Assembly (NCBI GenBank): GCA_022616555.1
Contig: JAKEEG010000075.1
Location: 1 to 64,000 of the forward strand
Direction of reading: 5' to 3'
Source of the DNA: Ignavibacteriota bacterium
GTDB lineage: Bacteria; Bacteroidota; Ignavibacteria; UBA10030
DNA length: 64,000 nucleotides
The notes beneath the pieces were generated by a model. It was not told the DNA's origin, did no database searches, and saw nothing but the letters and a program-made list of their open reading frames with translations. Of this stretch, positions 1 to 64,000 are shown piece by piece; the first letter of the stretch is position 1, and the number at the start of each line of letters is the position of its first letter. The translations under genes and the position numbers were made by a program.

Positions 1-1
1 G

Positions 2-1633
2 TCCCGCGGCTTGCGTTTGCAGCTCGTTGACCCGTTTATCGGCGAGCTGGCGAATCTTTCAGGTACGATGGTCTGTGATGTAGCGATCAGGGGTACTGTG
101 GAGCAGCCGCGCTACGAGGGTTCGTTGAGCTTGAGTGAAGCACAGTTCGTCTTTACGCCGTTGGGGCTTACCTACATTGTTGATGGGGAGTTTATTCCCG
201 TGGGGCAGCGCATTGCGCTTGAAAATTTTCGCATCAAGAATACCCAACATGATCAAGGGGACGGCGAAGTCAAACTTTCGGGTTCGTTTACCTTGGACGG
301 CTTGACGCTACGGGATTTTGACCTGCTCGCGAGCGGACAATTATTAGTGATGAAAGAATCCGTGCGCCAGCCGGGACAGACAATCTACGGAACGGTATTC
401 GTTGCGATGGGCCCGAACGGACTCCATTGGCAGGGTACGCCGGAGCGCTCGGTTGTTTCCGGGAAAGTGTATGTGAGGAATGCAAACTTAACGCTGCCTC
501 CGACACGAGACATCCTGATTAATACAAACAGGGATGTGATTCTCACTGTGGTTGATGATACGACACAGCAGGCGCCCGGCAAGCTTCAGGGCAGCAACGG
601 AGGAAACGGCACGAATGGCAATGCGCTCTTTGCCTTGAATAACGGTGGCATTGCATTTCCTCAAAATGGGGGCGGGTCTGTTCGTAACGACCAACCGGAT
701 GACGAGAGGTCGTTCCTCGATAGGCTTGTGTATAATCTCGATATTGAAACGCAGGGCCCCACCTATGTTCGATTTATTTTCAACCCGTATACGGGCGAGG
801 AGCTCTTTGCCGAGCTGAAAGGGCGAATGGCGTTTTCAAAAGATGCCGGCCAAACCCGCCTCACAGGCGAGGTCGAGGTAGGCGACCGTTCCTATTATAA
901 CTTTTTGAAGAGATTCCAAGCGACCGGGAAGCTGACATTCACAGGCGATGCCCTCAACCCCGAGCTCAATATTCTTGCAAAATATGAAAGCTCCTACCAA
1001 CTTGCGGATTCCGCGCAGTCATCGGTGGCCCGTCCCGCGCACCTTCAATCTCTCCCACCGGATTTTAAGCCGATTCGAGTCGCTGTATTATTGAACATCA
1101 CTGGGACGCGGCAAGAGCCCAAGCCGAAATTCAGTCTCGAGTTTGTCGATGTGGGCGGCAACCGCGCAGAAAACACTTCGGGCGATGTCGAATCCGAAGC
1201 TATTTCGTTCATTCTCACAGGTTCGTTTGGCGACGACTTAACTCAACAGGAGCGCAGTTCTATCCTAGGCCCTAATTTGATTTACGGCTTAACTTCCTCG
1301 GTGCTTTCAGGCCCGATCACGGATTATATTAAGAAGAAGTTCGACTATATCAGTTCAATTGACGTTATTTATTATGGCGGTGATGTGCAGTCTTCCACCG
1401 ATGTGCGTGTGACGGGTGAGGTAGGCGAAGCAGTCATCCGCTTTGGCGGAAGGGTTTTCAGCGATCTCACCAATGCCAATGCGAGCGTACAACTGCCCAT
1501 GAGCACTGTGCTCGGTTCGGAGGGCTGGCGGAATCTTATTTTAGAGGTAGAACGACGCGTGGAAGGTGTTGAAAGCTATGAGCAGCGAAGAGAATCTAAT
1601 GGGTTGCGGTTAATCTATCGCATTACGTTTTAG
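2..1633 (+). CDS. TamB-like (translocation/assembly module, DUF490) C-terminal part; 5' truncated by window edge
   Basis: Open from the window edge; beta-rich repetitive AsmA/TamB-like sequence with C-terminal 'LTSSVLSGPITDYIKKKF...LILEVERRVEGVESYEQRRESNGLRLIYRITF'. Confidence 0.75.
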   Translation, partial: SRGLRLQLVDPFIGELANLSGTMVCDVAIRGTVEQPRYEGSLSLSEAQFVFTPLGLTYIVDGEFIPVGQRIALENFRIKNTQHDQGDGEVKLSGSFTLDGLTLRDFDLLASGQLLVMKESVRQPGQTIYGTVFVAMGPNGLHWQGTPERSVVSGKVYVRNANLTLPPTRDILINTNRDVILTVVDDTTQQAPGKLQGSNGGNGTNGNALFALNNGGIAFPQNGGGSVRNDQPDDERSFLDRLVYNLDIETQGPTYVRFIFNPYTGEELFAELKGRMAFSKDAGQTRLTGEVEVGDRSYYNFLKRFQATGKLTFTGDALNPELNILAKYESSYQLADSAQSSVARPAHLQSLPPDFKPIRVAVLLNITGTRQEPKPKFSLEFVDVGGNRAENTSGDVESEAISFILTGSFGDDLTQQERSSILGPNLIYGLTSSVLSGPITDYIKKKFDYISSIDVIYYGGDVQSSTDVRVTGEVGEAVIRFGGRVFSDLTNANASVQLPMSTVLGSEGWRNLILEVERRVEGVESYEQRRESNGLRLIYRITF

Positions 1634-1728
1634 ACTGACGCGTTGCCATAAATGACAACGCTCACCGAAAAAACCCTCCAGAAGGAGGATGAAATTGCAT
1701 TCCGGGTTACCGGAATTTTATCGCTGAA

Positions 1729-1748
1729 CATCACCATTAATGGTGATG
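1729..1748. repeat. 20-bp perfect palindrome CATCACCATTAATGGTGATG
   Basis: Direct reading; preceded by hairpins CCTCC-AGAA-GGAGG and ATTCCGG-GTTA-CCGGAAT. Confidence 0.7.
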
Positions 1749-1763
1749 CTTTACTGAATCGCA

Positions 1764-1924
1764 TAATTGTCAACCACCCCGTCCCGACAAAGACGCCTGC
1801 CTGCCGGCAGGCAGGTCGGGACACCCCCCGTTGAGTAAGGAGGGGAAAGGCTCACCAGTATTTTGTCCGTCTTGATGAAGACGGGACGCGGCTCGTTTTC
1901 TGAGCCGCAGGGGGTTGACAATTA
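1764..1924. repeat. MITE-like element with 12-bp perfect terminal inverted repeats (TAATTGTCAACC ... GGTTGACAATTA)
   Basis: Ends 1764-1775 and 1913-1924 are exact reverse complements; interior carries CCTGCCTGCCGGCAGGCAGG and further hairpins. Confidence 0.6.
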
Positions 1925-2037
1925 CCTTCAGGAAAAATTAATTAAACGAAGAAAGCAGGTACAATATCCAAGAAGTAGAGAAGAAAATACTGAATTTTTT
2001 AGCGCGGTACCCTAACCAAACGTTTAAGCCGCGCGAG

Positions 2038-4137
2038 TTGGCGAGGCGGCTCTCGATGAAGTCTGATGAGGAATACCGTGCGCTCAAACAAGCAATTCAT
2101 CAATTAAATGAATCAAAACAAATTAGACGAGAGCGAAGGGGCACCATCGGCCATCTCCATACGCCACAGCGGTTAGTAGGTGTATTGGAAATAAAAAAAC
2201 AAGGACTGGGGTTTGTTAACATCGTAGACTCTGATGTACGGATATTTGTGGCGCCAAGATTTCTCAGTACAGCAATGCACGGTGATACTGTAGAAGTCTC
2301 GCTCTTCGCGCAGCCGAAAAAGAAAAAAGACGACGGCTCGTTGCCGGAGGGTGAAGTCACGAAAGTCCTCACCCGCGCCCGCTCCACCGTCGTCGGAACG
2401 TTGGAGCACAGCAGGGGCGCGTACGTTGTTGTTCCGGATGACCGCCGCATGGGCGCCGATGTATTCGTCGACAAAGACCAGCTTGCCGGGGCACAGCAAG
2501 GTAACAAGGTGGTCGTACAGATAGAGTCGTGGGGTGTGAGCCATTCTAACCCGCAAGGCCGTATCCTGCAGGTGTTGGGGAATGCCGGTGAGGTGTCGGC
2601 GGAGCTTCGCTCGGTGTTTCACGAATACCAACTGCCGCTAGGTTTTCCGCCTGAGGTTGTGAGAGAATCCGAGACAATATCGCTGGAGATCCCGCAGTCG
2701 GAAATCGACCGGCGCTTGGATTTTCGCGGGGAAGTTTGCTTCACCATCGACCCGGAGGACGCGAAGGATTTTGACGATGCTGTCTCGCTCGAAGAGTTGG
2801 AGAACGGCTTACTGAAGCTCGGAGTACATATTGCCGACGTTTCATATTACGTGAAGGAGGGTACAGCGTTAGACCGCGAGGCACTCCAACGGGGAACGAG
2901 CGTGTATTTTCCGAATGCAGTCATTCCCATGCTGCCGGAAAAGCTTTCCAACGAACTGTGCAGTTTGCGCCCGAACGAAGACCGTTTAGCCTATTCTGTC
3001 TTCATGCACATGACGCCGCAAGGCGTGGTGAAGGATTACGAGATACGAGAAACGGTTATCCGCAGCAAACGCCGTTTTACGTACGAGCAGGTGCAGGAGA
3101 TTCTCGATGGTAAAAAGAAAGAATTGAAAGCAGACGACTTTGCAGAGAAAGTCCGGGTGATGCACGCACTCAGCAAAACACTGACGAAGAAACGTATGAA
3201 AGAGGGCAGCATCGATTTCGACAGCGCGGAGGCAAAATTCCTGTACGACGAAGAAGGCAAGCCGGTGGAAATTATCAAGAAAGTCAGATTGGACAGCCAC
3301 CGACTCGTAGAGGAATTCATGCTGGCGGCGAACCGCACGGTCGGGCGGCATATCGGCCTGCCGAGGCAGGAAGGAAACCCGAAGCCGTTTTTGTACCGCA
3401 TTCACGATGCTCCCCCGCCCGATAGGTTGAAAGAGCTTTCGCTGTTTGTTTCCAAATTCGGTTATAAGCTTCACGCCGACGGCGGGGTAAGCTCGAAAGG
3501 GTTGCAACGGCTGCTGGAACAGGTGCGCGGCTCGGAAGTGGAAAATGTCATCAACGAAGTAACGCTTCGCTCCATGGCGAAGGCGGTGTATTCTGAAAAG
3601 AACATTGGGCACTATGGACTGGCGTTTGACTATTACTCGCATTTTACGTCGCCGATACGCCGCTATCCGGATTTGTTTATCCATCGCGTATTGAAAGAAT
3701 ACGCGCGCGGCGCTTCACTCGACCACGTTCGGGAAATTCAACGTCGGCTTCCTGCCGTTGCGCAACAAACGTCCGCGCGCGAACGCGTGGCGATGGAAGC
3801 CGAGCGCGCCGGTGTGAAGGTGATGCAGGTCGAGTACATGAAGAGGCACCTGGGGGATGAATTCCACGGGGTGATTTCAGGAGTCACGCATTACGGATTC
3901 TTTGTCGAAGTCAACGACTTGCTTGTCGAAGGAATGGTCCACGTGCGGGACATGGAAGACGATTACTACGTCTATGATGAAAAGAAATACGCGTTGATCG
4001 GCAGGGAAACGGGGAATCAATTCCGGTTGGGTGATGCCGTGAACGTGAAAGTTGTACGCGTGAACCCGGAAGAGCGCGAAATCGACTTTGTTCTCACCAC
4101 GGAAAAACGTTCGTCAAAACGAACGAAGCGGCGTTGA
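2038..4137 (+). CDS. rnr: Ribonuclease R (RNB domain + S1 domain); true start probably upstream, see findings
   Basis: RNB motifs 'FTIDPEDAKDFDDAVSLE', 'HYGLAFDYYSHFTSPIRRYPDL', C-terminal S1 domain and basic tail. Confidence 0.93.
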   Translation: MARRLSMKSDEEYRALKQAIHQLNESKQIRRERRGTIGHLHTPQRLVGVLEIKKQGLGFVNIVDSDVRIFVAPRFLSTAMHGDTVEVSLFAQPKKKKDDGSLPEGEVTKVLTRARSTVVGTLEHSRGAYVVVPDDRRMGADVFVDKDQLAGAQQGNKVVVQIESWGVSHSNPQGRILQVLGNAGEVSAELRSVFHEYQLPLGFPPEVVRESETISLEIPQSEIDRRLDFRGEVCFTIDPEDAKDFDDAVSLEELENGLLKLGVHIADVSYYVKEGTALDREALQRGTSVYFPNAVIPMLPEKLSNELCSLRPNEDRLAYSVFMHMTPQGVVKDYEIRETVIRSKRRFTYEQVQEILDGKKKELKADDFAEKVRVMHALSKTLTKKRMKEGSIDFDSAEAKFLYDEEGKPVEIIKKVRLDSHRLVEEFMLAANRTVGRHIGLPRQEGNPKPFLYRIHDAPPPDRLKELSLFVSKFGYKLHADGGVSSKGLQRLLEQVRGSEVENVINEVTLRSMAKAVYSEKNIGHYGLAFDYYSHFTSPIRRYPDLFIHRVLKEYARGASLDHVREIQRRLPAVAQQTSARERVAMEAERAGVKVMQVEYMKRHLGDEFHGVISGVTHYGFFVEVNDLLVEGMVHVRDMEDDYYVYDEKKYALIGRETGNQFRLGDAVNVKVVRVNPEEREIDFVLTTEKRSSKRTKRR

Positions 4138-4289
4138 ACGGAACTACGCTTTGTAGGACGATGTTGGAATAGATGTGACGGCGACCCGTGAACAAAAGCG
4201 TTCCACTCATCGGAATGGCATTGCTTCTGACAGTGAATTTTTCTAAAATCAAACATCATGTATACTCATAGAGCGGGTAGAGGAGTCTT

Positions 4290-7200
4290 ATGATCGTACT
4301 CGGAAAAAGGCTGGTAGGATGGAGCGTAGCGCTGTTGTTGGTCAATGCACTGGCGTTCGCCCAGAACGACGGGGCTGCATTCTACGGTAAGAATAAAGTT
4401 CAATATAAGAACTTTGAGTGGCAGTATATTCAAACCGACCACTTCGACATCTATTTTGCACAGGATGGCTACGAGCTCGCCTCGTTTGCCGCCGACGCTG
4501 TTGAAGATGCGTACGAGCAGATTCGCAAGCTCTTCCGGTACGATATTAACAGCCGTATCTCGTGGATCATCTATAACTCGCACAACGAATTCCAGCAAAC
4601 CAACGCCGTGGAGGAGTATCTCCAAGAAGGCATAGGCGGAGTGACGGAGCTATTCAAAAACCGTGTCATCGTTCCGTTCGAAGGCAACTACAAGCAATTC
4701 CGGCACGTGATTCACCACGAGCTAGTGCACGCCGTATTTAATGATATGTATTACGGCGGATCGATCCAGTCCATTATCTCCAGCAGGACGCCGCTTGTGC
4801 TGCCGGGTTGGTTCAACGAGGGCATGGCGGAATACGCCGCACTGAAGTGGGATACGAACTCCGACATGTTCCTGCGCGATGCGACAATTCACAATTACAT
4901 TCCTCCGATTAACTTCCTCGGGGGGTACTTTGCCTACCGCGGAGGCCAATCAGTTTGGTACTATGTTGCCAATAAGTACGGTGAACAGAAGATTGCGGAA
5001 ATTCTCAGCCGCGTTCGTACGACGCGCAGCGTTGAGCAAGGGTTTAAATCGACCATCGGGCTAACAATTGAGGAGCTTTCAGAGCGTTGGCAAAAAGAGC
5101 AAAAGGTATTATACTGGCCCGATATTGCGAAACGGGAAGAGCCGAAGGAATACGCGGAACAGCTTACCGACCACACGAAACTGGAAAATTTTTATAATAC
5201 AAGCCCGGCGATTTCTCCGCAGGGCGATAAAATTGCCTTTCTCACAGATAGGAACGACTTTTTTGATATCTATCTCATGTCCGCTATCGACGGGGAGATC
5301 CTCGACAAGTTGGTGAGCGGGCAACGGACAAAAGATTTTGAAGAGTTAAAACTCCTGACCCCGAGAATTACCTGGTCGCCGGATGGGAAGAAAATCGCGC
5401 TCGCCGTTAAATCTGGGGAAACAGACGCCATTGTAATTGTCGACGTCAACTCCGGTTCGACGGAAAGTATTCCCTTCGATCTTGACGCTATTTCTTCGGT
5501 TGATTGGTCGCCGCAAGGGGATAAAATCGTGTTCGTCGGTTCGAAGGCCCCCCAGGCGGATATCTATCTGTATGACCTCGGGTCGAAGGAGTTAGAGAAC
5601 CTCACCAATGATATCTTCTCTGATTTCGACCCTGCGTTTTCTCCCGATGGAAAAACTGTGTACTTCAGCTCCGATCGGGGAGGGTATTTGACGGCGTCGA
5701 TGCTGCCCAGGGATTTCGAGATGATTGGATTCGACTATAGCCAGCAGGATCTGTACGCTCTCGATGTTTCTTCAAGGTCGGTAAAGCGACTGACGACCTC
5801 GCCGCATGGCGATGAGAGTATGCCGGTTGCCTCTCCGGACGGCAAGAAACTGCTGTTTGTTTCCGATAGAAACGGCATAAACAATATTTATGAGCTGGAG
5901 CTTGAGACCGGGGCTGCGCGTCCCATTACGAACTCGCTCAGCGGTGTGTATCAGATTTCATTGTCGCGAGACGGCTCGAAGCTGGCGTTCTCGTCATTAA
6001 ACCAGGCCGGTTTCGACGTGTTCTTGATGCGCGCGCCGCTCGAACGCAAGTTAAATGTCGCTGAGTTGGAAGCAACGGAATATTACAAGAAGCTATTAGA
6101 CTTGCCGCGCGAAGAAAAAACGCGTGAAGTTGTGGCTGAAACAAAAGTTACGAATGACACGGTCGCAGTACGAAATGGCGTTGTCGTCATGGCGGATACG
6201 ACCATGGAGGAAAGCAGGTATCGATCTGGTACACGCGTTGACATGCGAAATTTTGTTTTTTCCGAACGCAATATACGCGATACCTCTGCCTATGCCAATG
6301 CCACGGCCGCCCGTTACCCTCGTTTTGCCATTACGGATAACAGGGATGAAGAAGGTAATTACCTCCCCCGTAAGTATAAACTGAATTTCTCAGCGGACCT
6401 TGTGTATGGGACTGCGAGTTACAATACGTTTTACGGGTTAGAGGGAACGACGATCATGGCGTTCAGCGATTTGATGGGCGACCACCAGATTGTCTTGCAA
6501 ACGAATTTACAGCTCGATTTGAAGAACAGCGATTATGGCCTTGCGTATTACTATCGCCCGCACAGGATTGATTACGGTTTCCAGGGTTTCCATACGGCGC
6601 GATTCATTTATCTCAGCGACCCATTTATCGGCCAGGCCCTGCACCGCTTCCGGCTCTGGGGTTTGGCGGCAGCAATGTCGTACCCTATCGACCGGTTCAA
6701 CAGACTCGACGCGACCTTGCTGTGGCAGAATCTCTCCCGCGATAACTTGGATAACCCCTTCCAGCCCCCGCAGCGTAGATCGTTCCTTCTGCCCGTGCTG
6801 ACGTACGTGAATGACAACTCGTTGTGGCAGGGGGAATGGTTCGGCCCGAACAACGGCTCGCGCTTTTTCCTGACCTTGTACGGAAGCACGAAATACAGCG
6901 ACCAGTCGCTCGATTTCCTCACGACGACGATGGACTATCGCGATTATACGTCCTTTTTGAGAGACTACGTGTTTGCATATCGTTTCACAGCAGGTATGAG
7001 CAACGGTCGAGACCGCCAATCGTTTTTTGTCGGCGGGACGGAAGGATGGATTGCCCGGCAGTTCGAAAGAAATAATTTTCCCATTGAGGACGTAGAAGAC
7101 TACGCATTCCTCACGCCGGTGATGCCGCTGCGAGGCTACAATTATAACGCCCGGAACGGTACGCGCTACGCCCTGGCAAATTTCGAACTTCGCTTCCCGT

Positions 7201-7484
7201 TGGTGCGCTACTTTATCTTGGGCGCACTGCCGATTGGCTTCCAGAACATCCTTGGCACCGCATTTGTCGATGTTGGTACAGCATTCAGCACCACGAAAGG
7301 ATGGCAGGCGTTTCAACGGGATCCAGGGGGAAAGAGCCTGCCGAAGGATTTGCTCATCGGCACGGGCTTCGGTTCGCGCATTTTCTTCCTCGGTTTCCCG
7401 TTACGCATTGATGTGGCGTGGCGGTTCAACGGTTCGAGTTTCTCCGAGCCCACGTATTACTTTTCGTTGGGGCCGGATTTTTAA
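4290..7484 (+). CDS. Peptidase_MA-like / TolB-type PD40 beta-propeller protein with C-terminal outer-membrane barrel-like region
   Basis: Signal peptide; 'HHELVHAVFNDMYYGG'; repeated 'SPDGKKI/SPDGKTVYFSSDR' PD40 units; C-terminal Tyr/Phe-rich region with 'RGYNYNARNGTRYALANFELRFPLVRYF' and terminal Phe. Confidence 0.75.
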   Translation: MIVLGKRLVGWSVALLLVNALAFAQNDGAAFYGKNKVQYKNFEWQYIQTDHFDIYFAQDGYELASFAADAVEDAYEQIRKLFRYDINSRISWIIYNSHNEFQQTNAVEEYLQEGIGGVTELFKNRVIVPFEGNYKQFRHVIHHELVHAVFNDMYYGGSIQSIISSRTPLVLPGWFNEGMAEYAALKWDTNSDMFLRDATIHNYIPPINFLGGYFAYRGGQSVWYYVANKYGEQKIAEILSRVRTTRSVEQGFKSTIGLTIEELSERWQKEQKVLYWPDIAKREEPKEYAEQLTDHTKLENFYNTSPAISPQGDKIAFLTDRNDFFDIYLMSAIDGEILDKLVSGQRTKDFEELKLLTPRITWSPDGKKIALAVKSGETDAIVIVDVNSGSTESIPFDLDAISSVDWSPQGDKIVFVGSKAPQADIYLYDLGSKELENLTNDIFSDFDPAFSPDGKTVYFSSDRGGYLTASMLPRDFEMIGFDYSQQDLYALDVSSRSVKRLTTSPHGDESMPVASPDGKKLLFVSDRNGINNIYELELETGAARPITNSLSGVYQISLSRDGSKLAFSSLNQAGFDVFLMRAPLERKLNVAELEATEYYKKLLDLPREEKTREVVAETKVTNDTVAVRNGVVVMADTTMEESRYRSGTRVDMRNFVFSERNIRDTSAYANATAARYPRFAITDNRDEEGNYLPRKYKLNFSADLVYGTASYNTFYGLEGTTIMAFSDLMGDHQIVLQTNLQLDLKNSDYGLAYYYRPHRIDYGFQGFHTARFIYLSDPFIGQALHRFRLWGLAAAMSYPIDRFNRLDATLLWQNLSRDNLDNPFQPPQRRSFLLPVLTYVNDNSLWQGEWFGPNNGSRFFLTLYGSTKYSDQSLDFLTTTMDYRDYTSFLRDYVFAYRFTAGMSNGRDRQSFFVGGTEGWIARQFERNNFPIEDVEDYAFLTPVMPLRGYNYNARNGTRYALANFELRFPLVRYFILGALPIGFQNILGTAFVDVGTAFSTTKGWQAFQRDPGGKSLPKDLLIGTGFGSRIFFLGFPLRIDVAWRFNGSSFSEPTYYFSLGPDF

Positions 7485-7502
7485 AAACCGCTTAAAAAAC
7501 GC

Positions 7503-7536
7503 AACGCCCCGTTTTCTCTTCAGAAAACGGGGCGTT
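7503..7536. terminator. Bidirectional intrinsic terminator between convergent genes
   Basis: AACGCCCCGTTTTCT-CTTC-AGAAAACGGGGCGTT between convergent CDSs. Confidence 0.85.
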
Positions 7537-7562
7537 ATTGTTTATAGACAGCTGTCCGCCCG

Positions 7563-8825
7563 CTACGACTTTTCAAACCTCTCTACAATCGAAGCCGTTA
7601 CCAAATCCCCCAGGACATTCAGCGTCGTTCGGCACATGTCAAGAATCCTGTCAACTCCTAATATGATGGCGATGCCTTCCATCGGAACACCGACAATACC
7701 TAATACCATCATTAAAAGTGGGATAGAGCCGCCGGGAATCCCCGCCACGCCAATAGCCGTGATCACCGACATGAGCACGACGATGATCTGCGAGCCGAAC
7801 GACAAATCAATACCAAACACTTGTGCAAGAAACAACACGGTTGCTCCTTCGAAGAGTGCAGTGCCGTTCATGTTCATCGTCGCTCCGAGGGGAAGCACGA
7901 AGCCTGCAATCTCTTTTGGAAATTTCAGGTCTTCCTGACCCACGCGCATCGTTGTGGGTAATGTGGCGTTGCTGGAGGAAGTCGAGAACGCCGTCAGCAT
8001 GACAATTCGCGATTTTTTAAAGAATTCAACAGGATTTCGTCTTGCGATGAACTTAATGACCAGAGGGTAAACAACAACTGTGAACACCAGCATGCTGCCA
8101 AACACTGTGACGACGTACTTGAGCAATTGTAACAAGAGGTCGTATCCGAATCGCGCGGTGACGCTGAAGATAAGGCAGAACACGCCGAGAGGAGCAATTT
8201 TCATTACCAGCTCAATGATTGCAATAACGATATGCCCCAGGCTCTCGAGAAATTTTAGCATCGGCTCGGCTTTCTCGCGGGAAACAATCGTCATTGCCAC
8301 GCCAATCATCAACGCAAAAAAGATGACCGCCAGCATCTCGCCGTTTGCCATCGCTTGAATGGGATTGCGAGGAACGATTTTCACAAATAGGTCGATGCCA
8401 AAAACCTTATCGGCAAGGCCCATAGCGCCCTGGACTTCGCCCTGGTACGTTTCCATTAATTTTTGGGTCACTGCGGGGTCAAGTCCGGCCCCGGGCTTGA
8501 CGACGTTCATGATTGTTAATCCTAACGTCGTCGAAAGAGCTGTCAACAATAAGAAGCCGAGGATGGTAACGAGACCGATTCTGCCGAGAGTTTTCAGGTC
8601 GCCCAACCCCGCAACGCCGAGCGCCAAGGTCGAGAGGATAAGCGGGATCACAACCATAATGAGGGCACCGAGCCACATCCTGCCGATTGGCTCGGTTACG
8701 TTGGAAACAAACCCTTGAATATTTTCACCGCCCACCGTTAGATTTGCAGTAACACCTGCAATTGCCCCGAGGACGAGCACGCCGAGAATTTTATTGTGCA
8801 GAGGAATAGATTTCCATGAAGCCAT
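7563..8825 (-). CDS. Dicarboxylate/amino acid:cation symporter (DAACS family)
   Basis: 'TAFSTSSSNATLPTTM', 'LPLGATMNMNGTALFEG', 'GIPGGSIPLLMMVL' motifs. Confidence 0.9.
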   Translation of the reverse strand: MASWKSIPLHNKILGVLVLGAIAGVTANLTVGGENIQGFVSNVTEPIGRMWLGALIMVVIPLILSTLALGVAGLGDLKTLGRIGLVTILGFLLLTALSTTLGLTIMNVVKPGAGLDPAVTQKLMETYQGEVQGAMGLADKVFGIDLFVKIVPRNPIQAMANGEMLAVIFFALMIGVAMTIVSREKAEPMLKFLESLGHIVIAIIELVMKIAPLGVFCLIFSVTARFGYDLLLQLLKYVVTVFGSMLVFTVVVYPLVIKFIARRNPVEFFKKSRIVMLTAFSTSSSNATLPTTMRVGQEDLKFPKEIAGFVLPLGATMNMNGTALFEGATVLFLAQVFGIDLSFGSQIIVVLMSVITAIGVAGIPGGSIPLLMMVLGIVGVPMEGIAIILGVDRILDMCRTTLNVLGDLVTASIVERFEKS

Positions 8826-8840
8826 ATTGGATATCCCTTT

Positions 8841-10760
8841 CTATTCGACTTTTTTACCGAAGAAATACAAGGCCGCCGCCATCGTTGCGGTGCCGACGGC
8901 GATTGAAATCCACGGTGAGAGCCCAAATGCGGTTGGAATGTCGCCCACGAGCATGCCGATTGCGGCAACCAGCAAGGCGTAGGGAAGTTGTGTGCGCACG
9001 TGGTCGATGTGGTCGCAAGCAGACGCCATCGAGCTTAAAATTGTCGTATCGGAAATAGGCGAGCAGTGGTCGCCGAACACCGCGCCCGCAAGCACCGAAC
9101 TAATCACGCCGTGTAGAATCACTTCATAAGCCGACCCGGTCAACTGCGCGTCAACACTCAGCGTGTGCCCCAGTGGTATGACGAGCGGCATCATGATTGC
9201 CATCGTGCCCCAGCTGGTGCCGGTGGCAAAGCTGACGCCTGCGGCGATCAGGAACACGAGCACCGGAAGCCAGTGAGGGGCAATGGTGCCGCGTAGAAGC
9301 TGAACGAGATACTCCGCTGTGTGCAGTTCTTGCGTTACTGAGCCTATTGCCCACGCAAGAATCAGGATAAGCATAGCAAGGAGCATTGCTTTCAGACCGT
9401 TGAACCACGCATCGATCGCCTTCACGAGCGTGAGAATGCGCTGACCCACCGACAGCAGGACGGCAACAAGACAGCCTGAAAGCGAAGCCCACATCAACGC
9501 GCCGTACGAATCAGACTTACTGATGATCTCGCCCACGCCGTAAGAAGTAACACCCTCGGCTTCAAGTGCGGCTGTACCAGTCGAGTACAGCCCATACAAG
9601 CCAACTGCCAGTATGGAGAGTATGGGGAGCAGCCCGTTGTGCCAGAGCGGAGGTTTATCGGATGAGAACGAGCCGGTGGATTCCGTCAAATCCGTTGCGG
9701 GCTGCGATCCTTCGCGCAGAACTTCGCCGGTGCTTCGGGCGCGTCGCTCGGCAGTGAGCATGGGACCGAAATCCCGTTTCATCCAACCGACAAGAAAAAC
9801 GAAAATCAGCGTCAGGATTGGATAAAATCGATACGGAATAGTCTGCAGGAAGACGCTGTAAGCATCCTCTGTTGAGTTGACGCTTTTTAGCCCCTGTTCG
9901 ATGAGCCCTACTTCATAGCCGATCCACGTTGAAATAATGAACACGCTTGCAACTGTGGCAGCACCGGCATCGACGATGAACGAAAGTTTCTCGCGTGAAA
10001 TCCGGAGTTTATCGGTAATCGGGCGCATCAGGTTTCCGCGCACCAGCACGTTGGCGTAGTCGTCAAAGAACATCACGAATGCCATAAACAAGGTGGAGAG
10101 CTGACCGCCGCGCGACGTCTTCGCGTAACGGGTAATCAGGTTAGCTATGCCGAGCGTGCCGCCATTGCTGGAGATGATTCCCACCATCCCGCCGAACATC
10201 ATGCTGAAAATAATAATCTGCGTGTGAGATGTTTCTGTGACCGCGTTGACGATAAAGTGATCGAGTACTCGGAAAATCCCCCCGACAATATTGTAATCGA
10301 AGATGAACACAGCCCCCAGCCAGATGCCAGCAAAGAGCGAAATGACTACCTGTCGTAAGACCAGCGCTAAGATGATGGCAAGCAACGGGGGCAAAATACT
10401 CAGGATACCCGGAATCACGCGAACGGTTTTTGCCGAAGTCATTGCCCCTAGTGAAACGGAGATTTCAGCAGACCCCGATTCCGGCATCACTGCATCTTCA
10501 ATGGCAGCTTTGCCGCCGGAAAAGCGTGCCACCGCGGGCAGCAACGTGCCGAAGACATTACGCTGAACTCCCGCAAGCGCAACCGAATCATTAAACGATG
10601 CGACGGGCGCGCCAGTTGAGTCTTGAGCGGTAATCTCGAGTGTGAAGTTAACGTCGGAGAGGACGAGGTTGGGAGTTTTGAAATCAAACTTGTGCACTTG
10701 CTGAGCTTGCGACGCAGTGCACAGGAAAACCGATACTGATGCAAGAAGGGTGCGAATCAA
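8841..10760 (-). CDS. Na+/H+ antiporter NhaC family protein; TTG start at 10760 preferred over the longer ORF
   Basis: 'FDDYANVLVRGNLMRPITDKLRISREKLSFIVDAGAA', 'GTSWGTMAIMMPL', 'FGDHCSPISDTTILSSMASACDHIDHVRTQLPYAL'. Confidence 0.85.
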   Translation of the reverse strand: MIRTLLASVSVFLCTASQAQQVHKFDFKTPNLVLSDVNFTLEITAQDSTGAPVASFNDSVALAGVQRNVFGTLLPAVARFSGGKAAIEDAVMPESGSAEISVSLGAMTSAKTVRVIPGILSILPPLLAIILALVLRQVVISLFAGIWLGAVFIFDYNIVGGIFRVLDHFIVNAVTETSHTQIIIFSMMFGGMVGIISSNGGTLGIANLITRYAKTSRGGQLSTLFMAFVMFFDDYANVLVRGNLMRPITDKLRISREKLSFIVDAGAATVASVFIISTWIGYEVGLIEQGLKSVNSTEDAYSVFLQTIPYRFYPILTLIFVFLVGWMKRDFGPMLTAERRARSTGEVLREGSQPATDLTESTGSFSSDKPPLWHNGLLPILSILAVGLYGLYSTGTAALEAEGVTSYGVGEIISKSDSYGALMWASLSGCLVAVLLSVGQRILTLVKAIDAWFNGLKAMLLAMLILILAWAIGSVTQELHTAEYLVQLLRGTIAPHWLPVLVFLIAAGVSFATGTSWGTMAIMMPLVIPLGHTLSVDAQLTGSAYEVILHGVISSVLAGAVFGDHCSPISDTTILSSMASACDHIDHVRTQLPYALLVAAIGMLVGDIPTAFGLSPWISIAVGTATMAAALYFFGKKVE

Positions 10761-10842
10761 TAACGTGCTCCGTCTTGTTGAACAAAAAGTCCGAAAAATG
10801 TATGGAGATTCACATGGAAATGCAACAAAAAAGCTACCGTTT

Positions 10843-10926
10843 GTCATTGCGAGGCGCTTTGTGCCGAAGCAATCTAACCTAAGAAGAAAAAACGAGATTG
10901 CTTCGCTGAAAAACACTCGCAATGAC
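10843..10926. repeat. Dispersed imperfect inverted repeat, 'GTCATTGCGAGG...ACTCGCAATGAC', copy 1
   Basis: Same family as 43921-44002; shared GTCATTGCGAGGCG, GCCGAAGCAA, ACGAGATTGC, GCTGAAAAAC, CTCGCAATGAC. Confidence 0.85.
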
Positions 10927-10968
10927 AGTTTTTGATGTGTCCTAACAAAGAGTCAGATTTTTTGACCG

Positions 10969-12252
10969 CTAAGTCGATTCCGCACGCTTGACTTCTACTC
11001 GTTGAAGCAAAAGCAATCCTCCAATGAGAAGAATTCCAATGGCGAGTATGGCAACGCGTTGATTGAAGTTCGAAGAAAGAACTCCGAACAAGAGAGGCCC
11101 TAAAATTGCAGACGCTTTTCCGAAGAACGAGTAAAAACCGAAGAATTCGGTTTTTTTGTCGGCGGGGACTATCGCAGACATCAAGCTGCGGCTCGATGAT
11201 TGCGATGATCCGAGCGCGATGCCTGCAAGGAACCCGACAACGAAGAACGTCGTTTTGTCCGTCGTAAAATATGCGATGACAACGATGACGACCCAGATCA
11301 GCAGCGAGAGTGTAAGCGTCTTTTTGTGCCCCAACTTATCCGCCAGCACGCCGAATACCAGCGAGCCGATGATAGCGGAGGTCTGGACGATGATGAAGAA
11401 GTAGATAATTTCTTGAATTGTTAAATGAAGCGTTTCATCGGCAAAAATGGAGGAAAAGACGATAATGGTGTTAATCGCGTCGATATAAATAAAATAGGAC
11501 AGCAAAAATTTTGCAACGTTCCGGTAAAGAGGAAACTCTCGGATAGTGTTCCGTAATCGTTCAAAACCGACTTTCGCAAAGTTCAATTTGAGCGGTGCAA
11601 ACCGTTGCCGGTCGGGGACAAACGCAAACAACGGGAGGGCGAAGAAGAAGAAAAATCCGGCCGCCACGAGAAAACTTATCCGAACGTTCAAAAGGTTTTC
11701 CGGCTCGAATCCTCCTTCAAAGAGCGGCAGGGCTGTAAAGAGCGTTACAAGAGAGCCGATGTAACCCACCGCAAACCCGTATCCAGACACACGCCCGTAG
11801 CTTCGTTCTGTTGTAATCTCGGGCAAGAATGCATCGTAAAACACCAGCCCTGCCTCAAACCCGATGTTGGCGAGGATAAGCAATACGATGCCCCAAACGA
11901 TCATTGAGCCTTCCACAAAAAACAGCCCAGCTGTCGCTAATACGCACAGCACTGTAAAGATGCCGAGGAACCGTTTTTTGCCCGCGCCATAATCCGCTAC
12001 TGCGCCTAACACCGGAGAGAGCAGCGCAACGAACAACATGGAAATGCTAAACGCAAGCCCCCACAATGCATCGCTTTGCGTGCTATCGGCTGCGACAATT
12101 TTCTTGAAGTATAACGGATAACCGACGGTGAGAATCAAAACGTAAAAGGCAGTGTTCGCGAAGTCGTACAGAGCCCACGCGAAAACTTTGCCGCGGCTTA
12201 CCGGTTGTTGCTCGTTCTGTTGTTCGTTGTGGGATTGGTTCAGTGTGCTCAT
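10969..12252 (-). CDS. MFS transporter, UMF1/Atg22-like
   Basis: 'RGKVFAWALYDFANTAFYVLILTVGYPLYFKKIV', multiple TM segments. Confidence 0.85.
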   Translation of the reverse strand: MSTLNQSHNEQQNEQQPVSRGKVFAWALYDFANTAFYVLILTVGYPLYFKKIVAADSTQSDALWGLAFSISMLFVALLSPVLGAVADYGAGKKRFLGIFTVLCVLATAGLFFVEGSMIVWGIVLLILANIGFEAGLVFYDAFLPEITTERSYGRVSGYGFAVGYIGSLVTLFTALPLFEGGFEPENLLNVRISFLVAAGFFFFFALPLFAFVPDRQRFAPLKLNFAKVGFERLRNTIREFPLYRNVAKFLLSYFIYIDAINTIIVFSSIFADETLHLTIQEIIYFFIIVQTSAIIGSLVFGVLADKLGHKKTLTLSLLIWVVIVVIAYFTTDKTTFFVVGFLAGIALGSSQSSSRSLMSAIVPADKKTEFFGFYSFFGKASAILGPLLFGVLSSNFNQRVAILAIGILLIGGLLLLQRVEVKRAEST

Positions 12253-12265
12253 TCGTAGGTTTCGA

Positions 12266-12745
12266 TCACTGTTTGGGAGGCCTTTGCTGAGTGCGACTTG
12301 TCTGCAAGCCCCTGCCTGATTTTTTCAGTTTACCGCTCTTTGTCAGGTCACTCAAAATTGCGTCAAGCACACCGTTGACGAACTTATCACTCTTCTCTGT
12401 GCTGTAAAGACGGGCTATTTCAATTGATTCATTAATGGAAACCTTGGGCGGTATATCGTCATAATACAAAAGCTCGCAAATGCCCATACGAAGAATCAGT
12501 TTATCGATGATGGCGAGCCGGCTGAATTCCCAGTGCTCCACGTGCCCCCGGATGATGCCGTCGATTTCGTCGGAATGTTCGATGACCGCTTTCACAAATT
12601 TTGCCGCAAACTCGAACGTTTCGCGCTCTTTTTCGAGAGAGGCAAGAATATGCTCCACAACGAAATCTACCGGTTCGCCGGAGAGCTCGTACGCGTACAG
12701 TGCCTGCAACACTTTTTCTCTAACCAACCGCCGTTTAAATGCCAT
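12266..12745 (-). CDS. nusB: Transcription antitermination factor NusB
   Basis: 'RRLVREKVLQALYAYE', 'IDKLILRMGICELLYYDDIPPKVSINESIEIARLYSTEKSDKFVNGVLDAI'. Confidence 0.95.
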   Translation of the reverse strand: MAFKRRLVREKVLQALYAYELSGEPVDFVVEHILASLEKERETFEFAAKFVKAVIEHSDEIDGIIRGHVEHWEFSRLAIIDKLILRMGICELLYYDDIPPKVSINESIEIARLYSTEKSDKFVNGVLDAILSDLTKSGKLKKSGRGLQTSRTQQRPPKQ

Positions 12746-12871
12746 GTGAAAGAACCGTCAAGTAAGACTCTCTATAAAGGCATCACTCGCAACATTTCCG
12801 AGTTAACTAATGCCAAGCAACACAGTGTTGCTGTTTCTGTGAAAAACCTTGTTGTCCGGTATCAGTAATAT

Positions 12872-13990
12872 CTATCGCGACTTCGGACTCAACTCTCCCA
12901 ACCTACCCCTGAATTCTGACCTGCCGGTATAAAGCTGCTTTATGCGCGAAATCTTCGCGATGCGATCTTCTGCAAGCCTGTTTGCCGCTTGAGCAGTCGT
13001 GATCTTCTCATGTTTGGAAATTGCGAAAATCTGTTTCAGCGTATCGTAAATTCCCTCCGCGCGTTTAAGAGCGCGCTCTTCGCGGTACCCCTCGAGTTCG
13101 TTAGCGACGTTGATCAGCCCACCCGCGTTGATGGCGAAATCTGGCGCCCAGAGAATCCCGCGTTCGACAAGCTGGGCTATATGCTTCTTTTCGTCCAACA
13201 GTTGGTTGTTTGCTCCGCCCGCGATAATTTTACAACGGAGCTTGGGAATCGTTTCGTCGTTGAGTGAGCCCCCCAAGGCACACGGTGCATGGATATCCAC
13301 TGGGAGCTCATGCAGTTTGTTGGGTTTTACGTACGTCGCCTTGAGTTTTTTTGCTGCGCTCTTTGCCTTGTCTTCGTAAATGTCCGTAATATAGACCTTT
13401 GCGCCCTCTTTCACAAGATGCCCACCGAGGAACGTACCAACCTTCCCAGCGCCCTGAATTGCGACTTTTTTCCCGCGGAGTGAGTCGTTGCCGAACGCCT
13501 CGTGCGCGCACGCTTTTATGCCCACGTAGATGCCATAGGCAGTCACGGGCGAAGGGTCACCACTTCCACCAAGTGCGCGGGAGGTTCCCGTAACGTATTT
13601 GGTTTCCATCCGCACCCATTCCATGTCGCGCTCGGTTGTGCCGACGTCTTCAGCGGTAATGTAGCGCCCGCCTAAGCCGTCTATAAACCTGCCGTAGGTA
13701 CGAAACAAAGCCTCGGTTTTGTCTTTGTGTGAATCACCAATGATGACTGCCTTCCCGCCGCCGAGGTTAAGACCAGCAACTGCCGCTTTATAGGTCATGC
13801 CGCGGGAAAGTCGCAGGACATCGTGCAGTGCTTCGTCGTCGCTGGCGTATGTCCACATGCGCGTGCCGCCTAATGCCGGTCCAAGCGATGTATTGTGGAT
13901 GGCAATGATGGCTCGCAGTCCAACTTTTTTATCTGAGAAAAAAACCACTTGCTCATGGTCTTTTCGCTCAATCTCTTCGAAAACTTTCAT
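12872..13990 (-). CDS. Glu/Leu/Phe/Val dehydrogenase (leucine/valine dehydrogenase-like)
   Basis: 'LGPALGGTRMWTYASDDEALHDVLRLSRGMTYKAAVAGLNLGGGKAVI', Rossmann 'VAIQGAGKVGTFLGGHL'. Confidence 0.92.
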   Translation of the reverse strand: MKVFEEIERKDHEQVVFFSDKKVGLRAIIAIHNTSLGPALGGTRMWTYASDDEALHDVLRLSRGMTYKAAVAGLNLGGGKAVIIGDSHKDKTEALFRTYGRFIDGLGGRYITAEDVGTTERDMEWVRMETKYVTGTSRALGGSGDPSPVTAYGIYVGIKACAHEAFGNDSLRGKKVAIQGAGKVGTFLGGHLVKEGAKVYITDIYEDKAKSAAKKLKATYVKPNKLHELPVDIHAPCALGGSLNDETIPKLRCKIIAGGANNQLLDEKKHIAQLVERGILWAPDFAINAGGLINVANELEGYREERALKRAEGIYDTLKQIFAISKHEKITTAQAANRLAEDRIAKISRIKQLYTGRSEFRGRLGELSPKSR

Positions 13991-14207
13991 GGGTGTCCCC
14001 CAGTATTTCCCCGCGCCGCGCACGGTAGTGCGTCGGCATGGGTACGGTGAATATTCTAGATGGGTTGCTCAGGAAGGATCCGCTCCGCAAAGCTACCCGT
14101 CGATTGAACGAGCGTTGCAAAATACCGAAAAAAACACGTCAAATTCAAGCTTGCATTTGTATTCGCAGAATGTGATATTGTCACTCGTTCTGTAACGAAA
14201 GGATTGG

Positions 14208-16916
14208 ATGAATCTACGAACTAACAGTCGCTCCATCGCGTTGCTGCTGGTGTTCAGTTTGTCGTTACCTTCCGCCTACTCTCAGAACCAGATAGTCACA
14301 AATCTTTCAGACCCAAGAGAACAGCGAGTTCTTACGGCTGTACGTTGTTTTGAAAGTGTGTCCATCGATGGTAAACTGACAGAATTGCTGTGGAAGGGTT
14401 CAGGCACTACCGGCTTTATTCAGCGAGAGCCCGAAGAGGGAGTCTCCGCAACTGAAGATACGGAAATCTGGATAGCCTACGACGACTACGCCCTGTACAT
14501 TGCTGCGCGTATGTACGATAGCGAGCCGGACTCGATTATCGGAAGGCTTGCACGCCGGGATGAAAATCCGGGTGCCGACCATATCGGCATTTTTATCGAT
14601 GCTGCCTACGACCGCCGTACCGGTTATTATTTCATCATTAACCCCTCGGGGGCAATCCGCGACGGTGCTTTTTCCAACGATACCTTCCTCGACCCTAAGT
14701 GGGATGGCGTCTGGGAGGCTGCGGTTGGAACAGACGAGAAAGGCTGGACGGCCGAATTTCGTATTCCTTACTCCCAGCTACGCTTTTCAAAACAAGACGA
14801 GTACACCTGGGGGATCGATTTTTACCGAAGAGTCGAACGTAAGAATGAAGAATCCTTTCTCGTGTTTCATCCCCGAAACGATCGTTTGCGCGTTTCACGG
14901 TGGGCGGACTTGAACGGGCTGGCAGGAATAGAGCCACCGTCACGAATCGAAGTCCTTCCGTATATTACCAGCACGGGCAAGTTTATCGAACGGCCGCCAG
15001 TGCATTCGTTCAATATAGGACGCGACGACCCGTTTGTCATCGGTAGGGACTATCAAGCGGCCCTTGGCGCCGACGCGAAAATCGGGTTGTCCGGCGATAT
15101 GACGCTCGATGTCTCTCTTAATCCGGATTTTGCTCAGGTGGAAGTAGACCCCGCCGTTGTCAATCTTACAGCTTACGAAGTGCGCTACGACGAAAAACGG
15201 CCGTTTTTCATCGAAGGTTCTGATATTCTACGGTTTGGTGGAGGCGGGGCTGTGTCATTGAATAATTTTGAGTGGAGCGATCCGAGTTTCTTTTATAGTC
15301 GGCGCGTCGGTAGGGCACCGCAGGGATTTGTGACGCACAACGGCTTCGAAAATATACCCGACCGCACGACCATACTTGGTGCTGCGAAAGTCAGCGGAAA
15401 GATCGATAACACATGGTCGATAGCCGCTCTCTCTGCTGTGACCGAGCGCGAGTACGGCTCTGTCGATTCAGCGGGCAACCAATTCAGTGAAGAGGTCGAG
15501 CCGCTAACATTTTACGCCGTCGTGCGGACGCGTAAAGAATTCAATGACGCGAGGCAGGCAGTCGGGATAATCGGTACAATTATGGGGCGGGACCTCAACG
15601 GTGAGCAGTTGAGCAACCTCATGAATAGCAGAGCGCTTTCCGGGGGACTTGATGGGTGGGTGTTTCTGGACCAGGCTAAAGATTGGGTGGTAACAGGTTG
15701 GGCAGGCGGCTCGTATGTTCAGGGCTCGAAACAGCGCATGCTCTCGCTCCAGCGCTCCTCGCAGCATTTTTTCCAGCGTCCTGACGCCGATCATGTCTCT
15801 GTCGATTCTAATGCAACTTCCATGGCCGGTTGGGCTACACGTGTGTGGGTCGATAAGGTTAAGGGCAATTTCTTTTTCAACGCCGCGCTCGGTATGATTC
15901 ACCCGAAATTCGAAACGAATGACACCGGATTTCTCAACTATGCGGATTATATCAACACGCACATCTATACGGGCTATCAATGGTATGACCTCGATAACTT
16001 TTTTCGCTATAAATACGTGGGAGGGTGGGTACTCAGGGCATACAATTTTGGGGGTATTGCCACCCGGGAATCGTATTCACTCGGCGTGGGCGGCACATTG
16101 CTGAATTATTGGGGTGGTAATCTTGCGTTCTCTCACAATGCCAGGACGTTTGATGACCAGAGAACTCGCGGCGGACCACTGATGGAATCACAAGAAAGCA
16201 ACTCGATATCCTTTGAGGTCTACAGCGATGCTCGAGAAAGGCTCAGCGGCTCTGCGGTCTTTAGCGGCGCCTCGGCAACTACAGGCAGTTGGCTATACAG
16301 CACAGGTGTCACACTGGAATGGAAGGCGTCGTCAACGGTCAAACTTAGCATTTCACCTTCGCTTTTGCGCGTTTATCAAGTAGCACAATACGTCGATGCC
16401 ATACTCGATCCCCGTGCGGCGGAAACGTATGGCACAAGGTATATTTTTGGGTCGTTGCATCAAACGCAGGTTGCCGCTTCGCTCAGGTTAAGCTGGACAT
16501 TCACTCCAAAACTAAGCCTGCAGGTGTTCATGCAGCCACTCCTCTCTACCGGTGATTACACGGAGTTGAAGGAGCTTGCCAGGCCGCGCTCGTTTTCGTT
16601 CAACCAGTATGGCGAGAACTCATCGACCATTTCGTTAAACAACAACGTTTACACGATTACCCCGGATACCAACAGCTTGATACAGAACGCGTTTCTACTG
16701 AACAATCCCAACTTCAACTATAAATTCCTTAATCTAAACGCCGTCTTGCGCTGGGAGTTTTTGCCCGGCTCTACCATGTATCTGGTATGGACTAATGAGA
16801 AGTTCGATTATGAGGTCAACGGCGACTTTCGTTTCGGAAGGGATCTGAGCACCCTGTTTCGCGACAGGCCTGATAATGTGATTTCATTGAAGCTGACGTA
16901 TTGGTGGAGCAGGTAA
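14208..16916 (+). CDS. DUF5916 / CBM9-like N-terminal domain outer-membrane protein
   Basis: 'SIDGKLTELLWKGSG...TEIWIAYDDYALYIAARMYDSEPDSI', 'DEKRPFFIEGSDI', barrel-like C-terminus. Confidence 0.8.
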   Translation: MNLRTNSRSIALLLVFSLSLPSAYSQNQIVTNLSDPREQRVLTAVRCFESVSIDGKLTELLWKGSGTTGFIQREPEEGVSATEDTEIWIAYDDYALYIAARMYDSEPDSIIGRLARRDENPGADHIGIFIDAAYDRRTGYYFIINPSGAIRDGAFSNDTFLDPKWDGVWEAAVGTDEKGWTAEFRIPYSQLRFSKQDEYTWGIDFYRRVERKNEESFLVFHPRNDRLRVSRWADLNGLAGIEPPSRIEVLPYITSTGKFIERPPVHSFNIGRDDPFVIGRDYQAALGADAKIGLSGDMTLDVSLNPDFAQVEVDPAVVNLTAYEVRYDEKRPFFIEGSDILRFGGGGAVSLNNFEWSDPSFFYSRRVGRAPQGFVTHNGFENIPDRTTILGAAKVSGKIDNTWSIAALSAVTEREYGSVDSAGNQFSEEVEPLTFYAVVRTRKEFNDARQAVGIIGTIMGRDLNGEQLSNLMNSRALSGGLDGWVFLDQAKDWVVTGWAGGSYVQGSKQRMLSLQRSSQHFFQRPDADHVSVDSNATSMAGWATRVWVDKVKGNFFFNAALGMIHPKFETNDTGFLNYADYINTHIYTGYQWYDLDNFFRYKYVGGWVLRAYNFGGIATRESYSLGVGGTLLNYWGGNLAFSHNARTFDDQRTRGGPLMESQESNSISFEVYSDARERLSGSAVFSGASATTGSWLYSTGVTLEWKASSTVKLSISPSLLRVYQVAQYVDAILDPRAAETYGTRYIFGSLHQTQVAASLRLSWTFTPKLSLQVFMQPLLSTGDYTELKELARPRSFSFNQYGENSSTISLNNNVYTITPDTNSLIQNAFLLNNPNFNYKFLNLNAVLRWEFLPGSTMYLVWTNEKFDYEVNGDFRFGRDLSTLFRDRPDNVISLKLTYWWSR

Positions 16917-16931
16917 GACGTTTGAGATAAT

Positions 16932-19847
16932 TTAGTTAGAACCGTCCGTTCGCACGATTGCCTCGCCGTACTCCGCATCCTTTTGAATGCTGTAGAACTC
17001 CGGACTAAGAATTTCCCACATCATAAATTCATTAGCAACCGCCTCTTTCAAGGATCTGTACGCTTGCGCTTTGCCTTGCTCACCCTGGATGGCGTATACT
17101 TGTGCTCTCCGGTAGAGAAGTGAAGCGTCCGACGAGCCAATACGTTGAATCGCAGATTCGATTCCGCGCTGAGCTTCGTCAAGACGCCCGCGAAAGGCTT
17201 TCGAGAGAGCGAGAAACCCTTGGGCTGTTGCGTCGCCGGGGTTTGTTGCGACAGCCCTATCAGCGAGAGAAACTGCGAGGTCTAAGAATGGCCTGGCGCT
17301 ATCGAGCTTGGCGTTCTGCATATATGCGCGGCCGAGCCAATAATTTGTCTTGTAGTCTTGCGGGCTGCCCGCGTGCAAACTTTTGACGTACTCGATCTGC
17401 TCTGATTCCTTAAACGAATTTTTCCACGCATTCAGCCTGTACCGAAGGGTGATGAGTGTCCCGTTCGCCCCGGCAGCAATGCCATCGTTATAGTATTGAA
17501 GCGCCTGTTCATATTCTTTACGGAAATGTGCCACAATACCTGCGGTGATGTGCGATTCATAGTTTCTTGGGTCCAGCTTCAATGCTTGTTCGGCGTGGAC
17601 TTTTGCTTCATCGTAGTTGCCGTACGGTATCTCGATGAGAGCGAGCTCCCTGTAGCTTGCCGCACACTGTGGTTGTAACACGAGGCTTCGGTCGATCGCT
17701 TGCCGGGCTTCGCCGAACTGCTGCCGGTAGCGGTAGATCATTCCTGCAGTCAAAGATGCCAACGCGTTGTTTCCCGTGTTACCCGCCGATTGGAGGTCGC
17801 CTGAAGCGGCGTTGAGCAGGGTGGGGTTTGTTTCACCGCCGAGCTTATAAGCTTCGACGTACGCGAGCGCGCGGACAGCACGCGCTTCTGAAAATGATCC
17901 GTCAAGTCGAATTGCCGCTGTCAGCGTATCGATTGCAAGCCCAAGAGCAGTGCGTTGATTGACAAGCGAGAGTCCGACAAGATAATTTTCGTACGCCTGT
18001 GCGTTGCGGGTCGGAGCGTCAAGGTCGGCGACATCGGAATTCACCCCAAGCCTATCCAGCACGGTGTTCACTACCGTCGTCCGGATTTCCGGGATTCTCA
18101 ACAGATTGTCCGCGGGCAGCCGCTCTTCCCAAATCGTTTTTTGCTCGGTGTCGAATAACTCCACCTGCACTGAGACATCTCCGCTATCGGGCCGCACGTC
18201 GACCAGCACTAACTGCCGGACGCCCAAGTCTGTGAGCAGCTCCTCCTTCGTTTTACCGCTTCGCCTGCTTGCGAGCGCCGAAAAAGCCGATGCCGTCGTA
18301 ACATGTTCCTGCCGGGCGAAATCGTCTGTCAGCATAATGGCCATAGCCCTGCTGACATGGTGGCCGACGCTATTCGCGGGCGCGCCCCCGGTGATGACAA
18401 CTGCAACAGTGGCGGTATTCGGGAAGAGAGTTTCTTTAATGAACACCCCGATGAAATACAATGCCGCAATCCCCGCCAGAGCACCAACGACCTGCAGTGC
18501 TAGCTTGGTGTTAAATTTCGATTTTTTCTGTTGCACTTCAACTTTAGGCTCAAATGTTTTCGCCTGCTCGGCGCGGCGTTCAAGCGTTGCTTGGAGAATG
18601 CGCTCCGCTTCCTCGGCAGCCGCACGCTCGCGCTCCTCTTTTTCTTTCTTCTGCTGTTGAATGCGTTGGCGGAGCTGCTTGGCCTCGCCATTGTCCGCAT
18701 CGACCGTGAGCATTTCCTTTGCAGCCTCGAGGGCTTCGTCGAATTTTTCTTCTCCAAGCAGCGTCGTGGCTTGCTTTCGCAGGCTGTCCAACTTTTCTGT
18801 CTTTTCCTGCATTGCGCGGCGGTCGGATTCGATTTTTCGCCTGCGCTCTTCGGCAAGCTTGAACCGCTCCTCTTCAATCTGCGCCATAATCATCTGCGCG
18901 CCGTAGTGCATCGGCACAAGACGGTAGATTTCCTGGATCGCCTTCTCAGCGTCTTCGAGCTGGCCCTTGTGGAAGGCTTCCTCAGCCTTTTTGTAGAGCG
19001 ATTGAATCGTCTTCTGCTTTTCTTCTTCGCCCTTATCGACAGTGGCGCCGGGTTCGGCTGCTTCGCCACCGCCGGTCAGCTTTTCGATTTCCGCAAGCTC
19101 TGCTTCCGCTTCGTCTAACTTGCCCTTCTGGAAAAAGATCTCGGCCTTCTTATAGTGCATCTTAATCTTTTCGCTGTTCTGCTCCTGTAGTTTTTGTCGC
19201 CGCGCTTCAACAGACTTGGCTTCCTTCGCTTCGCGCTCGGCGGTTTTTTCAGCTGCCTTACGCGTCGGCGCTTGCTTTGCTGTTTTCGAGGGAGCAGAAA
19301 GCTCGGGGATGTCGTCCATCAAAATTTCGTACACCTCAACCGGGTCATCGATGTTTTTGAACTTCATCGGACCGATGGAGAAGACGTTCAGCTGCGACAT
19401 CTTCTTCTTCACCTGGCTGTAGATATCCTGCGTAATACAGATGCGGTTCGGCTCGGTGATGGCTTCGACGCGGGAGGCGATGTTCACACCATCGCCGTAC
19501 ATGTCGTTGCCGACGTCGATGACGTCACCCAGGTGCAATCCCATGCGGACTTCAATCTTATTGAAGTCGGTTTTTCCCTGGTTGAATTCCCAGAAGCGCC
19601 GTTGAAGCTCCATCGCGCATGTTACGGCGTTCACCGCGCTGGTGAAGTCCACCATAAACGAATCGCCGATCGATTTAATCACCTTCCCGCCGTACTGGAC
19701 GATGGATTCCGTCATCATCGAGTCGTGCGTTTTGAGGATCTGCATCGCGGCGATTTCATCCGTTGCCATTTTCCACGAGAACGCCTTAATGTCCGTGAAC
19801 ATAATGGCGGCGAGTTTGCGCGTGCTGGTATCTTGGGATGAGGTCAT
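16932..19847 (-). CDS. Class III adenylate/guanylate cyclase domain + Lys/Glu-rich coiled coil + TM + TPR protein
   Basis: 'RKLAAIMFTDIKAFSWKMATDE...GDSFMVDFTSA...MGLHLGDVIDVGNDMYGDGVNIASRVEAI' then TPR repeats. Confidence 0.9.
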   Translation of the reverse strand: MTSSQDTSTRKLAAIMFTDIKAFSWKMATDEIAAMQILKTHDSMMTESIVQYGGKVIKSIGDSFMVDFTSAVNAVTCAMELQRRFWEFNQGKTDFNKIEVRMGLHLGDVIDVGNDMYGDGVNIASRVEAITEPNRICITQDIYSQVKKKMSQLNVFSIGPMKFKNIDDPVEVYEILMDDIPELSAPSKTAKQAPTRKAAEKTAEREAKEAKSVEARRQKLQEQNSEKIKMHYKKAEIFFQKGKLDEAEAELAEIEKLTGGGEAAEPGATVDKGEEEKQKTIQSLYKKAEEAFHKGQLEDAEKAIQEIYRLVPMHYGAQMIMAQIEEERFKLAEERRRKIESDRRAMQEKTEKLDSLRKQATTLLGEEKFDEALEAAKEMLTVDADNGEAKQLRQRIQQQKKEKEERERAAAEEAERILQATLERRAEQAKTFEPKVEVQQKKSKFNTKLALQVVGALAGIAALYFIGVFIKETLFPNTATVAVVITGGAPANSVGHHVSRAMAIMLTDDFARQEHVTTASAFSALASRRSGKTKEELLTDLGVRQLVLVDVRPDSGDVSVQVELFDTEQKTIWEERLPADNLLRIPEIRTTVVNTVLDRLGVNSDVADLDAPTRNAQAYENYLVGLSLVNQRTALGLAIDTLTAAIRLDGSFSEARAVRALAYVEAYKLGGETNPTLLNAASGDLQSAGNTGNNALASLTAGMIYRYRQQFGEARQAIDRSLVLQPQCAASYRELALIEIPYGNYDEAKVHAEQALKLDPRNYESHITAGIVAHFRKEYEQALQYYNDGIAAGANGTLITLRYRLNAWKNSFKESEQIEYVKSLHAGSPQDYKTNYWLGRAYMQNAKLDSARPFLDLAVSLADRAVATNPGDATAQGFLALSKAFRGRLDEAQRGIESAIQRIGSSDASLLYRRAQVYAIQGEQGKAQAYRSLKEAVANEFMMWEILSPEFYSIQKDAEYGEAIVRTDGSN

Positions 19848-20072
19848 GTACCGGTGCTATTGCGTGCGATTGTGTACTGTTGAATACCTCTACGTGAACA
19901 AAGCGGGCTCTATATTATGAAAATTAGTGATGCACACACAGCCAGCCTACGAAAGATATTCAGGCATTTGAAGATAATCAACATGAATATTAAGCGCCTG
20001 CGTTCCAGGAAGTATGAATTTTCCTGCGAAATTCGCCCGGCTACGTAGGTCGGGTAGGGGAGGGATGATTTC

Positions 20073-22205
20073 TTATGTCTGAAACGCGTAATATTTGAAC
20101 GCGTATTCCGCCACCATTCTATCGGTATTGTACACGGGAATCAACGTTTTCATCATTTTTCTGATACGGGCGATCCACTTCCGCGGAATGCCGTGCTCGT
20201 CGCGGTCGTAGTACTCTGGAATGATGCTCTCAGTCAGGGTTTGGTACAGGTAGCCGAAGTCGCGTTCGTCCTGCTCCTCGAGCGAGCCTTCCGCATAGTC
20301 CGCGCCGATTGCCCAGCCGTTCTCGCCATCGTAACCTTCGCACCACCAGCCGTCCAGTATGCTGAAGTTCAGCCCGCCGTGGATGCAGCCTTTCATACCG
20401 CTCGTGCCGCTCGCTTCGAGCGGACGTCGCGGGTTGTTCAACCACACGTCCGCGCCCGCCACCATGTGCCGCGCAACGTTGATGTCGTAATTTTCAATAA
20501 AGACAACCTTGCCGTACAATTGCGGGTTGCGCGAAAATTCCACCACCTGCTGAATAAATTTCTTGCCCTCGTTATCGCGGGGATGTGCCTTGCCGGCATA
20601 GATGAGTTGTACGGGCCGTTGCGGGTTGTTGAACAACGGAATCATTTTTTCCAGGTGTTTGAAAAACAACGGTGCTCGTTTGTATGTTGCAAAGCGTCGC
20701 GCGAAACAAACCGTCAATATATCCGGCGAAAGCAGCCTCTCGATGCCCGACGGGCCATCGCCGCCCCCGCGGTAGTGCAGCTCCCACTGCCGTTTCCGCA
20801 CGAACTCCACCAGCTCGCGGCGGAGCGTGGTTCGCAGCGCCCACAGCTCTTCGTCGCTGGCAAGGCCGTCCTCGTCGATCTTCGCCCAGAATTTTGGATT
20901 GACGAGCTTATCCGTCCAGTCCAACCCGAGGCGCTTGTTCCAAAAGTCGTGTGCCCTGATGGTCGCCCAGCTTGGCGTGTGAACACCGTTGGTGATGTAG
21001 CCGATGGGGACTTCGTTCAGGTCGTCCGTATGGTAGAGCTGCTTCCACATTTCGCGGCTCACTCGCCCGTGCAGTTCGCTTACGCCGTTTGCTGCGCGGG
21101 ACATCTTCAGTGCAAGCACCGTCATGGTAAACTGTTCGTCGTTATTTTTCGGGTCCACCCGTCCGTACGACATCAAGTGGCCGTGCTCTAACCCTGTGGA
21201 GCTCCAAAATTTTCCGAGCGAGTGTTGCATCAGGTCATTGCTGAAACGGTCATGTCCGGCCGGTACCGGTGTATGAGTGGTGAACAAACATTTTCCCCGG
21301 ACCGCCTTCTCCGCAGCTTCGAGTGTTTTTCCGGCTTTCAGCTCTTCGCGCAGCAATTCGAGAACCAGAAACGCCGAGTGTCCCTCGTTCATGTGGTACA
21401 CCGACGGCTCGATGCCGAGGGAACGCAGGAGCCTCACGCCCCCAATGCCCAGCATGATTTCCTGCCCGATGCGCGTGTCGATATCGCCGCCGTACACATG
21501 CGACGTCAAACCTTGATAGTGCTGGTCGTTCTCCGGTAAATTCGTGTCCAGCAAGTACAGCGGCGCGCGCCCCACTTGTATTTTCCATGTCTGAAAATAC
21601 ACCACGCTGTGCCCGATCTCCACGGAGTTCAACAGCCTGCCGCCTTCCGGGCGCTCGACGAGTTCCACCGGCAAGTTTTCCGGGTCATTCATCGGGTAAA
21701 GCTCCTGCTGCCAGCCGTCCGGACCGATGCGCTGTTGGAAATAGCCGTGCCGGTAGAACAAGCCAACGCCGATGAAGGGAAGTCCCAAGTCGCTTGCGGA
21801 CTTAATATGGTCGCCGGACAGGATGCCCAACCCGCCTGAGTAGATTGGGATTGACTCATGCATGCCGTATTCCGCGCTGAAGTACGCCACGGGCTGTTTG
21901 AAGTCGGGCAGAAGCTCAACCGACCAGGTTTTCTTTTCGTCCATGTAAGCGTGGAATTCTGCAATCACGTGCCGGACTATACGGGCGAAGTCCGGCTCTA
22001 GCAGCCGTGCGCTCAGCTCTTTTTGGGAGATTTCGCGGAAGACCGCGACTGCGTTGTGGTTGGAACGCTCCCAGACGAGGGGAGAAAGTTCTTTGAAGAT
22101 AGTTTGCGCGTCCGGATTCCACACCCACCAGAGATTTCGGGAAAGCTGGCGCAGCTGGACGGCGAGCACTTCAGCGGAGGGGGTTGCCTCTCGTTTATGA
22201 TTCAT
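20073..22205 (-). CDS. glgP: Alpha-glucan (glycogen/starch) phosphorylase family
   Basis: 'PVAYFSAEYGMHESIPIYSGGLGILSGDHIKSASDLGLPFIGVGLFYRHGYFQQ', 'EASGTSGMKGCIHGGLNFSILDGWW'. Confidence 0.93.
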   Translation of the reverse strand: MNHKREATPSAEVLAVQLRQLSRNLWWVWNPDAQTIFKELSPLVWERSNHNAVAVFREISQKELSARLLEPDFARIVRHVIAEFHAYMDEKKTWSVELLPDFKQPVAYFSAEYGMHESIPIYSGGLGILSGDHIKSASDLGLPFIGVGLFYRHGYFQQRIGPDGWQQELYPMNDPENLPVELVERPEGGRLLNSVEIGHSVVYFQTWKIQVGRAPLYLLDTNLPENDQHYQGLTSHVYGGDIDTRIGQEIMLGIGGVRLLRSLGIEPSVYHMNEGHSAFLVLELLREELKAGKTLEAAEKAVRGKCLFTTHTPVPAGHDRFSNDLMQHSLGKFWSSTGLEHGHLMSYGRVDPKNNDEQFTMTVLALKMSRAANGVSELHGRVSREMWKQLYHTDDLNEVPIGYITNGVHTPSWATIRAHDFWNKRLGLDWTDKLVNPKFWAKIDEDGLASDEELWALRTTLRRELVEFVRKRQWELHYRGGGDGPSGIERLLSPDILTVCFARRFATYKRAPLFFKHLEKMIPLFNNPQRPVQLIYAGKAHPRDNEGKKFIQQVVEFSRNPQLYGKVVFIENYDINVARHMVAGADVWLNNPRRPLEASGTSGMKGCIHGGLNFSILDGWWCEGYDGENGWAIGADYAEGSLEEQDERDFGYLYQTLTESIIPEYYDRDEHGIPRKWIARIRKMMKTLIPVYNTDRMVAEYAFKYYAFQT

Positions 22206-22307
22206 TCAAACAATATCGTAGTGAGGAAAAAAATGCGCTTCTAAAGTGCAAAAAAAGTAGGACAAATGCCAGAAGGGAAAATTATGGATGGAATAAACAA
22301 AAAACTG

Positions 22308-22859
22308 CTAACAACAGGCAGATTTGGCTTCGACTTCAATGAGGTTGCCGTATGTATCAGCTTCTATGCGACAACATTCGTCGAGGAGTTGAACGAGTAG
22401 TGCGCGGGCACGTTGCACACGCGATTTTGCGCCGGTGTACGAAATCCCGATTTTCTGTGCGTATTCCTTTTGTGAGAGATCGCCGAGTTCAGTGTGCAAC
22501 AACGCCTCCCGGTACAGTTCCGGGAGTCGGTCAATCATCGGTTTAACACACTCGGCTATCTCTCGATTGTAATTGTCCTCCGCTTTTTCATCGGGAAGTT
22601 CGGGCAGAATGTCTGGCAGTACTGTGGAATTCTTACGCGACCGGAAATAGTCCAGCATACTGTTGCGGGTGATTTGATACACCCATCCGGCAAGGCGGTC
22701 GCTCTCGCGCAGCGTATGAGCTTTGAGATGGATTTTGAGAAAGACATCTTGCAAGATGTCTTTGCTCATGTCCTCGTCCTTCACGCGCCTGCGGATGAAC
22801 GAGTGGAGGTCCTGGTGAAATGTTTCCCAAATCTGTTCTGTTGCGAGTATCTCTGCCAT
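22308..22859 (-). CDS. sigZ: RNA polymerase sigma factor SigZ-like (ECF group)
   Basis: Regions 2 and 4: 'ILQDVFLKIHLKAHTLRESDRLAGWVYQITRNSMLDYFR', 'LSQKEYAQKIGISYTGAKSRVQRARALL'; tail 'DECCRIEADTYGNLIEVEAKSACC'. Confidence 0.8.
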   Translation of the reverse strand: MAEILATEQIWETFHQDLHSFIRRRVKDEDMSKDILQDVFLKIHLKAHTLRESDRLAGWVYQITRNSMLDYFRSRKNSTVLPDILPELPDEKAEDNYNREIAECVKPMIDRLPELYREALLHTELGDLSQKEYAQKIGISYTGAKSRVQRARALLVQLLDECCRIEADTYGNLIEVEAKSACC

Positions 22860-23017
22860 AGCGTATGGAAATAATAATCGTTGTGGCAGTGTAACACGGA
22901 TTAACTTAGAAAGAGTTCCCATAGCCCCACGAGAGGGAGGCGGGTCAACATCGCCTCCGTCCGGGATAAGGTTACGTGCAAGCAATAACCGTATACGGTG
23001 CACATGACGGTCGGTTG

Positions 23018-23095
23018 CTAGCAACAACCACAATCGGTATCGCCGCAACTGTACGAATCGCCGCCGCAGCATCCATCGTTATTGAGGATGTCCAT
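23018..23095 (-). CDS. 25-aa cysteine-rich peptide MDILNNDGCCGGDSYSCGDTDCGCC
   Basis: ATG at 23095 preceded by AAAGGAGGG-TAATACC (strong SD, 7-nt spacing); stop TAG at 23018; six Cys in 25 residues. Confidence 0.65.
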   Translation of the reverse strand: MDILNNDGCCGGDSYSCGDTDCGCC

Positions 23096-23225
23096 GGTAT
23101 TACCCTCCTTTCCACTCATACTGACGGCGAGACGCTCAAAAAGACGTAGTGAAAAATCCTTATGAAGAGAGCCAAAACCTTGCGTCTTTTTTCGAGGCTT
23201 TACGTCACAGGAATTGGACGCATCA

Positions 23226-24209
23226 TCACCACAACTCATGCACGTGCGGGCGTGCGAAGCTATCGTATACCTCTTTAAGTTTTTTCATCGTTTCACCATC
23301 CAGCGGCGGGAGGGATCCGGCTTTAATATTCTCTTCCGCCTGGTTGGGACGCTTTGCGCCGGGGATTGCGCATGTGACTTCCTGGAACATCAATATCCAC
23401 CGCAACGCCAACTGTGCCATCGTCCAGCCTTTTGGAACGAGTGGGCGGATTGCTTCCACGGCTTCCAGGCTTACGTTGTAGTCCAAGCCGGAGAACGTCT
23501 CGCCCTTGTCGAACTCCTCTCCGTTCCGGTTAAACGCCCTGTGGTCGTCTTTGTGGAATGTGCTCGTGCGCGTGAATTTTCCGCTCAGCATGCCGGATGA
23601 CAGTGGCAGACGAGCAAGGATTCCCACCTTGCGGCGTTTGGCTTCCGCGAAAAACCGCTCTGCGGGTTTTTGCCGGAAGATGTTAAAAATAATCTGTACG
23701 CTTTGGACGTTGGGATACTCGATAGCTTTCAGCGCCTCATTGATTTTCTCCACGCTCACGCCGTAATATTGCAGTTTTCCATCCCGCACAAGGTCGTCCA
23801 ACAGGCCGAACACCTCCGGCCTCGAATACACTTCTGTCGGGGGACAGTGGAGTTGCAGGAGGTCGATGGCTTCGGTATTGAGGTTCTTAAGGCTCTGCTC
23901 GACAAACGCTGTGAGGTTCTTTTTGTTGTATCCCGCCGCCGTGTGCGGATTCAGCCGCCTGCCGGCTTTTGTGGCGATGTAAAACGGCTCGCTTCGCTCT
24001 TTTCTAAGTTTTGCTAAGAGCTGCTCGCTATGCCCGTCGCCGTATACATCGGCAGTATCGAAGAAATTCACGCCTAAGTCCAATGCCCTGTGCAGCGCGG
24101 CGAGGGAGTCGGAGTCGTTAACGGGACCCCACGTACTGCCAATCGCCCACGCTCCAAAGCTGATGGCGGAGACGTTCCAGTTTGTGCGGCCTAAGTGGTT
24201 GAAGTGCAT
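23226..24209 (-). CDS. Aldo/keto reductase
   Basis: 'LGVNFFDTADVYGDGHSEQLLAK', 'IDLLQLHCPP', 'LRWILMFQEVTCAIPGAKRPNQAEEN'. Confidence 0.93.
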   Translation of the reverse strand: MHFNHLGRTNWNVSAISFGAWAIGSTWGPVNDSDSLAALHRALDLGVNFFDTADVYGDGHSEQLLAKLRKERSEPFYIATKAGRRLNPHTAAGYNKKNLTAFVEQSLKNLNTEAIDLLQLHCPPTEVYSRPEVFGLLDDLVRDGKLQYYGVSVEKINEALKAIEYPNVQSVQIIFNIFRQKPAERFFAEAKRRKVGILARLPLSSGMLSGKFTRTSTFHKDDHRAFNRNGEEFDKGETFSGLDYNVSLEAVEAIRPLVPKGWTMAQLALRWILMFQEVTCAIPGAKRPNQAEENIKAGSLPPLDGETMKKLKEVYDSFARPHVHELW

Positions 24210-24222
24210 TTGGGGAGTGATA

Positions 24223-24606
24223 TTATTTCATGGCTAAGAATCTGATCAACGATGAACCAAAGGCAAAGATTGCTCCTCCCCAGAATGTTGCGATGGTGGA
24301 GGTTTGTTTTCCTCGTTCTTTTTTCCATTCACCAACATAATGCATGACCAATCCAGCTAACACCGGCACAGCGACAAGACTTACGCCAGGAAGAATCGGT
24401 TCTTTCACAATTCTGTGTGGGTAGATCAACAAACCCAGATACCCAAAGAATGCCCCAAGAAACAAGCACCCGATTAATGCGACGATTCTGTTTGTTTCGC
24501 GTTGGGGCTTGAAAGAGCTGGCACCTAATTCCGCAAGGAGCTCTCCGATGAGCATCTGAAATAACTCACCGAGTAAACCTAACAAAATTTCAACAATGAT
24601 TTCCAA
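24223..24606 (-). CDS. Hypothetical small membrane protein
   Basis: 127-aa ORF with at least three hydrophobic segments, same orientation as neighbours. Confidence 0.55.
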   Translation of the reverse strand: MEIIVEILLGLLGELFQMLIGELLAELGASSFKPQRETNRIVALIGCLFLGAFFGYLGLLIYPHRIVKEPILPGVSLVAVPVLAGLVMHYVGEWKKERGKQTSTIATFWGGAIFAFGSSLIRFLAMK

Positions 24607-24685
24607 GGTTCGAAAGTGATATGTTAGGGAAGGATTGCCCTAAACCTACAAAATCCTTTCTGCTTAAGCAATAAGCCGAGTAAAA

Positions 24686-24746
24686 CGTCATGCTGAACTC
24701 GTTTCAGCATCTAAAAGATAGACCCCGAGACAAGTTCGGGGTGACG
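24686..24746. repeat. Dispersed repeat 'CGTCATGCTGAACTCGTTTCAGCATCT...CCCCGAGACAAGTTCGGGGTGACG'
   Basis: Nested inverted repeats (ATGCTGAA/TTCAGCAT; CCCCGA/TCGGGG; CGTCA/TGACG). Confidence 0.7.
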
Positions 24747-24796
24747 GCATATGAGAGGGCACACCCCTGCCTTAACGGGCGCGAACGGCCGGCCAA

Positions 24797-24816
24797 GGGC
24801 ACGACATGTCGTGCCC
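24797..24816. repeat. 20-bp perfect palindrome GGGCACGACATGTCGTGCCC
   Basis: Direct reading. Confidence 0.8.
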
Positions 24817-24932
24817 CTACGATAACCTTTTTTGGGATTCACAGGGAGAAGCAGTCTTTTGACTGGAAGCTTATCGGGTCGGTATGTTTTTTGTCTTACT
24901 ACTTAGTGCTTATTTGCTCTCTACTTTCTACA

Positions 24933-25118
24933 TCCTAACAGAAAGGCGCCGCACCGCGGCGAGAGAGGAGTTGACGACAAATAGATTCACACGGCACGCC
25001 CCGGTCGGGAACAAGCCCGCGGAGCCGACTCAGAGAGTCCAGAGCCCGTGATCCGCTTATGGCGGATTACGTGTCGTAGGCCCTTACAGAGGACTCTGAG
25101 AGGGACGCCTTGTTAGGA
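24933..25118. ncRNA. Candidate structured non-coding RNA (closing stem plus several internal hairpins)
   Basis: Closing stem TCCTAAC/GTTAGGA + AAGGCG/CGCCTT; internal CGCCGC-ACC-GCGGCG; GTCGG...CCGAC enclosing GGG-AACAAG-CCC; AGAGTCC/GGACTCT; CGTGATCCGC-TTATG-GCGGATTACG. TATAAT on the minus strand at 25123-25118. Confidence 0.5.
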
Positions 25119-25135
25119 TTATACGCTGATGATGT

Positions 25136-25206
25136 GCTGTTCTCTAGATGCTCCGGGTTCTGGCCTGCAGACCGTCGTCCGGAGGTTAACGCTCGTTTAG
25201 AACAAC
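25136..25206. other. Second structured intergenic element next to the candidate ncRNA
   Basis: TGTTCT...AGAACA outer arms, CTCCGG...CCGGAG inner arms. Confidence 0.4.
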
Positions 25207-25420
25207 AACGATATTGAATTATTATTGATATATAATGTAATGTAGCAATATGAAAAAGTCAAGAGAAAAAATTACAAATAATGTAAAATCGTATAATGCG
25301 TTGGAATGTAAAGAGTTGTGTGATATGGGATATGCGATGTGGGAGTGGAGAACCGCCCTCCACTTAGTCCCCTCCCGTTGGCAAAGCCATCCCTTCGGGA
25401 AAAGGGATGGGAGATTGCCT

Positions 25421-27673
25421 TTATGAATACCGCAGACGCAACGAATTCAACACCACGCTCACCGAGCTGAATGCCATCGCCGCCGCGGCATAGATGGGAT
25501 TGAGCAATCCCAGCGCCGCAATGGGTATGCCGACAACGTTATAAATAAACGCCCAGAAGAGGTTCTGCCGAATAGCGCGAATGGTGTTATGCGAAAGCCG
25601 TATCGCTTCCACGACGCTAAGCAAATCGTTTTTCATCAGCGTGATGTCGGCGGTCTCCATCGCCACGTCGGTGCCGCTTGCCATGGCGATGCCCACGTCG
25701 GCTTGAGCAAGCGCGGGTGCGTCGTTCACGCCGTCGCCGACCATTGCGACGATCTTGCCTTCTGATTGCAGCTCCTTGACACGTGCAGCTTTTTGGTCGG
25801 GCAGGACTTCCGCTATCACGCGGTCAACTCCCGCTTCGCGGGCAATGGCTTCGGCTGTGCGGGCGTTGTCGCCGGTGATCATCACGACTTCGAGGCTCAT
25901 ACGCTTGAGCTGTGCGATGGCTTCCCGTGACGTGGGCTTCAGCGTATCTGCAATGCCGATCACGCCCGCCATTGCGCCGTTGATGGCAATGAATACGGAC
26001 GTTTTGCCCTGCACGGAAAGCTTTGATGCCGCAGACTCGGCTTCGGCGCTGTGAACCGAATACTCCTTCATCATCGCCATGTTGCCGATAGCCACCGCGT
26101 CGCCTTCAACGACAGCTGTGACGCCGAGTCCGGGCATTGATTGGAAGGACTCGACCTTGGGTATTGCCAATAAGTGCGTCCGCGCTCGCTCGACTATTGC
26201 CAGTCCTAAAGGGTGCTCGGATTTGATTTCCAGAGCGGCCGCGCGCTGCAGGAGCGTTTGCTCGGGCATGCCGTTCAAAACCAACACGTCGGTCACTTGC
26301 GGCTTGCCTTCGGTGATGGTACCGGTCTTATCCAGCACGACAACCTGAGTTTTGTGTGCTCGCTCAAGGCTCTCGGCGTTCTTGATGAGTATGCCCTTTG
26401 TTGCGCCGATTCCGGTCCCGACCATAATTGCCGTGGGCGTGGCAAGCCCCAGCGCGCACGGGCAGGCGATGATGAGCACGGCGATGAAGTTAATCATCGC
26501 GGCGGAAAACGGCAGTCCGCCGATGAACAGCCATGCGAGGAACGTCACTACCGCAATCGCCATTACAGTGGGCACAAAGAAGGCGGCGATTTTATCCGCC
26601 AGTCGCTGAATAGGAGCTTTGGAGCCCTGAGCGTCTTCGACAAACTTCACAATCTGCGCGATGACAGTGTCTCTGCCTACGGCCGTCGCGCGGAATTCAA
26701 TACTGCCGTTTTTATTGATTGTGCCGCCGATAACTTTCTGTCCCGCGGATTTTTCGACCGGGATGCTTTCGCCTGTGATGAGAGATTCGTCTACGGAGGT
26801 ATAGCCTTTGGTAATGATGCCGTCCACGGCGATCTTTTCGCCGGGCCGCACGACGACGATGTCGTTTTTCACAACATCGTTAATAGCGATGTCGAGTTCT
26901 TTTCCATCTCGAATGACACGGGCGGTTTTTGGCTGGAGACCGAGCAGTTTCTTGATTGCATCCGACGTGCTATGTTTTGCCTTGGCTTCCAACAGCCTGC
27001 CCATCAGAATAAGAGTGACGATGACGGCGGCAGTATCGAAATAAATATGCTCGGCGGCATTGTCGATTGGTAACCAATCGGGGAACAGTACCACCAGAGC
27101 GCTATACAGGTATGCCGTGCCGGTGCCCACAGCGACGAGCGTGTTCATGTCGGCGGTGAAGTGCTTCGCAAGCTTCCAAGCTATGGCGAAAAACCGCCGC
27201 GCAGAGACGGCCATGATGAGCGTCGTGCCAATGAGGAGGAGCTTGTTCACGTCCGCCATCGAAAGCGGGGACCACGACATGAACCACTCCGTCATCATCG
27301 TCATGCTGACGAGCATGATGGGGAGTGTTAGCGCCGCGCTAAAAATAAACTCGCGCTTGAGCTGCTCGTACGCCTTGCCCGTGTGGTCTTCGTGTACGTG
27401 CACTGACCCTTCCGAAGGTTTGAAACCTTCGGAAGGTTGTGCATCTTCCGGCACGAGCAGCCTGTAACCAGCCTCATCGACTGCTTTGGCAAGGCTTGAA
27501 AGCTGGACGGTTGCGGGGTCGTATGCGAGCGTGACCTTTTCTGTCGCGAGGTTCACGTTGGCAATCTCCACGCCGTCTACTTCCTTGAGGGCTTTCTCCA
27601 CGCGCAGCACGCAGCTTGCGCAGGTCATGCCTTCAACGGGAAGCGTTAACGTTTGTTTGGATTGTTGATTCAT
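25421..27673 (-). CDS. copA: Copper-translocating P-type ATPase (HMA + P1B ATPase)
   Basis: '[17 protein letters not shown]', '[26 protein letters not shown]', '[14 protein letters not shown]', '[21 protein letters not shown]'. Confidence 0.95.
27408..27436. repeat. 29-bp palindromic repeat (14-bp arms, 1-nt centre) located inside copA
   Basis: CCTTCCGAAGGTTT-G-AAACCTTCGGAAGG; encodes [10 protein letters not shown] on the minus strand. Confidence 0.85.
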
Positions 27674-28136
27674 ACGCAAGCTCGACTTTCTCCTTCCACA
27701 GTTTTATCAGATAATACACTGAAAGGAGTCCGAGGAAAAACTGTAAAACACCAGTCGCTTCAAAGAGGAAATCGTTTGGAATTTCATATGTCGGAGGCGG
27801 AAACAACCGATTGAACGTGTCTTGAGAAATGTCGGCGAAGTACAGTATATTTTTTATGGTATGGTTATAGCCGCCTTCAAACAAGCCGATGCCGGCAATC
27901 GGCAGAAGAGCCGTTATCATGGTAGAGAGCGCACGAGATGCTTTGCCGAGTCGCGTTGAAGGCTGGCGCTGCTGCATTAGATCGAAGGCGAATAAGAGCA
28001 CAATCGCGGGAACGGCGACTGCAACGATATGAAGGCGCCAAGGCGTGTCGTATATGACCGCTCCGTACACATGGTGTATTACGGTCAAAACTAAAACACT
28101 TGTCGATGCCAGTAATGCTTTTGTTCGAGTGGTCAT
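27633..28136 (-). CDS. Hypothetical membrane protein in copper cluster
   Basis: [15 protein letters not shown]..., four predicted TM segments; 3' end overlaps copA start. Confidence 0.65.
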
Positions 28137-28156
28137 TGTGTTCTCGCTATCCTTGT

Positions 28157-28549
28157 TCAAGCGGTCATTGTCGATTCTTTCGTCTTGAAGTATGCGATAG
28201 TAAACAAGATACCCCATACCAAATCAATGATGCCGAACGTGACATTCATTTCCGCAATCCGCCCTTGCGAAGAGAGGATAAATACAGTAACAGCATAGGG
28301 AATTTTTTCGAGTATCGCGGGAATCATCATCAGCCTGTATTTCAACGGGTCGCGTGAGATGCAAATGAACAGCACCGCCCACGCAATCACCACGAGTGTG
28401 AAGCCGTAGTATTGTTCCGGATGGTTGGTCGGCGGCGGATAATCGATGCCCATTTTTTCTTCTAGGAACAATAATGGAACCGAGACAATCAGGCCATAGA
28501 CGCCTGCGATCAAAAACACCCATTTCGCAAAACGGGCGGATGTGTTCAT
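28157..28549 (-). CDS. Hypothetical four-TM membrane protein in copper cluster
   Basis: 130-aa ORF, four hydrophobic segments. Confidence 0.65.
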   Translation of the reverse strand: MNTSARFAKWVFLIAGVYGLIVSVPLLFLEEKMGIDYPPPTNHPEQYYGFTLVVIAWAVLFICISRDPLKYRLMMIPAILEKIPYAVTVFILSSQGRIAEMNVTFGIIDLVWGILFTIAYFKTKESTMTA

Positions 28550-28576
28550 AATGCTGCTCCTTGTATTGGTTAGGAT

Positions 28577-28786
28577 TTAGTTGACCGACAGCAGCTTGTA
28601 GCCGGCATTCTCGATTGCCCGCGAAAGCTGCTCGGTTGTCACCATTGCTTCATCAACCTGTACTTTCGCTGTACCGATTTGCACGTCATCGACTTTGACA
28701 TTCGACAATTTGTCGAGCTGATGTTTGACCGCCATGATGCAGTGTCCGCAGCTCATGCCTTCGATTTTGAGTTCTTTGGTTTTCAT
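28577..28786 (-). CDS. copZ: Heavy-metal-associated (HMA) domain copper chaperone, CopZ-like
   Basis: 'LKIEGMSCGHCIMAVKHQLDKL' GMxCxxC motif, 69 aa. Confidence 0.85.
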   Translation of the reverse strand: MKTKELKIEGMSCGHCIMAVKHQLDKLSNVKVDDVQIGTAKVQVDEAMVTTEQLSRAIENAGYKLLSVN

Positions 28787-28978
28787 GATGATGTTCCCTT
28801 TTTGAATTTTTATCCACGAAGGGCACTAAGGATCACTAATAATTTCTAAACAAATATTACTTCGTGCCTCTTCGTGAACTTCATGGATGCTCTTGTCCCT
28901 ACTGACATATAACGCCGACGAATCGCAGAAGTTTTATGTAATTCTATAAAATTGTTATATCTTTTTCGACCATATTAC

Positions 28979-29503
28979 TTAATGCTGATGGCGGATACCT
29001 CGTTTAATCAACACATAATTTACGGGTAAAGCGGCGATAAATCCAACGGCGAGGCCGCCCGCCATGCTGAGCCAAAATAATGAATCCGTGAGCCCAGCTT
29101 CCATAGCACCGGGGATCTGTAACTGAACAAATATCTCGAAACCTTCCATCACGGCGATGCTCAAGCCCTCCGCAACAAAAATGGTCTTGAACGCAGCCCA
29201 GAATGCGAAGCCGGCTTTTAACAGCGGCAAGATGCCAAGCGATAATCCTGCGACGAAGCCCATCGCCAGCGCGAGCATCATGGAATCCATTGTATTCAGT
29301 CCCAAAGCAGCGGCGATGAGCAGACCGATGATTTCTCCAATAAAACATCCGAGCAGGCAATGAAGCGTTGCGTTGACGGCGAGCTTGAATTCACTTGCTG
29401 TTTTCTTCGATTGATCCTGATGATTCATATGAGCATGATGGTCATGCTGGGTATGTTCGTCGAAGCTCAATCTTTCGAGTTCTTTTTCTAATTCAGGTGA
29501 CAT
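28979..29503 (-). CDS. DUF4396 domain-containing membrane protein with His-rich N-terminus
   Basis: 'LAVNATLHCLLGCFIGEIIGLLI' and following TM pattern; 'HTQHDHHAHMNH'. Confidence 0.75.
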   Translation of the reverse strand: MSPELEKELERLSFDEHTQHDHHAHMNHQDQSKKTASEFKLAVNATLHCLLGCFIGEIIGLLIAAALGLNTMDSMMLALAMGFVAGLSLGILPLLKAGFAFWAAFKTIFVAEGLSIAVMEGFEIFVQLQIPGAMEAGLTDSLFWLSMAGGLAVGFIAALPVNYVLIKRGIRHQH

Positions 29504-29621
29504 AAGTTCCTCCGTATAAGTTGAATTAATATACCGCTGGAGTGACCCAAAAGTTTTACACTTAAATTGGAAAGATTTACAAGATATTGAAGCGCAATCT
29601 GCGTGGAAATATGAGGTTTTT

Positions 29622-29674
29622 TCTGTCCCCCTAACAGGGGGACGCGTCCTGAGCTTGTCGAAGGATGCAGGGGG
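29622..29674. repeat. Palindromic intergenic repeat (GTCCCCCTAACAGGGGGAC + CGTCCTGAGCTTGTCGAAGGATG)
   Basis: Hairpin-forming sequence downstream of an AraC gene. Confidence 0.5.
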
Positions 29675-29688
29675 TTTTGTTGGTTAAC

Positions 29689-30285
29689 TTAATGCCTGTC
29701 GTGCCCGACGTGGTCAATCGGGTGGCGGTGGGAGCCGCCGAGGTTTTTGAACTCCCGCGGCGTCATACCCGTGACTTTCTTGAACTGGCTTGAGACATGC
29801 GCCACGCTGCTGTAGCCCATCTTGTAGGAAATCTCGCTCAGGCTGAGCTCGTCGTATTTCAGCAGCTCTTTCACGCGCTCGATTTTCTGCAGGATAATGT
29901 AGTGCTCAAGCGTGATGCCTTCCACGGACGAGAAGAGCGAGCTGAGCGTGGTGTAATCCTGTCCCACTTCCTCGGCAATAAAAGCCGAGTGCTTTTTGCG
30001 GATGGGATTTTTCTCCTCGTCGTTCTGGACGAGCTTCAAAACGGCGTGCTTGATTTTTTCGAAGATCTTTGCGCGCTTGTCTTCGATCAACTCGAAGCCG
30101 TTTTCGTGCAAAACAGTCTTAAGCTTATCATATGGGAGCACGCTCGTATCGCCGGCGACCTCGACTTCGCCCAGCACAACGCTGCGGACGTCGAGCCCGA
30201 GTTTTGTCAGTTCCTCCCGCACGACTTTAATGCATCGCGGGCAAACCATGTTTTTGATGTACAGTGTAGTGTTTGCTTTCATCGC
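29689..30285 (-). CDS. AraC-family transcriptional regulator with N-terminal HMA-like (MVCPRC) domain
   Basis: 'YIKNMVCPRCIKVVREELTKLGLDV' plus 'LSLSEISYKMGYSSVAHVSSQFKKVTGMTPREFK'; His-rich tail. Confidence 0.85.
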   Translation of the reverse strand, partial: AMKANTTLYIKNMVCPRCIKVVREELTKLGLDVRSVVLGEVEVAGDTSVLPYDKLKTVLHENGFELIEDKRAKIFEKIKHAVLKLVQNDEEKNPIRKKHSAFIAEEVGQDYTTLSSLFSSVEGITLEHYIILQKIERVKELLKYDELSLSEISYKMGYSSVAHVSSQFKKVTGMTPREFKNLGGSHRHPIDHVGHDRH

Positions 30286-30286
30286 G

Positions 30287-31534
30287 TTACCACCTGCGCG
30301 GCGCGTCTTTAATACTGCGAACCGTATCGCGCGCAATCAACAATTCTTCGTTCGTGGGGATGACGAGGATGCGCAGCTTGTTGCCGGCTTTGTTGATTTC
30401 AACTTCCTTGCCGCCCGTTGCCGTGTTGTTGAGCTTCTCGTCGATGGCGATGCCGAGGTTCTCCAACCCCGTGCAGATGCGCGCTCGGATGGCGGGAGAA
30501 TTCTCTCCAATGCCGCCGGTGAACACAATGGCGTCCGTCCCGCCCAGCTCAGCCAAATACGCGCCGATGTATTTCTTCACGCGCAGGCAAAACAGGTCGA
30601 TGGCGAGCGTGGCGCGGCGGTCTTTGTGCTCGCGCTCTTCTTCGAGTAGCTCGCGCATGTCGTTCGTGAGTCCGGAGATGCCGAGTAAGCCGGATTGCTT
30701 GTTGAGCAGCGTGTCGATTTCCGTGAGCGACATGCCTTCTTTGTGGGCGAGGAATTCCAGTATCGACGGGTCCATGTCGCCGCCGCGTGTGCCCATGACC
30801 AAGCCCTCGAGCGGCGTGAGGCCCATCGTCGTATCGACAGAGTCGCCGTTGCGGATTGCGCACGCCGAGCATCCGTTGCCGAGGTGCAGGCTGATGATGT
30901 TCGTTTTCTCGCGCGTCAGCCCTGCAATCTCCCGGTACCGGTATGCCACGTAGCGGTGCGAGGTGCCGTGGAAACCGTAGCGCCGGATTTTATGCCGCCT
31001 ATACAACTGATACGGGATGGCGTAGAGGTACGACGTTTCGGGCATCGTAGTGTGGAACGACGTATCGAACACTGCCACCTGCGGAACGCCCGTGCCCAAC
31101 AGCTCTCGCGCGGCATAAATGCCCTTGAGGTTTGCCGGGTTGTGCAGTGGTGCCAGCTCGATGCAGTCCTCGATGCCTTCGATGACGCTTTGGTCGATGA
31201 CCACGGACTTGACGAACTTCTCAGCCCCGTGCACCACGCGGTGCCCGACGGCTTGGATATCGGCGAGCGCGCGGATGCCCGGGATTTGCGCTTCGGGGGA
31301 GATGACCCAGCGCAGGACGTAGTCCAGCGCAGCGCGGTGGTCACGCAGCGGCGCTGCTTGCTTCACGGCAGGCTTGCCCGCTGCCTGTACGGTGATGAGC
31401 GCCTGGCTCCCGATGCGCTCGATGATGCCTTTGGCTTTTTGCGCGTCGGCGTTTTTCTCGATCAGGTCGAGGTCGGTTTCGATGAGCTGGAATTTGAGAG
31501 ACGAGCTGCCGCAGTTGAGGACTAGGATGTTCAT
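30287..31534 (-). CDS. ackA: Acetate kinase
   Basis: 'MNILVLNCGSSSLKFQLIE', 'RRYGFHGTSHRYV', 'HLGNGCSACAI', 'TPLEGLVMGTRGGDMDPSI', 'VFTGGIGENS'. Confidence 0.97.
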   Translation of the reverse strand: MNILVLNCGSSSLKFQLIETDLDLIEKNADAQKAKGIIERIGSQALITVQAAGKPAVKQAAPLRDHRAALDYVLRWVISPEAQIPGIRALADIQAVGHRVVHGAEKFVKSVVIDQSVIEGIEDCIELAPLHNPANLKGIYAARELLGTGVPQVAVFDTSFHTTMPETSYLYAIPYQLYRRHKIRRYGFHGTSHRYVAYRYREIAGLTREKTNIISLHLGNGCSACAIRNGDSVDTTMGLTPLEGLVMGTRGGDMDPSILEFLAHKEGMSLTEIDTLLNKQSGLLGISGLTNDMRELLEEEREHKDRRATLAIDLFCLRVKKYIGAYLAELGGTDAIVFTGGIGENSPAIRARICTGLENLGIAIDEKLNNTATGGKEVEINKAGNKLRILVIPTNEELLIARDTVRSIKDAPRRW

Positions 31535-31604
31535 GTTGTTTTAGAGTTAATAGGACGCGGAAACAGCGGATAAAAAACCGGAAACAGCACGGATGCTCTT
31601 TTTG

Positions 31605-31665
31605 GCGTCAGGAGTTTCCTCCTGACGCATAGTGCTGCCGGTCAGGACGTAAGTCCTGACCGCAC
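31605..31665. repeat. Double-hairpin intergenic repeat
   Basis: GCGTCAGGAG-TTTC-CTCCTGACGC followed by AGTGCtgCCGGTCAGGAC-GTAA-GTCCTGACCGCACT. Confidence 0.7.
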
Positions 31666-31783
31666 TAATGAATTTGTCTTTAAAACGTACTCTTTTGTTG
31701 GTGTAAACACAAGGTGAGTAACAGTTAACATTTTTGAGGTTTTTGGTGTATCTTCTTCAAGCCACATAATAAGGAAACCACCC

Positions 31784-32956
31784 ATGCCTTTAATAGAGAT
31801 TTGGAAAAAATCCCCAGATCAGCTTCGCGATAAGCGAGTGCAGCAAATAATTTCTTTCGCTGGTTCGGGAAAATTGCTTGACGGGAAAGATGCCTCAAAA
31901 GAATTTCGAGATTTTATTTCTCAAGTGCCTTCGGAGATGTTGTCAAGGTATGCCGATGAATGCCTAATTCAAAGATTTGATGACAATGGTTTAGCATTGC
32001 AGGATATTGTTAATCAAGTAGGAAGGCGGTTAGGGTTTGAGATAGAATATGGTAGGTACAGAGGAAGTGGGGTAGAAATAGGTCATGATGGTATTTGGAA
32101 AAACAGTGACAATCATTCGATAGTCATTGAAGTTAAGACTACAGATACGTATAGGATTAATTTAGATGCAATAGCTGACTATCGTAAAGAATTGGCATTA
32201 AAGAAAAAAGTTCAAGAAGAAAAATCTTCTATTCTCATTGTTGTCGGAAGGGATGACACTGGTGACTTAGAAGCTCAAATAAGAGGTTCTCGTCATGCTT
32301 GGGACATAAGACTAATCAGCGTCGATGCATTAATAAGAATGTTAAAACTGAAGGAAAACGTTGAAGACCCTAGGATAATTAAACAAATTTCTGAAGTATT
32401 ATTGCCCCGAGAATATACTCGTCTAGATGGTGTAATCGATATCGTGTTTTCTACTGCTGAAGATGTCAAAGAGGAAGAATTGGAAAACGAAGAAGAACCA
32501 GGGGAGGAGACGAAAAGAACAACGAAATTTGTTACGGCAAAGTTTACTGCAGAAAGCATAGAAAGGATCCAAGGTAAAATAAAAAAACCTCTTTTGCGCC
32601 GATCTCGAGTTGTGTACGCGTCACCTAATGACGATACAGTTGTAGTATGTTTAGTTTCTAAAGAATACACTGTCAGCAATAATCCTGCCTATTGGTTTGG
32701 GTTTCGTCCACATCAAAGACAGATTCTAAAGGAATCAAAAAGTTCATTTGTTGCTTTTGGTTGTGGCTCTCAGGACTCGATTTTATTAATACCAAGCAGA
32801 GAGTTTGATAATTGGGTTGACGGGATGAACATAACTGACCTGGGTGAGCAATCCTACTGGCATGTTCATATACACCTTGAAGAAAGCAAGTTTATTTTAC
32901 ATCGGAAAAAGGGTAATAAGGAAATAGACTTGACTAAATATTTATTGAAGGACTAA
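31784..32956 (+). CDS. Putative PD-(D/E)XK nuclease-like (restriction-endonuclease-like) protein
   Basis: 'GVEIGHDGIWKNSDNHSIVIEVKTTDTYRINLDAIADYR' resembles D...ExK catalytic pattern; AT-rich relative to neighbours. Confidence 0.6.
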   Translation: MPLIEIWKKSPDQLRDKRVQQIISFAGSGKLLDGKDASKEFRDFISQVPSEMLSRYADECLIQRFDDNGLALQDIVNQVGRRLGFEIEYGRYRGSGVEIGHDGIWKNSDNHSIVIEVKTTDTYRINLDAIADYRKELALKKKVQEEKSSILIVVGRDDTGDLEAQIRGSRHAWDIRLISVDALIRMLKLKENVEDPRIIKQISEVLLPREYTRLDGVIDIVFSTAEDVKEEELENEEEPGEETKRTTKFVTAKFTAESIERIQGKIKKPLLRRSRVVYASPNDDTVVVCLVSKEYTVSNNPAYWFGFRPHQRQILKESKSSFVAFGCGSQDSILLIPSREFDNWVDGMNITDLGEQSYWHVHIHLEESKFILHRKKGNKEIDLTKYLLKD

Positions 32957-33188
32957 TTTTTTTTGGCTTAAGGTTTCGCATGCCCTCTCTAACCCAACTC
33001 CCATCGTATAAAGCGCTCGCGGTGCACCAGAAGTCTGCCACTGGCGGACGAGAACAGCACATGCGCGAGCGGGGTTACCCTCTCCTCTAGGAGAGGGCAG
33101 GGTGAGGTCATTTAAGATTATATGACCCCATCCTGTCCTTCCCCTGGAGGAGAAGGGACGAAACGTTAACGAAATTAATTATTATACA

Positions 33189-34826
33189 ATGTCCTCATTA
33201 ACTCAAACTCAGGCTTGGCGGTCGCTCGTTAAGCATCAACGGGACATCGCCAGCCAGCACATGCGCGAGATGTTTGCGGCGGAACCACAGCGCTTCCGCG
33301 CGTTTTCTGTGCGGTGGAATGATATACTTTTGGACTGCTCCAAAAACCGCATCACCGCCGAGACGATGAAGCTCCTGCGCCAGTTAGCTCAGGAGTCGGA
33401 TGTAAAGGGCTGGACGGATAAAATGTTTGGTGGCGAGAAAATTAACTTTACCGAGCAGCGCGCGGTGTTGCACACCGCGCTGCGCAATCGCTCCAATAAG
33501 CCGGTCATGGTCGATGGCAAGGATGTAATGCCGGCAGTCAACAAGGAATTGGCGCACATGCGAGGGTTTTCCGACGCACTCCGCAATGGCGTTTGGAAAG
33601 GCTACACAGACTTGCCGATCACGGACGTGGTGAACATCGGCATAGGCGGCTCGGATTTGGGTCCCGTGATGGTCACCGAAGCGTTACGCCCATATGGACA
33701 TCCCCGGTTGAAAATGCACTTTGTCTCCAATGTGGACGGCACGCACATCGCCGAAACACTCAAGCGTCTCAACCCCGAAACGGCGCTGTTTGTGATCTCG
33801 TCTAAGACATTCACCACGCAGGAGACCATCACCAACGCTGAAACGGCGAAGCGGTGGTTTCTCGAGCGCGCCAAGGACCCTGCCGCAGTCGCGAAGCATT
33901 TCGTTGCCGTCTCCACGAACGCCAAGGCAGTCTCGGCATTCGGCATCGACACGCGGAATATGTTTGAGTTCTGGGATTGGGTCGGCGGGCGTTACTCGCT
34001 CTGGTCGGCTATCGGCCTCTCCATCGCTCTTTATATAGGCATGGATAATTTTGAGGAATTGCTCACCGGCGCGCACGAGATGGACGAGCATTTCCGCTCT
34101 GCTCCATATGAGCAAAACATTCCGGTTATTCTCGCGCTACTCGGCGTTTGGTATAATAATTTCTTCGGCGCGGAGACGCACGCCATTATTCCGTACGACC
34201 AGTACATGCACCGGTTCGCGGCGTATTTCCAGCAGGGCGACATGGAGAGCAACGGCAAGCGCGTCACGCGTGACGGCTCGGCGGTGGATTACTCAACGGG
34301 TCCCGTGATCTGGGGCGAGCCGGGCACAAACGGCCAACACGCATTTTTTCAGCTATTGCACCAGGGGACGAAGCTTATCCCGGCGGATTTCCTCGCGCCC
34401 ATGCAGTCGCATAACCCCATCGGCGAGCACCACGCGATATTGATCTCCAACATCATCGCTCAAACTGAAGCCCTGATGCGCGGCAGAACCGAAGCAGAGG
34501 CGCGCAAGGAATTAGCCGGTATGCCAGCGGCAGAACTAGAAAAGCTCCTGCCGCATAAGGTATTTCCCGGCAACCGCCCGACGAATACGATTTTCTTCAA
34601 AAAGCTTACGCCGCGCGTGTTGGGCTCGCTCATTACCATGTACGAGCATAAGATTTTCGTGCAGGGAATTATCTGGCAGGTCAATTCGTTCGACCAGTGG
34701 GGAGTTGAGTTGGGTAAGCAGTTAGCGAAGGTGATTCTGCCGGAACTTCAAGGCTCCGCGCCAATAAGCGGACACGATTCATCGACAAATGCTTTGATTG
34801 AGTTTTATAGAGAGCAGGCGAAATAA
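33189..34826 (+). CDS. pgi: Glucose-6-phosphate isomerase
   Basis: '[20 protein letters not shown]', '[17 protein letters not shown]', '[11 protein letters not shown]', '[11 protein letters not shown]'. Confidence 0.97.
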
Positions 34827-34828
34827 GG

Positions 34829-34862
34829 TGGTAGGTGGTAGGTTGTAGGTGATAGGTTGTTG
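34829..34862. repeat. Short degenerate tandem repeat (GGTGGTAGGTGGTAGGTTGTAGGTGATAGGTTG)
   Basis: About five degenerate 7-bp units. Confidence 0.6.
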
Positions 34863-34902
34863 GTACCGTTTAGGGAGTAATCGTCGGAACTTATATTTAG
34901 AG

Positions 34903-35022
34903 CATCCCCCTCCTCTTTGAGGAGGGGCAAGGGGTGGTGAGCTTTAACGGGTTCACTTTTGCTTGAAGTAAGATCAAAAAACTAACCACCCCTAACCCCT
35001 CCTTGAGAAGGAGGGGGATATT
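34903..35022. repeat. Interrupted inverted repeat element
   Basis: ATCCCCCTCCT..GAGGAGGGGCAAGGGGTGGT paired with ACCACCCCTAACCCCTCCTTGAGAAGGAGGGGGAT. Confidence 0.65.
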
Positions 35023-35097
35023 GTTTCGCTATATTGCAATCATTTTGGAGTACGTATCCGCGTGAATCCGCGAAATCCGCATAAAGGAGTGTAAGTT

Positions 35098-35460
35098 ATG
35101 CTGACTAAGGTTAACCTGAACCAGAAATTCAAACTCTTCAACGAGCACTGGAAGCCAAAGATTGCAGGAGAGATCAACGACTCGTACGTGAAGTTTGTGA
35201 AATTTAAGGGCGAGTTCGTGTGGCATCATCACGACAACGAGGACGAGCTATTCTTTGTCCACAAGGGTCGTTTCTTGATGAAGCTCCGCGATGGAGATGT
35301 GTGGGTGGAAGAGGGGGAGTTTATCATCGTTCCGAAAGGCGTCGAGCACAAGCCTGTTGCTGAGGAGGAGGTGGAAGTCATTTTGTTGGAACCAAAGACG
35401 ACGCTTAACACTGGAAATGTTGTCAATGAGCGGACGGTTCCTCAACTTGAACGAATTTAG
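35098..35460 (+). CDS. Cupin domain protein
   Basis: 'EFVWHHHDNEDELFFVHKGRFLMKLRDGDVWVEEGEFIIVPKGVEHKPVAEEEVEVILLEP'. Confidence 0.88.
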   Translation: MLTKVNLNQKFKLFNEHWKPKIAGEINDSYVKFVKFKGEFVWHHHDNEDELFFVHKGRFLMKLRDGDVWVEEGEFIIVPKGVEHKPVAEEEVEVILLEPKTTLNTGNVVNERTVPQLERI

Positions 35461-35572
35461 CGATGATTAAAGCGCATCAGAGCGACGGGGCAACGGAGAA
35501 ATAACTCACCGTTGCACCCATGCTCCGTGCAGGTAATGAATTGAACCCACTTTAGAGTCAGAAATAAGCTCA

Positions 35573-36571
35573 ATGAAAAAATTCACTCTCAAATCTCTAC
35601 CAACCGACAATCTGCGACTCGTCCATCCGCAGAAGTTCGTCATTGATTACAAGAACGAGCTGAACGAGGCGCAGTACGAGGCGGTCACGTCGGTCGACGG
35701 CCCGCATTTGGTCATTGCGGGAGCCGGGACGGGCAAAACGCGCACGATTGTCTATCGTGTTGCGTATCTCGTCGAATTGGGTGTGAAACCAGAGCACATT
35801 CTCCTACTCACTTTCACGCGCAAAGCGGCGCAGGAAATGCAGCGACGCGCAACCATAGCGCTGGACAGCCGCTGCGACCGCGTGGCGGGCGGGACGTTCC
35901 ACTCGTTTGCCAACACCGTCCTACGGAAGCACGGAAGTCTGCTTGCGTACGAACGAAACTACACCATCCTCGACCAAACGGACGGCGAGGATGTGATGAA
36001 TCTTCTCCGCACGCGGATGAAGTACGACACGCGCGACAAGCGCTTCCCGCGCAAGGAGGCGTTATTCGATCTGTATAGCCGCTCGGTGAACACGATGACT
36101 CCTCTCGGCGCCATGCTCATGGAGGACTATCCACAGTACATCGAGTTAGAGACGGAGATCAACGCGCTGCATCAGGCGTACGTGCTCTACAAGCGCGAGC
36201 ATAACATGATGGACTACGACGATTTGCTGTTGAATCTCGCCAAGCTCCTGCAGCATCATACTGCCGTGCGGGCAATGCTCTCGGAGCAGTATAAATATAT
36301 TATGGTCGATGAGTATCAGGATACGAACCGGATTCAAGCGGAGATCGTCAAGCTCCTTGCCTACAAGCACCAAAACGTGATGGTGGTAGGCGATGACGCG
36401 CAGAGCATCTATTCATTCCGTGGGTCTACGATAAAAAATATTTTGGAGTTCGGTGAGATGTTTCCGGAGGCCAAGACCATTAAGTTGGAGGAGAATTTTC
36501 GCAGCACTCAGCCTATTTTAAACTTAGCGAATGAGATATTGAAGCGCGGCACGCCTACACCAGAAGAATGA
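35573..36571 (+). pseudogene. UvrD/PcrA-like ATP-dependent helicase, N-terminal half (Walker A, Q motif, Walker B)
   Basis: 'LNEAQYEAVTSVDGPHLVIAGAGTGKTRTIVYRV', 'YKYIMVDEYQDTNRIQ', 'MVVGDDAQSIYSFRGS', ends after 'LEENFRSTQPILNLANEILKR'. Confidence 0.85.
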
Positions 36572-36595
36572 ATAGTACACACATCAAAAAGTATT

Positions 36596-36666
36596 ATGTC
36601 ATGCCCGCGGATTTTAAGCGGGCATCTACCTGCTGGATTCCCGCTAAAAGCATGCGGGAATGACAT
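36596..36666. repeat. 71-bp palindromic dispersed repeat between the two helicase halves
   Basis: Outer arms ATGTCATGCCCGC / GCGGGAATGACAT (1 mismatch); internal hairpins GCCCGCGGATTTTAAGCGGGC and ATTCCCGCTAAAAGCATGCGGGAAT. Confidence 0.85.
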
Positions 36667-36741
36667 AGGTGGGTATTGTAGCGAATTATTCTGTCTCAAT
36701 CTTTTTTATACTGTATTCTGTTTTCTGCATTCTGCCAACTG

Positions 36742-37764
36742 ATGTACTACAAAGAGCTTTATACAACCAAACCCGGCGGTGAGCTGCCGCAGCTCGTCGT
36801 AGCAGAGAACGAGAACCTGCAATCGCGCTTTGTTGTGCAGAAGGTGCTCGAGCTGCGCGAACAGGGTGTGCCGCTGCAGGAGATGGCGATTTTGTTCCGG
36901 TCGTCGTTTCTTTCTTTTGATCTGGAAATTGAGTTGTCGAAAGCCAACATTCCGTTTGTGAAGTTTGGTGGGTTCAAGTTTGTCGAAACGGCACACGTCA
37001 AGGACATGATCGCGTACCTGCGTGTGCTGGAAAACCCCCGAGACGTGGTGGCGTGGAATCGCATTTTGTTGCTTGTTGACGGGGTTGGGCCCCGCACGGC
37101 AGAGAAGGTGATCGATGATATCCTCAAACGCCGCGTGCCCGCCAATCCGGACTCCGATGCATCTATGGTAACGGAGAAATTCTGGTCGGAATACAACGCC
37201 TATCCAGACAACGTGCAAAAGCTCTTTACGAAATTGAAGGAGGTAGCTCCTGCGAAAATTCCGCCCGGCGAAAAATCGTATCACATGCTGAAGTATTACG
37301 AGCCGATTCTCCGCGTGCGGTACGACGACCATCAAAAGCGCAAGAAGGACCTCGAGATGTTCCAGAATATTACCGAGCGGTACCGGAATATCGACGAGTT
37401 GCTGACAGATTTGGCGCTTGAGCCTCCGAACGAGAGCGTGGTGGACATCGAGTCGCCGGGTCCAGAAGATGAATATCTCACGCTCTCGACAATCCACAGC
37501 GCGAAGGGGTTGGAGTGGAATTCGGTGTTCGTCATTTACGCGCTGGAAGGGAGGTTCCCCACCATGCGCTCCGCTGCAAGCGATGAGGAAATGGAAGAGG
37601 AACGTCGCTTAATGTATGTTGCCTGCACACGAGCGAAACAGAATTTATTCATCTCTTATCCCATCAACATCTACGACCGCGAGTCGGGTATGATCCTCAC
37701 AAAGCCCTCGCGGTTTATTCAGGGTATCGGGGAAAATTTATTAGAGCCGTGGGTGATTGAGTAA
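36742..37764 (+). pseudogene. UvrD/PcrA-like helicase, C-terminal half
   Basis: 'YYKELYTTKPGGELPQLV...MAILFRSSFLSFDLEIEL', 'LSTIHSAKGLEWNSVFVI', 'EEERRLMYVACTRAKQNLFISYP'. Confidence 0.85.
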
Positions 37765-37869
37765 AGTGGCGGGGGTGCAGAGGAGCGGAGGGGCAGGGGA
37801 GACCATTCTCTCCCTTTCGCCTCAGCACCCCTGCTCCTCTGCTGGTTGTTTAGTGAAGATACTTGATTT

Positions 37870-38583
37870 ATGAAAACTGTTAGTACAAAGATAGACCCGT
37901 TAGTCTCTATCATCTTGTGCACCTACAATCGCGCACATCTGGTGAAACGCGCTATCGCGTCGGTATTGATTCAAACGTACCGGAATTGGGAGTTGATTAT
38001 CATCGACGACGGCAGCACGGACGGCACCGAAAATATTCTTCTTCCGTTGGTGAAATCGGATTCGCGCTTGTCGTATCTCCGCCATGCCAACAAAGGTTTA
38101 GCTCGTTCTCGCAATGTGGGCAGCGGTCTGGCGAAAGGCGAATTTATTACTTTCCTGGATTCTGATGATGAGTATCGGGAAGATCACCTCGCGCATCGAG
38201 TCGAACTGTCGCAGAGTAGGAAATCTGTTGCGCTTTGGCACGGAGGCATAGAGTATGTCGGTCCCGAGGAGAAACAGTACGTCCCCGATGCACGGCACGT
38301 CGGCAAAAAAATTCATCTGGACAAATGCTACGCGAGCGCGACGTTTTTCGCGACTGCGGGATTCTTCAAAAAGTTGGGAGGGTTTCGGAATGTTGCGTTT
38401 GCCGAAGACTTTGACCTCGTAACACGCTTACGAAAGCGTGGGATGAAGATAGCGAGAGTGAGCAAACCAACGTACCGCTATCATCTGGATACGGACAACC
38501 GTTTATGCGATTTGTATGAACAAGGGGGCGAGGAGGCGATCAGGACTTTTCGCGGCGTGCTTTCAATTGCTGGTAGCGTTTGA
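37870..38583 (+). CDS. Family 2 glycosyltransferase
   Basis: 'PLVSIILCTYNRAHLVKRAIASVLIQTYRNWELIIIDDGSTDGT', 'FLDSDDEY'. Confidence 0.92.
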   Translation: MKTVSTKIDPLVSIILCTYNRAHLVKRAIASVLIQTYRNWELIIIDDGSTDGTENILLPLVKSDSRLSYLRHANKGLARSRNVGSGLAKGEFITFLDSDDEYREDHLAHRVELSQSRKSVALWHGGIEYVGPEEKQYVPDARHVGKKIHLDKCYASATFFATAGFFKKLGGFRNVAFAEDFDLVTRLRKRGMKIARVSKPTYRYHLDTDNRLCDLYEQGGEEAIRTFRGVLSIAGSV

Positions 38584-39523
38584 TTTTTCCTTTGACGACG
38601 GCGAGCAGATGTTTTTCCGAAAAAGGCTTCGTGACGTAATCATCGACACCCAATTCTTTGCCGGTGCGGACAAGCACTTCATCCGAGAGCCCGCTCAGGA
38701 ATACAAACGGAACTTCCTGCAAGTGGTCCAGCTCTCTTACTTTTTCATAGAAGCTAAAGCCACCCATTGTCGACGTTTCGAGGTTGATGTCGGAGAGGAT
38801 CAAATCGGGCGTTGCGTCTTTCAAGGCCTGGTAGGCGTCGTCTGAGGTAGAAAATGCAAAGACGGTGTACCCTTCTTCTGAAATTGTACTTTCAAGGATA
38901 TTGAGTAATTTTTCATCGTCGTCGATAATGAACACCTTTGCACCGTCTGCCTCCGTATGATGTTTTGATTTTGCGGGAGAAGTTCTTCGCCTCGCTTCCT
39001 CAAGGCGCCGCCGGATTTCTTCCTCCTCTTTTTTCGAGCGGAGATTCTCCTTCGAGCGGAGTTCTTCTTCTACTTTTTTTCTGAGGATGTCTTCTTCGAT
39101 TTTCTTCTTGCGTTCTTCTTCGATTTTTTTTCGGAGGGCTTCCTCTTCGATCTTCTTCTTGCGCTGCTCCTCCTCCTGGCGCGCGCGTTCTTCGGCTAGT
39201 TTTTGTTGACGGACAGCCTCTTCTTTCTTGCGCTCTTCTTCTAGTCTCTTGCGCGTCTCCTCCTCTTCTTTTTTGCGTATCTCTTGTTGCTCGCGGTCCT
39301 TTTTTGCTTGTTCAATCAATGTCACAAGGCGCTCTTGGTATGCGCTGATGTACACATTCCGCGGGTCGATTTCCTTCGCGCGTTCGGTTTCGCGTTGCGC
39401 CTGCTCGTACTCTTTCGATTTGATGAGCTGGTCGACGCGCTTCAGGATTTCGCTGACACGTTTTCGGTTATCGTCGCGGGGGGTGAGTTCAGCCATTGGT
39501 CGTGTGTGCGGAGTGGCGGTCAT
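38540..39523 (-). CDS. Response regulator receiver domain with long Lys/Glu-rich coiled-coil N-terminal region
   Basis: 'KVFIIDDDEKLLNILESTISEEGYTVFAFSTSDDAYQALKDATPDLILSDINLE...VDDYVTKPF' after about 120 aa of K/E/R repeats. Confidence 0.85.
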   Translation of the reverse strand: MTATPHTRPMAELTPRDDNRKRVSEILKRVDQLIKSKEYEQAQRETERAKEIDPRNVYISAYQERLVTLIEQAKKDREQQEIRKKEEEETRKRLEEERKKEEAVRQQKLAEERARQEEEQRKKKIEEEALRKKIEEERKKKIEEDILRKKVEEELRSKENLRSKKEEEEIRRRLEEARRRTSPAKSKHHTEADGAKVFIIDDDEKLLNILESTISEEGYTVFAFSTSDDAYQALKDATPDLILSDINLETSTMGGFSFYEKVRELDHLQEVPFVFLSGLSDEVLVRTGKELGVDDYVTKPFSEKHLLAVVKGKIKRYQQLKARREKS

Positions 39524-39792
39524 CGCCTGCCATACATGTTGTGATTTTTGAACGTTGCCTGTCGTTCAATAAAGCACAAATACTTTGCCAATCGAGAAGA
39601 GGAAGGGTGCTGGAGTTGATGCGTTTTCTCTCGAAAGATAAGCCTTTGTTATGCGCTCGGGAACATGATTTCATAGCAGGTAAGGATCCCGATGTAGTTT
39701 CTACAATTCACGCTTTCGCGTGGTTTCTTACGAAAACAAAGGTACACAAGTGTCGAAGGAAAAGCAAGGAGAGAGGTGACAGCAAGCTGGAT

Positions 39793-40302
39793 TTATTTTT
39801 TCATTCTGCAGCAAACTTCATACTTGACGCCGCATGGGCATTCGTAGCACTCTTGATCGAGCTTCGTCGTCACAATGCTGCCGCCGCTATGTTTGCAGAT
39901 ACAGCCGTGCGATACTTCGCGAAGTTGTGCGTATTGGATGACGTCTTCCCCGCTGAGAATGAGCACCGCATTGAACGTGTTAAGCATCCCCGCGACGGAA
40001 AATTCTTTCAGCGCGTATCCACGCCGGTCGGTAGTTAACGCGCCTAGATCGTTTCGCTTTCCGGTGCGTTCATCAAGTAACGAGACAGTGTACTCGGCAT
40101 TTCTAGCCAGATCGCGGACTTCTACTTTGAGCTTCTCGTCGGATGATACTGTAATCACGCCGTGAGATTCCGGTTCGCTTGCATCATAATGGGCGGTAAC
40201 GACGGTCGGAACAACAAACGTTTTGCTTGTTTGGGCAAGACTGGAACTTGACACGATACATAGAAACAAGGCAGCGATGAGCAGGCGGTGTTCGCGATTC
40301 AT
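39793..40302 (-). CDS. Hypothetical secreted protein with Cys-rich C-terminus
   Basis: Signal peptide MNREHRLLIAALFLCIVSSSSLAQ; tail 'CICKHSGGSIVTTKLDQECYECPCGVKYEVCCRMKK'. Confidence 0.55.
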   Translation of the reverse strand: MNREHRLLIAALFLCIVSSSSLAQTSKTFVVPTVVTAHYDASEPESHGVITVSSDEKLKVEVRDLARNAEYTVSLLDERTGKRNDLGALTTDRRGYALKEFSVAGMLNTFNAVLILSGEDVIQYAQLREVSHGCICKHSGGSIVTTKLDQECYECPCGVKYEVCCRMKK

Positions 40303-40400
40303 GGGAGGCTCCTTTCGAATTCGAACATGATGACAATGCAAACAATATACCTGTCTACGCAGAAGTACGCAAGCGCGTTTCAACGTTATTGCTTCGGTTG

Positions 40401-40772
40401 TTACGGCGTGATGAGGCGCTGACGCCCGTTTTTATCCGTTAACGCGAGTTTGACATTATCATCTTTTGAAAGGATATGTACACCCGGTTCGGTTGAACCG
40501 TTCGCGAGCACCATCCCCGAACCATCCGAATCTGCGCCAAGCTTGACGCGCACATTCCCATTTGCATCGCGCAGGCGGAGAACGACGGCGTCGGGGTTGG
40601 ATTCAACTTTGATCTGCGCACGCACAGTTCCCTTCTCATCTACGACTTCAAACAACCGGGCACGCACGACTTGTCCGGGTTTCATCGTACTCGAACTGCC
40701 CTGAAAGAGCATGACACTCAACACAACAAGATTGATAAGCGTGATGGTAAAGGCGATTCGATTGTTTTTCAT
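40401..40772 (-). CDS. Hypothetical single-TM protein
   Basis: N-terminal TM, beta-repeat 'LRDANGNVRVKLGADSDGSGMVLANG'. Confidence 0.6.
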   Translation of the reverse strand: MKNNRIAFTITLINLVVLSVMLFQGSSSTMKPGQVVRARLFEVVDEKGTVRAQIKVESNPDAVVLRLRDANGNVRVKLGADSDGSGMVLANGSTEPGVHILSKDDNVKLALTDKNGRQRLITP

Positions 40773-40809
40773 GGGATCACTCCGTTGATGTATCGATTGT
40801 CAAACAACC

Positions 40810-41922
40810 CTACATTTGCCAGAACTTCCACCATGGCTTGACGCCGAGGTTCAAGTGTTTCTGCCACGCTTTGATCATTTCTCGATCGCCACTGAGTGTG
40901 CCTTCGCGAGTGACGCCTTCGGGAGCAGGGACAAGCTCTGCGAGACGGTCGTATACCGCCGCGCGTTGCTCACCTGTCTCGCGGAACAGTAAATGCCAGA
41001 GCGTAATGGAATCCATATTTCGTGAATTGGCGAGGACGGTATGAAGCGCGTCTGCACCTCCGCCTTCGAAATCGTACGTCGTGAGTGCATGCTTGAACGT
41101 TCCCGAAGCGTCTTCCCGGTGCGGTGTGCCGGGACCGAAGCCCGGACGAGTTGCACAAACATTGCCCGCAGGCACGATGGACTCGCGCCCACCGAACTCC
41201 AATGCCACCCAGCCGGAAGTAACTTCGAGAGTACTCGAACCTGCGCTATCGACGTGCAGAGTGTACGCGCAGCCAAGGTCGACAGCCAACGCCGAAGGCG
41301 TCTCGACAAAAAACAATCGTGGCGGAGCCCAGATGGTTGCCTGGATCGTGCCGCGATCGAGCGTAAGCCGGTGGTCTGTTAAGCTGGCGTCGATGAGACG
41401 CAGGCGGGAGTTCGGTTCCACATCGACATGGCCGATGAGACCGACTTCCACGCGGGCGCGAGAGGTCGCGTCGGTTTGAAGTACTTCACCGACGCGGAGC
41501 TTGCCTTCCGAAGTCACTTGTGATGAGCCAACGCTAATCGAACCGCTTAGGCTGGCGACATTCCATGCGTCTACGGATGACCGCGTGGCGATCCAAAATG
41601 TTCCAACCATCACGAGTACAGTCGCTGCGATGGCAAGAACACGATTGCGCCAGAATGTCTTGCTCTCGCGGTGAATGATATTCGAGTGCTGCATTTGCTC
41701 GGTTTGGTCGATTCTGTTTGCTATACCATTCCATAGGTCGCGGGATGGTGTAATTGCTTTTGGCAAACGTGTTGTTTGTACGAGCAAGGCTTGATACTTG
41801 CGGAGCTCGGCATTACACGTTTGGCATTGTGCTATATGTGCGAGAACAGCCTCCCGCTGTTGGGTGGGGAGGTTGCCGTCGAGATATTCGCTGAGCAATT
41901 GTTGTACGTCGTTGCAGTTCAT
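40810..41922 (-). CDS. Anti-sigma-like zinc-finger + FecR domain protein
   Basis: 'NCNDVQQLLSEYLDGNLPTQQREAVLAHIAQCQTCNAEL', TM segment, FecR-like beta region; ATGA overlap with sigma gene. Confidence 0.8.
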   Translation of the reverse strand: MNCNDVQQLLSEYLDGNLPTQQREAVLAHIAQCQTCNAELRKYQALLVQTTRLPKAITPSRDLWNGIANRIDQTEQMQHSNIIHRESKTFWRNRVLAIAATVLVMVGTFWIATRSSVDAWNVASLSGSISVGSSQVTSEGKLRVGEVLQTDATSRARVEVGLIGHVDVEPNSRLRLIDASLTDHRLTLDRGTIQATIWAPPRLFFVETPSALAVDLGCAYTLHVDSAGSSTLEVTSGWVALEFGGRESIVPAGNVCATRPGFGPGTPHREDASGTFKHALTTYDFEGGGADALHTVLANSRNMDSITLWHLLFRETGEQRAAVYDRLAELVPAPEGVTREGTLSGDREMIKAWQKHLNLGVKPWWKFWQM

Positions 41923-42506
41923 GGTTCCAGCACCTCCTTCAAGAGCTTGCGCGCCCGGTGGAGCTGGGCTTTGCAGGTTCCAACGGCAAGCTCAAGTTGT
42001 TCGGCAATTTCTTCATGTTTGTAGCCTTCAATATCGTGTAAAATAAAAATCGCGCGCGCTTGCGGAGGCAATTGTCGTACAGCATCTTCAAGGTCGATGG
42101 CATCTCCGGGCGCTGATGCAGTCTCCGGACTGTCGTACTGCTCAAGGTTTTCGGCGGTGTACACGCGAGAGGTGCGCCTTCGTTGTGCCCGATAATCGAC
42201 GAGCACGACGTTTACCGCGAGGCGGTGAAGCCACGAGGAGAACGCGCTCTCACCGCGGAACGTGGGCAGCATCTGCCATGTTCGCACGAACACGTCCTGC
42301 GTCAGTTCCTCAGCTCGGACGCGGTCGCCGCAAATTCTGATGCAAACGGCGTACACTCTGCCGACGTGTTCGCGGTAGATCTGCTCAAACGCCTCCCGGT
42401 TGCCACTCTGAGCGAGGAGCACGGCTGGCGTCAGATTTGTCCGTTCGGTGCTTTCCAGGAGAATCTCCTGTGTGTCGGTTGTAAGTGGTCTTGCATCAAT
42501 AAACAT
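41919..42506 (-). CDS. ECF RNA polymerase sigma factor
   Basis: 'GNREAFEQIYREHVGRVYAVCIRICGDRVRAEELTQDVFVRTWQMLPTFRGESAFSSWLHRLAVNV', 'LPPQARAIFILHDIEGYKHEEIAEQLELAVGTCKAQLHRARKLL'. Confidence 0.93.
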   Translation of the reverse strand: MFIDARPLTTDTQEILLESTERTNLTPAVLLAQSGNREAFEQIYREHVGRVYAVCIRICGDRVRAEELTQDVFVRTWQMLPTFRGESAFSSWLHRLAVNVVLVDYRAQRRRTSRVYTAENLEQYDSPETASAPGDAIDLEDAVRQLPPQARAIFILHDIEGYKHEEIAEQLELAVGTCKAQLHRARKLLKEVLEP

Positions 42507-42573
42507 CGCCGGAATCCCTCATGGATAAGATTCCGGCGACGAGGAAAAGGTTTGAACCGATGAATTTCAGGTG

Positions 42574-43839
42574 CTATTTTGTGAAATTTTTATGAATAGT
42601 TCCTTCTTTCATCACAAAGGCAACTTTTGTCAGGGCATTGATGTCGGTGACAGGATCACCTTCCACGGCAATGATGTCCGCTAACTTGCCCGCTTCGACG
42701 GTGCCTAGCTGATGTTCCATGCGGAGCAATTCGGACGCGGTTACAGTTGCCGAGCGGATGGCGTCGATGGGCTTCATACCATATTCGACCATGCGAAGAA
42801 ATTCCTGTGCGCCAGCCCCATGCTCGAACGCGCCGACGTCAGTGCCAAAGGCGATCTTCACCCCAGCTTTCATCGCTTTCTGGAACACCTCCTTATGACT
42901 TTGGATGATCCGTTTGCGGAAGTCGTTAAGCTCGGTTTGATCATGTGGAAAGTACACGCTTAGCGTTGGACACCAGTACGTTCCATGTTTCACGAGTAGT
43001 TGGATCGTTGCATCGTCCATGAGCATGCCGTGTTCGATGGATCTCACGCCGCCGATGATGGAATTTTTTGCTCCATCGCCTCCGTATGCGTGAGCGGCAA
43101 CGTCTTTGCCCCAGCGCTTTGCTTCGTTAACAACGGCTTGAATGTCTTCAACTGAAACTTGGCTGAGAGATTCAAGCGTTAGAGGGTTGACATGCCGTAA
43201 TGTTCCTGTCGCGTAGAGCTTAATCCAATCGGCTCCGTATTTGACTTCGCGGCGGACTTCATTCACCATTTCCTCGCGCGTGTTGGTGATGGCGGCGGGG
43301 TCGGGCAGGTTGAGATCAGGGTTCATCCCGCTGAGATTCATATGTCCGCCGGTGATTGTCAGCGCGTAGGTGGAAACAAGTAAGCGCGGGCCCGGGATGA
43401 TGCCCTTGTTAATACCGTCGCGAACAGCGACGTCCGCAAAGCCTGCGCCTTCGCTATCAACGTCGCGCATGGTCGTGAAGCCGGCCTCGAGATCTTTCTT
43501 CGCGGCGGCGACTGCTTGCACTGTACGGAACGCCTGTGATTTGGTAATCACCGGCGGAACTGCGCCCTCGTCCTCCGGCTGTAAGAGCACATGTGTGTGA
43601 CAGTCGATGAGTCCCGGCAGCACTGTGTAATGAGAGAGGTCGACGACTGTGGCATTATCGGGAATAGCGATGTTGGTTCCAACCGATTTTATTTTTCCGT
43701 CTTCGACAAGAATGATTTGGTTTGAAAGCACAGACCTTGACTTGGGGTCGACCATTTTGCCGGCTTTAATTGCCGTAACTTGGGCTGCGAGTGGCAGGGA
43801 TACGGCAAGGCTGAGAAATGCGGCGAACAGTTTTTTCAT
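42574..43839 (-). CDS. Secreted amidohydrolase family protein (imidazolonepropionase-like)
   Basis: 'LPGLIDCHTHVLL', 'GFTTMRDVDSEGAGFADVAVRDGI', 'VAAHAYGG', 'FGTDVGAFEHG'. Confidence 0.9.
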   Translation of the reverse strand: MKKLFAAFLSLAVSLPLAAQVTAIKAGKMVDPKSRSVLSNQIILVEDGKIKSVGTNIAIPDNATVVDLSHYTVLPGLIDCHTHVLLQPEDEGAVPPVITKSQAFRTVQAVAAAKKDLEAGFTTMRDVDSEGAGFADVAVRDGINKGIIPGPRLLVSTYALTITGGHMNLSGMNPDLNLPDPAAITNTREEMVNEVRREVKYGADWIKLYATGTLRHVNPLTLESLSQVSVEDIQAVVNEAKRWGKDVAAHAYGGDGAKNSIIGGVRSIEHGMLMDDATIQLLVKHGTYWCPTLSVYFPHDQTELNDFRKRIIQSHKEVFQKAMKAGVKIAFGTDVGAFEHGAGAQEFLRMVEYGMKPIDAIRSATVTASELLRMEHQLGTVEAGKLADIIAVEGDPVTDINALTKVAFVMKEGTIHKNFTK

Positions 43840-43871
43840 TGCGGGCTCCTCGGAGTTTTTGGTTCGACAAG

Positions 43872-43894
43872 GTTCGACAGTATAACTGTCGAAC
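43872..43894. repeat. Perfect 10-bp-arm inverted repeat GTTCGACAGT-ATA-ACTGTCGAAC
   Basis: Direct reading. Confidence 0.75.
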
Positions 43895-43920
43895 TACACA
43901 AAATCAAACCTCAATAATTC

Positions 43921-44002
43921 GTCATTGCGAGGCGATCTATGCCGAAGCAAGCTCGCCAATGAATAAAACGAGATTGCATTGCTGAAAAACGCTCGCAATG
44001 AC
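43921..44002. repeat. Dispersed imperfect inverted repeat, copy 2 (see 10843-10926)
   Basis: GTCATTGCGAGGCG...CTCGCAATGAC. Confidence 0.85.
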
Positions 44003-44026
44003 AGAATATTATTGGGAAGGGTTTCT

Positions 44027-44785
44027 CTATAACAACGTTTTCAGCTTGTCGTAACCAGAGCGGCTGACGTTGAGTTTTGTGCCGTCATTGAGGATAGCGA
44101 CGCGGCTGTCTTTGGCGTACAGCTCGATCTTCGCCAGCCGGTCGATATTGAGTATGTATGAGCGGTGGATGCGGACAAAGCGTTTCGCATCGAGCGATAT
44201 TTCCAGCTCTGTCAAACGCTGTTGTTTAAGATGAGATTTGCCATCTGAGCGGATACAGACGTAGTCGTCTTGCGCTTCAATGTAGTCGATGTGCTCAACG
44301 GGGATTACGTGAACTTTTGAGCCTTCACGCACGAGGATGCGTTCGAGTGGTTTGCCAGTCGGTCGGGCGCTTGCGGCAAGCTCTGTACGGGGTAATGGCG
44401 GCTTTCGGTTTGCCCGTTTCATCGCAAGCTCAATCGCTTTGTCAAAGCGCTCTTTATTAAAGGGCTTCAACAGATAATCCACGGCGTGGACGTCGAACGC
44501 CTTGAGAGCAAATTCATCATGCGCCGTTACGAAGATGACGGCGCACTCGTGGTCGAGCAATTCCAGCACCTCAAACCCGCTGAGCTTCGGCATTTGGATG
44601 TCGAGAAACAACAAATCGGGTTTGAGCTCTGATACAGCTTTTACGGCTTCAAAGCCGTTACTGCACTCGGCAAGCACAGTAATGTGAGCATGTGCGTTGA
44701 GATGCTCGCGCACAACATCACGCGCCAACGTTTCGTCATCGACAATAATTGCTTTTAGTGGTTGTGTACTTACCTTGGATTTCAT
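44027..44785 (-). CDS. LytTR-family response regulator
   Basis: REC 'AIIVDDETLARDVVREHL' + LytTR 'VHVIPVEHIDYIEAQDDYVCIRSDGKSHL...RFVRIHRSYILNI'. Confidence 0.95.
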   Translation of the reverse strand: MKSKVSTQPLKAIIVDDETLARDVVREHLNAHAHITVLAECSNGFEAVKAVSELKPDLLFLDIQMPKLSGFEVLELLDHECAVIFVTAHDEFALKAFDVHAVDYLLKPFNKERFDKAIELAMKRANRKPPLPRTELAASARPTGKPLERILVREGSKVHVIPVEHIDYIEAQDDYVCIRSDGKSHLKQQRLTELEISLDAKRFVRIHRSYILNIDRLAKIELYAKDSRVAILNDGTKLNVSRSGYDKLKTLL

Positions 44786-44802
44786 AAACTTTGATCTCGC
44801 TT

Positions 44803-45855
44803 TTACTCATTAGCCGGCAATGCCAGCTCGGCGCGAAACATGCCGTTGTGTTCCGACACATCAAGACGAGCGTCTTTCTGAAATGACGTCTGCAACCTAT
44901 TTCGTATGTTTGCTAGACCGAGTCCGCTGCTAGTAGTTCGGGAACGGTCAGGGTCGCATGGATTTTCGACAACGATTGAAAGCCGGCTTCCGTTGAGTTC
45001 GGTGTGCAGCCGTATTGTGCCCCCCTCGATGAGATGCTTGATGCCGTGGTTCACGGCATTTTCGACGATAGGTTGGAGGATGAGAGGTGGGACGAGGCAG
45101 GGGAGCGCAGATTCATCAATATGTTGCTCGACTTTGAGTCTCTCTCCAAATCGCACTTGCTCGATTTGCAAGAAGCCCAAAGCGAGCTCTATTTCCTGAC
45201 TAAGCGAAATCGACTCCTGCGCGCCGAGTTTCAGGCTTTTTCTGAAAAAATCCGCTAGCAGGACAGTCATGTTCCGCGCCGCTTCAGGGCTCTTCGTTGT
45301 CAGCGCACTGATAGAATTCAAGCTGTTGAACAGGAAATGCGGGTCGATTTGCGCGCGCAGAGCGCGAAGCTCCGCTTCCTGTGCGAGGAGACGGAGTTGA
45401 AATGAGCGCTCTTCAATTTTCCTCGTTTCCTCCAAAGCTACAATTAAATAAAGAATAGCAACAACAAGAAGATACAGTACGAGTCCTATACCGAAAAACA
45501 ACCGACTGTCAATGATAACATTATCCAAAGCGGGATGCGGGGATGCGTGTTGAAACAACCAAAGCCATCCCTGCCCGAGCAGCACCCACAAGGAGCTCTC
45601 AAGCGATCCACTGATAAGATAAATGAGGGAGAGTTTGAGAAAGTCGGTCTTTGCAAGTGGAAACGCCCGGCACAGGTACCAGCTTGAGAGGCAGATGAAG
45701 GCGTACACCAACGCCATCGGCAGCGTAAGGATGAACGCCGGAATCCAGTTGACATCACCCACCGCCACGAGGAGTGTTGCCAGCAGGATCCCGATGATGA
45801 GCCACGCGAGAAGATAAATCGCGAGCTTTCGTTTGTCAGAAAGGATAGGGTGCAC
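44803..45855 (-). CDS. LytS/YehU-type sensor histidine kinase
   Basis: 'LRAQIDPHFLFNSLNSISAL', 'VPPLILQPIVENAVNHGIKH', 'GLGLANIRNRL'. Confidence 0.95.
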   Translation of the reverse strand: MHPILSDKRKLAIYLLAWLIIGILLATLLVAVGDVNWIPAFILTLPMALVYAFICLSSWYLCRAFPLAKTDFLKLSLIYLISGSLESSLWVLLGQGWLWLFQHASPHPALDNVIIDSRLFFGIGLVLYLLVVAILYLIVALEETRKIEERSFQLRLLAQEAELRALRAQIDPHFLFNSLNSISALTTKSPEAARNMTVLLADFFRKSLKLGAQESISLSQEIELALGFLQIEQVRFGERLKVEQHIDESALPCLVPPLILQPIVENAVNHGIKHLIEGGTIRLHTELNGSRLSIVVENPCDPDRSRTTSSGLGLANIRNRLQTSFQKDARLDVSEHNGMFRAELALPANE

Positions 45856-45866
45856 TGTACAGTTTG

Positions 45867-46580
45867 TTAATTCTTAATCTCTGCGCCGCCCATGACGACA
45901 GTACCCTTGATGATGAGCCGTTGCGTAGACCCCCCTTTGGGAGGCTGCGTGGTGTCTTCGAATGCTCCCATGATGGGCACTCCTTCGATGACAACAGTCC
46001 ATTCTTTTGGCACCCTCAATTCAATGCCTCCCCACATGGCAAAAATTTCAATGACTGCATCTCCGTCTTTGATTACCGCTTGACGAAGGTCTATTTCCAT
46101 GCCACCCATAACGGCAGTAAGCTCTCCGCCGCGAAAATCCTGTGACGTATTGCTGCCCTCAATGCCCGCCATCACCGCGATGTGGCTGATTGTGGAATTC
46201 GTCTCTTTCGGTTCGCTCCATCCGGCAAACAATGTGCCGCCACCCGTCCGGCGCTTCATGGCGTTCCAGAGCATGCTGCCACCGAAGCCGATGAGAATGA
46301 GCGGCCAGAAATGCGACCAGCGAAAATCGATAACGTAGAGCCGGTCAAGCAGGAGAAGCGCTCCGCCAACGGTCAGGAGAAATCCGAACAGCTTCCCTCC
46401 GTGTTCACTATAGACCAGCTTGGATATACCGAGTGCAATCAACAGCACCGGCCAGTAACGCAGGTACTCGCGCGCCTCCAGAATTTCAAAGTTCCCTAGC
46501 ATGAAGAGCGTGCCGATGATGACGATAATGAGTCCCATCACCAGTTGCGGTGAGAAACCAAATTTCGGTTTAGTTTGCAT
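45867..46580 (-). CDS. LiaF-like (DUF5668/cell-wall-active antibiotics response) membrane protein
   Basis: TM region then 'GGELTAVMGGMEIDLRQAVIKDGDAVIEIFAMWGGIELRVPKEWTVVIEGVPIMGAFED'. Confidence 0.85.
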   Translation of the reverse strand: MQTKPKFGFSPQLVMGLIIVIIGTLFMLGNFEILEAREYLRYWPVLLIALGISKLVYSEHGGKLFGFLLTVGGALLLLDRLYVIDFRWSHFWPLILIGFGGSMLWNAMKRRTGGGTLFAGWSEPKETNSTISHIAVMAGIEGSNTSQDFRGGELTAVMGGMEIDLRQAVIKDGDAVIEIFAMWGGIELRVPKEWTVVIEGVPIMGAFEDTTQPPKGGSTQRLIIKGTVVMGGAEIKN

Positions 46581-46947
46581 TGTGATTCTCCTTTGCGAGA
46601 GTATTCTCAGAGCGTTGCGGCAAGGCTTTCCAAATTTCGCTTACACCCCACCCGATGAGCAACATCGGCCAGGTGTCCCAAAATCCTAACCCAAAAAAAT
46701 GCTGAATGGAGACAAAGAACCAAAGCCCGAGAAATAAGAGCCAGATGCCTTCAGTGGTTTCTTTCTGGCTTCCCGAACTAAGAATTTTGTTAACGCCGAT
46801 GACAATCATGATCAGCGGCCAGTAACCCCACACTGAGCCCGCTTCGATAATATTGACATTGTCCAGCAAAATCAATGTTCCGAACAAGAAGAGTAAAATT
46901 CCAAAGACAATGTCATTGCGTATCTTGCGCTTTGTTGCTCTGCTCAT
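46570..46947 (-). CDS. LiaI/LiaF-like TM-domain protein (DUF5668)
   Basis: 'IVFGILLFLFGTLILLDNVNIIEAGSVWGYWPLIMIVIGVNKIL'. Confidence 0.75.
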   Translation of the reverse strand: MSRATKRKIRNDIVFGILLFLFGTLILLDNVNIIEAGSVWGYWPLIMIVIGVNKILSSGSQKETTEGIWLLFLGLWFFVSIQHFFGLGFWDTWPMLLIGWGVSEIWKALPQRSENTLAKENHNAN

Positions 46948-47095
46948 AGCACCTCCGGAAGTGAAGTAGTGTAATGTGCTACTCCAAGATACAGCGCAGT
47001 TGTGGAAATGTTACATGCTTTTCGGCGGGTTGTGGTTGGGTACCGGCGAACGGAGAGCGAAAGGGATTGAATTATTGAGTCATTGAACCATTTGG

Positions 47096-47680
47096 TCATT
47101 GTGGGCCGGTCTGAGGTAAATCGTCTGGAGAATCAATATCAACAGAACCAGCCGGAAAGACTATGCGTATAGCATCGTCATGATGATTATGGATTACAGC
47201 TTTCGCGCCTTTGTCGTCTCGGAGTAAAAGCAACTCTGGAAAAAGTGACCGCGCAAACAGAGCGGGGACGCCGAGCGTATTCGAGTATGCGGACGCAACA
47301 ATCGGCTTACCGGTCGTGATGTATTTCTCGATAATGGAGTTGAGTAATTCAACAGTGATAAGCGGCTGGTCGCCCAGCAGAATAAGGGCGGCGTCAGTTG
47401 CCTTCGGCAGACTGCGAATTCCCTCGCCTATAGATAAACCGATGCCATCTTGCCATTGTGCGTTGACGACGAATTGAACCGGTAGTTCCGACAATTCTGC
47501 TTTCATCCGCTCTACTTCTGCACCAAGGACAACGGACACGAATGCAGCGTTCGATTGAAGCGCAACCTGCGTAATGTGGCGGAGGAGTGTCGTTCCTTTG
47601 AATGGGGCAAGCTGTTTCGGGGAGCCGAATCGTGAAGAACCGCCGGCGGCGAGGAGTATGATGGCAATGTGGTGGGGCAT
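47096..47680 (-). CDS. MobA/MocA-like nucleotidyltransferase (molybdenum cofactor cytidylyltransferase-like)
   Basis: 'IILLAAGGSSRFGSPKQLAPFKGTTLLRH', 'ALILLGDQPLITVELLN'. Confidence 0.85.
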   Translation of the reverse strand: MPHHIAIILLAAGGSSRFGSPKQLAPFKGTTLLRHITQVALQSNAAFVSVVLGAEVERMKAELSELPVQFVVNAQWQDGIGLSIGEGIRSLPKATDAALILLGDQPLITVELLNSIIEKYITTGKPIVASAYSNTLGVPALFARSLFPELLLLRDDKGAKAVIHNHHDDAIRIVFPAGSVDIDSPDDLPQTGPQ

Positions 47681-47725
47681 AAAACGAGCAGGCGAGGATG
47701 TATATCCTCGCCTGCAGTCTGTCAT

Positions 47726-49612
47726 TTATTTCTTCATTCTATCTAAAATCTTCTCCATCTCGTCCATCACGCGGTTCATTTTTTTCATTGTCAGCTCGAA
47801 CGGAGCGTCGGTTGTCATATCGACGCCGGCTTTCTTGAGCAGTTCGATGGGATAATCCGAGCCGCCCGCAGAGAGGAAGTCGAGGTACTTCTTCGTCGCC
47901 GTCTTATCGCCGGCAATCACCTGTTCCGAGAGCGCAGCTGATGCCGTAAATGATGTAGCGTATTGATAGACGTAGAAATTATAATAGAAGTGCGGAATAT
48001 ATGCCCACTCGGCATTGATCTCGTCATCAACAATGCACACGCCTTTATCGTGGCCATAATACTTCCGGACGATGTCTTTGTAGAGTTCGTTGAGCGCATC
48101 GCCTGTTAATGCTTCGCCGCGCTCTGCCATCTCGTGTGTGCGGAGCTCGAACTCGGCAAACTGTGTCTGACGGAAGACCGTGCCTTTAATGTTTTCGAGG
48201 AAGCTGCCGAGCAACGAGAGCCGCACATTGTCGTCTTTGATGGTCTTGAGCATGTAGTCGATCAACAATGCTTCGTTGAATGTCGACGCCACTTCCGCCA
48301 CAAAGATCGGGTAGTTGGCGGTCGCGAACGGCTGATTTTTGTTGGAGAGATAGCTCTGCATCGTGTGTCCCAGCTCGTGCGTTAACGTGCTCACGTCATC
48401 GTACTTGCCATTGTAATTGAGCAGCATATAGGGGTGAATGTCGTACACCGAACCGTTGGAGTATGCTCCTGAGCGCTTGCCCTCGGTCGGATATACATCC
48501 AGCCAGCGGTCGTTAAATGCTTTACGTATGACATCCACGTAGTCTTTACCGAGCGGGTCGAGGGAGGTAATGACGAGCTTTTGTCCATCGTCATAAGAGT
48601 ATTTTAAATCCACGTCGTTCAGGAGTGGAGCATACAGGTCGTAATAATGCAATTCGCTAACGCCTAAGATGCGCTTCCGGAGATTCAGATAGCGGTGGAA
48701 TGTCCCGATGTTCGCATTAACGTTTTTGACGAGGCTGTGGTACACTTCGACAGGGATATTGTTCGCGTCCAAGGCGTTCTCGAGCGCAGTTTTGTATTTC
48801 CGCGCGCGGGTGTAGAACATATTCTTTTTCACCTCAGCGTCCAATTGCGTGCCAAATGTCCGGCGGTAGTCATTAAGTTTGCCGAAGAATGCGGCGAAGA
48901 CTTTTTTGCGGTCATCGCGATTGGTCGATGCGCGGTGCAGGCTGAAATTCGCCTTCGAGAGTTTGACGGCTTTCCCGTCGCTGAGTGTGACTTCTGCGAA
49001 TGGGAAATCAGCATCGGAGAAGATGCTATAAATATTTTGGGCTCCGCCCGCCATCAGGCTGGCGTCCGCGATGATTTTTTCTTCGCCCTCTGTGCCTGTG
49101 TGCGCCTTGCGTCGCAGGATGTCGTCGAGGTAATGCTTGTAGATACCGAGTTTCGGCTCGCTTTTCAGGAAGCCGTCGATGGTCGAGCGCTCAATCTTGA
49201 GGATCTCCGGTTCGATGAACGCCGCAGCCGCGCTAAAGTTTGAGCCGATTTGGCTCATCTCCTGCTGCATGCCGAGGTATTTGGAGTCGCGCGTATCTTG
49301 GTCGGAATTCATACTCGCATAACTATAGAGCCGGTAGAATTCCTTTGTCATGTTTGTGGTGAGCTCAAGGCAGCCGAGCAGTTGTTGCGAAGAGGAACCG
49401 AGCTTTCCTTTGTATTGCTCGATGTTAGGGATTCCGGCAACGAGCTTTTCGCGTGCCGCTTTCCATTCATCGTCAGATTTAAAAATGTGTGTGAGGTCCC
49501 ATTTGTACTTATCAGAAATTTTACTCCTGTCCTGGTCCTGTGCAAACGCCGTTTGCCCTTCTACTATTGAAAAGGCGAGAATAGAGAGTGAAATAGTCGT
49601 CAACGGGTGCAT
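47726..49612 (-). CDS. pepF: Oligoendopeptidase F, secreted (M3 family)
   Basis: Signal peptide from MHPLTT...; 'VSTLTHELGHTMQSYLSNKNQPF'; M3 fold motifs. Confidence 0.92.
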   Translation of the reverse strand: MHPLTTISLSILAFSIVEGQTAFAQDQDRSKISDKYKWDLTHIFKSDDEWKAAREKLVAGIPNIEQYKGKLGSSSQQLLGCLELTTNMTKEFYRLYSYASMNSDQDTRDSKYLGMQQEMSQIGSNFSAAAAFIEPEILKIERSTIDGFLKSEPKLGIYKHYLDDILRRKAHTGTEGEEKIIADASLMAGGAQNIYSIFSDADFPFAEVTLSDGKAVKLSKANFSLHRASTNRDDRKKVFAAFFGKLNDYRRTFGTQLDAEVKKNMFYTRARKYKTALENALDANNIPVEVYHSLVKNVNANIGTFHRYLNLRKRILGVSELHYYDLYAPLLNDVDLKYSYDDGQKLVITSLDPLGKDYVDVIRKAFNDRWLDVYPTEGKRSGAYSNGSVYDIHPYMLLNYNGKYDDVSTLTHELGHTMQSYLSNKNQPFATANYPIFVAEVASTFNEALLIDYMLKTIKDDNVRLSLLGSFLENIKGTVFRQTQFAEFELRTHEMAERGEALTGDALNELYKDIVRKYYGHDKGVCIVDDEINAEWAYIPHFYYNFYVYQYATSFTASAALSEQVIAGDKTATKKYLDFLSAGGSDYPIELLKKAGVDMTTDAPFELTMKKMNRVMDEMEKILDRMKK

Positions 49613-49768
49613 GAATCCCCCTTCGTCTGAATGGTAAGTGAATTCGTTCAATGGCTGTCTTAAGTTTACGGAACTAGGCATAGAGTGTTTCAGTTAGTTA
49701 GATATTTAAGAAGAATGTACGGGTGGATTGCTCGAACGGCAAGGGAAAAAGCCGATTATCTGGCGCAT

Positions 49769-49806
49769 AAAAAATCCCCCGTATCGCACAACTGATACGG
49801 GGGGTA
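49769..49806 (-). terminator. Rho-independent terminator for the cytochrome gene
   Basis: Minus strand CCCCCGTATC-AGTTGTGC-GATACGGGGG followed by ATTTTTTATG. Confidence 0.8.
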
Positions 49807-49821
49807 TACTCAGGACAAATA

Positions 49822-51069
49822 CTATTGCTGCCACGAACGGATGAATGCGATCACGTCGTTCATCTCTTCATCTGAGAGAGTCTTTCCAAACCCGGGCATT
49901 CGTAAGCTGACTTGCCCGGCGCTGATGAATTCCTTCAGCGTCTTATCATCAATAGTGGGCGCCAGCTCCGACATTTTGGCATTTGTTGCTGGGGCTCCTG
50001 TTCCGTTTTCGCCATGACACGCCCGGCATCGCATTGAGAAAATGGCTTTACCTCTCTCGATGCCACTGTTTTGTGTGATCTGTTCAGTTTGATGCACAGG
50101 CGGAGCGGTACGTTTGATTGGCGGTACGGATTTCAAGTAAAGATAAATTGCGCGCAGGTCGTCTTCATCCCAAAGACCGTACTCGGCATAGGGCATGTGG
50201 GTGACGAGCACGCGTCCGTCCGGCCGTGTGCCCGTTCGCACGGCAAGCAGAAATTGTTCTTCTGTCCAATTGCCAATCCCCGTTTCCGCATCAGGAGTAA
50301 TGTTTGTCGCATATGCCCAGATCGGGTCGCCTTCTATCTGTCCGAAACTGATTGAACTTCCGGCGAAGAGACTGTCAAAGTAAAATGACCCGTCGTTCAG
50401 ATTACGCGGGGTATGGCAATCCGAGCACAGTGCGGCGTGCTTTGCGAGATACTGGCCGTATTCGGGAGTGACGCTGCGCGCGGGGGTCGGGATAGGCTCA
50501 GTGATCGGCGGCTCGGGACCGACAACGCCGAGCGCAAAAAGCATTTTTGTCGGGAAGCGGATATCATGCGGCGTTACTTTATTGTTTACCGGTGGAATAC
50601 TGCGGAGGTATGATACAATGGCGAACACGTCGTCATCGGAAAGCCCTTTCAGCGTTGCCATCGGCATAAGGGGGAACAAGGGTTTTCCATCGTGGCGAAT
50701 GCCCTCGCGAATTGCGCGAACAATTTCACCATCTGTCCAGCTGCCAATGCCGGTTTCATTGTCCGGTGTGATGTTTGGTGTGTAGAACATCCCGAAGCCT
50801 GGCCCGACGTTTGTCAAATCAAACGGCCTTCCTCCGCTCGGCGGAGCGTCGGGATGCGGGGTAGCAGAATGGCACCCCCAGCACGTATTGCCGTACTTAA
50901 AGAGGAATTCACCACGCGAGATGGTTGCCGAATCCATCGATGCCATTCGCGTGGAGGCGGCACGCTCGTGTGGGTTGTCCCACGTTGCGTTAATAAATAC
51001 CACGAGTCCGCCAATGAGCACAATGACGATACCCACAAGCCAGCCGAGTACCTTGAGGACGCGTTTCAT
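49822..51069 (-). CDS. Membrane-anchored tri-haem c-type cytochrome
   Basis: Three CxxCH motifs: CWGCH, CSDCH, CRACH; N-terminal TM. Confidence 0.9.
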   Translation of the reverse strand: MKRVLKVLGWLVGIVIVLIGGLVVFINATWDNPHERAASTRMASMDSATISRGEFLFKYGNTCWGCHSATPHPDAPPSGGRPFDLTNVGPGFGMFYTPNITPDNETGIGSWTDGEIVRAIREGIRHDGKPLFPLMPMATLKGLSDDDVFAIVSYLRSIPPVNNKVTPHDIRFPTKMLFALGVVGPEPPITEPIPTPARSVTPEYGQYLAKHAALCSDCHTPRNLNDGSFYFDSLFAGSSISFGQIEGDPIWAYATNITPDAETGIGNWTEEQFLLAVRTGTRPDGRVLVTHMPYAEYGLWDEDDLRAIYLYLKSVPPIKRTAPPVHQTEQITQNSGIERGKAIFSMRCRACHGENGTGAPATNAKMSELAPTIDDKTLKEFISAGQVSLRMPGFGKTLSDEEMNDVIAFIRSWQQ

Positions 51070-51183
51070 ATAGTTCGACTCCTTCTTATCTAAACTTATT
51101 GATGACAACTGTGTGGGGGAGATTCTTCGGGGGACAAATATACACGCTGAAGTTTGAAACGGCAAGTGAAAAAAGTGTGGAAA

Positions 51184-52314
51184 CTATTTTGTAGGACTAT
51201 GGATCGGGGAAGAAGAGTCCTTGAGAAATCCGCCGCCTCGTTTTGTCAATACTGCCTGAATTTCTGCGAGTATGGCGAGAGCGATTTCCTCAGGAGAGTC
51301 AGCGCCAATATCGATGCCGATTGGGGCGTGGAGGCGCGCGAGTTCGCTTTCGGCCGGAGTGTAGCCGCTGTGGTGGAGGTTCTTGAGTAAACGTTCTGTT
51401 CTCATCGAGGGACCGAGCAAACCGACATATCGAGCAGAAGAGGGAAGCAAAACCTTGAGCAGCTCAAGATCGTGGCCAAAATTGTGCGTCATGATAACGG
51501 CTACCGAGTGCCTGTCGATGGTAATTTTCGCGGCAACCTCTTCCGGACGGGCAAGAATAACCGAATCCGCAGACGGAAAGCGTTCCTTTGACGCGAACGC
51601 TGGGCGGTGATCCACAAGAGTAACTTCCCATCCGAGCTCCTTTGCAAAACGAGAAACCGGAATCGCGTCATACCCGCCGCCAAAAATGAAGAGAGGGACA
51701 GGTGGTTGAACGGCTTCGATTAACGCTTCAACGACGCCTTCCGTGAACCGGTATTCTTTCGCACGCGATTTGCCATCGCGTAAAGCAGACTGACAATCTT
51801 CTAGAAGTGCAGCCGAGAGAACAGGGTTTTGGATATTTTCCTGCACACTACCGTTTTCGTTGAGGAGAACGCGAGTCCCGACGTACGCTTTTAACTCACC
51901 CTCGACGCGAAATACGGTTGCTATAGCTCCGGGCGTTCGTGTGTTCAGGCAGGTAGTAAGAAAATCCAAATGAGAATCTTTTTCTTTAAGTGGTTCCAAG
52001 AGCAGATGGATGACGCCGTTGCAGCCTTGGTTAAGTCCCCACGCGGCGTCTTCATCGGTGGTCATATCGTATACTGCTATGATCGGCTCACCCGAGGCGA
52101 AGACTTGCTTACATTTTTCTGCGATGTCGGTTTCAAGACATCCGCCGCTTACCGTGCCGATGGTTGTTCCGGTATCGGTGACGAGCATTCTCGCTCCGGC
52201 TCGGCGGTAGGTTGAGCCCTGCGTCTTCATGATGGTTGCCAGTGCTGCCTGCTTACCGGTGAGCTTTAGTGTTTCGCAAGTGGAAAGGATGTCTTGAAGT
52301 TCCTTCATTGCCAA
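51184..52314 (-). CDS. XdhC/CoxF family protein (molybdenum hydroxylase maturation)
   Basis: 'ALATIMKTQGSTYRRAGARMLVTDTGTTIGTVSGGCLETDI', 'LFIFGGGYDAIPVSRFAKELGWEVTLVDHRP'. Confidence 0.92.
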   Translation of the reverse strand: MAMKELQDILSTCETLKLTGKQAALATIMKTQGSTYRRAGARMLVTDTGTTIGTVSGGCLETDIAEKCKQVFASGEPIIAVYDMTTDEDAAWGLNQGCNGVIHLLLEPLKEKDSHLDFLTTCLNTRTPGAIATVFRVEGELKAYVGTRVLLNENGSVQENIQNPVLSAALLEDCQSALRDGKSRAKEYRFTEGVVEALIEAVQPPVPLFIFGGGYDAIPVSRFAKELGWEVTLVDHRPAFASKERFPSADSVILARPEEVAAKITIDRHSVAVIMTHNFGHDLELLKVLLPSSARYVGLLGPSMRTERLLKNLHHSGYTPAESELARLHAPIGIDIGADSPEEIALAILAEIQAVLTKRGGGFLKDSSSPIHSPTK

Positions 52315-52476
52315 ATATTAGTCCTATGTCGAAAACCTAAACTAACTTTAAGAGACAAACCCCCTGCGACAGAAAACATCGCGCCAGCCTGCCGGCAGGT
52401 AGGTTCCCCTGATAGGGGGACGGGGAGTAAGTTTTCGCAGTGTAAAGTGGCGTTGATTTCATTTTAGAGCTATGTT

Positions 52477-52920
52477 CTATTTAAACTGTACTCGAGCCGG
52501 GCTTGTCGAACGTAGCACAGATTCCTGTTTGAAACGTTGTTTGTACGACGAGATGATTTCATCGATTGCCTTATTCGTTTCAATGCCATGTGCAGGTAAG
52601 TAGAGTATCAGTATCCAGCTCTTTTCGCGGACAATCGTTCCGTCTTGCATGAGATATTGTCCATGTGCGCTGAGGATAGAAAAGCCGTTGGGAAAGCGCG
52701 GAGTGACAATCTCACCCAGAAATTGTTGCCAGTCGTTGTCGCTCACGGTTCCGCCGTCTGGTATATCGGTCCCGAAAATGATTTCTTCCCGGATCCACAG
52801 GTCGCTTGACGCTGCTGCATCCCCGGTTTCAAACCGCGAAAGGCTGCAGGCGGAAAAGTTCACAGCCGGCGCAATGACGAACACACAGATACTTAGAAAG
52901 AAGCTGGCTTGTTTTCTCAT
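52477..52920 (-). CDS. Hypothetical secreted protein
   Basis: Signal peptide-like N-terminus; 'LFLIREEIIFGTDIPDGG' type region resembles DUF3574 (FGTxIPDGGxVSDxxW...F). Confidence 0.6.
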   Translation of the reverse strand: MRKQASFFLSICVFVIAPAVNFSACSLSRFETGDAAASSDLWIREEIIFGTDIPDGGTVSDNDWQQFLGEIVTPRFPNGFSILSAHGQYLMQDGTIVREKSWILILYLPAHGIETNKAIDEIISSYKQRFKQESVLRSTSPARVQFK

Positions 52921-53007
52921 TCCTAAAAGATTGGCAAGAAGAAGAAGAAAAGCAAGGCTTCAGAGAAGGTGCAACAGTGGGGAGAACTCTACTGAACGAG
53001 CATGTCG

Positions 53008-55353
53008 CTAGACCGAGGCGTTATCGTCAATCGCCATTCTGATTGTACGTAAAATTTTCTTTGGAACGTAGGGTTTCTGAACGAAGTCCTTCGCGCCGGC
53101 TTTTACCATTTCAGCTTTTAAGTGAAGGTCGAAATACCCGCTGGCGAGAACGGCACGGATGCTCGGTTTTAAGAGTTTCATCTGCTGGAACGCTTCCCAT
53201 CCGCCGAGCTTGGGCAAGCCCATGTCGGAGAGGACGAGAGCGATCTGTTCTTTGTGCTTTGCGAACGTTTTCACGCCGTCTTCGCCATCAACAGCCGTTA
53301 GAACGGTGTAGCCCTCCGCTTCGAGGAATGTTTTGAGGAGGTCTCGAAGCATTTCTTCGTCTTCGACGATGAGGATTGTCTCCGTTCCCCCGATATTGTG
53401 AGACCCTTCTTCAGTGACAACGACCGGGATTTCCTTCTGTTGCACACGTGCGGGAAGGTGAATATGGAAGGTTGTCCCGACGCCCTGCTCGCTTTCCACG
53501 TCGATAAAACCTCTGTGCGAGTTCACGATACCGTAAACGACCGAGAGGCCAAGCCCCGTCCCTTTATTGCGCTCTTTCGTTGTGAAGAACGGCTCGAAGA
53601 TTCGCTCACGCGTTGCCCGGCTCATGCCGGAGCCGGTGTCGCTGATCGAGAGATGGATATAGTGCTCTTCTTTTGCTTCCGTAACTGTGGTGCGCAGCTC
53701 CTCGCCGGTCAGCAAGTGGGCTTTGATGGTAATAGTGCCGCCGTTCGGCATTGCGTCGCGCGCATTCAGGAGCAGATTAAGAAACAACTGATGCATTTGA
53801 TTCGGGTCGGCATTGATGCTGGGCAAGCCGACGGCAAGCTCAGTCAGGATGCGGACGGTTCGTGGGAATGTCTCCCGGCACATCGTCACCAACTCTTCGA
53901 CGACCGGCTCGATTTGGACGGTCTCGACCTGAATATCCGCCTGCCGGGCGAACGTCAGCAACTGGCGGACAAGCCCTGCGCCGCGTTCGCTCGCGCTGAT
54001 AATCGAGCTAAGTATGTGCGAAAGCTCGGGGGATTTTTTCTCCGTGCTGTTGGCATGATGCGCAAAACCGAGAATGATACCGAGAATGTTGTTGAAGTCG
54101 TGGGCTATTCCACCGGCGAGCACGCCAATGCTTTCCATTTTCTGTGCCTGGAGAAGCTGCTGTTCTAGCAGTTTTCGTTTTGTATCGTCGAACAGGTAGC
54201 CACGGAATGCTGTCAGCTCACCCCGTTCATTAAACGACCCCACGATGTTATGTACAACGTGCACAAGCTCGCGGTCGCGCGTAACCATCACGTCTTCGCG
54301 ATACTCAAGCTTTTTCTCTTTCCGCAGCTCGTCCAGCAAGGAAATGAACGACGATGGCTCCAGGAAGAATGTCTCCAGCTTATTGTCCAGTGCGTCGTGA
54401 GCAGAGGCGAAGCCGAACATTCGCGCAAATGCCGCATTGCAATCCAACAAGATACCCTCCGGTGTTGCGATGAAATCTCCCGTGAGGTCGTCTTCGAAGA
54501 ATTTGCGGTACCGTTCTTCACTTTTTCGCAGAGCGCCTTCGGAGCGTATGCGTTCATTAATTTCGAGTTGAAGCGCGCGCGTGCGGTCTTGCACGCGGTG
54601 TTCCAAGCTGCGGTTGACATCTTCAAGCTCATTGTAAGCAGCCTGTAAGCGGTCGACCATCATGTTGAACGATTTCGCGAGATTGCCGACCTCATCATGC
54701 GCAAGTACCGGCGCGCGATGGTCGAGGTTGCCACCTGCAATTGATTCAACCGTACGCACCATTTCGGCTAGAGGCTTTGCTACCGCGCGGTTAATCATCA
54801 CGACAGCAATAAGACCGACGAGAAGAATTAAGATGCTGGTCGCTGCGAACGCTTGCTGAGTCGCGAAGATTTCATCCTGTACATCTTTTAAGGAAAGCCC
54901 GAGCGTGAGCTGTCCGATTTCTACGTCACGATCCCTAATAGGCGTTGAAAAGCAAAAAATTGCACCGTCGTTAATAATGTGACTTCCGGGTAAAGTGGAA
55001 TTCGGATGCAGGGTATCCATGGCTTGGACATTGTGCCCATCGAGCATTTTTCCTGATGCGTTATAGACGGCGAGAAACACCACGTCTTTCTCCTGTTGCA
55101 CACTGAGGAGCGACTCGTGAATGCCCACACTGTCTTCGAACACGAGGGCGGGGCTGAGAGTGTACGCAGCGATGTTGGCGATGGTGCGGACTTTACTCTC
55201 GAACGCTTCGAGCTTTTGCTCTTCCCACCGGGGCGCCAGATAGAAATACACAAATGCAGCAATAAGCGCAATCAGCAGCGAGAAAGGTACAGCAATCTTC
55301 GTGCCGATCCGGGACGAACGGAGGCGGAACCCTATTTTTTGTGATGTGGTCAT
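53008..55353 (-). CDS. Hybrid sensor histidine kinase (HAMP, PAS, HisKA, HATPase) with C-terminal receiver
   Basis: '[21 protein letters not shown]', '[16 protein letters not shown]', '[26 protein letters not shown]'. Confidence 0.95.
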
Positions 55354-55367
55354 CAGTTTTTAAAGAC

Positions 55368-55967
55368 TTACGGCTGAATAACCTTTGCTAATTTCAACAG
55401 TTGAGAAGAGAAATCCGCTCCCTCTAATTTTGCTGCTGTGAGGTTGATCAAGATCTCGGGGCGTTCTCCTCTCATACTGACTCCAACCGCTACGCCTGCA
55501 TCGACGTACTCAGGAACGCCGGTAAGACTCCGTATCCGCTTCGCACGGGTCTGGGCAACAATTGAAGAAATATCGATAGCACGGAGCGGAGTGATATAAA
55601 GGACATCAACGCCTTCGAGCATTGCTTTCGTTTCTTCATTTGGACCGCCCGAAATGTCGATGGCGACGACTCGCGTGCTTTTCCCCTTGATGCTGAATGC
55701 GTTTGGCTCGAGAAACAAGTTGATCACGTTCTCTTGAGCATTAAAAGAGGGCCGGAATGTTCGCTGGTAGAGAATCCCTACGACGATTTCTTCGCCTGCT
55801 CGGTTTTCAAATGAACGGTCAAAAGAGAGTATCCTCCCAAAGAGGGAAACTTGAATGTTCACCGGAACTGGCATCTCCTGCGCGTGCACCGAGAAAAGCA
55901 TGCAACTGAGCAAGACAGAGGAGCGCGCTAATCCCTTTAGTATGGAGCGTAACATTCTCATTGGCAA
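55368..55967 (-). CDS. YfiR family protein (DUF4154)
   Basis: 'FDRSFENRAGEEIVVGILYQ', 'GVPEYVDAGVAVGVSMRGERPEILINLTAAKLEGADFSSQLLKLAKVI'. Confidence 0.8.
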   Translation of the reverse strand: MPMRMLRSILKGLARSSVLLSCMLFSVHAQEMPVPVNIQVSLFGRILSFDRSFENRAGEEIVVGILYQRTFRPSFNAQENVINLFLEPNAFSIKGKSTRVVAIDISGGPNEETKAMLEGVDVLYITPLRAIDISSIVAQTRAKRIRSLTGVPEYVDAGVAVGVSMRGERPEILINLTAAKLEGADFSSQLLKLAKVIQP

Positions 55968-55990
55968 CTGGATAGAATGAACCAGCAGCG

Positions 55991-57946
55991 TTAAAGCTGC
56001 AGCTCCGCCTTGAAGAAAATCGTTCTCCCAGGTTGCGGAATTCCATTTTGAATGTGCTCCAATCCCCCCGGAAGTTGATACTTACTATCAAACAAATTTC
56101 TCACCGTTGCCGAGCATTTGAGCTTTCCAAAAAGCAAAGGCGAACGGACGCTGAGGTTCGTCAACACATAAGAATCAGTCTGAGTATCGTAAACAGTCTT
56201 GCGCGGGCTTTCGTAGAACAGCTCGAGCGAGGTTTCAATATCCTGCACTAAAGGGAACGTGACCCCTGCTTTCACCATGTGTTGTGGTGAATTTGTCAAC
56301 GTGACCCAGTTGGGGTCCGTTTCAGCCTTTTGTGTTGCATAGCTGATGGAGCCGCGTAGCTCGCTCGGAAGCCGGAAATTGAGCTCAAGCTCAAGGCCGC
56401 GAGCTCTCACCGCGTTGACGTTTTTGAACTGTATGAGCGAATCAATCTCATCAACTTGTTGGTCGATCAGATTGTTCATGCGATAATCATAGAGTGAGAC
56501 AATACTGAAGAACTGGTCGCTCAGCCGTTGTTCCCACACAAGCTCTGCAGTCCGTATAGTTTCGGGTTTGAGTCCGGAGCTTTGTTTGAAGCCGTCGAGC
56601 GGATTTGTATAATATACTTCAAAGATGTTCGGTGTACGAAAAGCTCTTCCGTAGAGAAGTTTAATTGTGCTGCCCTTCGCCGGATTGTAAATCACCGCAC
56701 CTCGCGGATTCGTAGTGCCTTCGAATGTTGAATAGGAATCGTACCGTATTCCTGCGGTGAGAGAAAGGTATTCCGTCGGTTGATATTCGTCCTGGATATA
56801 CAACGAAAAGTTAGAATAGGGATAATTTCCATCGAAGATATACTCGCCTGCGTACCACATTTGGTAATCCGCGCGCAAATGACGCTGGTACTCAAAACCG
56901 GCAATCATCCTATTGTTAGACGACGGGTCAAACTGATAACGCATCTCCGTGCCGACCCACGTTCCCACGGTTCCGTCGGTGAGCGGCGTATCGTACGGGT
57001 AGGTTCCCTCGTATCCATAGCGGTCATAGTACCCGCGTATCGTAAGCTCTTGTGTATTGCTGAAACTGTGATTCCATAGCAATTCCACCAGTTGAAGTTT
57101 ATCCAGCGTGTAGAAGCCCGGGTTGTTGAAGGCAGTTCCCCATCCTGCCGAGGGAACGCCTTTTTTGCGCTGCGTGGTCTTTGCTTGGAGCGTAAAATCC
57201 CCGTAGGACATTCTTGTGAACAAGCCCCAGTACCGTTCCCAATCAAGATTCCCGGCAATACCGTTATTTGTTGAATCAGTGTCATACTCTGAAAAGTACA
57301 GGTCATCACCCTTATAGTCCGAGATGCTCATTCCAAGGAATACATCGAGCTCACTATCGTATTCTTTTCCCCAGATGAGTGACCCCTCGTAGAGACCAAA
57401 ACTGCCGGCAGATACTGAAGAGCGGAAGCCATCGAGTGCCAAGCCCTTTTTGGTAATAACGTTGACTACTGCAAACATCGCGCTTGTTCCGTACAATGCG
57501 GAGCCGGGGCCTCGCACGATTTCAATACGGTCGACCATATCTAACGATAACCCGAAGTCCGCTCCAAATGCGGAAGAGCCGTACACGTTTTCATTCGTTG
57601 TGTGGCCGTTGAGAAGCAACAGTACGCGGTTGTTATAGTCAGTCGGCCTGCTAAACCCGCGTACGCCGACGTACGTATAATTGTGGTCGTTTGAGATATA
57701 GAACCCACGCACGCTCCTGAGCACATCTTCCAGAGTACGATATCCAAACCGTTCAATCTGGCTAGAAGTAATAATACTCACCGAAGCCGGCGCCTCCTCA
57801 ATCGTCTGCCAGTATTTTGCTGCCGTGGTAATGGGGATCTGTAACAGCGAATCGAGAGAGGCATCGACTGCATCCTGAGCGAAGAGAACGTTAGGGAGAA
57901 GGAGCGCCGCGATTAGGCCCCAACAAAATACACGACATCGGATCAT
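55991..57946 (-). CDS. TonB-dependent receptor
   Basis: Plug 'APASVSIITSSQIERFGYRTLEDVLRSVRGFYISNDHNYTYVGVRGFSRPTDYNNRVLLLLNG...VDRIEIVRGPGSALYG'; C-terminal barrel. Confidence 0.95.
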   Translation of the reverse strand: MIRCRVFCWGLIAALLLPNVLFAQDAVDASLDSLLQIPITTAAKYWQTIEEAPASVSIITSSQIERFGYRTLEDVLRSVRGFYISNDHNYTYVGVRGFSRPTDYNNRVLLLLNGHTTNENVYGSSAFGADFGLSLDMVDRIEIVRGPGSALYGTSAMFAVVNVITKKGLALDGFRSSVSAGSFGLYEGSLIWGKEYDSELDVFLGMSISDYKGDDLYFSEYDTDSTNNGIAGNLDWERYWGLFTRMSYGDFTLQAKTTQRKKGVPSAGWGTAFNNPGFYTLDKLQLVELLWNHSFSNTQELTIRGYYDRYGYEGTYPYDTPLTDGTVGTWVGTEMRYQFDPSSNNRMIAGFEYQRHLRADYQMWYAGEYIFDGNYPYSNFSLYIQDEYQPTEYLSLTAGIRYDSYSTFEGTTNPRGAVIYNPAKGSTIKLLYGRAFRTPNIFEVYYTNPLDGFKQSSGLKPETIRTAELVWEQRLSDQFFSIVSLYDYRMNNLIDQQVDEIDSLIQFKNVNAVRARGLELELNFRLPSELRGSISYATQKAETDPNWVTLTNSPQHMVKAGVTFPLVQDIETSLELFYESPRKTVYDTQTDSYVLTNLSVRSPLLFGKLKCSATVRNLFDSKYQLPGGLEHIQNGIPQPGRTIFFKAELQL

Positions 57947-58169
57947 TGTATCACACCTTTCGGTTATATATGGAAGTCTCTGCCAGGCACCCCCCGCAAA
58001 AACCAGACCGCAATTCTAGGTCAGAGTCCCGAAATCGTGCTCAATTATGCGAAAATAGCTAGCAAAAATAAACCATTTAATGATACATTTTTAAACGCTG
58101 TATTGGGATTGTCTCTTTGAAGAAATGTAATAGTAAAGTCTTACTTTGAGAATGGCATTTCGCAAGTTC

Positions 58170-58826
58170 TTACGGTTTGCTCGGATTTTTAGTAGTTGTC
58201 AGTACGGTGAGAGACGACTCGTACTGGACACGAATCATTTCTTTCAGCCTCAGGTCGAGTTTGTTCCAGCTTCGCTCCAATTTCTTTCGTACCCACAATG
58301 CTCCGTCGTCAATGTTCATCCGGTGCTGGACGAACGCAAGATGTAAGAGGGAAGGAACGTTTTCGATATGACTGAGTGCGTCCGCGTTTGCGAGACATTC
58401 CGCTTCAGCGCTTCGCCGTTCTCTCGCGACGCTTGCGCGATGAGATTCGATACAGTGTTTGACGGCGTCTATGATATCCTGCGCGTATCCTAGCTGTTGC
58501 AAGATGCGCTCGGCTTCCTTCGGCCCGTGGATGTGGTGTTCATCGTACAGAGATTTGTCTTTCACGCCGGCATAGTCATGCAGCAACGCGGCAATCACCA
58601 CAATTTCCTGATTCGCCCCGAAGAGCGGGGCAAGTTTTTTTCCGTTCTCCACCACTCGCGTAATATGGTGAGTCCAGATACCATAGCCGAAGATATTGGA
58701 TTCTTTCGCACAGGCTTCCTGCACGATACGTTCCAATTCGTGAATTGCTTGAGCGCCCGTCAAGAGTTTTCTCCTTCCAGAATGAAACAACGAATATATC
58801 CTACCAAGAAGACGAGAAAAAGGCAA
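58170..58826 (-). CDS. HD domain (HDIG-like) phosphohydrolase
   Basis: 'YGIWTHHITRVVENGKKLAPLFGANQEIVVIAALLHDYAGV...DEHHIHGPKEAERILQQLGY'. Confidence 0.85.
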   Translation of the reverse strand: MPFSRLLGRIYSLFHSGRRKLLTGAQAIHELERIVQEACAKESNIFGYGIWTHHITRVVENGKKLAPLFGANQEIVVIAALLHDYAGVKDKSLYDEHHIHGPKEAERILQQLGYAQDIIDAVKHCIESHRASVARERRSAEAECLANADALSHIENVPSLLHLAFVQHRMNIDDGALWVRKKLERSWNKLDLRLKEMIRVQYESSLTVLTTTKNPSKP

Positions 58827-58916
58827 GACAAATAGAGTTAATATGGAACCACTTCATTCTTGCAATTCAGCACCAAAAGGGGTATACTTTTGCTTCACAA
58901 AACGTGGAGCAAGCCC

Positions 58917-61900
58917 ATGATGAAAGCCGTATTACGTTCGCGTGTTGTTGCTGTCCTTTTGCTCTTGTCTTCAACCGCAGTTGTTGCCCAAGAATTACAT
59001 GTACGGTTTTCTTCGCTTCCCTCGTCGAGTTCTCAGCTAGCTCCGGGAGAAGTACAAACAAAACTTCAAACCGGGACTCAATTCCTCGCTCTCAACGATG
59101 AAGCAATTGCGGCTGTGCTACGGGAGCAACCCCGGCGCGTCATGCTGGAATTTCCAGCTGAAGTTTCTCTCCCCTCAACAATTGCGTTAGAACCGTTCCA
59201 AATCTTTACCCCTAACGCTAAAACAGTGGTGCGTGGCGCGCAAGGCGAGCGTGAAGTCCCGTTCCAGAGCCAATGGGTTTCGTACGCGGGGAAAATTCCG
59301 GGCAACGACAGGGCGATTGTCGTGGTGAATTTCTCACGTTCCGGTGTCAGCGCATTCTTTGATATTGGCGGAAGGAGATATATGTTGGAGTCCGAATCTG
59401 TCGCCAACGGAGCGCGTACGCATAGGTTTTTTGAAGCCGACCCGGTGCTCTTTCAGGGAAGATTGAATTGTGGTGTACAAAGTCCGGGAGACCCGGCGAT
59501 TGATGCGAGAGTGCGAGAGATCAGGGCGCGACAATTAGGCAAAGCAGAAGCCGCAGTTCAAATGAAACGTGCGGAGGCATCTCCGGCTTCTTCCGCAACG
59601 CTGTTGAGTCCGGATATGTATCTTGGTGCTGTCTCTACAGATACGATAGAAGTCCATGTTGCGCTCGAGGGGGACAACGACTTGTTCCTTACGAAAGGCG
59701 AAAACGAAGACTCAGCCATGGCCACCATGCTGGAGACTGCAGCGTACTCCTCAGCAATTTATCTGCGCGACGCTGGAGTGAAAATTATGGTGCCGTTTGT
59801 GAGAGTGTGGGAGACTTCTGATCCGTATCCACAAGATATATTTCTTGCTCTGAGCCAGTTCACGTCATACTGGAATGCAAACGAAGATAGTGTTGAGAGA
59901 ACGATTGCGCATTTATTTGTCAGCTCTGCACAGTGGTCGAGCGTCGGCGGTGTTGCAGGTATTGCGCATCTTAATACGCTCTGTAACAAGCTTGAAGGAT
60001 ATGGCGTAACCGACGTAAAAGACAGCGCGTCGGTTGACCACCTGATTACTTTCGCGCACGAAGTTGGACATAACTTCGGCGCACATCATACGCACAGTTG
60101 TTTATGGCCCGGCGGACCGTTCGAGATTTGCTCTGATGTAGAAGGTTCGTGCTATGATGGCCCGGTGAACGGTACAGAGGGGTCGATCATGAGCTATTGC
60201 TCGCAACGCGTTGCGGAGTTCGGCCCAATCGTCAGCGCGCTGCTCAGGCGCAACGCCGAAGTTGCGTGGTGCGCGCCTTCGACCGTGCAATCGCCTGTCG
60301 CAGCAGCGGATTCTACATTTCTCCAGTCGCTCTATACAGGTACCGACGGAGCTACTTGGACGCATAATACGAATTGGACCGGTGCAGTTGCCGGCCGCTA
60401 CGGCGTTGCAGTGCGCGCTGGGCGAGTCGTTGCCATCGACTTAGCGGCGAACAGTTTGGACGGCGCGTTACCAAGCGGATTGGAGAATTTAACAGAGTTA
60501 CGCCACCTGAATCTCTCAGGACGAAATCATTATCGTATCACGGAAGTCGACCCGCCGAATCCGGAAACCGACCAATCCAACATGAACCACTTGACCGGTC
60601 AATTGCCATCAGGTATCGACGCGTTGAACAAACTTGAGTATCTCAACCTTAGTAATAACCAGTTTAACGGGTCGGTTCCGTCGGGAATCGGCAATCTTAC
60701 GGAATTGCGCTGGCTGGATTTATCGGAGAACCAATTCAGCGGAACTATTCCAACTTCACTTGGCGACTTAGACAGTCTTGAACTGCTCGATTTGTCGCGC
60801 AATCCATTGACCGGGGGCATTCCTACCGAACTTGGTTCGTTGACAAATCTGCGGTTTTTAGTTTTAACTGATATGGGCGGGTTGGGTGGAAGTCTTCCCG
60901 CTTCACTCGGCTCGTTGACGAAGCTGAGAGTTCTCTTGGCTTACAAAGCAGGTCTGACGGGTTCTATTCCGGTGGAGTTGGGCAACCTCACGCAACTGAC
61001 CAATATCGACCTTAGCACGAACCAACTTACAGGCTCAATTCCTACAGAACTGGGGAACCTCGCCGCGTTGCAAAATTTATCGCTGTTGGAAAATCAACTC
61101 ACCGGAAGCATTCCCGCTTCGCTTGGACAATTGGATAAACTTGTTGGACTGGTGTTAAGCAGTAATATGCTGAGTGGCGCTATACCGGAAGAAATCGGGA
61201 ACATGAATGTTTGGAAACTCATGTTGGGGAAAAATCAGCTTACCGGAGAGATCCCGGCGTCATTCGCGAATCTTACACAGGTGGTGGAGTTAGATCTCAG
61301 CGAAAATAATTTAACGGGTACGTTGTTGGAGACATTCAAAGATATCGGCAGTGAATTCTATCCTGGACTGCCTGGGTTCCTCGAATTCACCGTTCACGAT
61401 AATCATCTTACGGGACCATTCCCGGATTGGCTTGGAACTGAATCGCACTTTAACGCGCTGAGCACGTTGAAGCTGGGCGGAAATGACTTCACCGTGACGA
61501 CAGTGCCCGAATGGATTGCCTCCAAACAATTCCTCGGGCGGTTGTGGTTGCACGACCTTGGATTTACAGGCGAGCTACCGTCTGAAATCGGCCTTCTCGC
61601 GTTTTTGTTTGAACTGAATCTTGCCGGGAATAATTTCGAGAGCATGTCGAATCTGAATAACGTATCCTTGAAGCAGCTCGGTGCGTTTACGGCAATCGAG
61701 GCTAACAAGCTCACATTTGAGGATATCGTCCCGGTGCTGGAGTTCGAATTACAGAGCTTGACGTATATCCCCCAACAACCGTTGGGTGAACCCGTAAATC
61801 TCGATGTTGAACCGGGTGGACAAGTAGTCATGACTGTCCAAGCAGGCGGGGAGGGGAATACGTATCAATGGTTCAAGGACGGCCAGGAGATTAACGGAGC

Positions 61901-62621
61901 GACTGACACGGTCTATACGATTGCTTCTATATCCGCGGCAGATTCGGGCGTTTATATCGCAGAAGTGAAGAATGCCGCAGTTCCGTTATTAACGTTGGTA
62001 AGGAATCCGTATCACATTTCCCTGTACACGGAAGGCTTCCCGCACACCGTCACCCTGTTGCTACCGGCCCCTGGCGCAACGGACTTAACAAATCCGGTTA
62101 CGTTAAGCTGGAATACGGATTCGCTTTCCGACAGCTACCATGTGAACGTCGATACGTCGCAGGCATTTAGCTCCCCGCTCCTTATCGATAGCGTATCAGT
62201 AGCCGATACGACGCTGGATTTGGCAACATTATCGAGTATCGGTCCCTATTACTGGAGGGTGAGGGGCGTCAACGGGCTGGGACAGGGTAACTGGTCGGAA
62301 ACCAGGTCATTCAGCATGTCGTCAATCGTAAGTGTAGAGGGGGTGCCGGATGTTCCGACTGAATATGCGCTCTTGCAAAATTATCCGAATCCCTTTAACC
62401 CGCGCACAAATTTTGAAGTACGTGTTGCGCAAGGCGGCATTGTCCGGTTGGTGGTCTATGATTTGCTCGGAAGAGAAATCGCAACGCTCCTTAACCAGGA
62501 GCTTCAGCCGGGCGCGTATCGCGTATCATGGGATGCAACCGGCTTGACGAGTGGAATCTATCTCTACCGAATGACGGCAGGTTCGTTTGTAGCAACAAGA
62601 AAATTATTTTTGGTGAAGTAA
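58917..62621 (+). CDS. Secreted reprolysin-like zinc metalloprotease + leucine-rich repeats + Ig-like/FN3-like region + T9SS type A C-terminal sorting domain
   Basis: 'HEVGHNFGAHHTHSC' zincin motif; 'LTGSIPTELGNLAALQNLSLLENQ' LRRs; C-terminal 'LLQNYPNPFNPRTNFEVRVAQGGIVRLVVYDLLGREIATLLNQELQPGAYRVSWDATGLTSGIYLYRMTAG'. Confidence 0.9.
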   Translation: MMKAVLRSRVVAVLLLLSSTAVVAQELHVRFSSLPSSSSQLAPGEVQTKLQTGTQFLALNDEAIAAVLREQPRRVMLEFPAEVSLPSTIALEPFQIFTPNAKTVVRGAQGEREVPFQSQWVSYAGKIPGNDRAIVVVNFSRSGVSAFFDIGGRRYMLESESVANGARTHRFFEADPVLFQGRLNCGVQSPGDPAIDARVREIRARQLGKAEAAVQMKRAEASPASSATLLSPDMYLGAVSTDTIEVHVALEGDNDLFLTKGENEDSAMATMLETAAYSSAIYLRDAGVKIMVPFVRVWETSDPYPQDIFLALSQFTSYWNANEDSVERTIAHLFVSSAQWSSVGGVAGIAHLNTLCNKLEGYGVTDVKDSASVDHLITFAHEVGHNFGAHHTHSCLWPGGPFEICSDVEGSCYDGPVNGTEGSIMSYCSQRVAEFGPIVSALLRRNAEVAWCAPSTVQSPVAAADSTFLQSLYTGTDGATWTHNTNWTGAVAGRYGVAVRAGRVVAIDLAANSLDGALPSGLENLTELRHLNLSGRNHYRITEVDPPNPETDQSNMNHLTGQLPSGIDALNKLEYLNLSNNQFNGSVPSGIGNLTELRWLDLSENQFSGTIPTSLGDLDSLELLDLSRNPLTGGIPTELGSLTNLRFLVLTDMGGLGGSLPASLGSLTKLRVLLAYKAGLTGSIPVELGNLTQLTNIDLSTNQLTGSIPTELGNLAALQNLSLLENQLTGSIPASLGQLDKLVGLVLSSNMLSGAIPEEIGNMNVWKLMLGKNQLTGEIPASFANLTQVVELDLSENNLTGTLLETFKDIGSEFYPGLPGFLEFTVHDNHLTGPFPDWLGTESHFNALSTLKLGGNDFTVTTVPEWIASKQFLGRLWLHDLGFTGELPSEIGLLAFLFELNLAGNNFESMSNLNNVSLKQLGAFTAIEANKLTFEDIVPVLEFELQSLTYIPQQPLGEPVNLDVEPGGQVVMTVQAGGEGNTYQWFKDGQEINGATDTVYTIASISAADSGVYIAEVKNAAVPLLTLVRNPYHISLYTEGFPHTVTLLLPAPGATDLTNPVTLSWNTDSLSDSYHVNVDTSQAFSSPLLIDSVSVADTTLDLATLSSIGPYYWRVRGVNGLGQGNWSETRSFSMSSIVSVEGVPDVPTEYALLQNYPNPFNPRTNFEVRVAQGGIVRLVVYDLLGREIATLLNQELQPGAYRVSWDATGLTSGIYLYRMTAGSFVATRKLFLVK

Positions 62622-62639
62622 CGACCCTCCAAACGGATA

Positions 62640-62690
62640 GCGTGAAAACACAAAGCCCCCGAATTCGGGGGCTTTGTGTTTTCACGCTAT
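62640..62690. terminator. Terminator-like GC-rich hairpin at the inverted-repeat axis
   Basis: AACACAAAGCCCCC-GAATTC-GGGGGCTTTGTGTT right after the T9SS protein stop. Confidence 0.75.
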
Positions 62691-62705
62691 CCGTTTGGAG
62701 GGTCG

Positions 62706-64000
62706 TTACTTCACCAAAAATAATTTTCTTGTTGCTACAAACGAACCTGCCGTCATTCGGTAGAGATAGATTCCACTCGTCAAGCCGGTTGCATCCCATG
62801 ATACGCGATACGCGCCCGGCTGAAGCTCCTGGTTAAGGAGCGTTGCGATTTCTCTTCCGAGCAAATCATAGACCACCAACCGGACAATGCCGCCTTGCGC
62901 AACACGTACTTCAAAATTTGTGCGCGGGTTAAAGGGATTCGGATAATTTTGCAAGAGCGCATATTCAGTCGGAACATCCGGCACCCCCTCTACACTTACG
63001 ATTGACGACATGCTGAATGACCTGGTTTCCGACCAGTTACCCTGTCCCAGCCCGTTGACGCCCCTCACCCTCCAGTAATAGGGACCGATACTCGATAATG
63101 TTGCCAAATCCAGCGTCGTATCGGCTACTGATACGCTATCGATAAGGAGCGGGGAGCTAAATGCCTGCGACGTATCGACGTTCACATGGTAGCTGTCGGA
63201 AAGCGAATCCGTATTCCAGCTTAACGTAACCGGATTTGTTAAGTCCGTTGCGCCAGGGGCCGGTAGCAACAGGGTGACGGTGTGCGGGAAGCCTTCCGTG
63301 TACAGGGAAATGTGATACGGATTCCTTACCAACGTTAATAACGGAACTGCGGCATTCTTCACTTCTGCGATATAAACGCCCGAATCTGCCGCGGATATAG
63401 AAGCAATCGTATAGACCGTGTCAGTCGCTCCGTTAATCTCCTGGCCGTCCTTGAACCATTGATACGTATTCCCCTCCCCGCCTGCTTGGACAGTCATGAC
63501 TACTTGTCCACCCGGTTCAACATCGAGATTTACGGGTTCACCCAACGGTTGTTGGGGGATATACGTCAAGCTCTGTAATTCGAACTCCAGCACCGGGACG
63601 ATATCCTCAAATGTGAGCTTGTTAGCCTCGATTGCCGTAAACGCACCGAGCTGCTTCAAGGATACGTTATTCAGATTCGACATGCTCTCGAAATTATTCC
63701 CGGCAAGATTCAGTTCAAACAAAAACGCGAGAAGGCCGATTTCAGACGGTAGCTCGCCTGTAAATCCAAGGTCGTGCAACCACAACCGCCCGAGGAATTG
63801 TTTGGAGGCAATCCATTCGGGCACTGTCGTCACGGTGAAGTCATTTCCGCCCAGCTTCAACGTGCTCAGCGCGTTAAAGTGCGATTCAGTTCCAAGCCAA
63901 TCCGGGAATGGTCCCGTAAGATGATTATCGTGAACGGTGAATTCGAGGAACCCAGGCAGTCCAGGATAGAATTCACTGCCGATATCTTTGAATGTCTCCA
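62706..64000 (-). CDS. Mirror copy of the C-terminal part of the LRR metalloprotease (truncated at window end)
   Basis: 384-aa ORF identical to the C-terminus of the 58917-62621 product; stop near 62706. Confidence 0.9.
   Translation of the reverse strand, partial: ETFKDIGSEFYPGLPGFLEFTVHDNHLTGPFPDWLGTESHFNALSTLKLGGNDFTVTTVPEWIASKQFLGRLWLHDLGFTGELPSEIGLLAFLFELNLAGNNFESMSNLNNVSLKQLGAFTAIEANKLTFEDIVPVLEFELQSLTYIPQQPLGEPVNLDVEPGGQVVMTVQAGGEGNTYQWFKDGQEINGATDTVYTIASISAADSGVYIAEVKNAAVPLLTLVRNPYHISLYTEGFPHTVTLLLPAPGATDLTNPVTLSWNTDSLSDSYHVNVDTSQAFSSPLLIDSVSVADTTLDLATLSSIGPYYWRVRGVNGLGQGNWSETRSFSMSSIVSVEGVPDVPTEYALLQNYPNPFNPRTNFEVRVAQGGIVRLVVYDLLGREIATLLNQELQPGAYRVSWDATGLTSGIYLYRMTAGSFVATRKLFLVK

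Follow-up and report, generated by a model that had tools for sequence, protein, structure and literature searches.

An intergenic region of the window, by which we mean the whole 64,000-nucleotide stretch of Ignavibacteriota DNA analysed here, carries one member of what is, judging from its sequence, an uncatalogued family of folded RNAs that has spread in one lineage. The explanation that we favor, and that we hold to be probable by a modest measure, is that of a family of mobile, non-autonomous ncRNA genes that carry their own promoters. The gene in the window would run on the minus strand from 25262 to 24932 and some 50-170 nt beyond, as one of at least 21 loci. Each locus comprises its own vegetative-type promoter, a leader that is free to vary, a closing stem (P1/P2), the multibranched core enclosed by this stem, and a tail rich in purines. 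A preliminary description of this DNA had proposed an unassigned structured RNA at this position, a proposal that is borne out by covariation among paralogues and by searches of Rfam in which no match was obtained; the multicopy, inserted and lineage-specific nature of the element is an addition to it.

Copies of the element and their distribution

BLAST searches of the genome from which the window derives (2.99 Mb, 99 contigs) established that the region is repeated, with type A copies that are 73-84% identical. The genes of this genome, among them BshA and genes with Por_Secre_tail domains, suggest that it belongs to the Bacteroidota group. Covariance models recover at least 19 recognisable copies, 11 of type A, 7 of type B and one of type C, the mean identity of the cores being 0.756 for type A and 0.852 for type B, and types D and E, which have the same scaffold and another interior, bring the total to at least 21 loci. 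Both of these last types were found through their flanks, D on contig C42 (101-nt interior, z -6.0) and E on contig C30 near 38.5-38.6 kb (115-nt interior). They keep the promoter, leader, closing stem and tail around an interior that is different and shorter; the closing stems of type E are re-paired using other bases, and A, D and E all retain a hairpin loop that is rich in U and has a run resembling ATCTATTT. That D and E share the scaffold around other interiors points to a closing scaffold that is constant and an interior that is changeable.

A partial copy was matched at the start of contig C30 and is probably the remainder of one severed by the end of another contig. An apparent extra, identical copy at C31:100197-100407 was rejected because it belongs to the mirrored half of a contig that is palindromic, the matches on C31 being positioned symmetrically about the contig middle. 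The end of the window, 61327-64000, consists of 2674 bases that equal their own reverse complement, with a center near 62663 at a terminator-like hairpin, and contig C31 (125,326 nt) appears mirrored about the window position near 62663; this 2674-nt perfect inverted palindrome is very probably an assembly artefact.

Some 600 related genomes were searched altogether. No match was obtained with model R1 among 97 further genomes from the order, with model R2 in 295 genomes of the class, or with model R3, either in 39 relatives, for each of which as many as 64 candidates were scored, or in 395 genomes of the phylum, where the candidates per genome were few and weak relatives may be missed. A pattern for hairpin P7 (see below) gave matches no higher in number than a reversed-pattern control in other genomes of the phylum, the corresponding figures in its own genome being 21 and 0. 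Phages and plasmids returned nothing by blastn; matches of a loop pattern in IMG/VR (L088, L089) were set aside as chance, the rest of the RNA being absent, and 12 viral matches of a second pattern in IMG/VR all failed the model. Neither the window nor any of types A-E matched a family in Rfam 15 at the gathering threshold, and at relaxed E nothing relevant was listed up to E 5 for type A and the intergenic region or up to E 1 for types B and D. We also found no described multicopy RNA in the literature that matches the family, which appears limited to a single lineage.

Fold and strand of the core

The complementary segments from which a structured RNA had been proposed are all in place, and the region is more stably folded than dinucleotide shuffles, with energies of -78.6 kcal/mol (z -3.4) on the plus strand and -82.1 kcal/mol (z -3.0) on the minus strand. 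Stable folding of both strands says nothing, however, about which of them is the RNA. In an alignment of the 11 type A sequences made without a structure model 92.3% of the cells pair; its percentage of pairing, its count of double changes and its covariation score were each reached by none of 500 shuffles. A second alignment, of 18 sequences, was fitted to the structure and is therefore biased toward the fold; in it 24 pairs have changed at both positions, there are 95 double-change cells as compared with 29 in shuffles, 90.5% of the cells are paired and the covariation score is again above that of all 500 shuffles, with all of the covariation arising among paralogues in one genome and not among independent species. 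When partners are slid by 1-3 columns as a control, pairing falls to 32-48%.

In order to read the strand, use can be made of the cells that are not Watson-Crick paired, of which 96 are G-U and 26 are A-C on the minus strand in an alignment equivalent to that of the 18 sequences. Because G-U far exceeds A-C there, and the counts would swap on the other strand, the RNA is placed on the minus strand, and a plus-strand reading on which the early models A1 and R1 had been built was dropped after this count. The strand, which had been left undecided, is settled by this asymmetry together with a conserved minus-strand promoter at 25262-25234.

The type A core extends over 24932-25119 of the minus strand, with a fold that is conserved in 18 copies. 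It is closed by P1, formed by TCCTAACA (25111-25118) and TGTTAGGA (24933-24940) and 93-95% paired, and by P2, where GGCGTC (25104-25109) and GGCGCC (24945-24950) are 100% paired with U-A/U-G and C-G/U-A changes. Inside, P3 joins CTCAGAGTCC (25091-25100) to GGACTCTCTGAG (25029-25040, including a 2-nt bulge) and has four pairs changed on both sides when A, B and C are taken together, while P4, AGGGCC (25079-25084) with GGCTCT (25041-25046), is 100% paired and retains one G-U fixed throughout type A. Two variable hairpins follow, P5 (CGTAATCCGC...GCGGATCACG, 25047-25071) with compensatory changes in 9 of 10 pairs and P6 (24998-25025) with such changes in 6 of 10 pairs and 76% pairing. Hairpin P7 (24951-24997; arms 24997-24990 and 24958-24951) has a conserved loop, GAATCTATTTGTCGTCAAC, is 100% paired in type A and contains invariant G-U pairs that exist on the minus strand only. 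What the copies share on this strand is P1 as TCCTAAC/GTTAGGA, P2 as GGCGTC/GACGCC, P3, P4, the hairpins P5 and P6, and P7 as GTGCCGAG/CTCGGTGC with a long loop. A pseudoknot between ACGACA (25072-25077) and TGTCGT (24979-24974), also on the minus strand, is possible on the basis of sequence; its arms are complementary yet invariant in all of type A and are only partly kept in B.

Among the stems suggested earlier, the closing stem, AGAGTCC/GGACTCT and the 10-bp CGTGATCCGC stem are kept in the paralogues. The hairpin CGCCGC-ACC-GCGGCG and the GTCGG...CCGAC pairing are not, their arms forming part of P7 and P6 in the consensus with other partners. In copies L036, L038 and L040, long additional hairpins and inserted stretches such as TTCGACAAGCTCAGG are placed at the tips of hairpins or where P1 and P2 meet, and they spare the conserved parts of the RNA.

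Promoter, leader and tail

Upstream of the core in the window lie, on the minus strand, a -35 hexamer TTGACT (25257-25262) and a -10 hexamer TACATT (25234-25239) separated by a 17-nt spacer, in agreement with the pattern TTGAC[A/T/G]-N16-18-TAnnnT that is found upstream of nearly all copies; one copy has TTTACA as a -35 variant. With the spacer held strictly at 17 nt the promoter is present at 15 of the 21 loci; shuffles average 0.1, and on the plus side 1 of 16 copies has such a promoter. Two promoter-like sequences noted previously do not fare as well. The TATAAT hexamer that adjoins the core (25123-25118, minus strand) is not shared by the other copies, and the plus-strand TTTTTTG/TATTTG arrangement, which falls opposite the purine-rich tail on the complementary strand, does not qualify as a conserved promoter.

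The leader, from the predicted start to the core, occupies 25120-25227 of the minus strand. It is divergent among copies, often with a hairpin, and separates the core from the promoter by about 57-224 nt. Over its last 60 nt the identity between type A copies is 0.585, versus 0.577 for shuffled sequences. The pattern is that of a promoter and a core conserved separately with what looks like random sequence between them. Since promoter and core flank the leader, all three most simply came together, so that the conservation of the two outer parts would reflect later constraint, and a promoter and fold that are kept while the leader has drifted argue for a transcribed RNA under selection. We infer that the unit is transcribed and that the RNA is the selected product. 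Palindromes of 8 or more nt occur in 12 leaders, as compared with 7.2 (sd 1.9) in shuffles, and loop palindromes in 4, as compared with 1.2 (sd 1.1); dimerisation through kissing loops of the leader is a weak idea that these counts suggest.

Downstream of the core the copies have, in order, a purine-rich tail, an AACATAYCG-like motif and GTGTGY. The tail in the window (24880-24931, minus strand) ends in AACATACCG and is similar in kind in most copies, and GTGTGY, which recurs about 100-200 nt past the core in most of them, is represented by GTGTGCC (24758-24764, minus strand). Our guess is that the 3′ limit of the unit lies at this last motif. The size of about 186 nt given previously fits the core, whereas the conserved unit is about 350-450 nt, which is probably also the length of the transcript.

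Other repeated sequences are found around the unit. In the window and at L048, L050-L052, L153 and L155, the interval that separates the RNA promoter from the gene upstream of it holds low-complexity tracts like CCCACATCCCATATCTCACATC, and a TTGTCGAAGGTCTC...GAGACAA hairpin lies in the same interval at L026, L048, L052 and L153. A dispersed repeat, CATGCTGAACTCGTTTCAGCATCT...GACCCCGAGACAAGTTCGGGGTGACG, occupies 24685-24747 of the window, with pieces also near the RNA copies L019, L022 and L027, and is apparently an unrelated intergenic repeat family. Another dispersed palindromic repeat, GATATCAGCCT...AGGCTGATATC, occurs downstream of some RNA copies and elsewhere (L045 1201-1375, C42, C1, C71, C21 and C6).

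Insertion, alternative explanations and known systems

Two gene pairs were compared with those of relatives. The ABC permease-bshA spacer is 964 bp here versus about 78-93 bp in five relatives, one further relative having about 440 bp of other sequence, and the hemN-TMEM260-like spacer is 960 bp versus about 75-165 bp in 12 relatives. Gain by insertion is shown directly at these two loci, in 17 comparisons by spacer length with relatives from other genera; the short spacers establish that the unit was gained in this lineage and do not tell the mechanism of gain. In this lineage the units entered gene borders, past the stop codon of the preceding gene and ahead of the promoter of the gene that follows, and most of them are oriented along the direction of transcription. 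As the promoter travels with the unit, movement would have been at the level of DNA, for plain RNA retroposition would lose the promoter, and the machinery would be encoded elsewhere.

The main rival, unlikely in our estimation and nevertheless with a real chance of being correct, is a dispersed palindromic repeat at the DNA level (MITE or bcr1-like), in which the fold would be of use to the DNA or to the element's ends and any RNA would be a by-product. Dispersed copies, lineage specificity and insertion at the two sites tested all agree with it, as does a terminal inverted repeat, ATCCTAAC/GTTAGGAT, which bounds the core, although the conserved unit extends past it on both sides because promoter and tail lie outside. 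It does not account well for G-U far above A-C on one strand, for a promoter kept in nearly every copy at a variable distance from the core, or for a leader that decays when core and promoter do not. Nor was a target-site duplication visible next to the cores, a result that holds for the core edges and may not apply to the true ends of the inserted unit. Sharp common ends were likewise not found among the copies.

We consider it distinctly unlikely that the unit is a portable cis-acting leader, an inserted promoter and structured 5′ UTR that drives and regulates the downstream gene. The RNA strand does run in the same direction as its neighbors at most loci, with the core about 100-490 nt ahead of the downstream gene start, but at a few loci the first gene downstream lies antisense to the RNA, the genes that neighbor the copies are unrelated (thyA, bshA, peptidases, others) with no function common to the downstream genes at the loci examined, and the downstream gene retains its own promoter-like sequence at both of the gene pairs compared. 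Membership in a known class, as a divergent IscB omega-RNA (HEARO), group I/II intron remnant, 6S RNA or integron attC, is very doubtful. The stand-alone dispersed copies are reminiscent of HEARO, and TCCTAAC/GTTAGGA might be likened to attC ends; against this are set the Rfam results described above, the presence of a single copy and no tandem array in each of the regions examined (about 4-8 kb), and the absence of a transposon gene beside the copies examined. An RNA on the plus strand, which also folds well, is scarcely credible given that the wobble asymmetry and the promoter are both on the minus strand.

For the mobile ncRNA gene family that we favor, the RNA would act in trans via its fold, which would offer proteins a scaffold to bind or give element-specific machinery a signal to recognise. 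A bolder form, advanced tentatively and in our judgment less probable than not to be correct in full, is a SINE-like bacterial element, in which a promoter-bearing ncRNA gene is multiplied as a mobile unit, its fold is selected in each copy and its interior is swapped as a module in a constant scaffold. Structured bacterial RNAs are usually detected by cross-species conservation, an approach that this family escapes because it is apparently confined to one lineage; its roughly 21 paralogues form a comparative set of their own. Dispersed repeats are commonly treated as DNA debris, and the persistence here of promoter and fold when the sequence between them decays argues for a selected RNA and makes the spread and maintenance of a noncoding RNA gene directly testable.

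Stand-alone HEARO, or IscB omega-RNAs, occur as many dispersed structured copies without an adjacent protein gene. The present family resembles them in this regard and differs in that there is no Rfam HEARO match and that each core is preceded by its own promoter and leader. With the large ornate RNAs GOLLD, ROOL and OLE (PMC12286853) it has in common only a multibranched, as yet unexplained noncoding RNA; unlike them it is present in about 21 paralogues in one genome with a core of only about 190 nt, no Rfam relation was found, and the palindromic leader loops hint weakly at dimers. The bcr1 repeat of the Bacillus cereus group is said to have mobile-element characteristics in the title of a work cited in PMC2267715 (its reference 24), and like it and similar stem-loop repeats (PMC2267715) the present units are short, structured, intergenic and dispersed in one lineage. 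Unlike bcr1, they have a conserved promoter apart from the core, RNA covariation on one strand and an exchangeable interior in a shared scaffold. By analogy, their behavior is like that of a bcr1-type dispersed structured repeat combined with an independent ncRNA gene.
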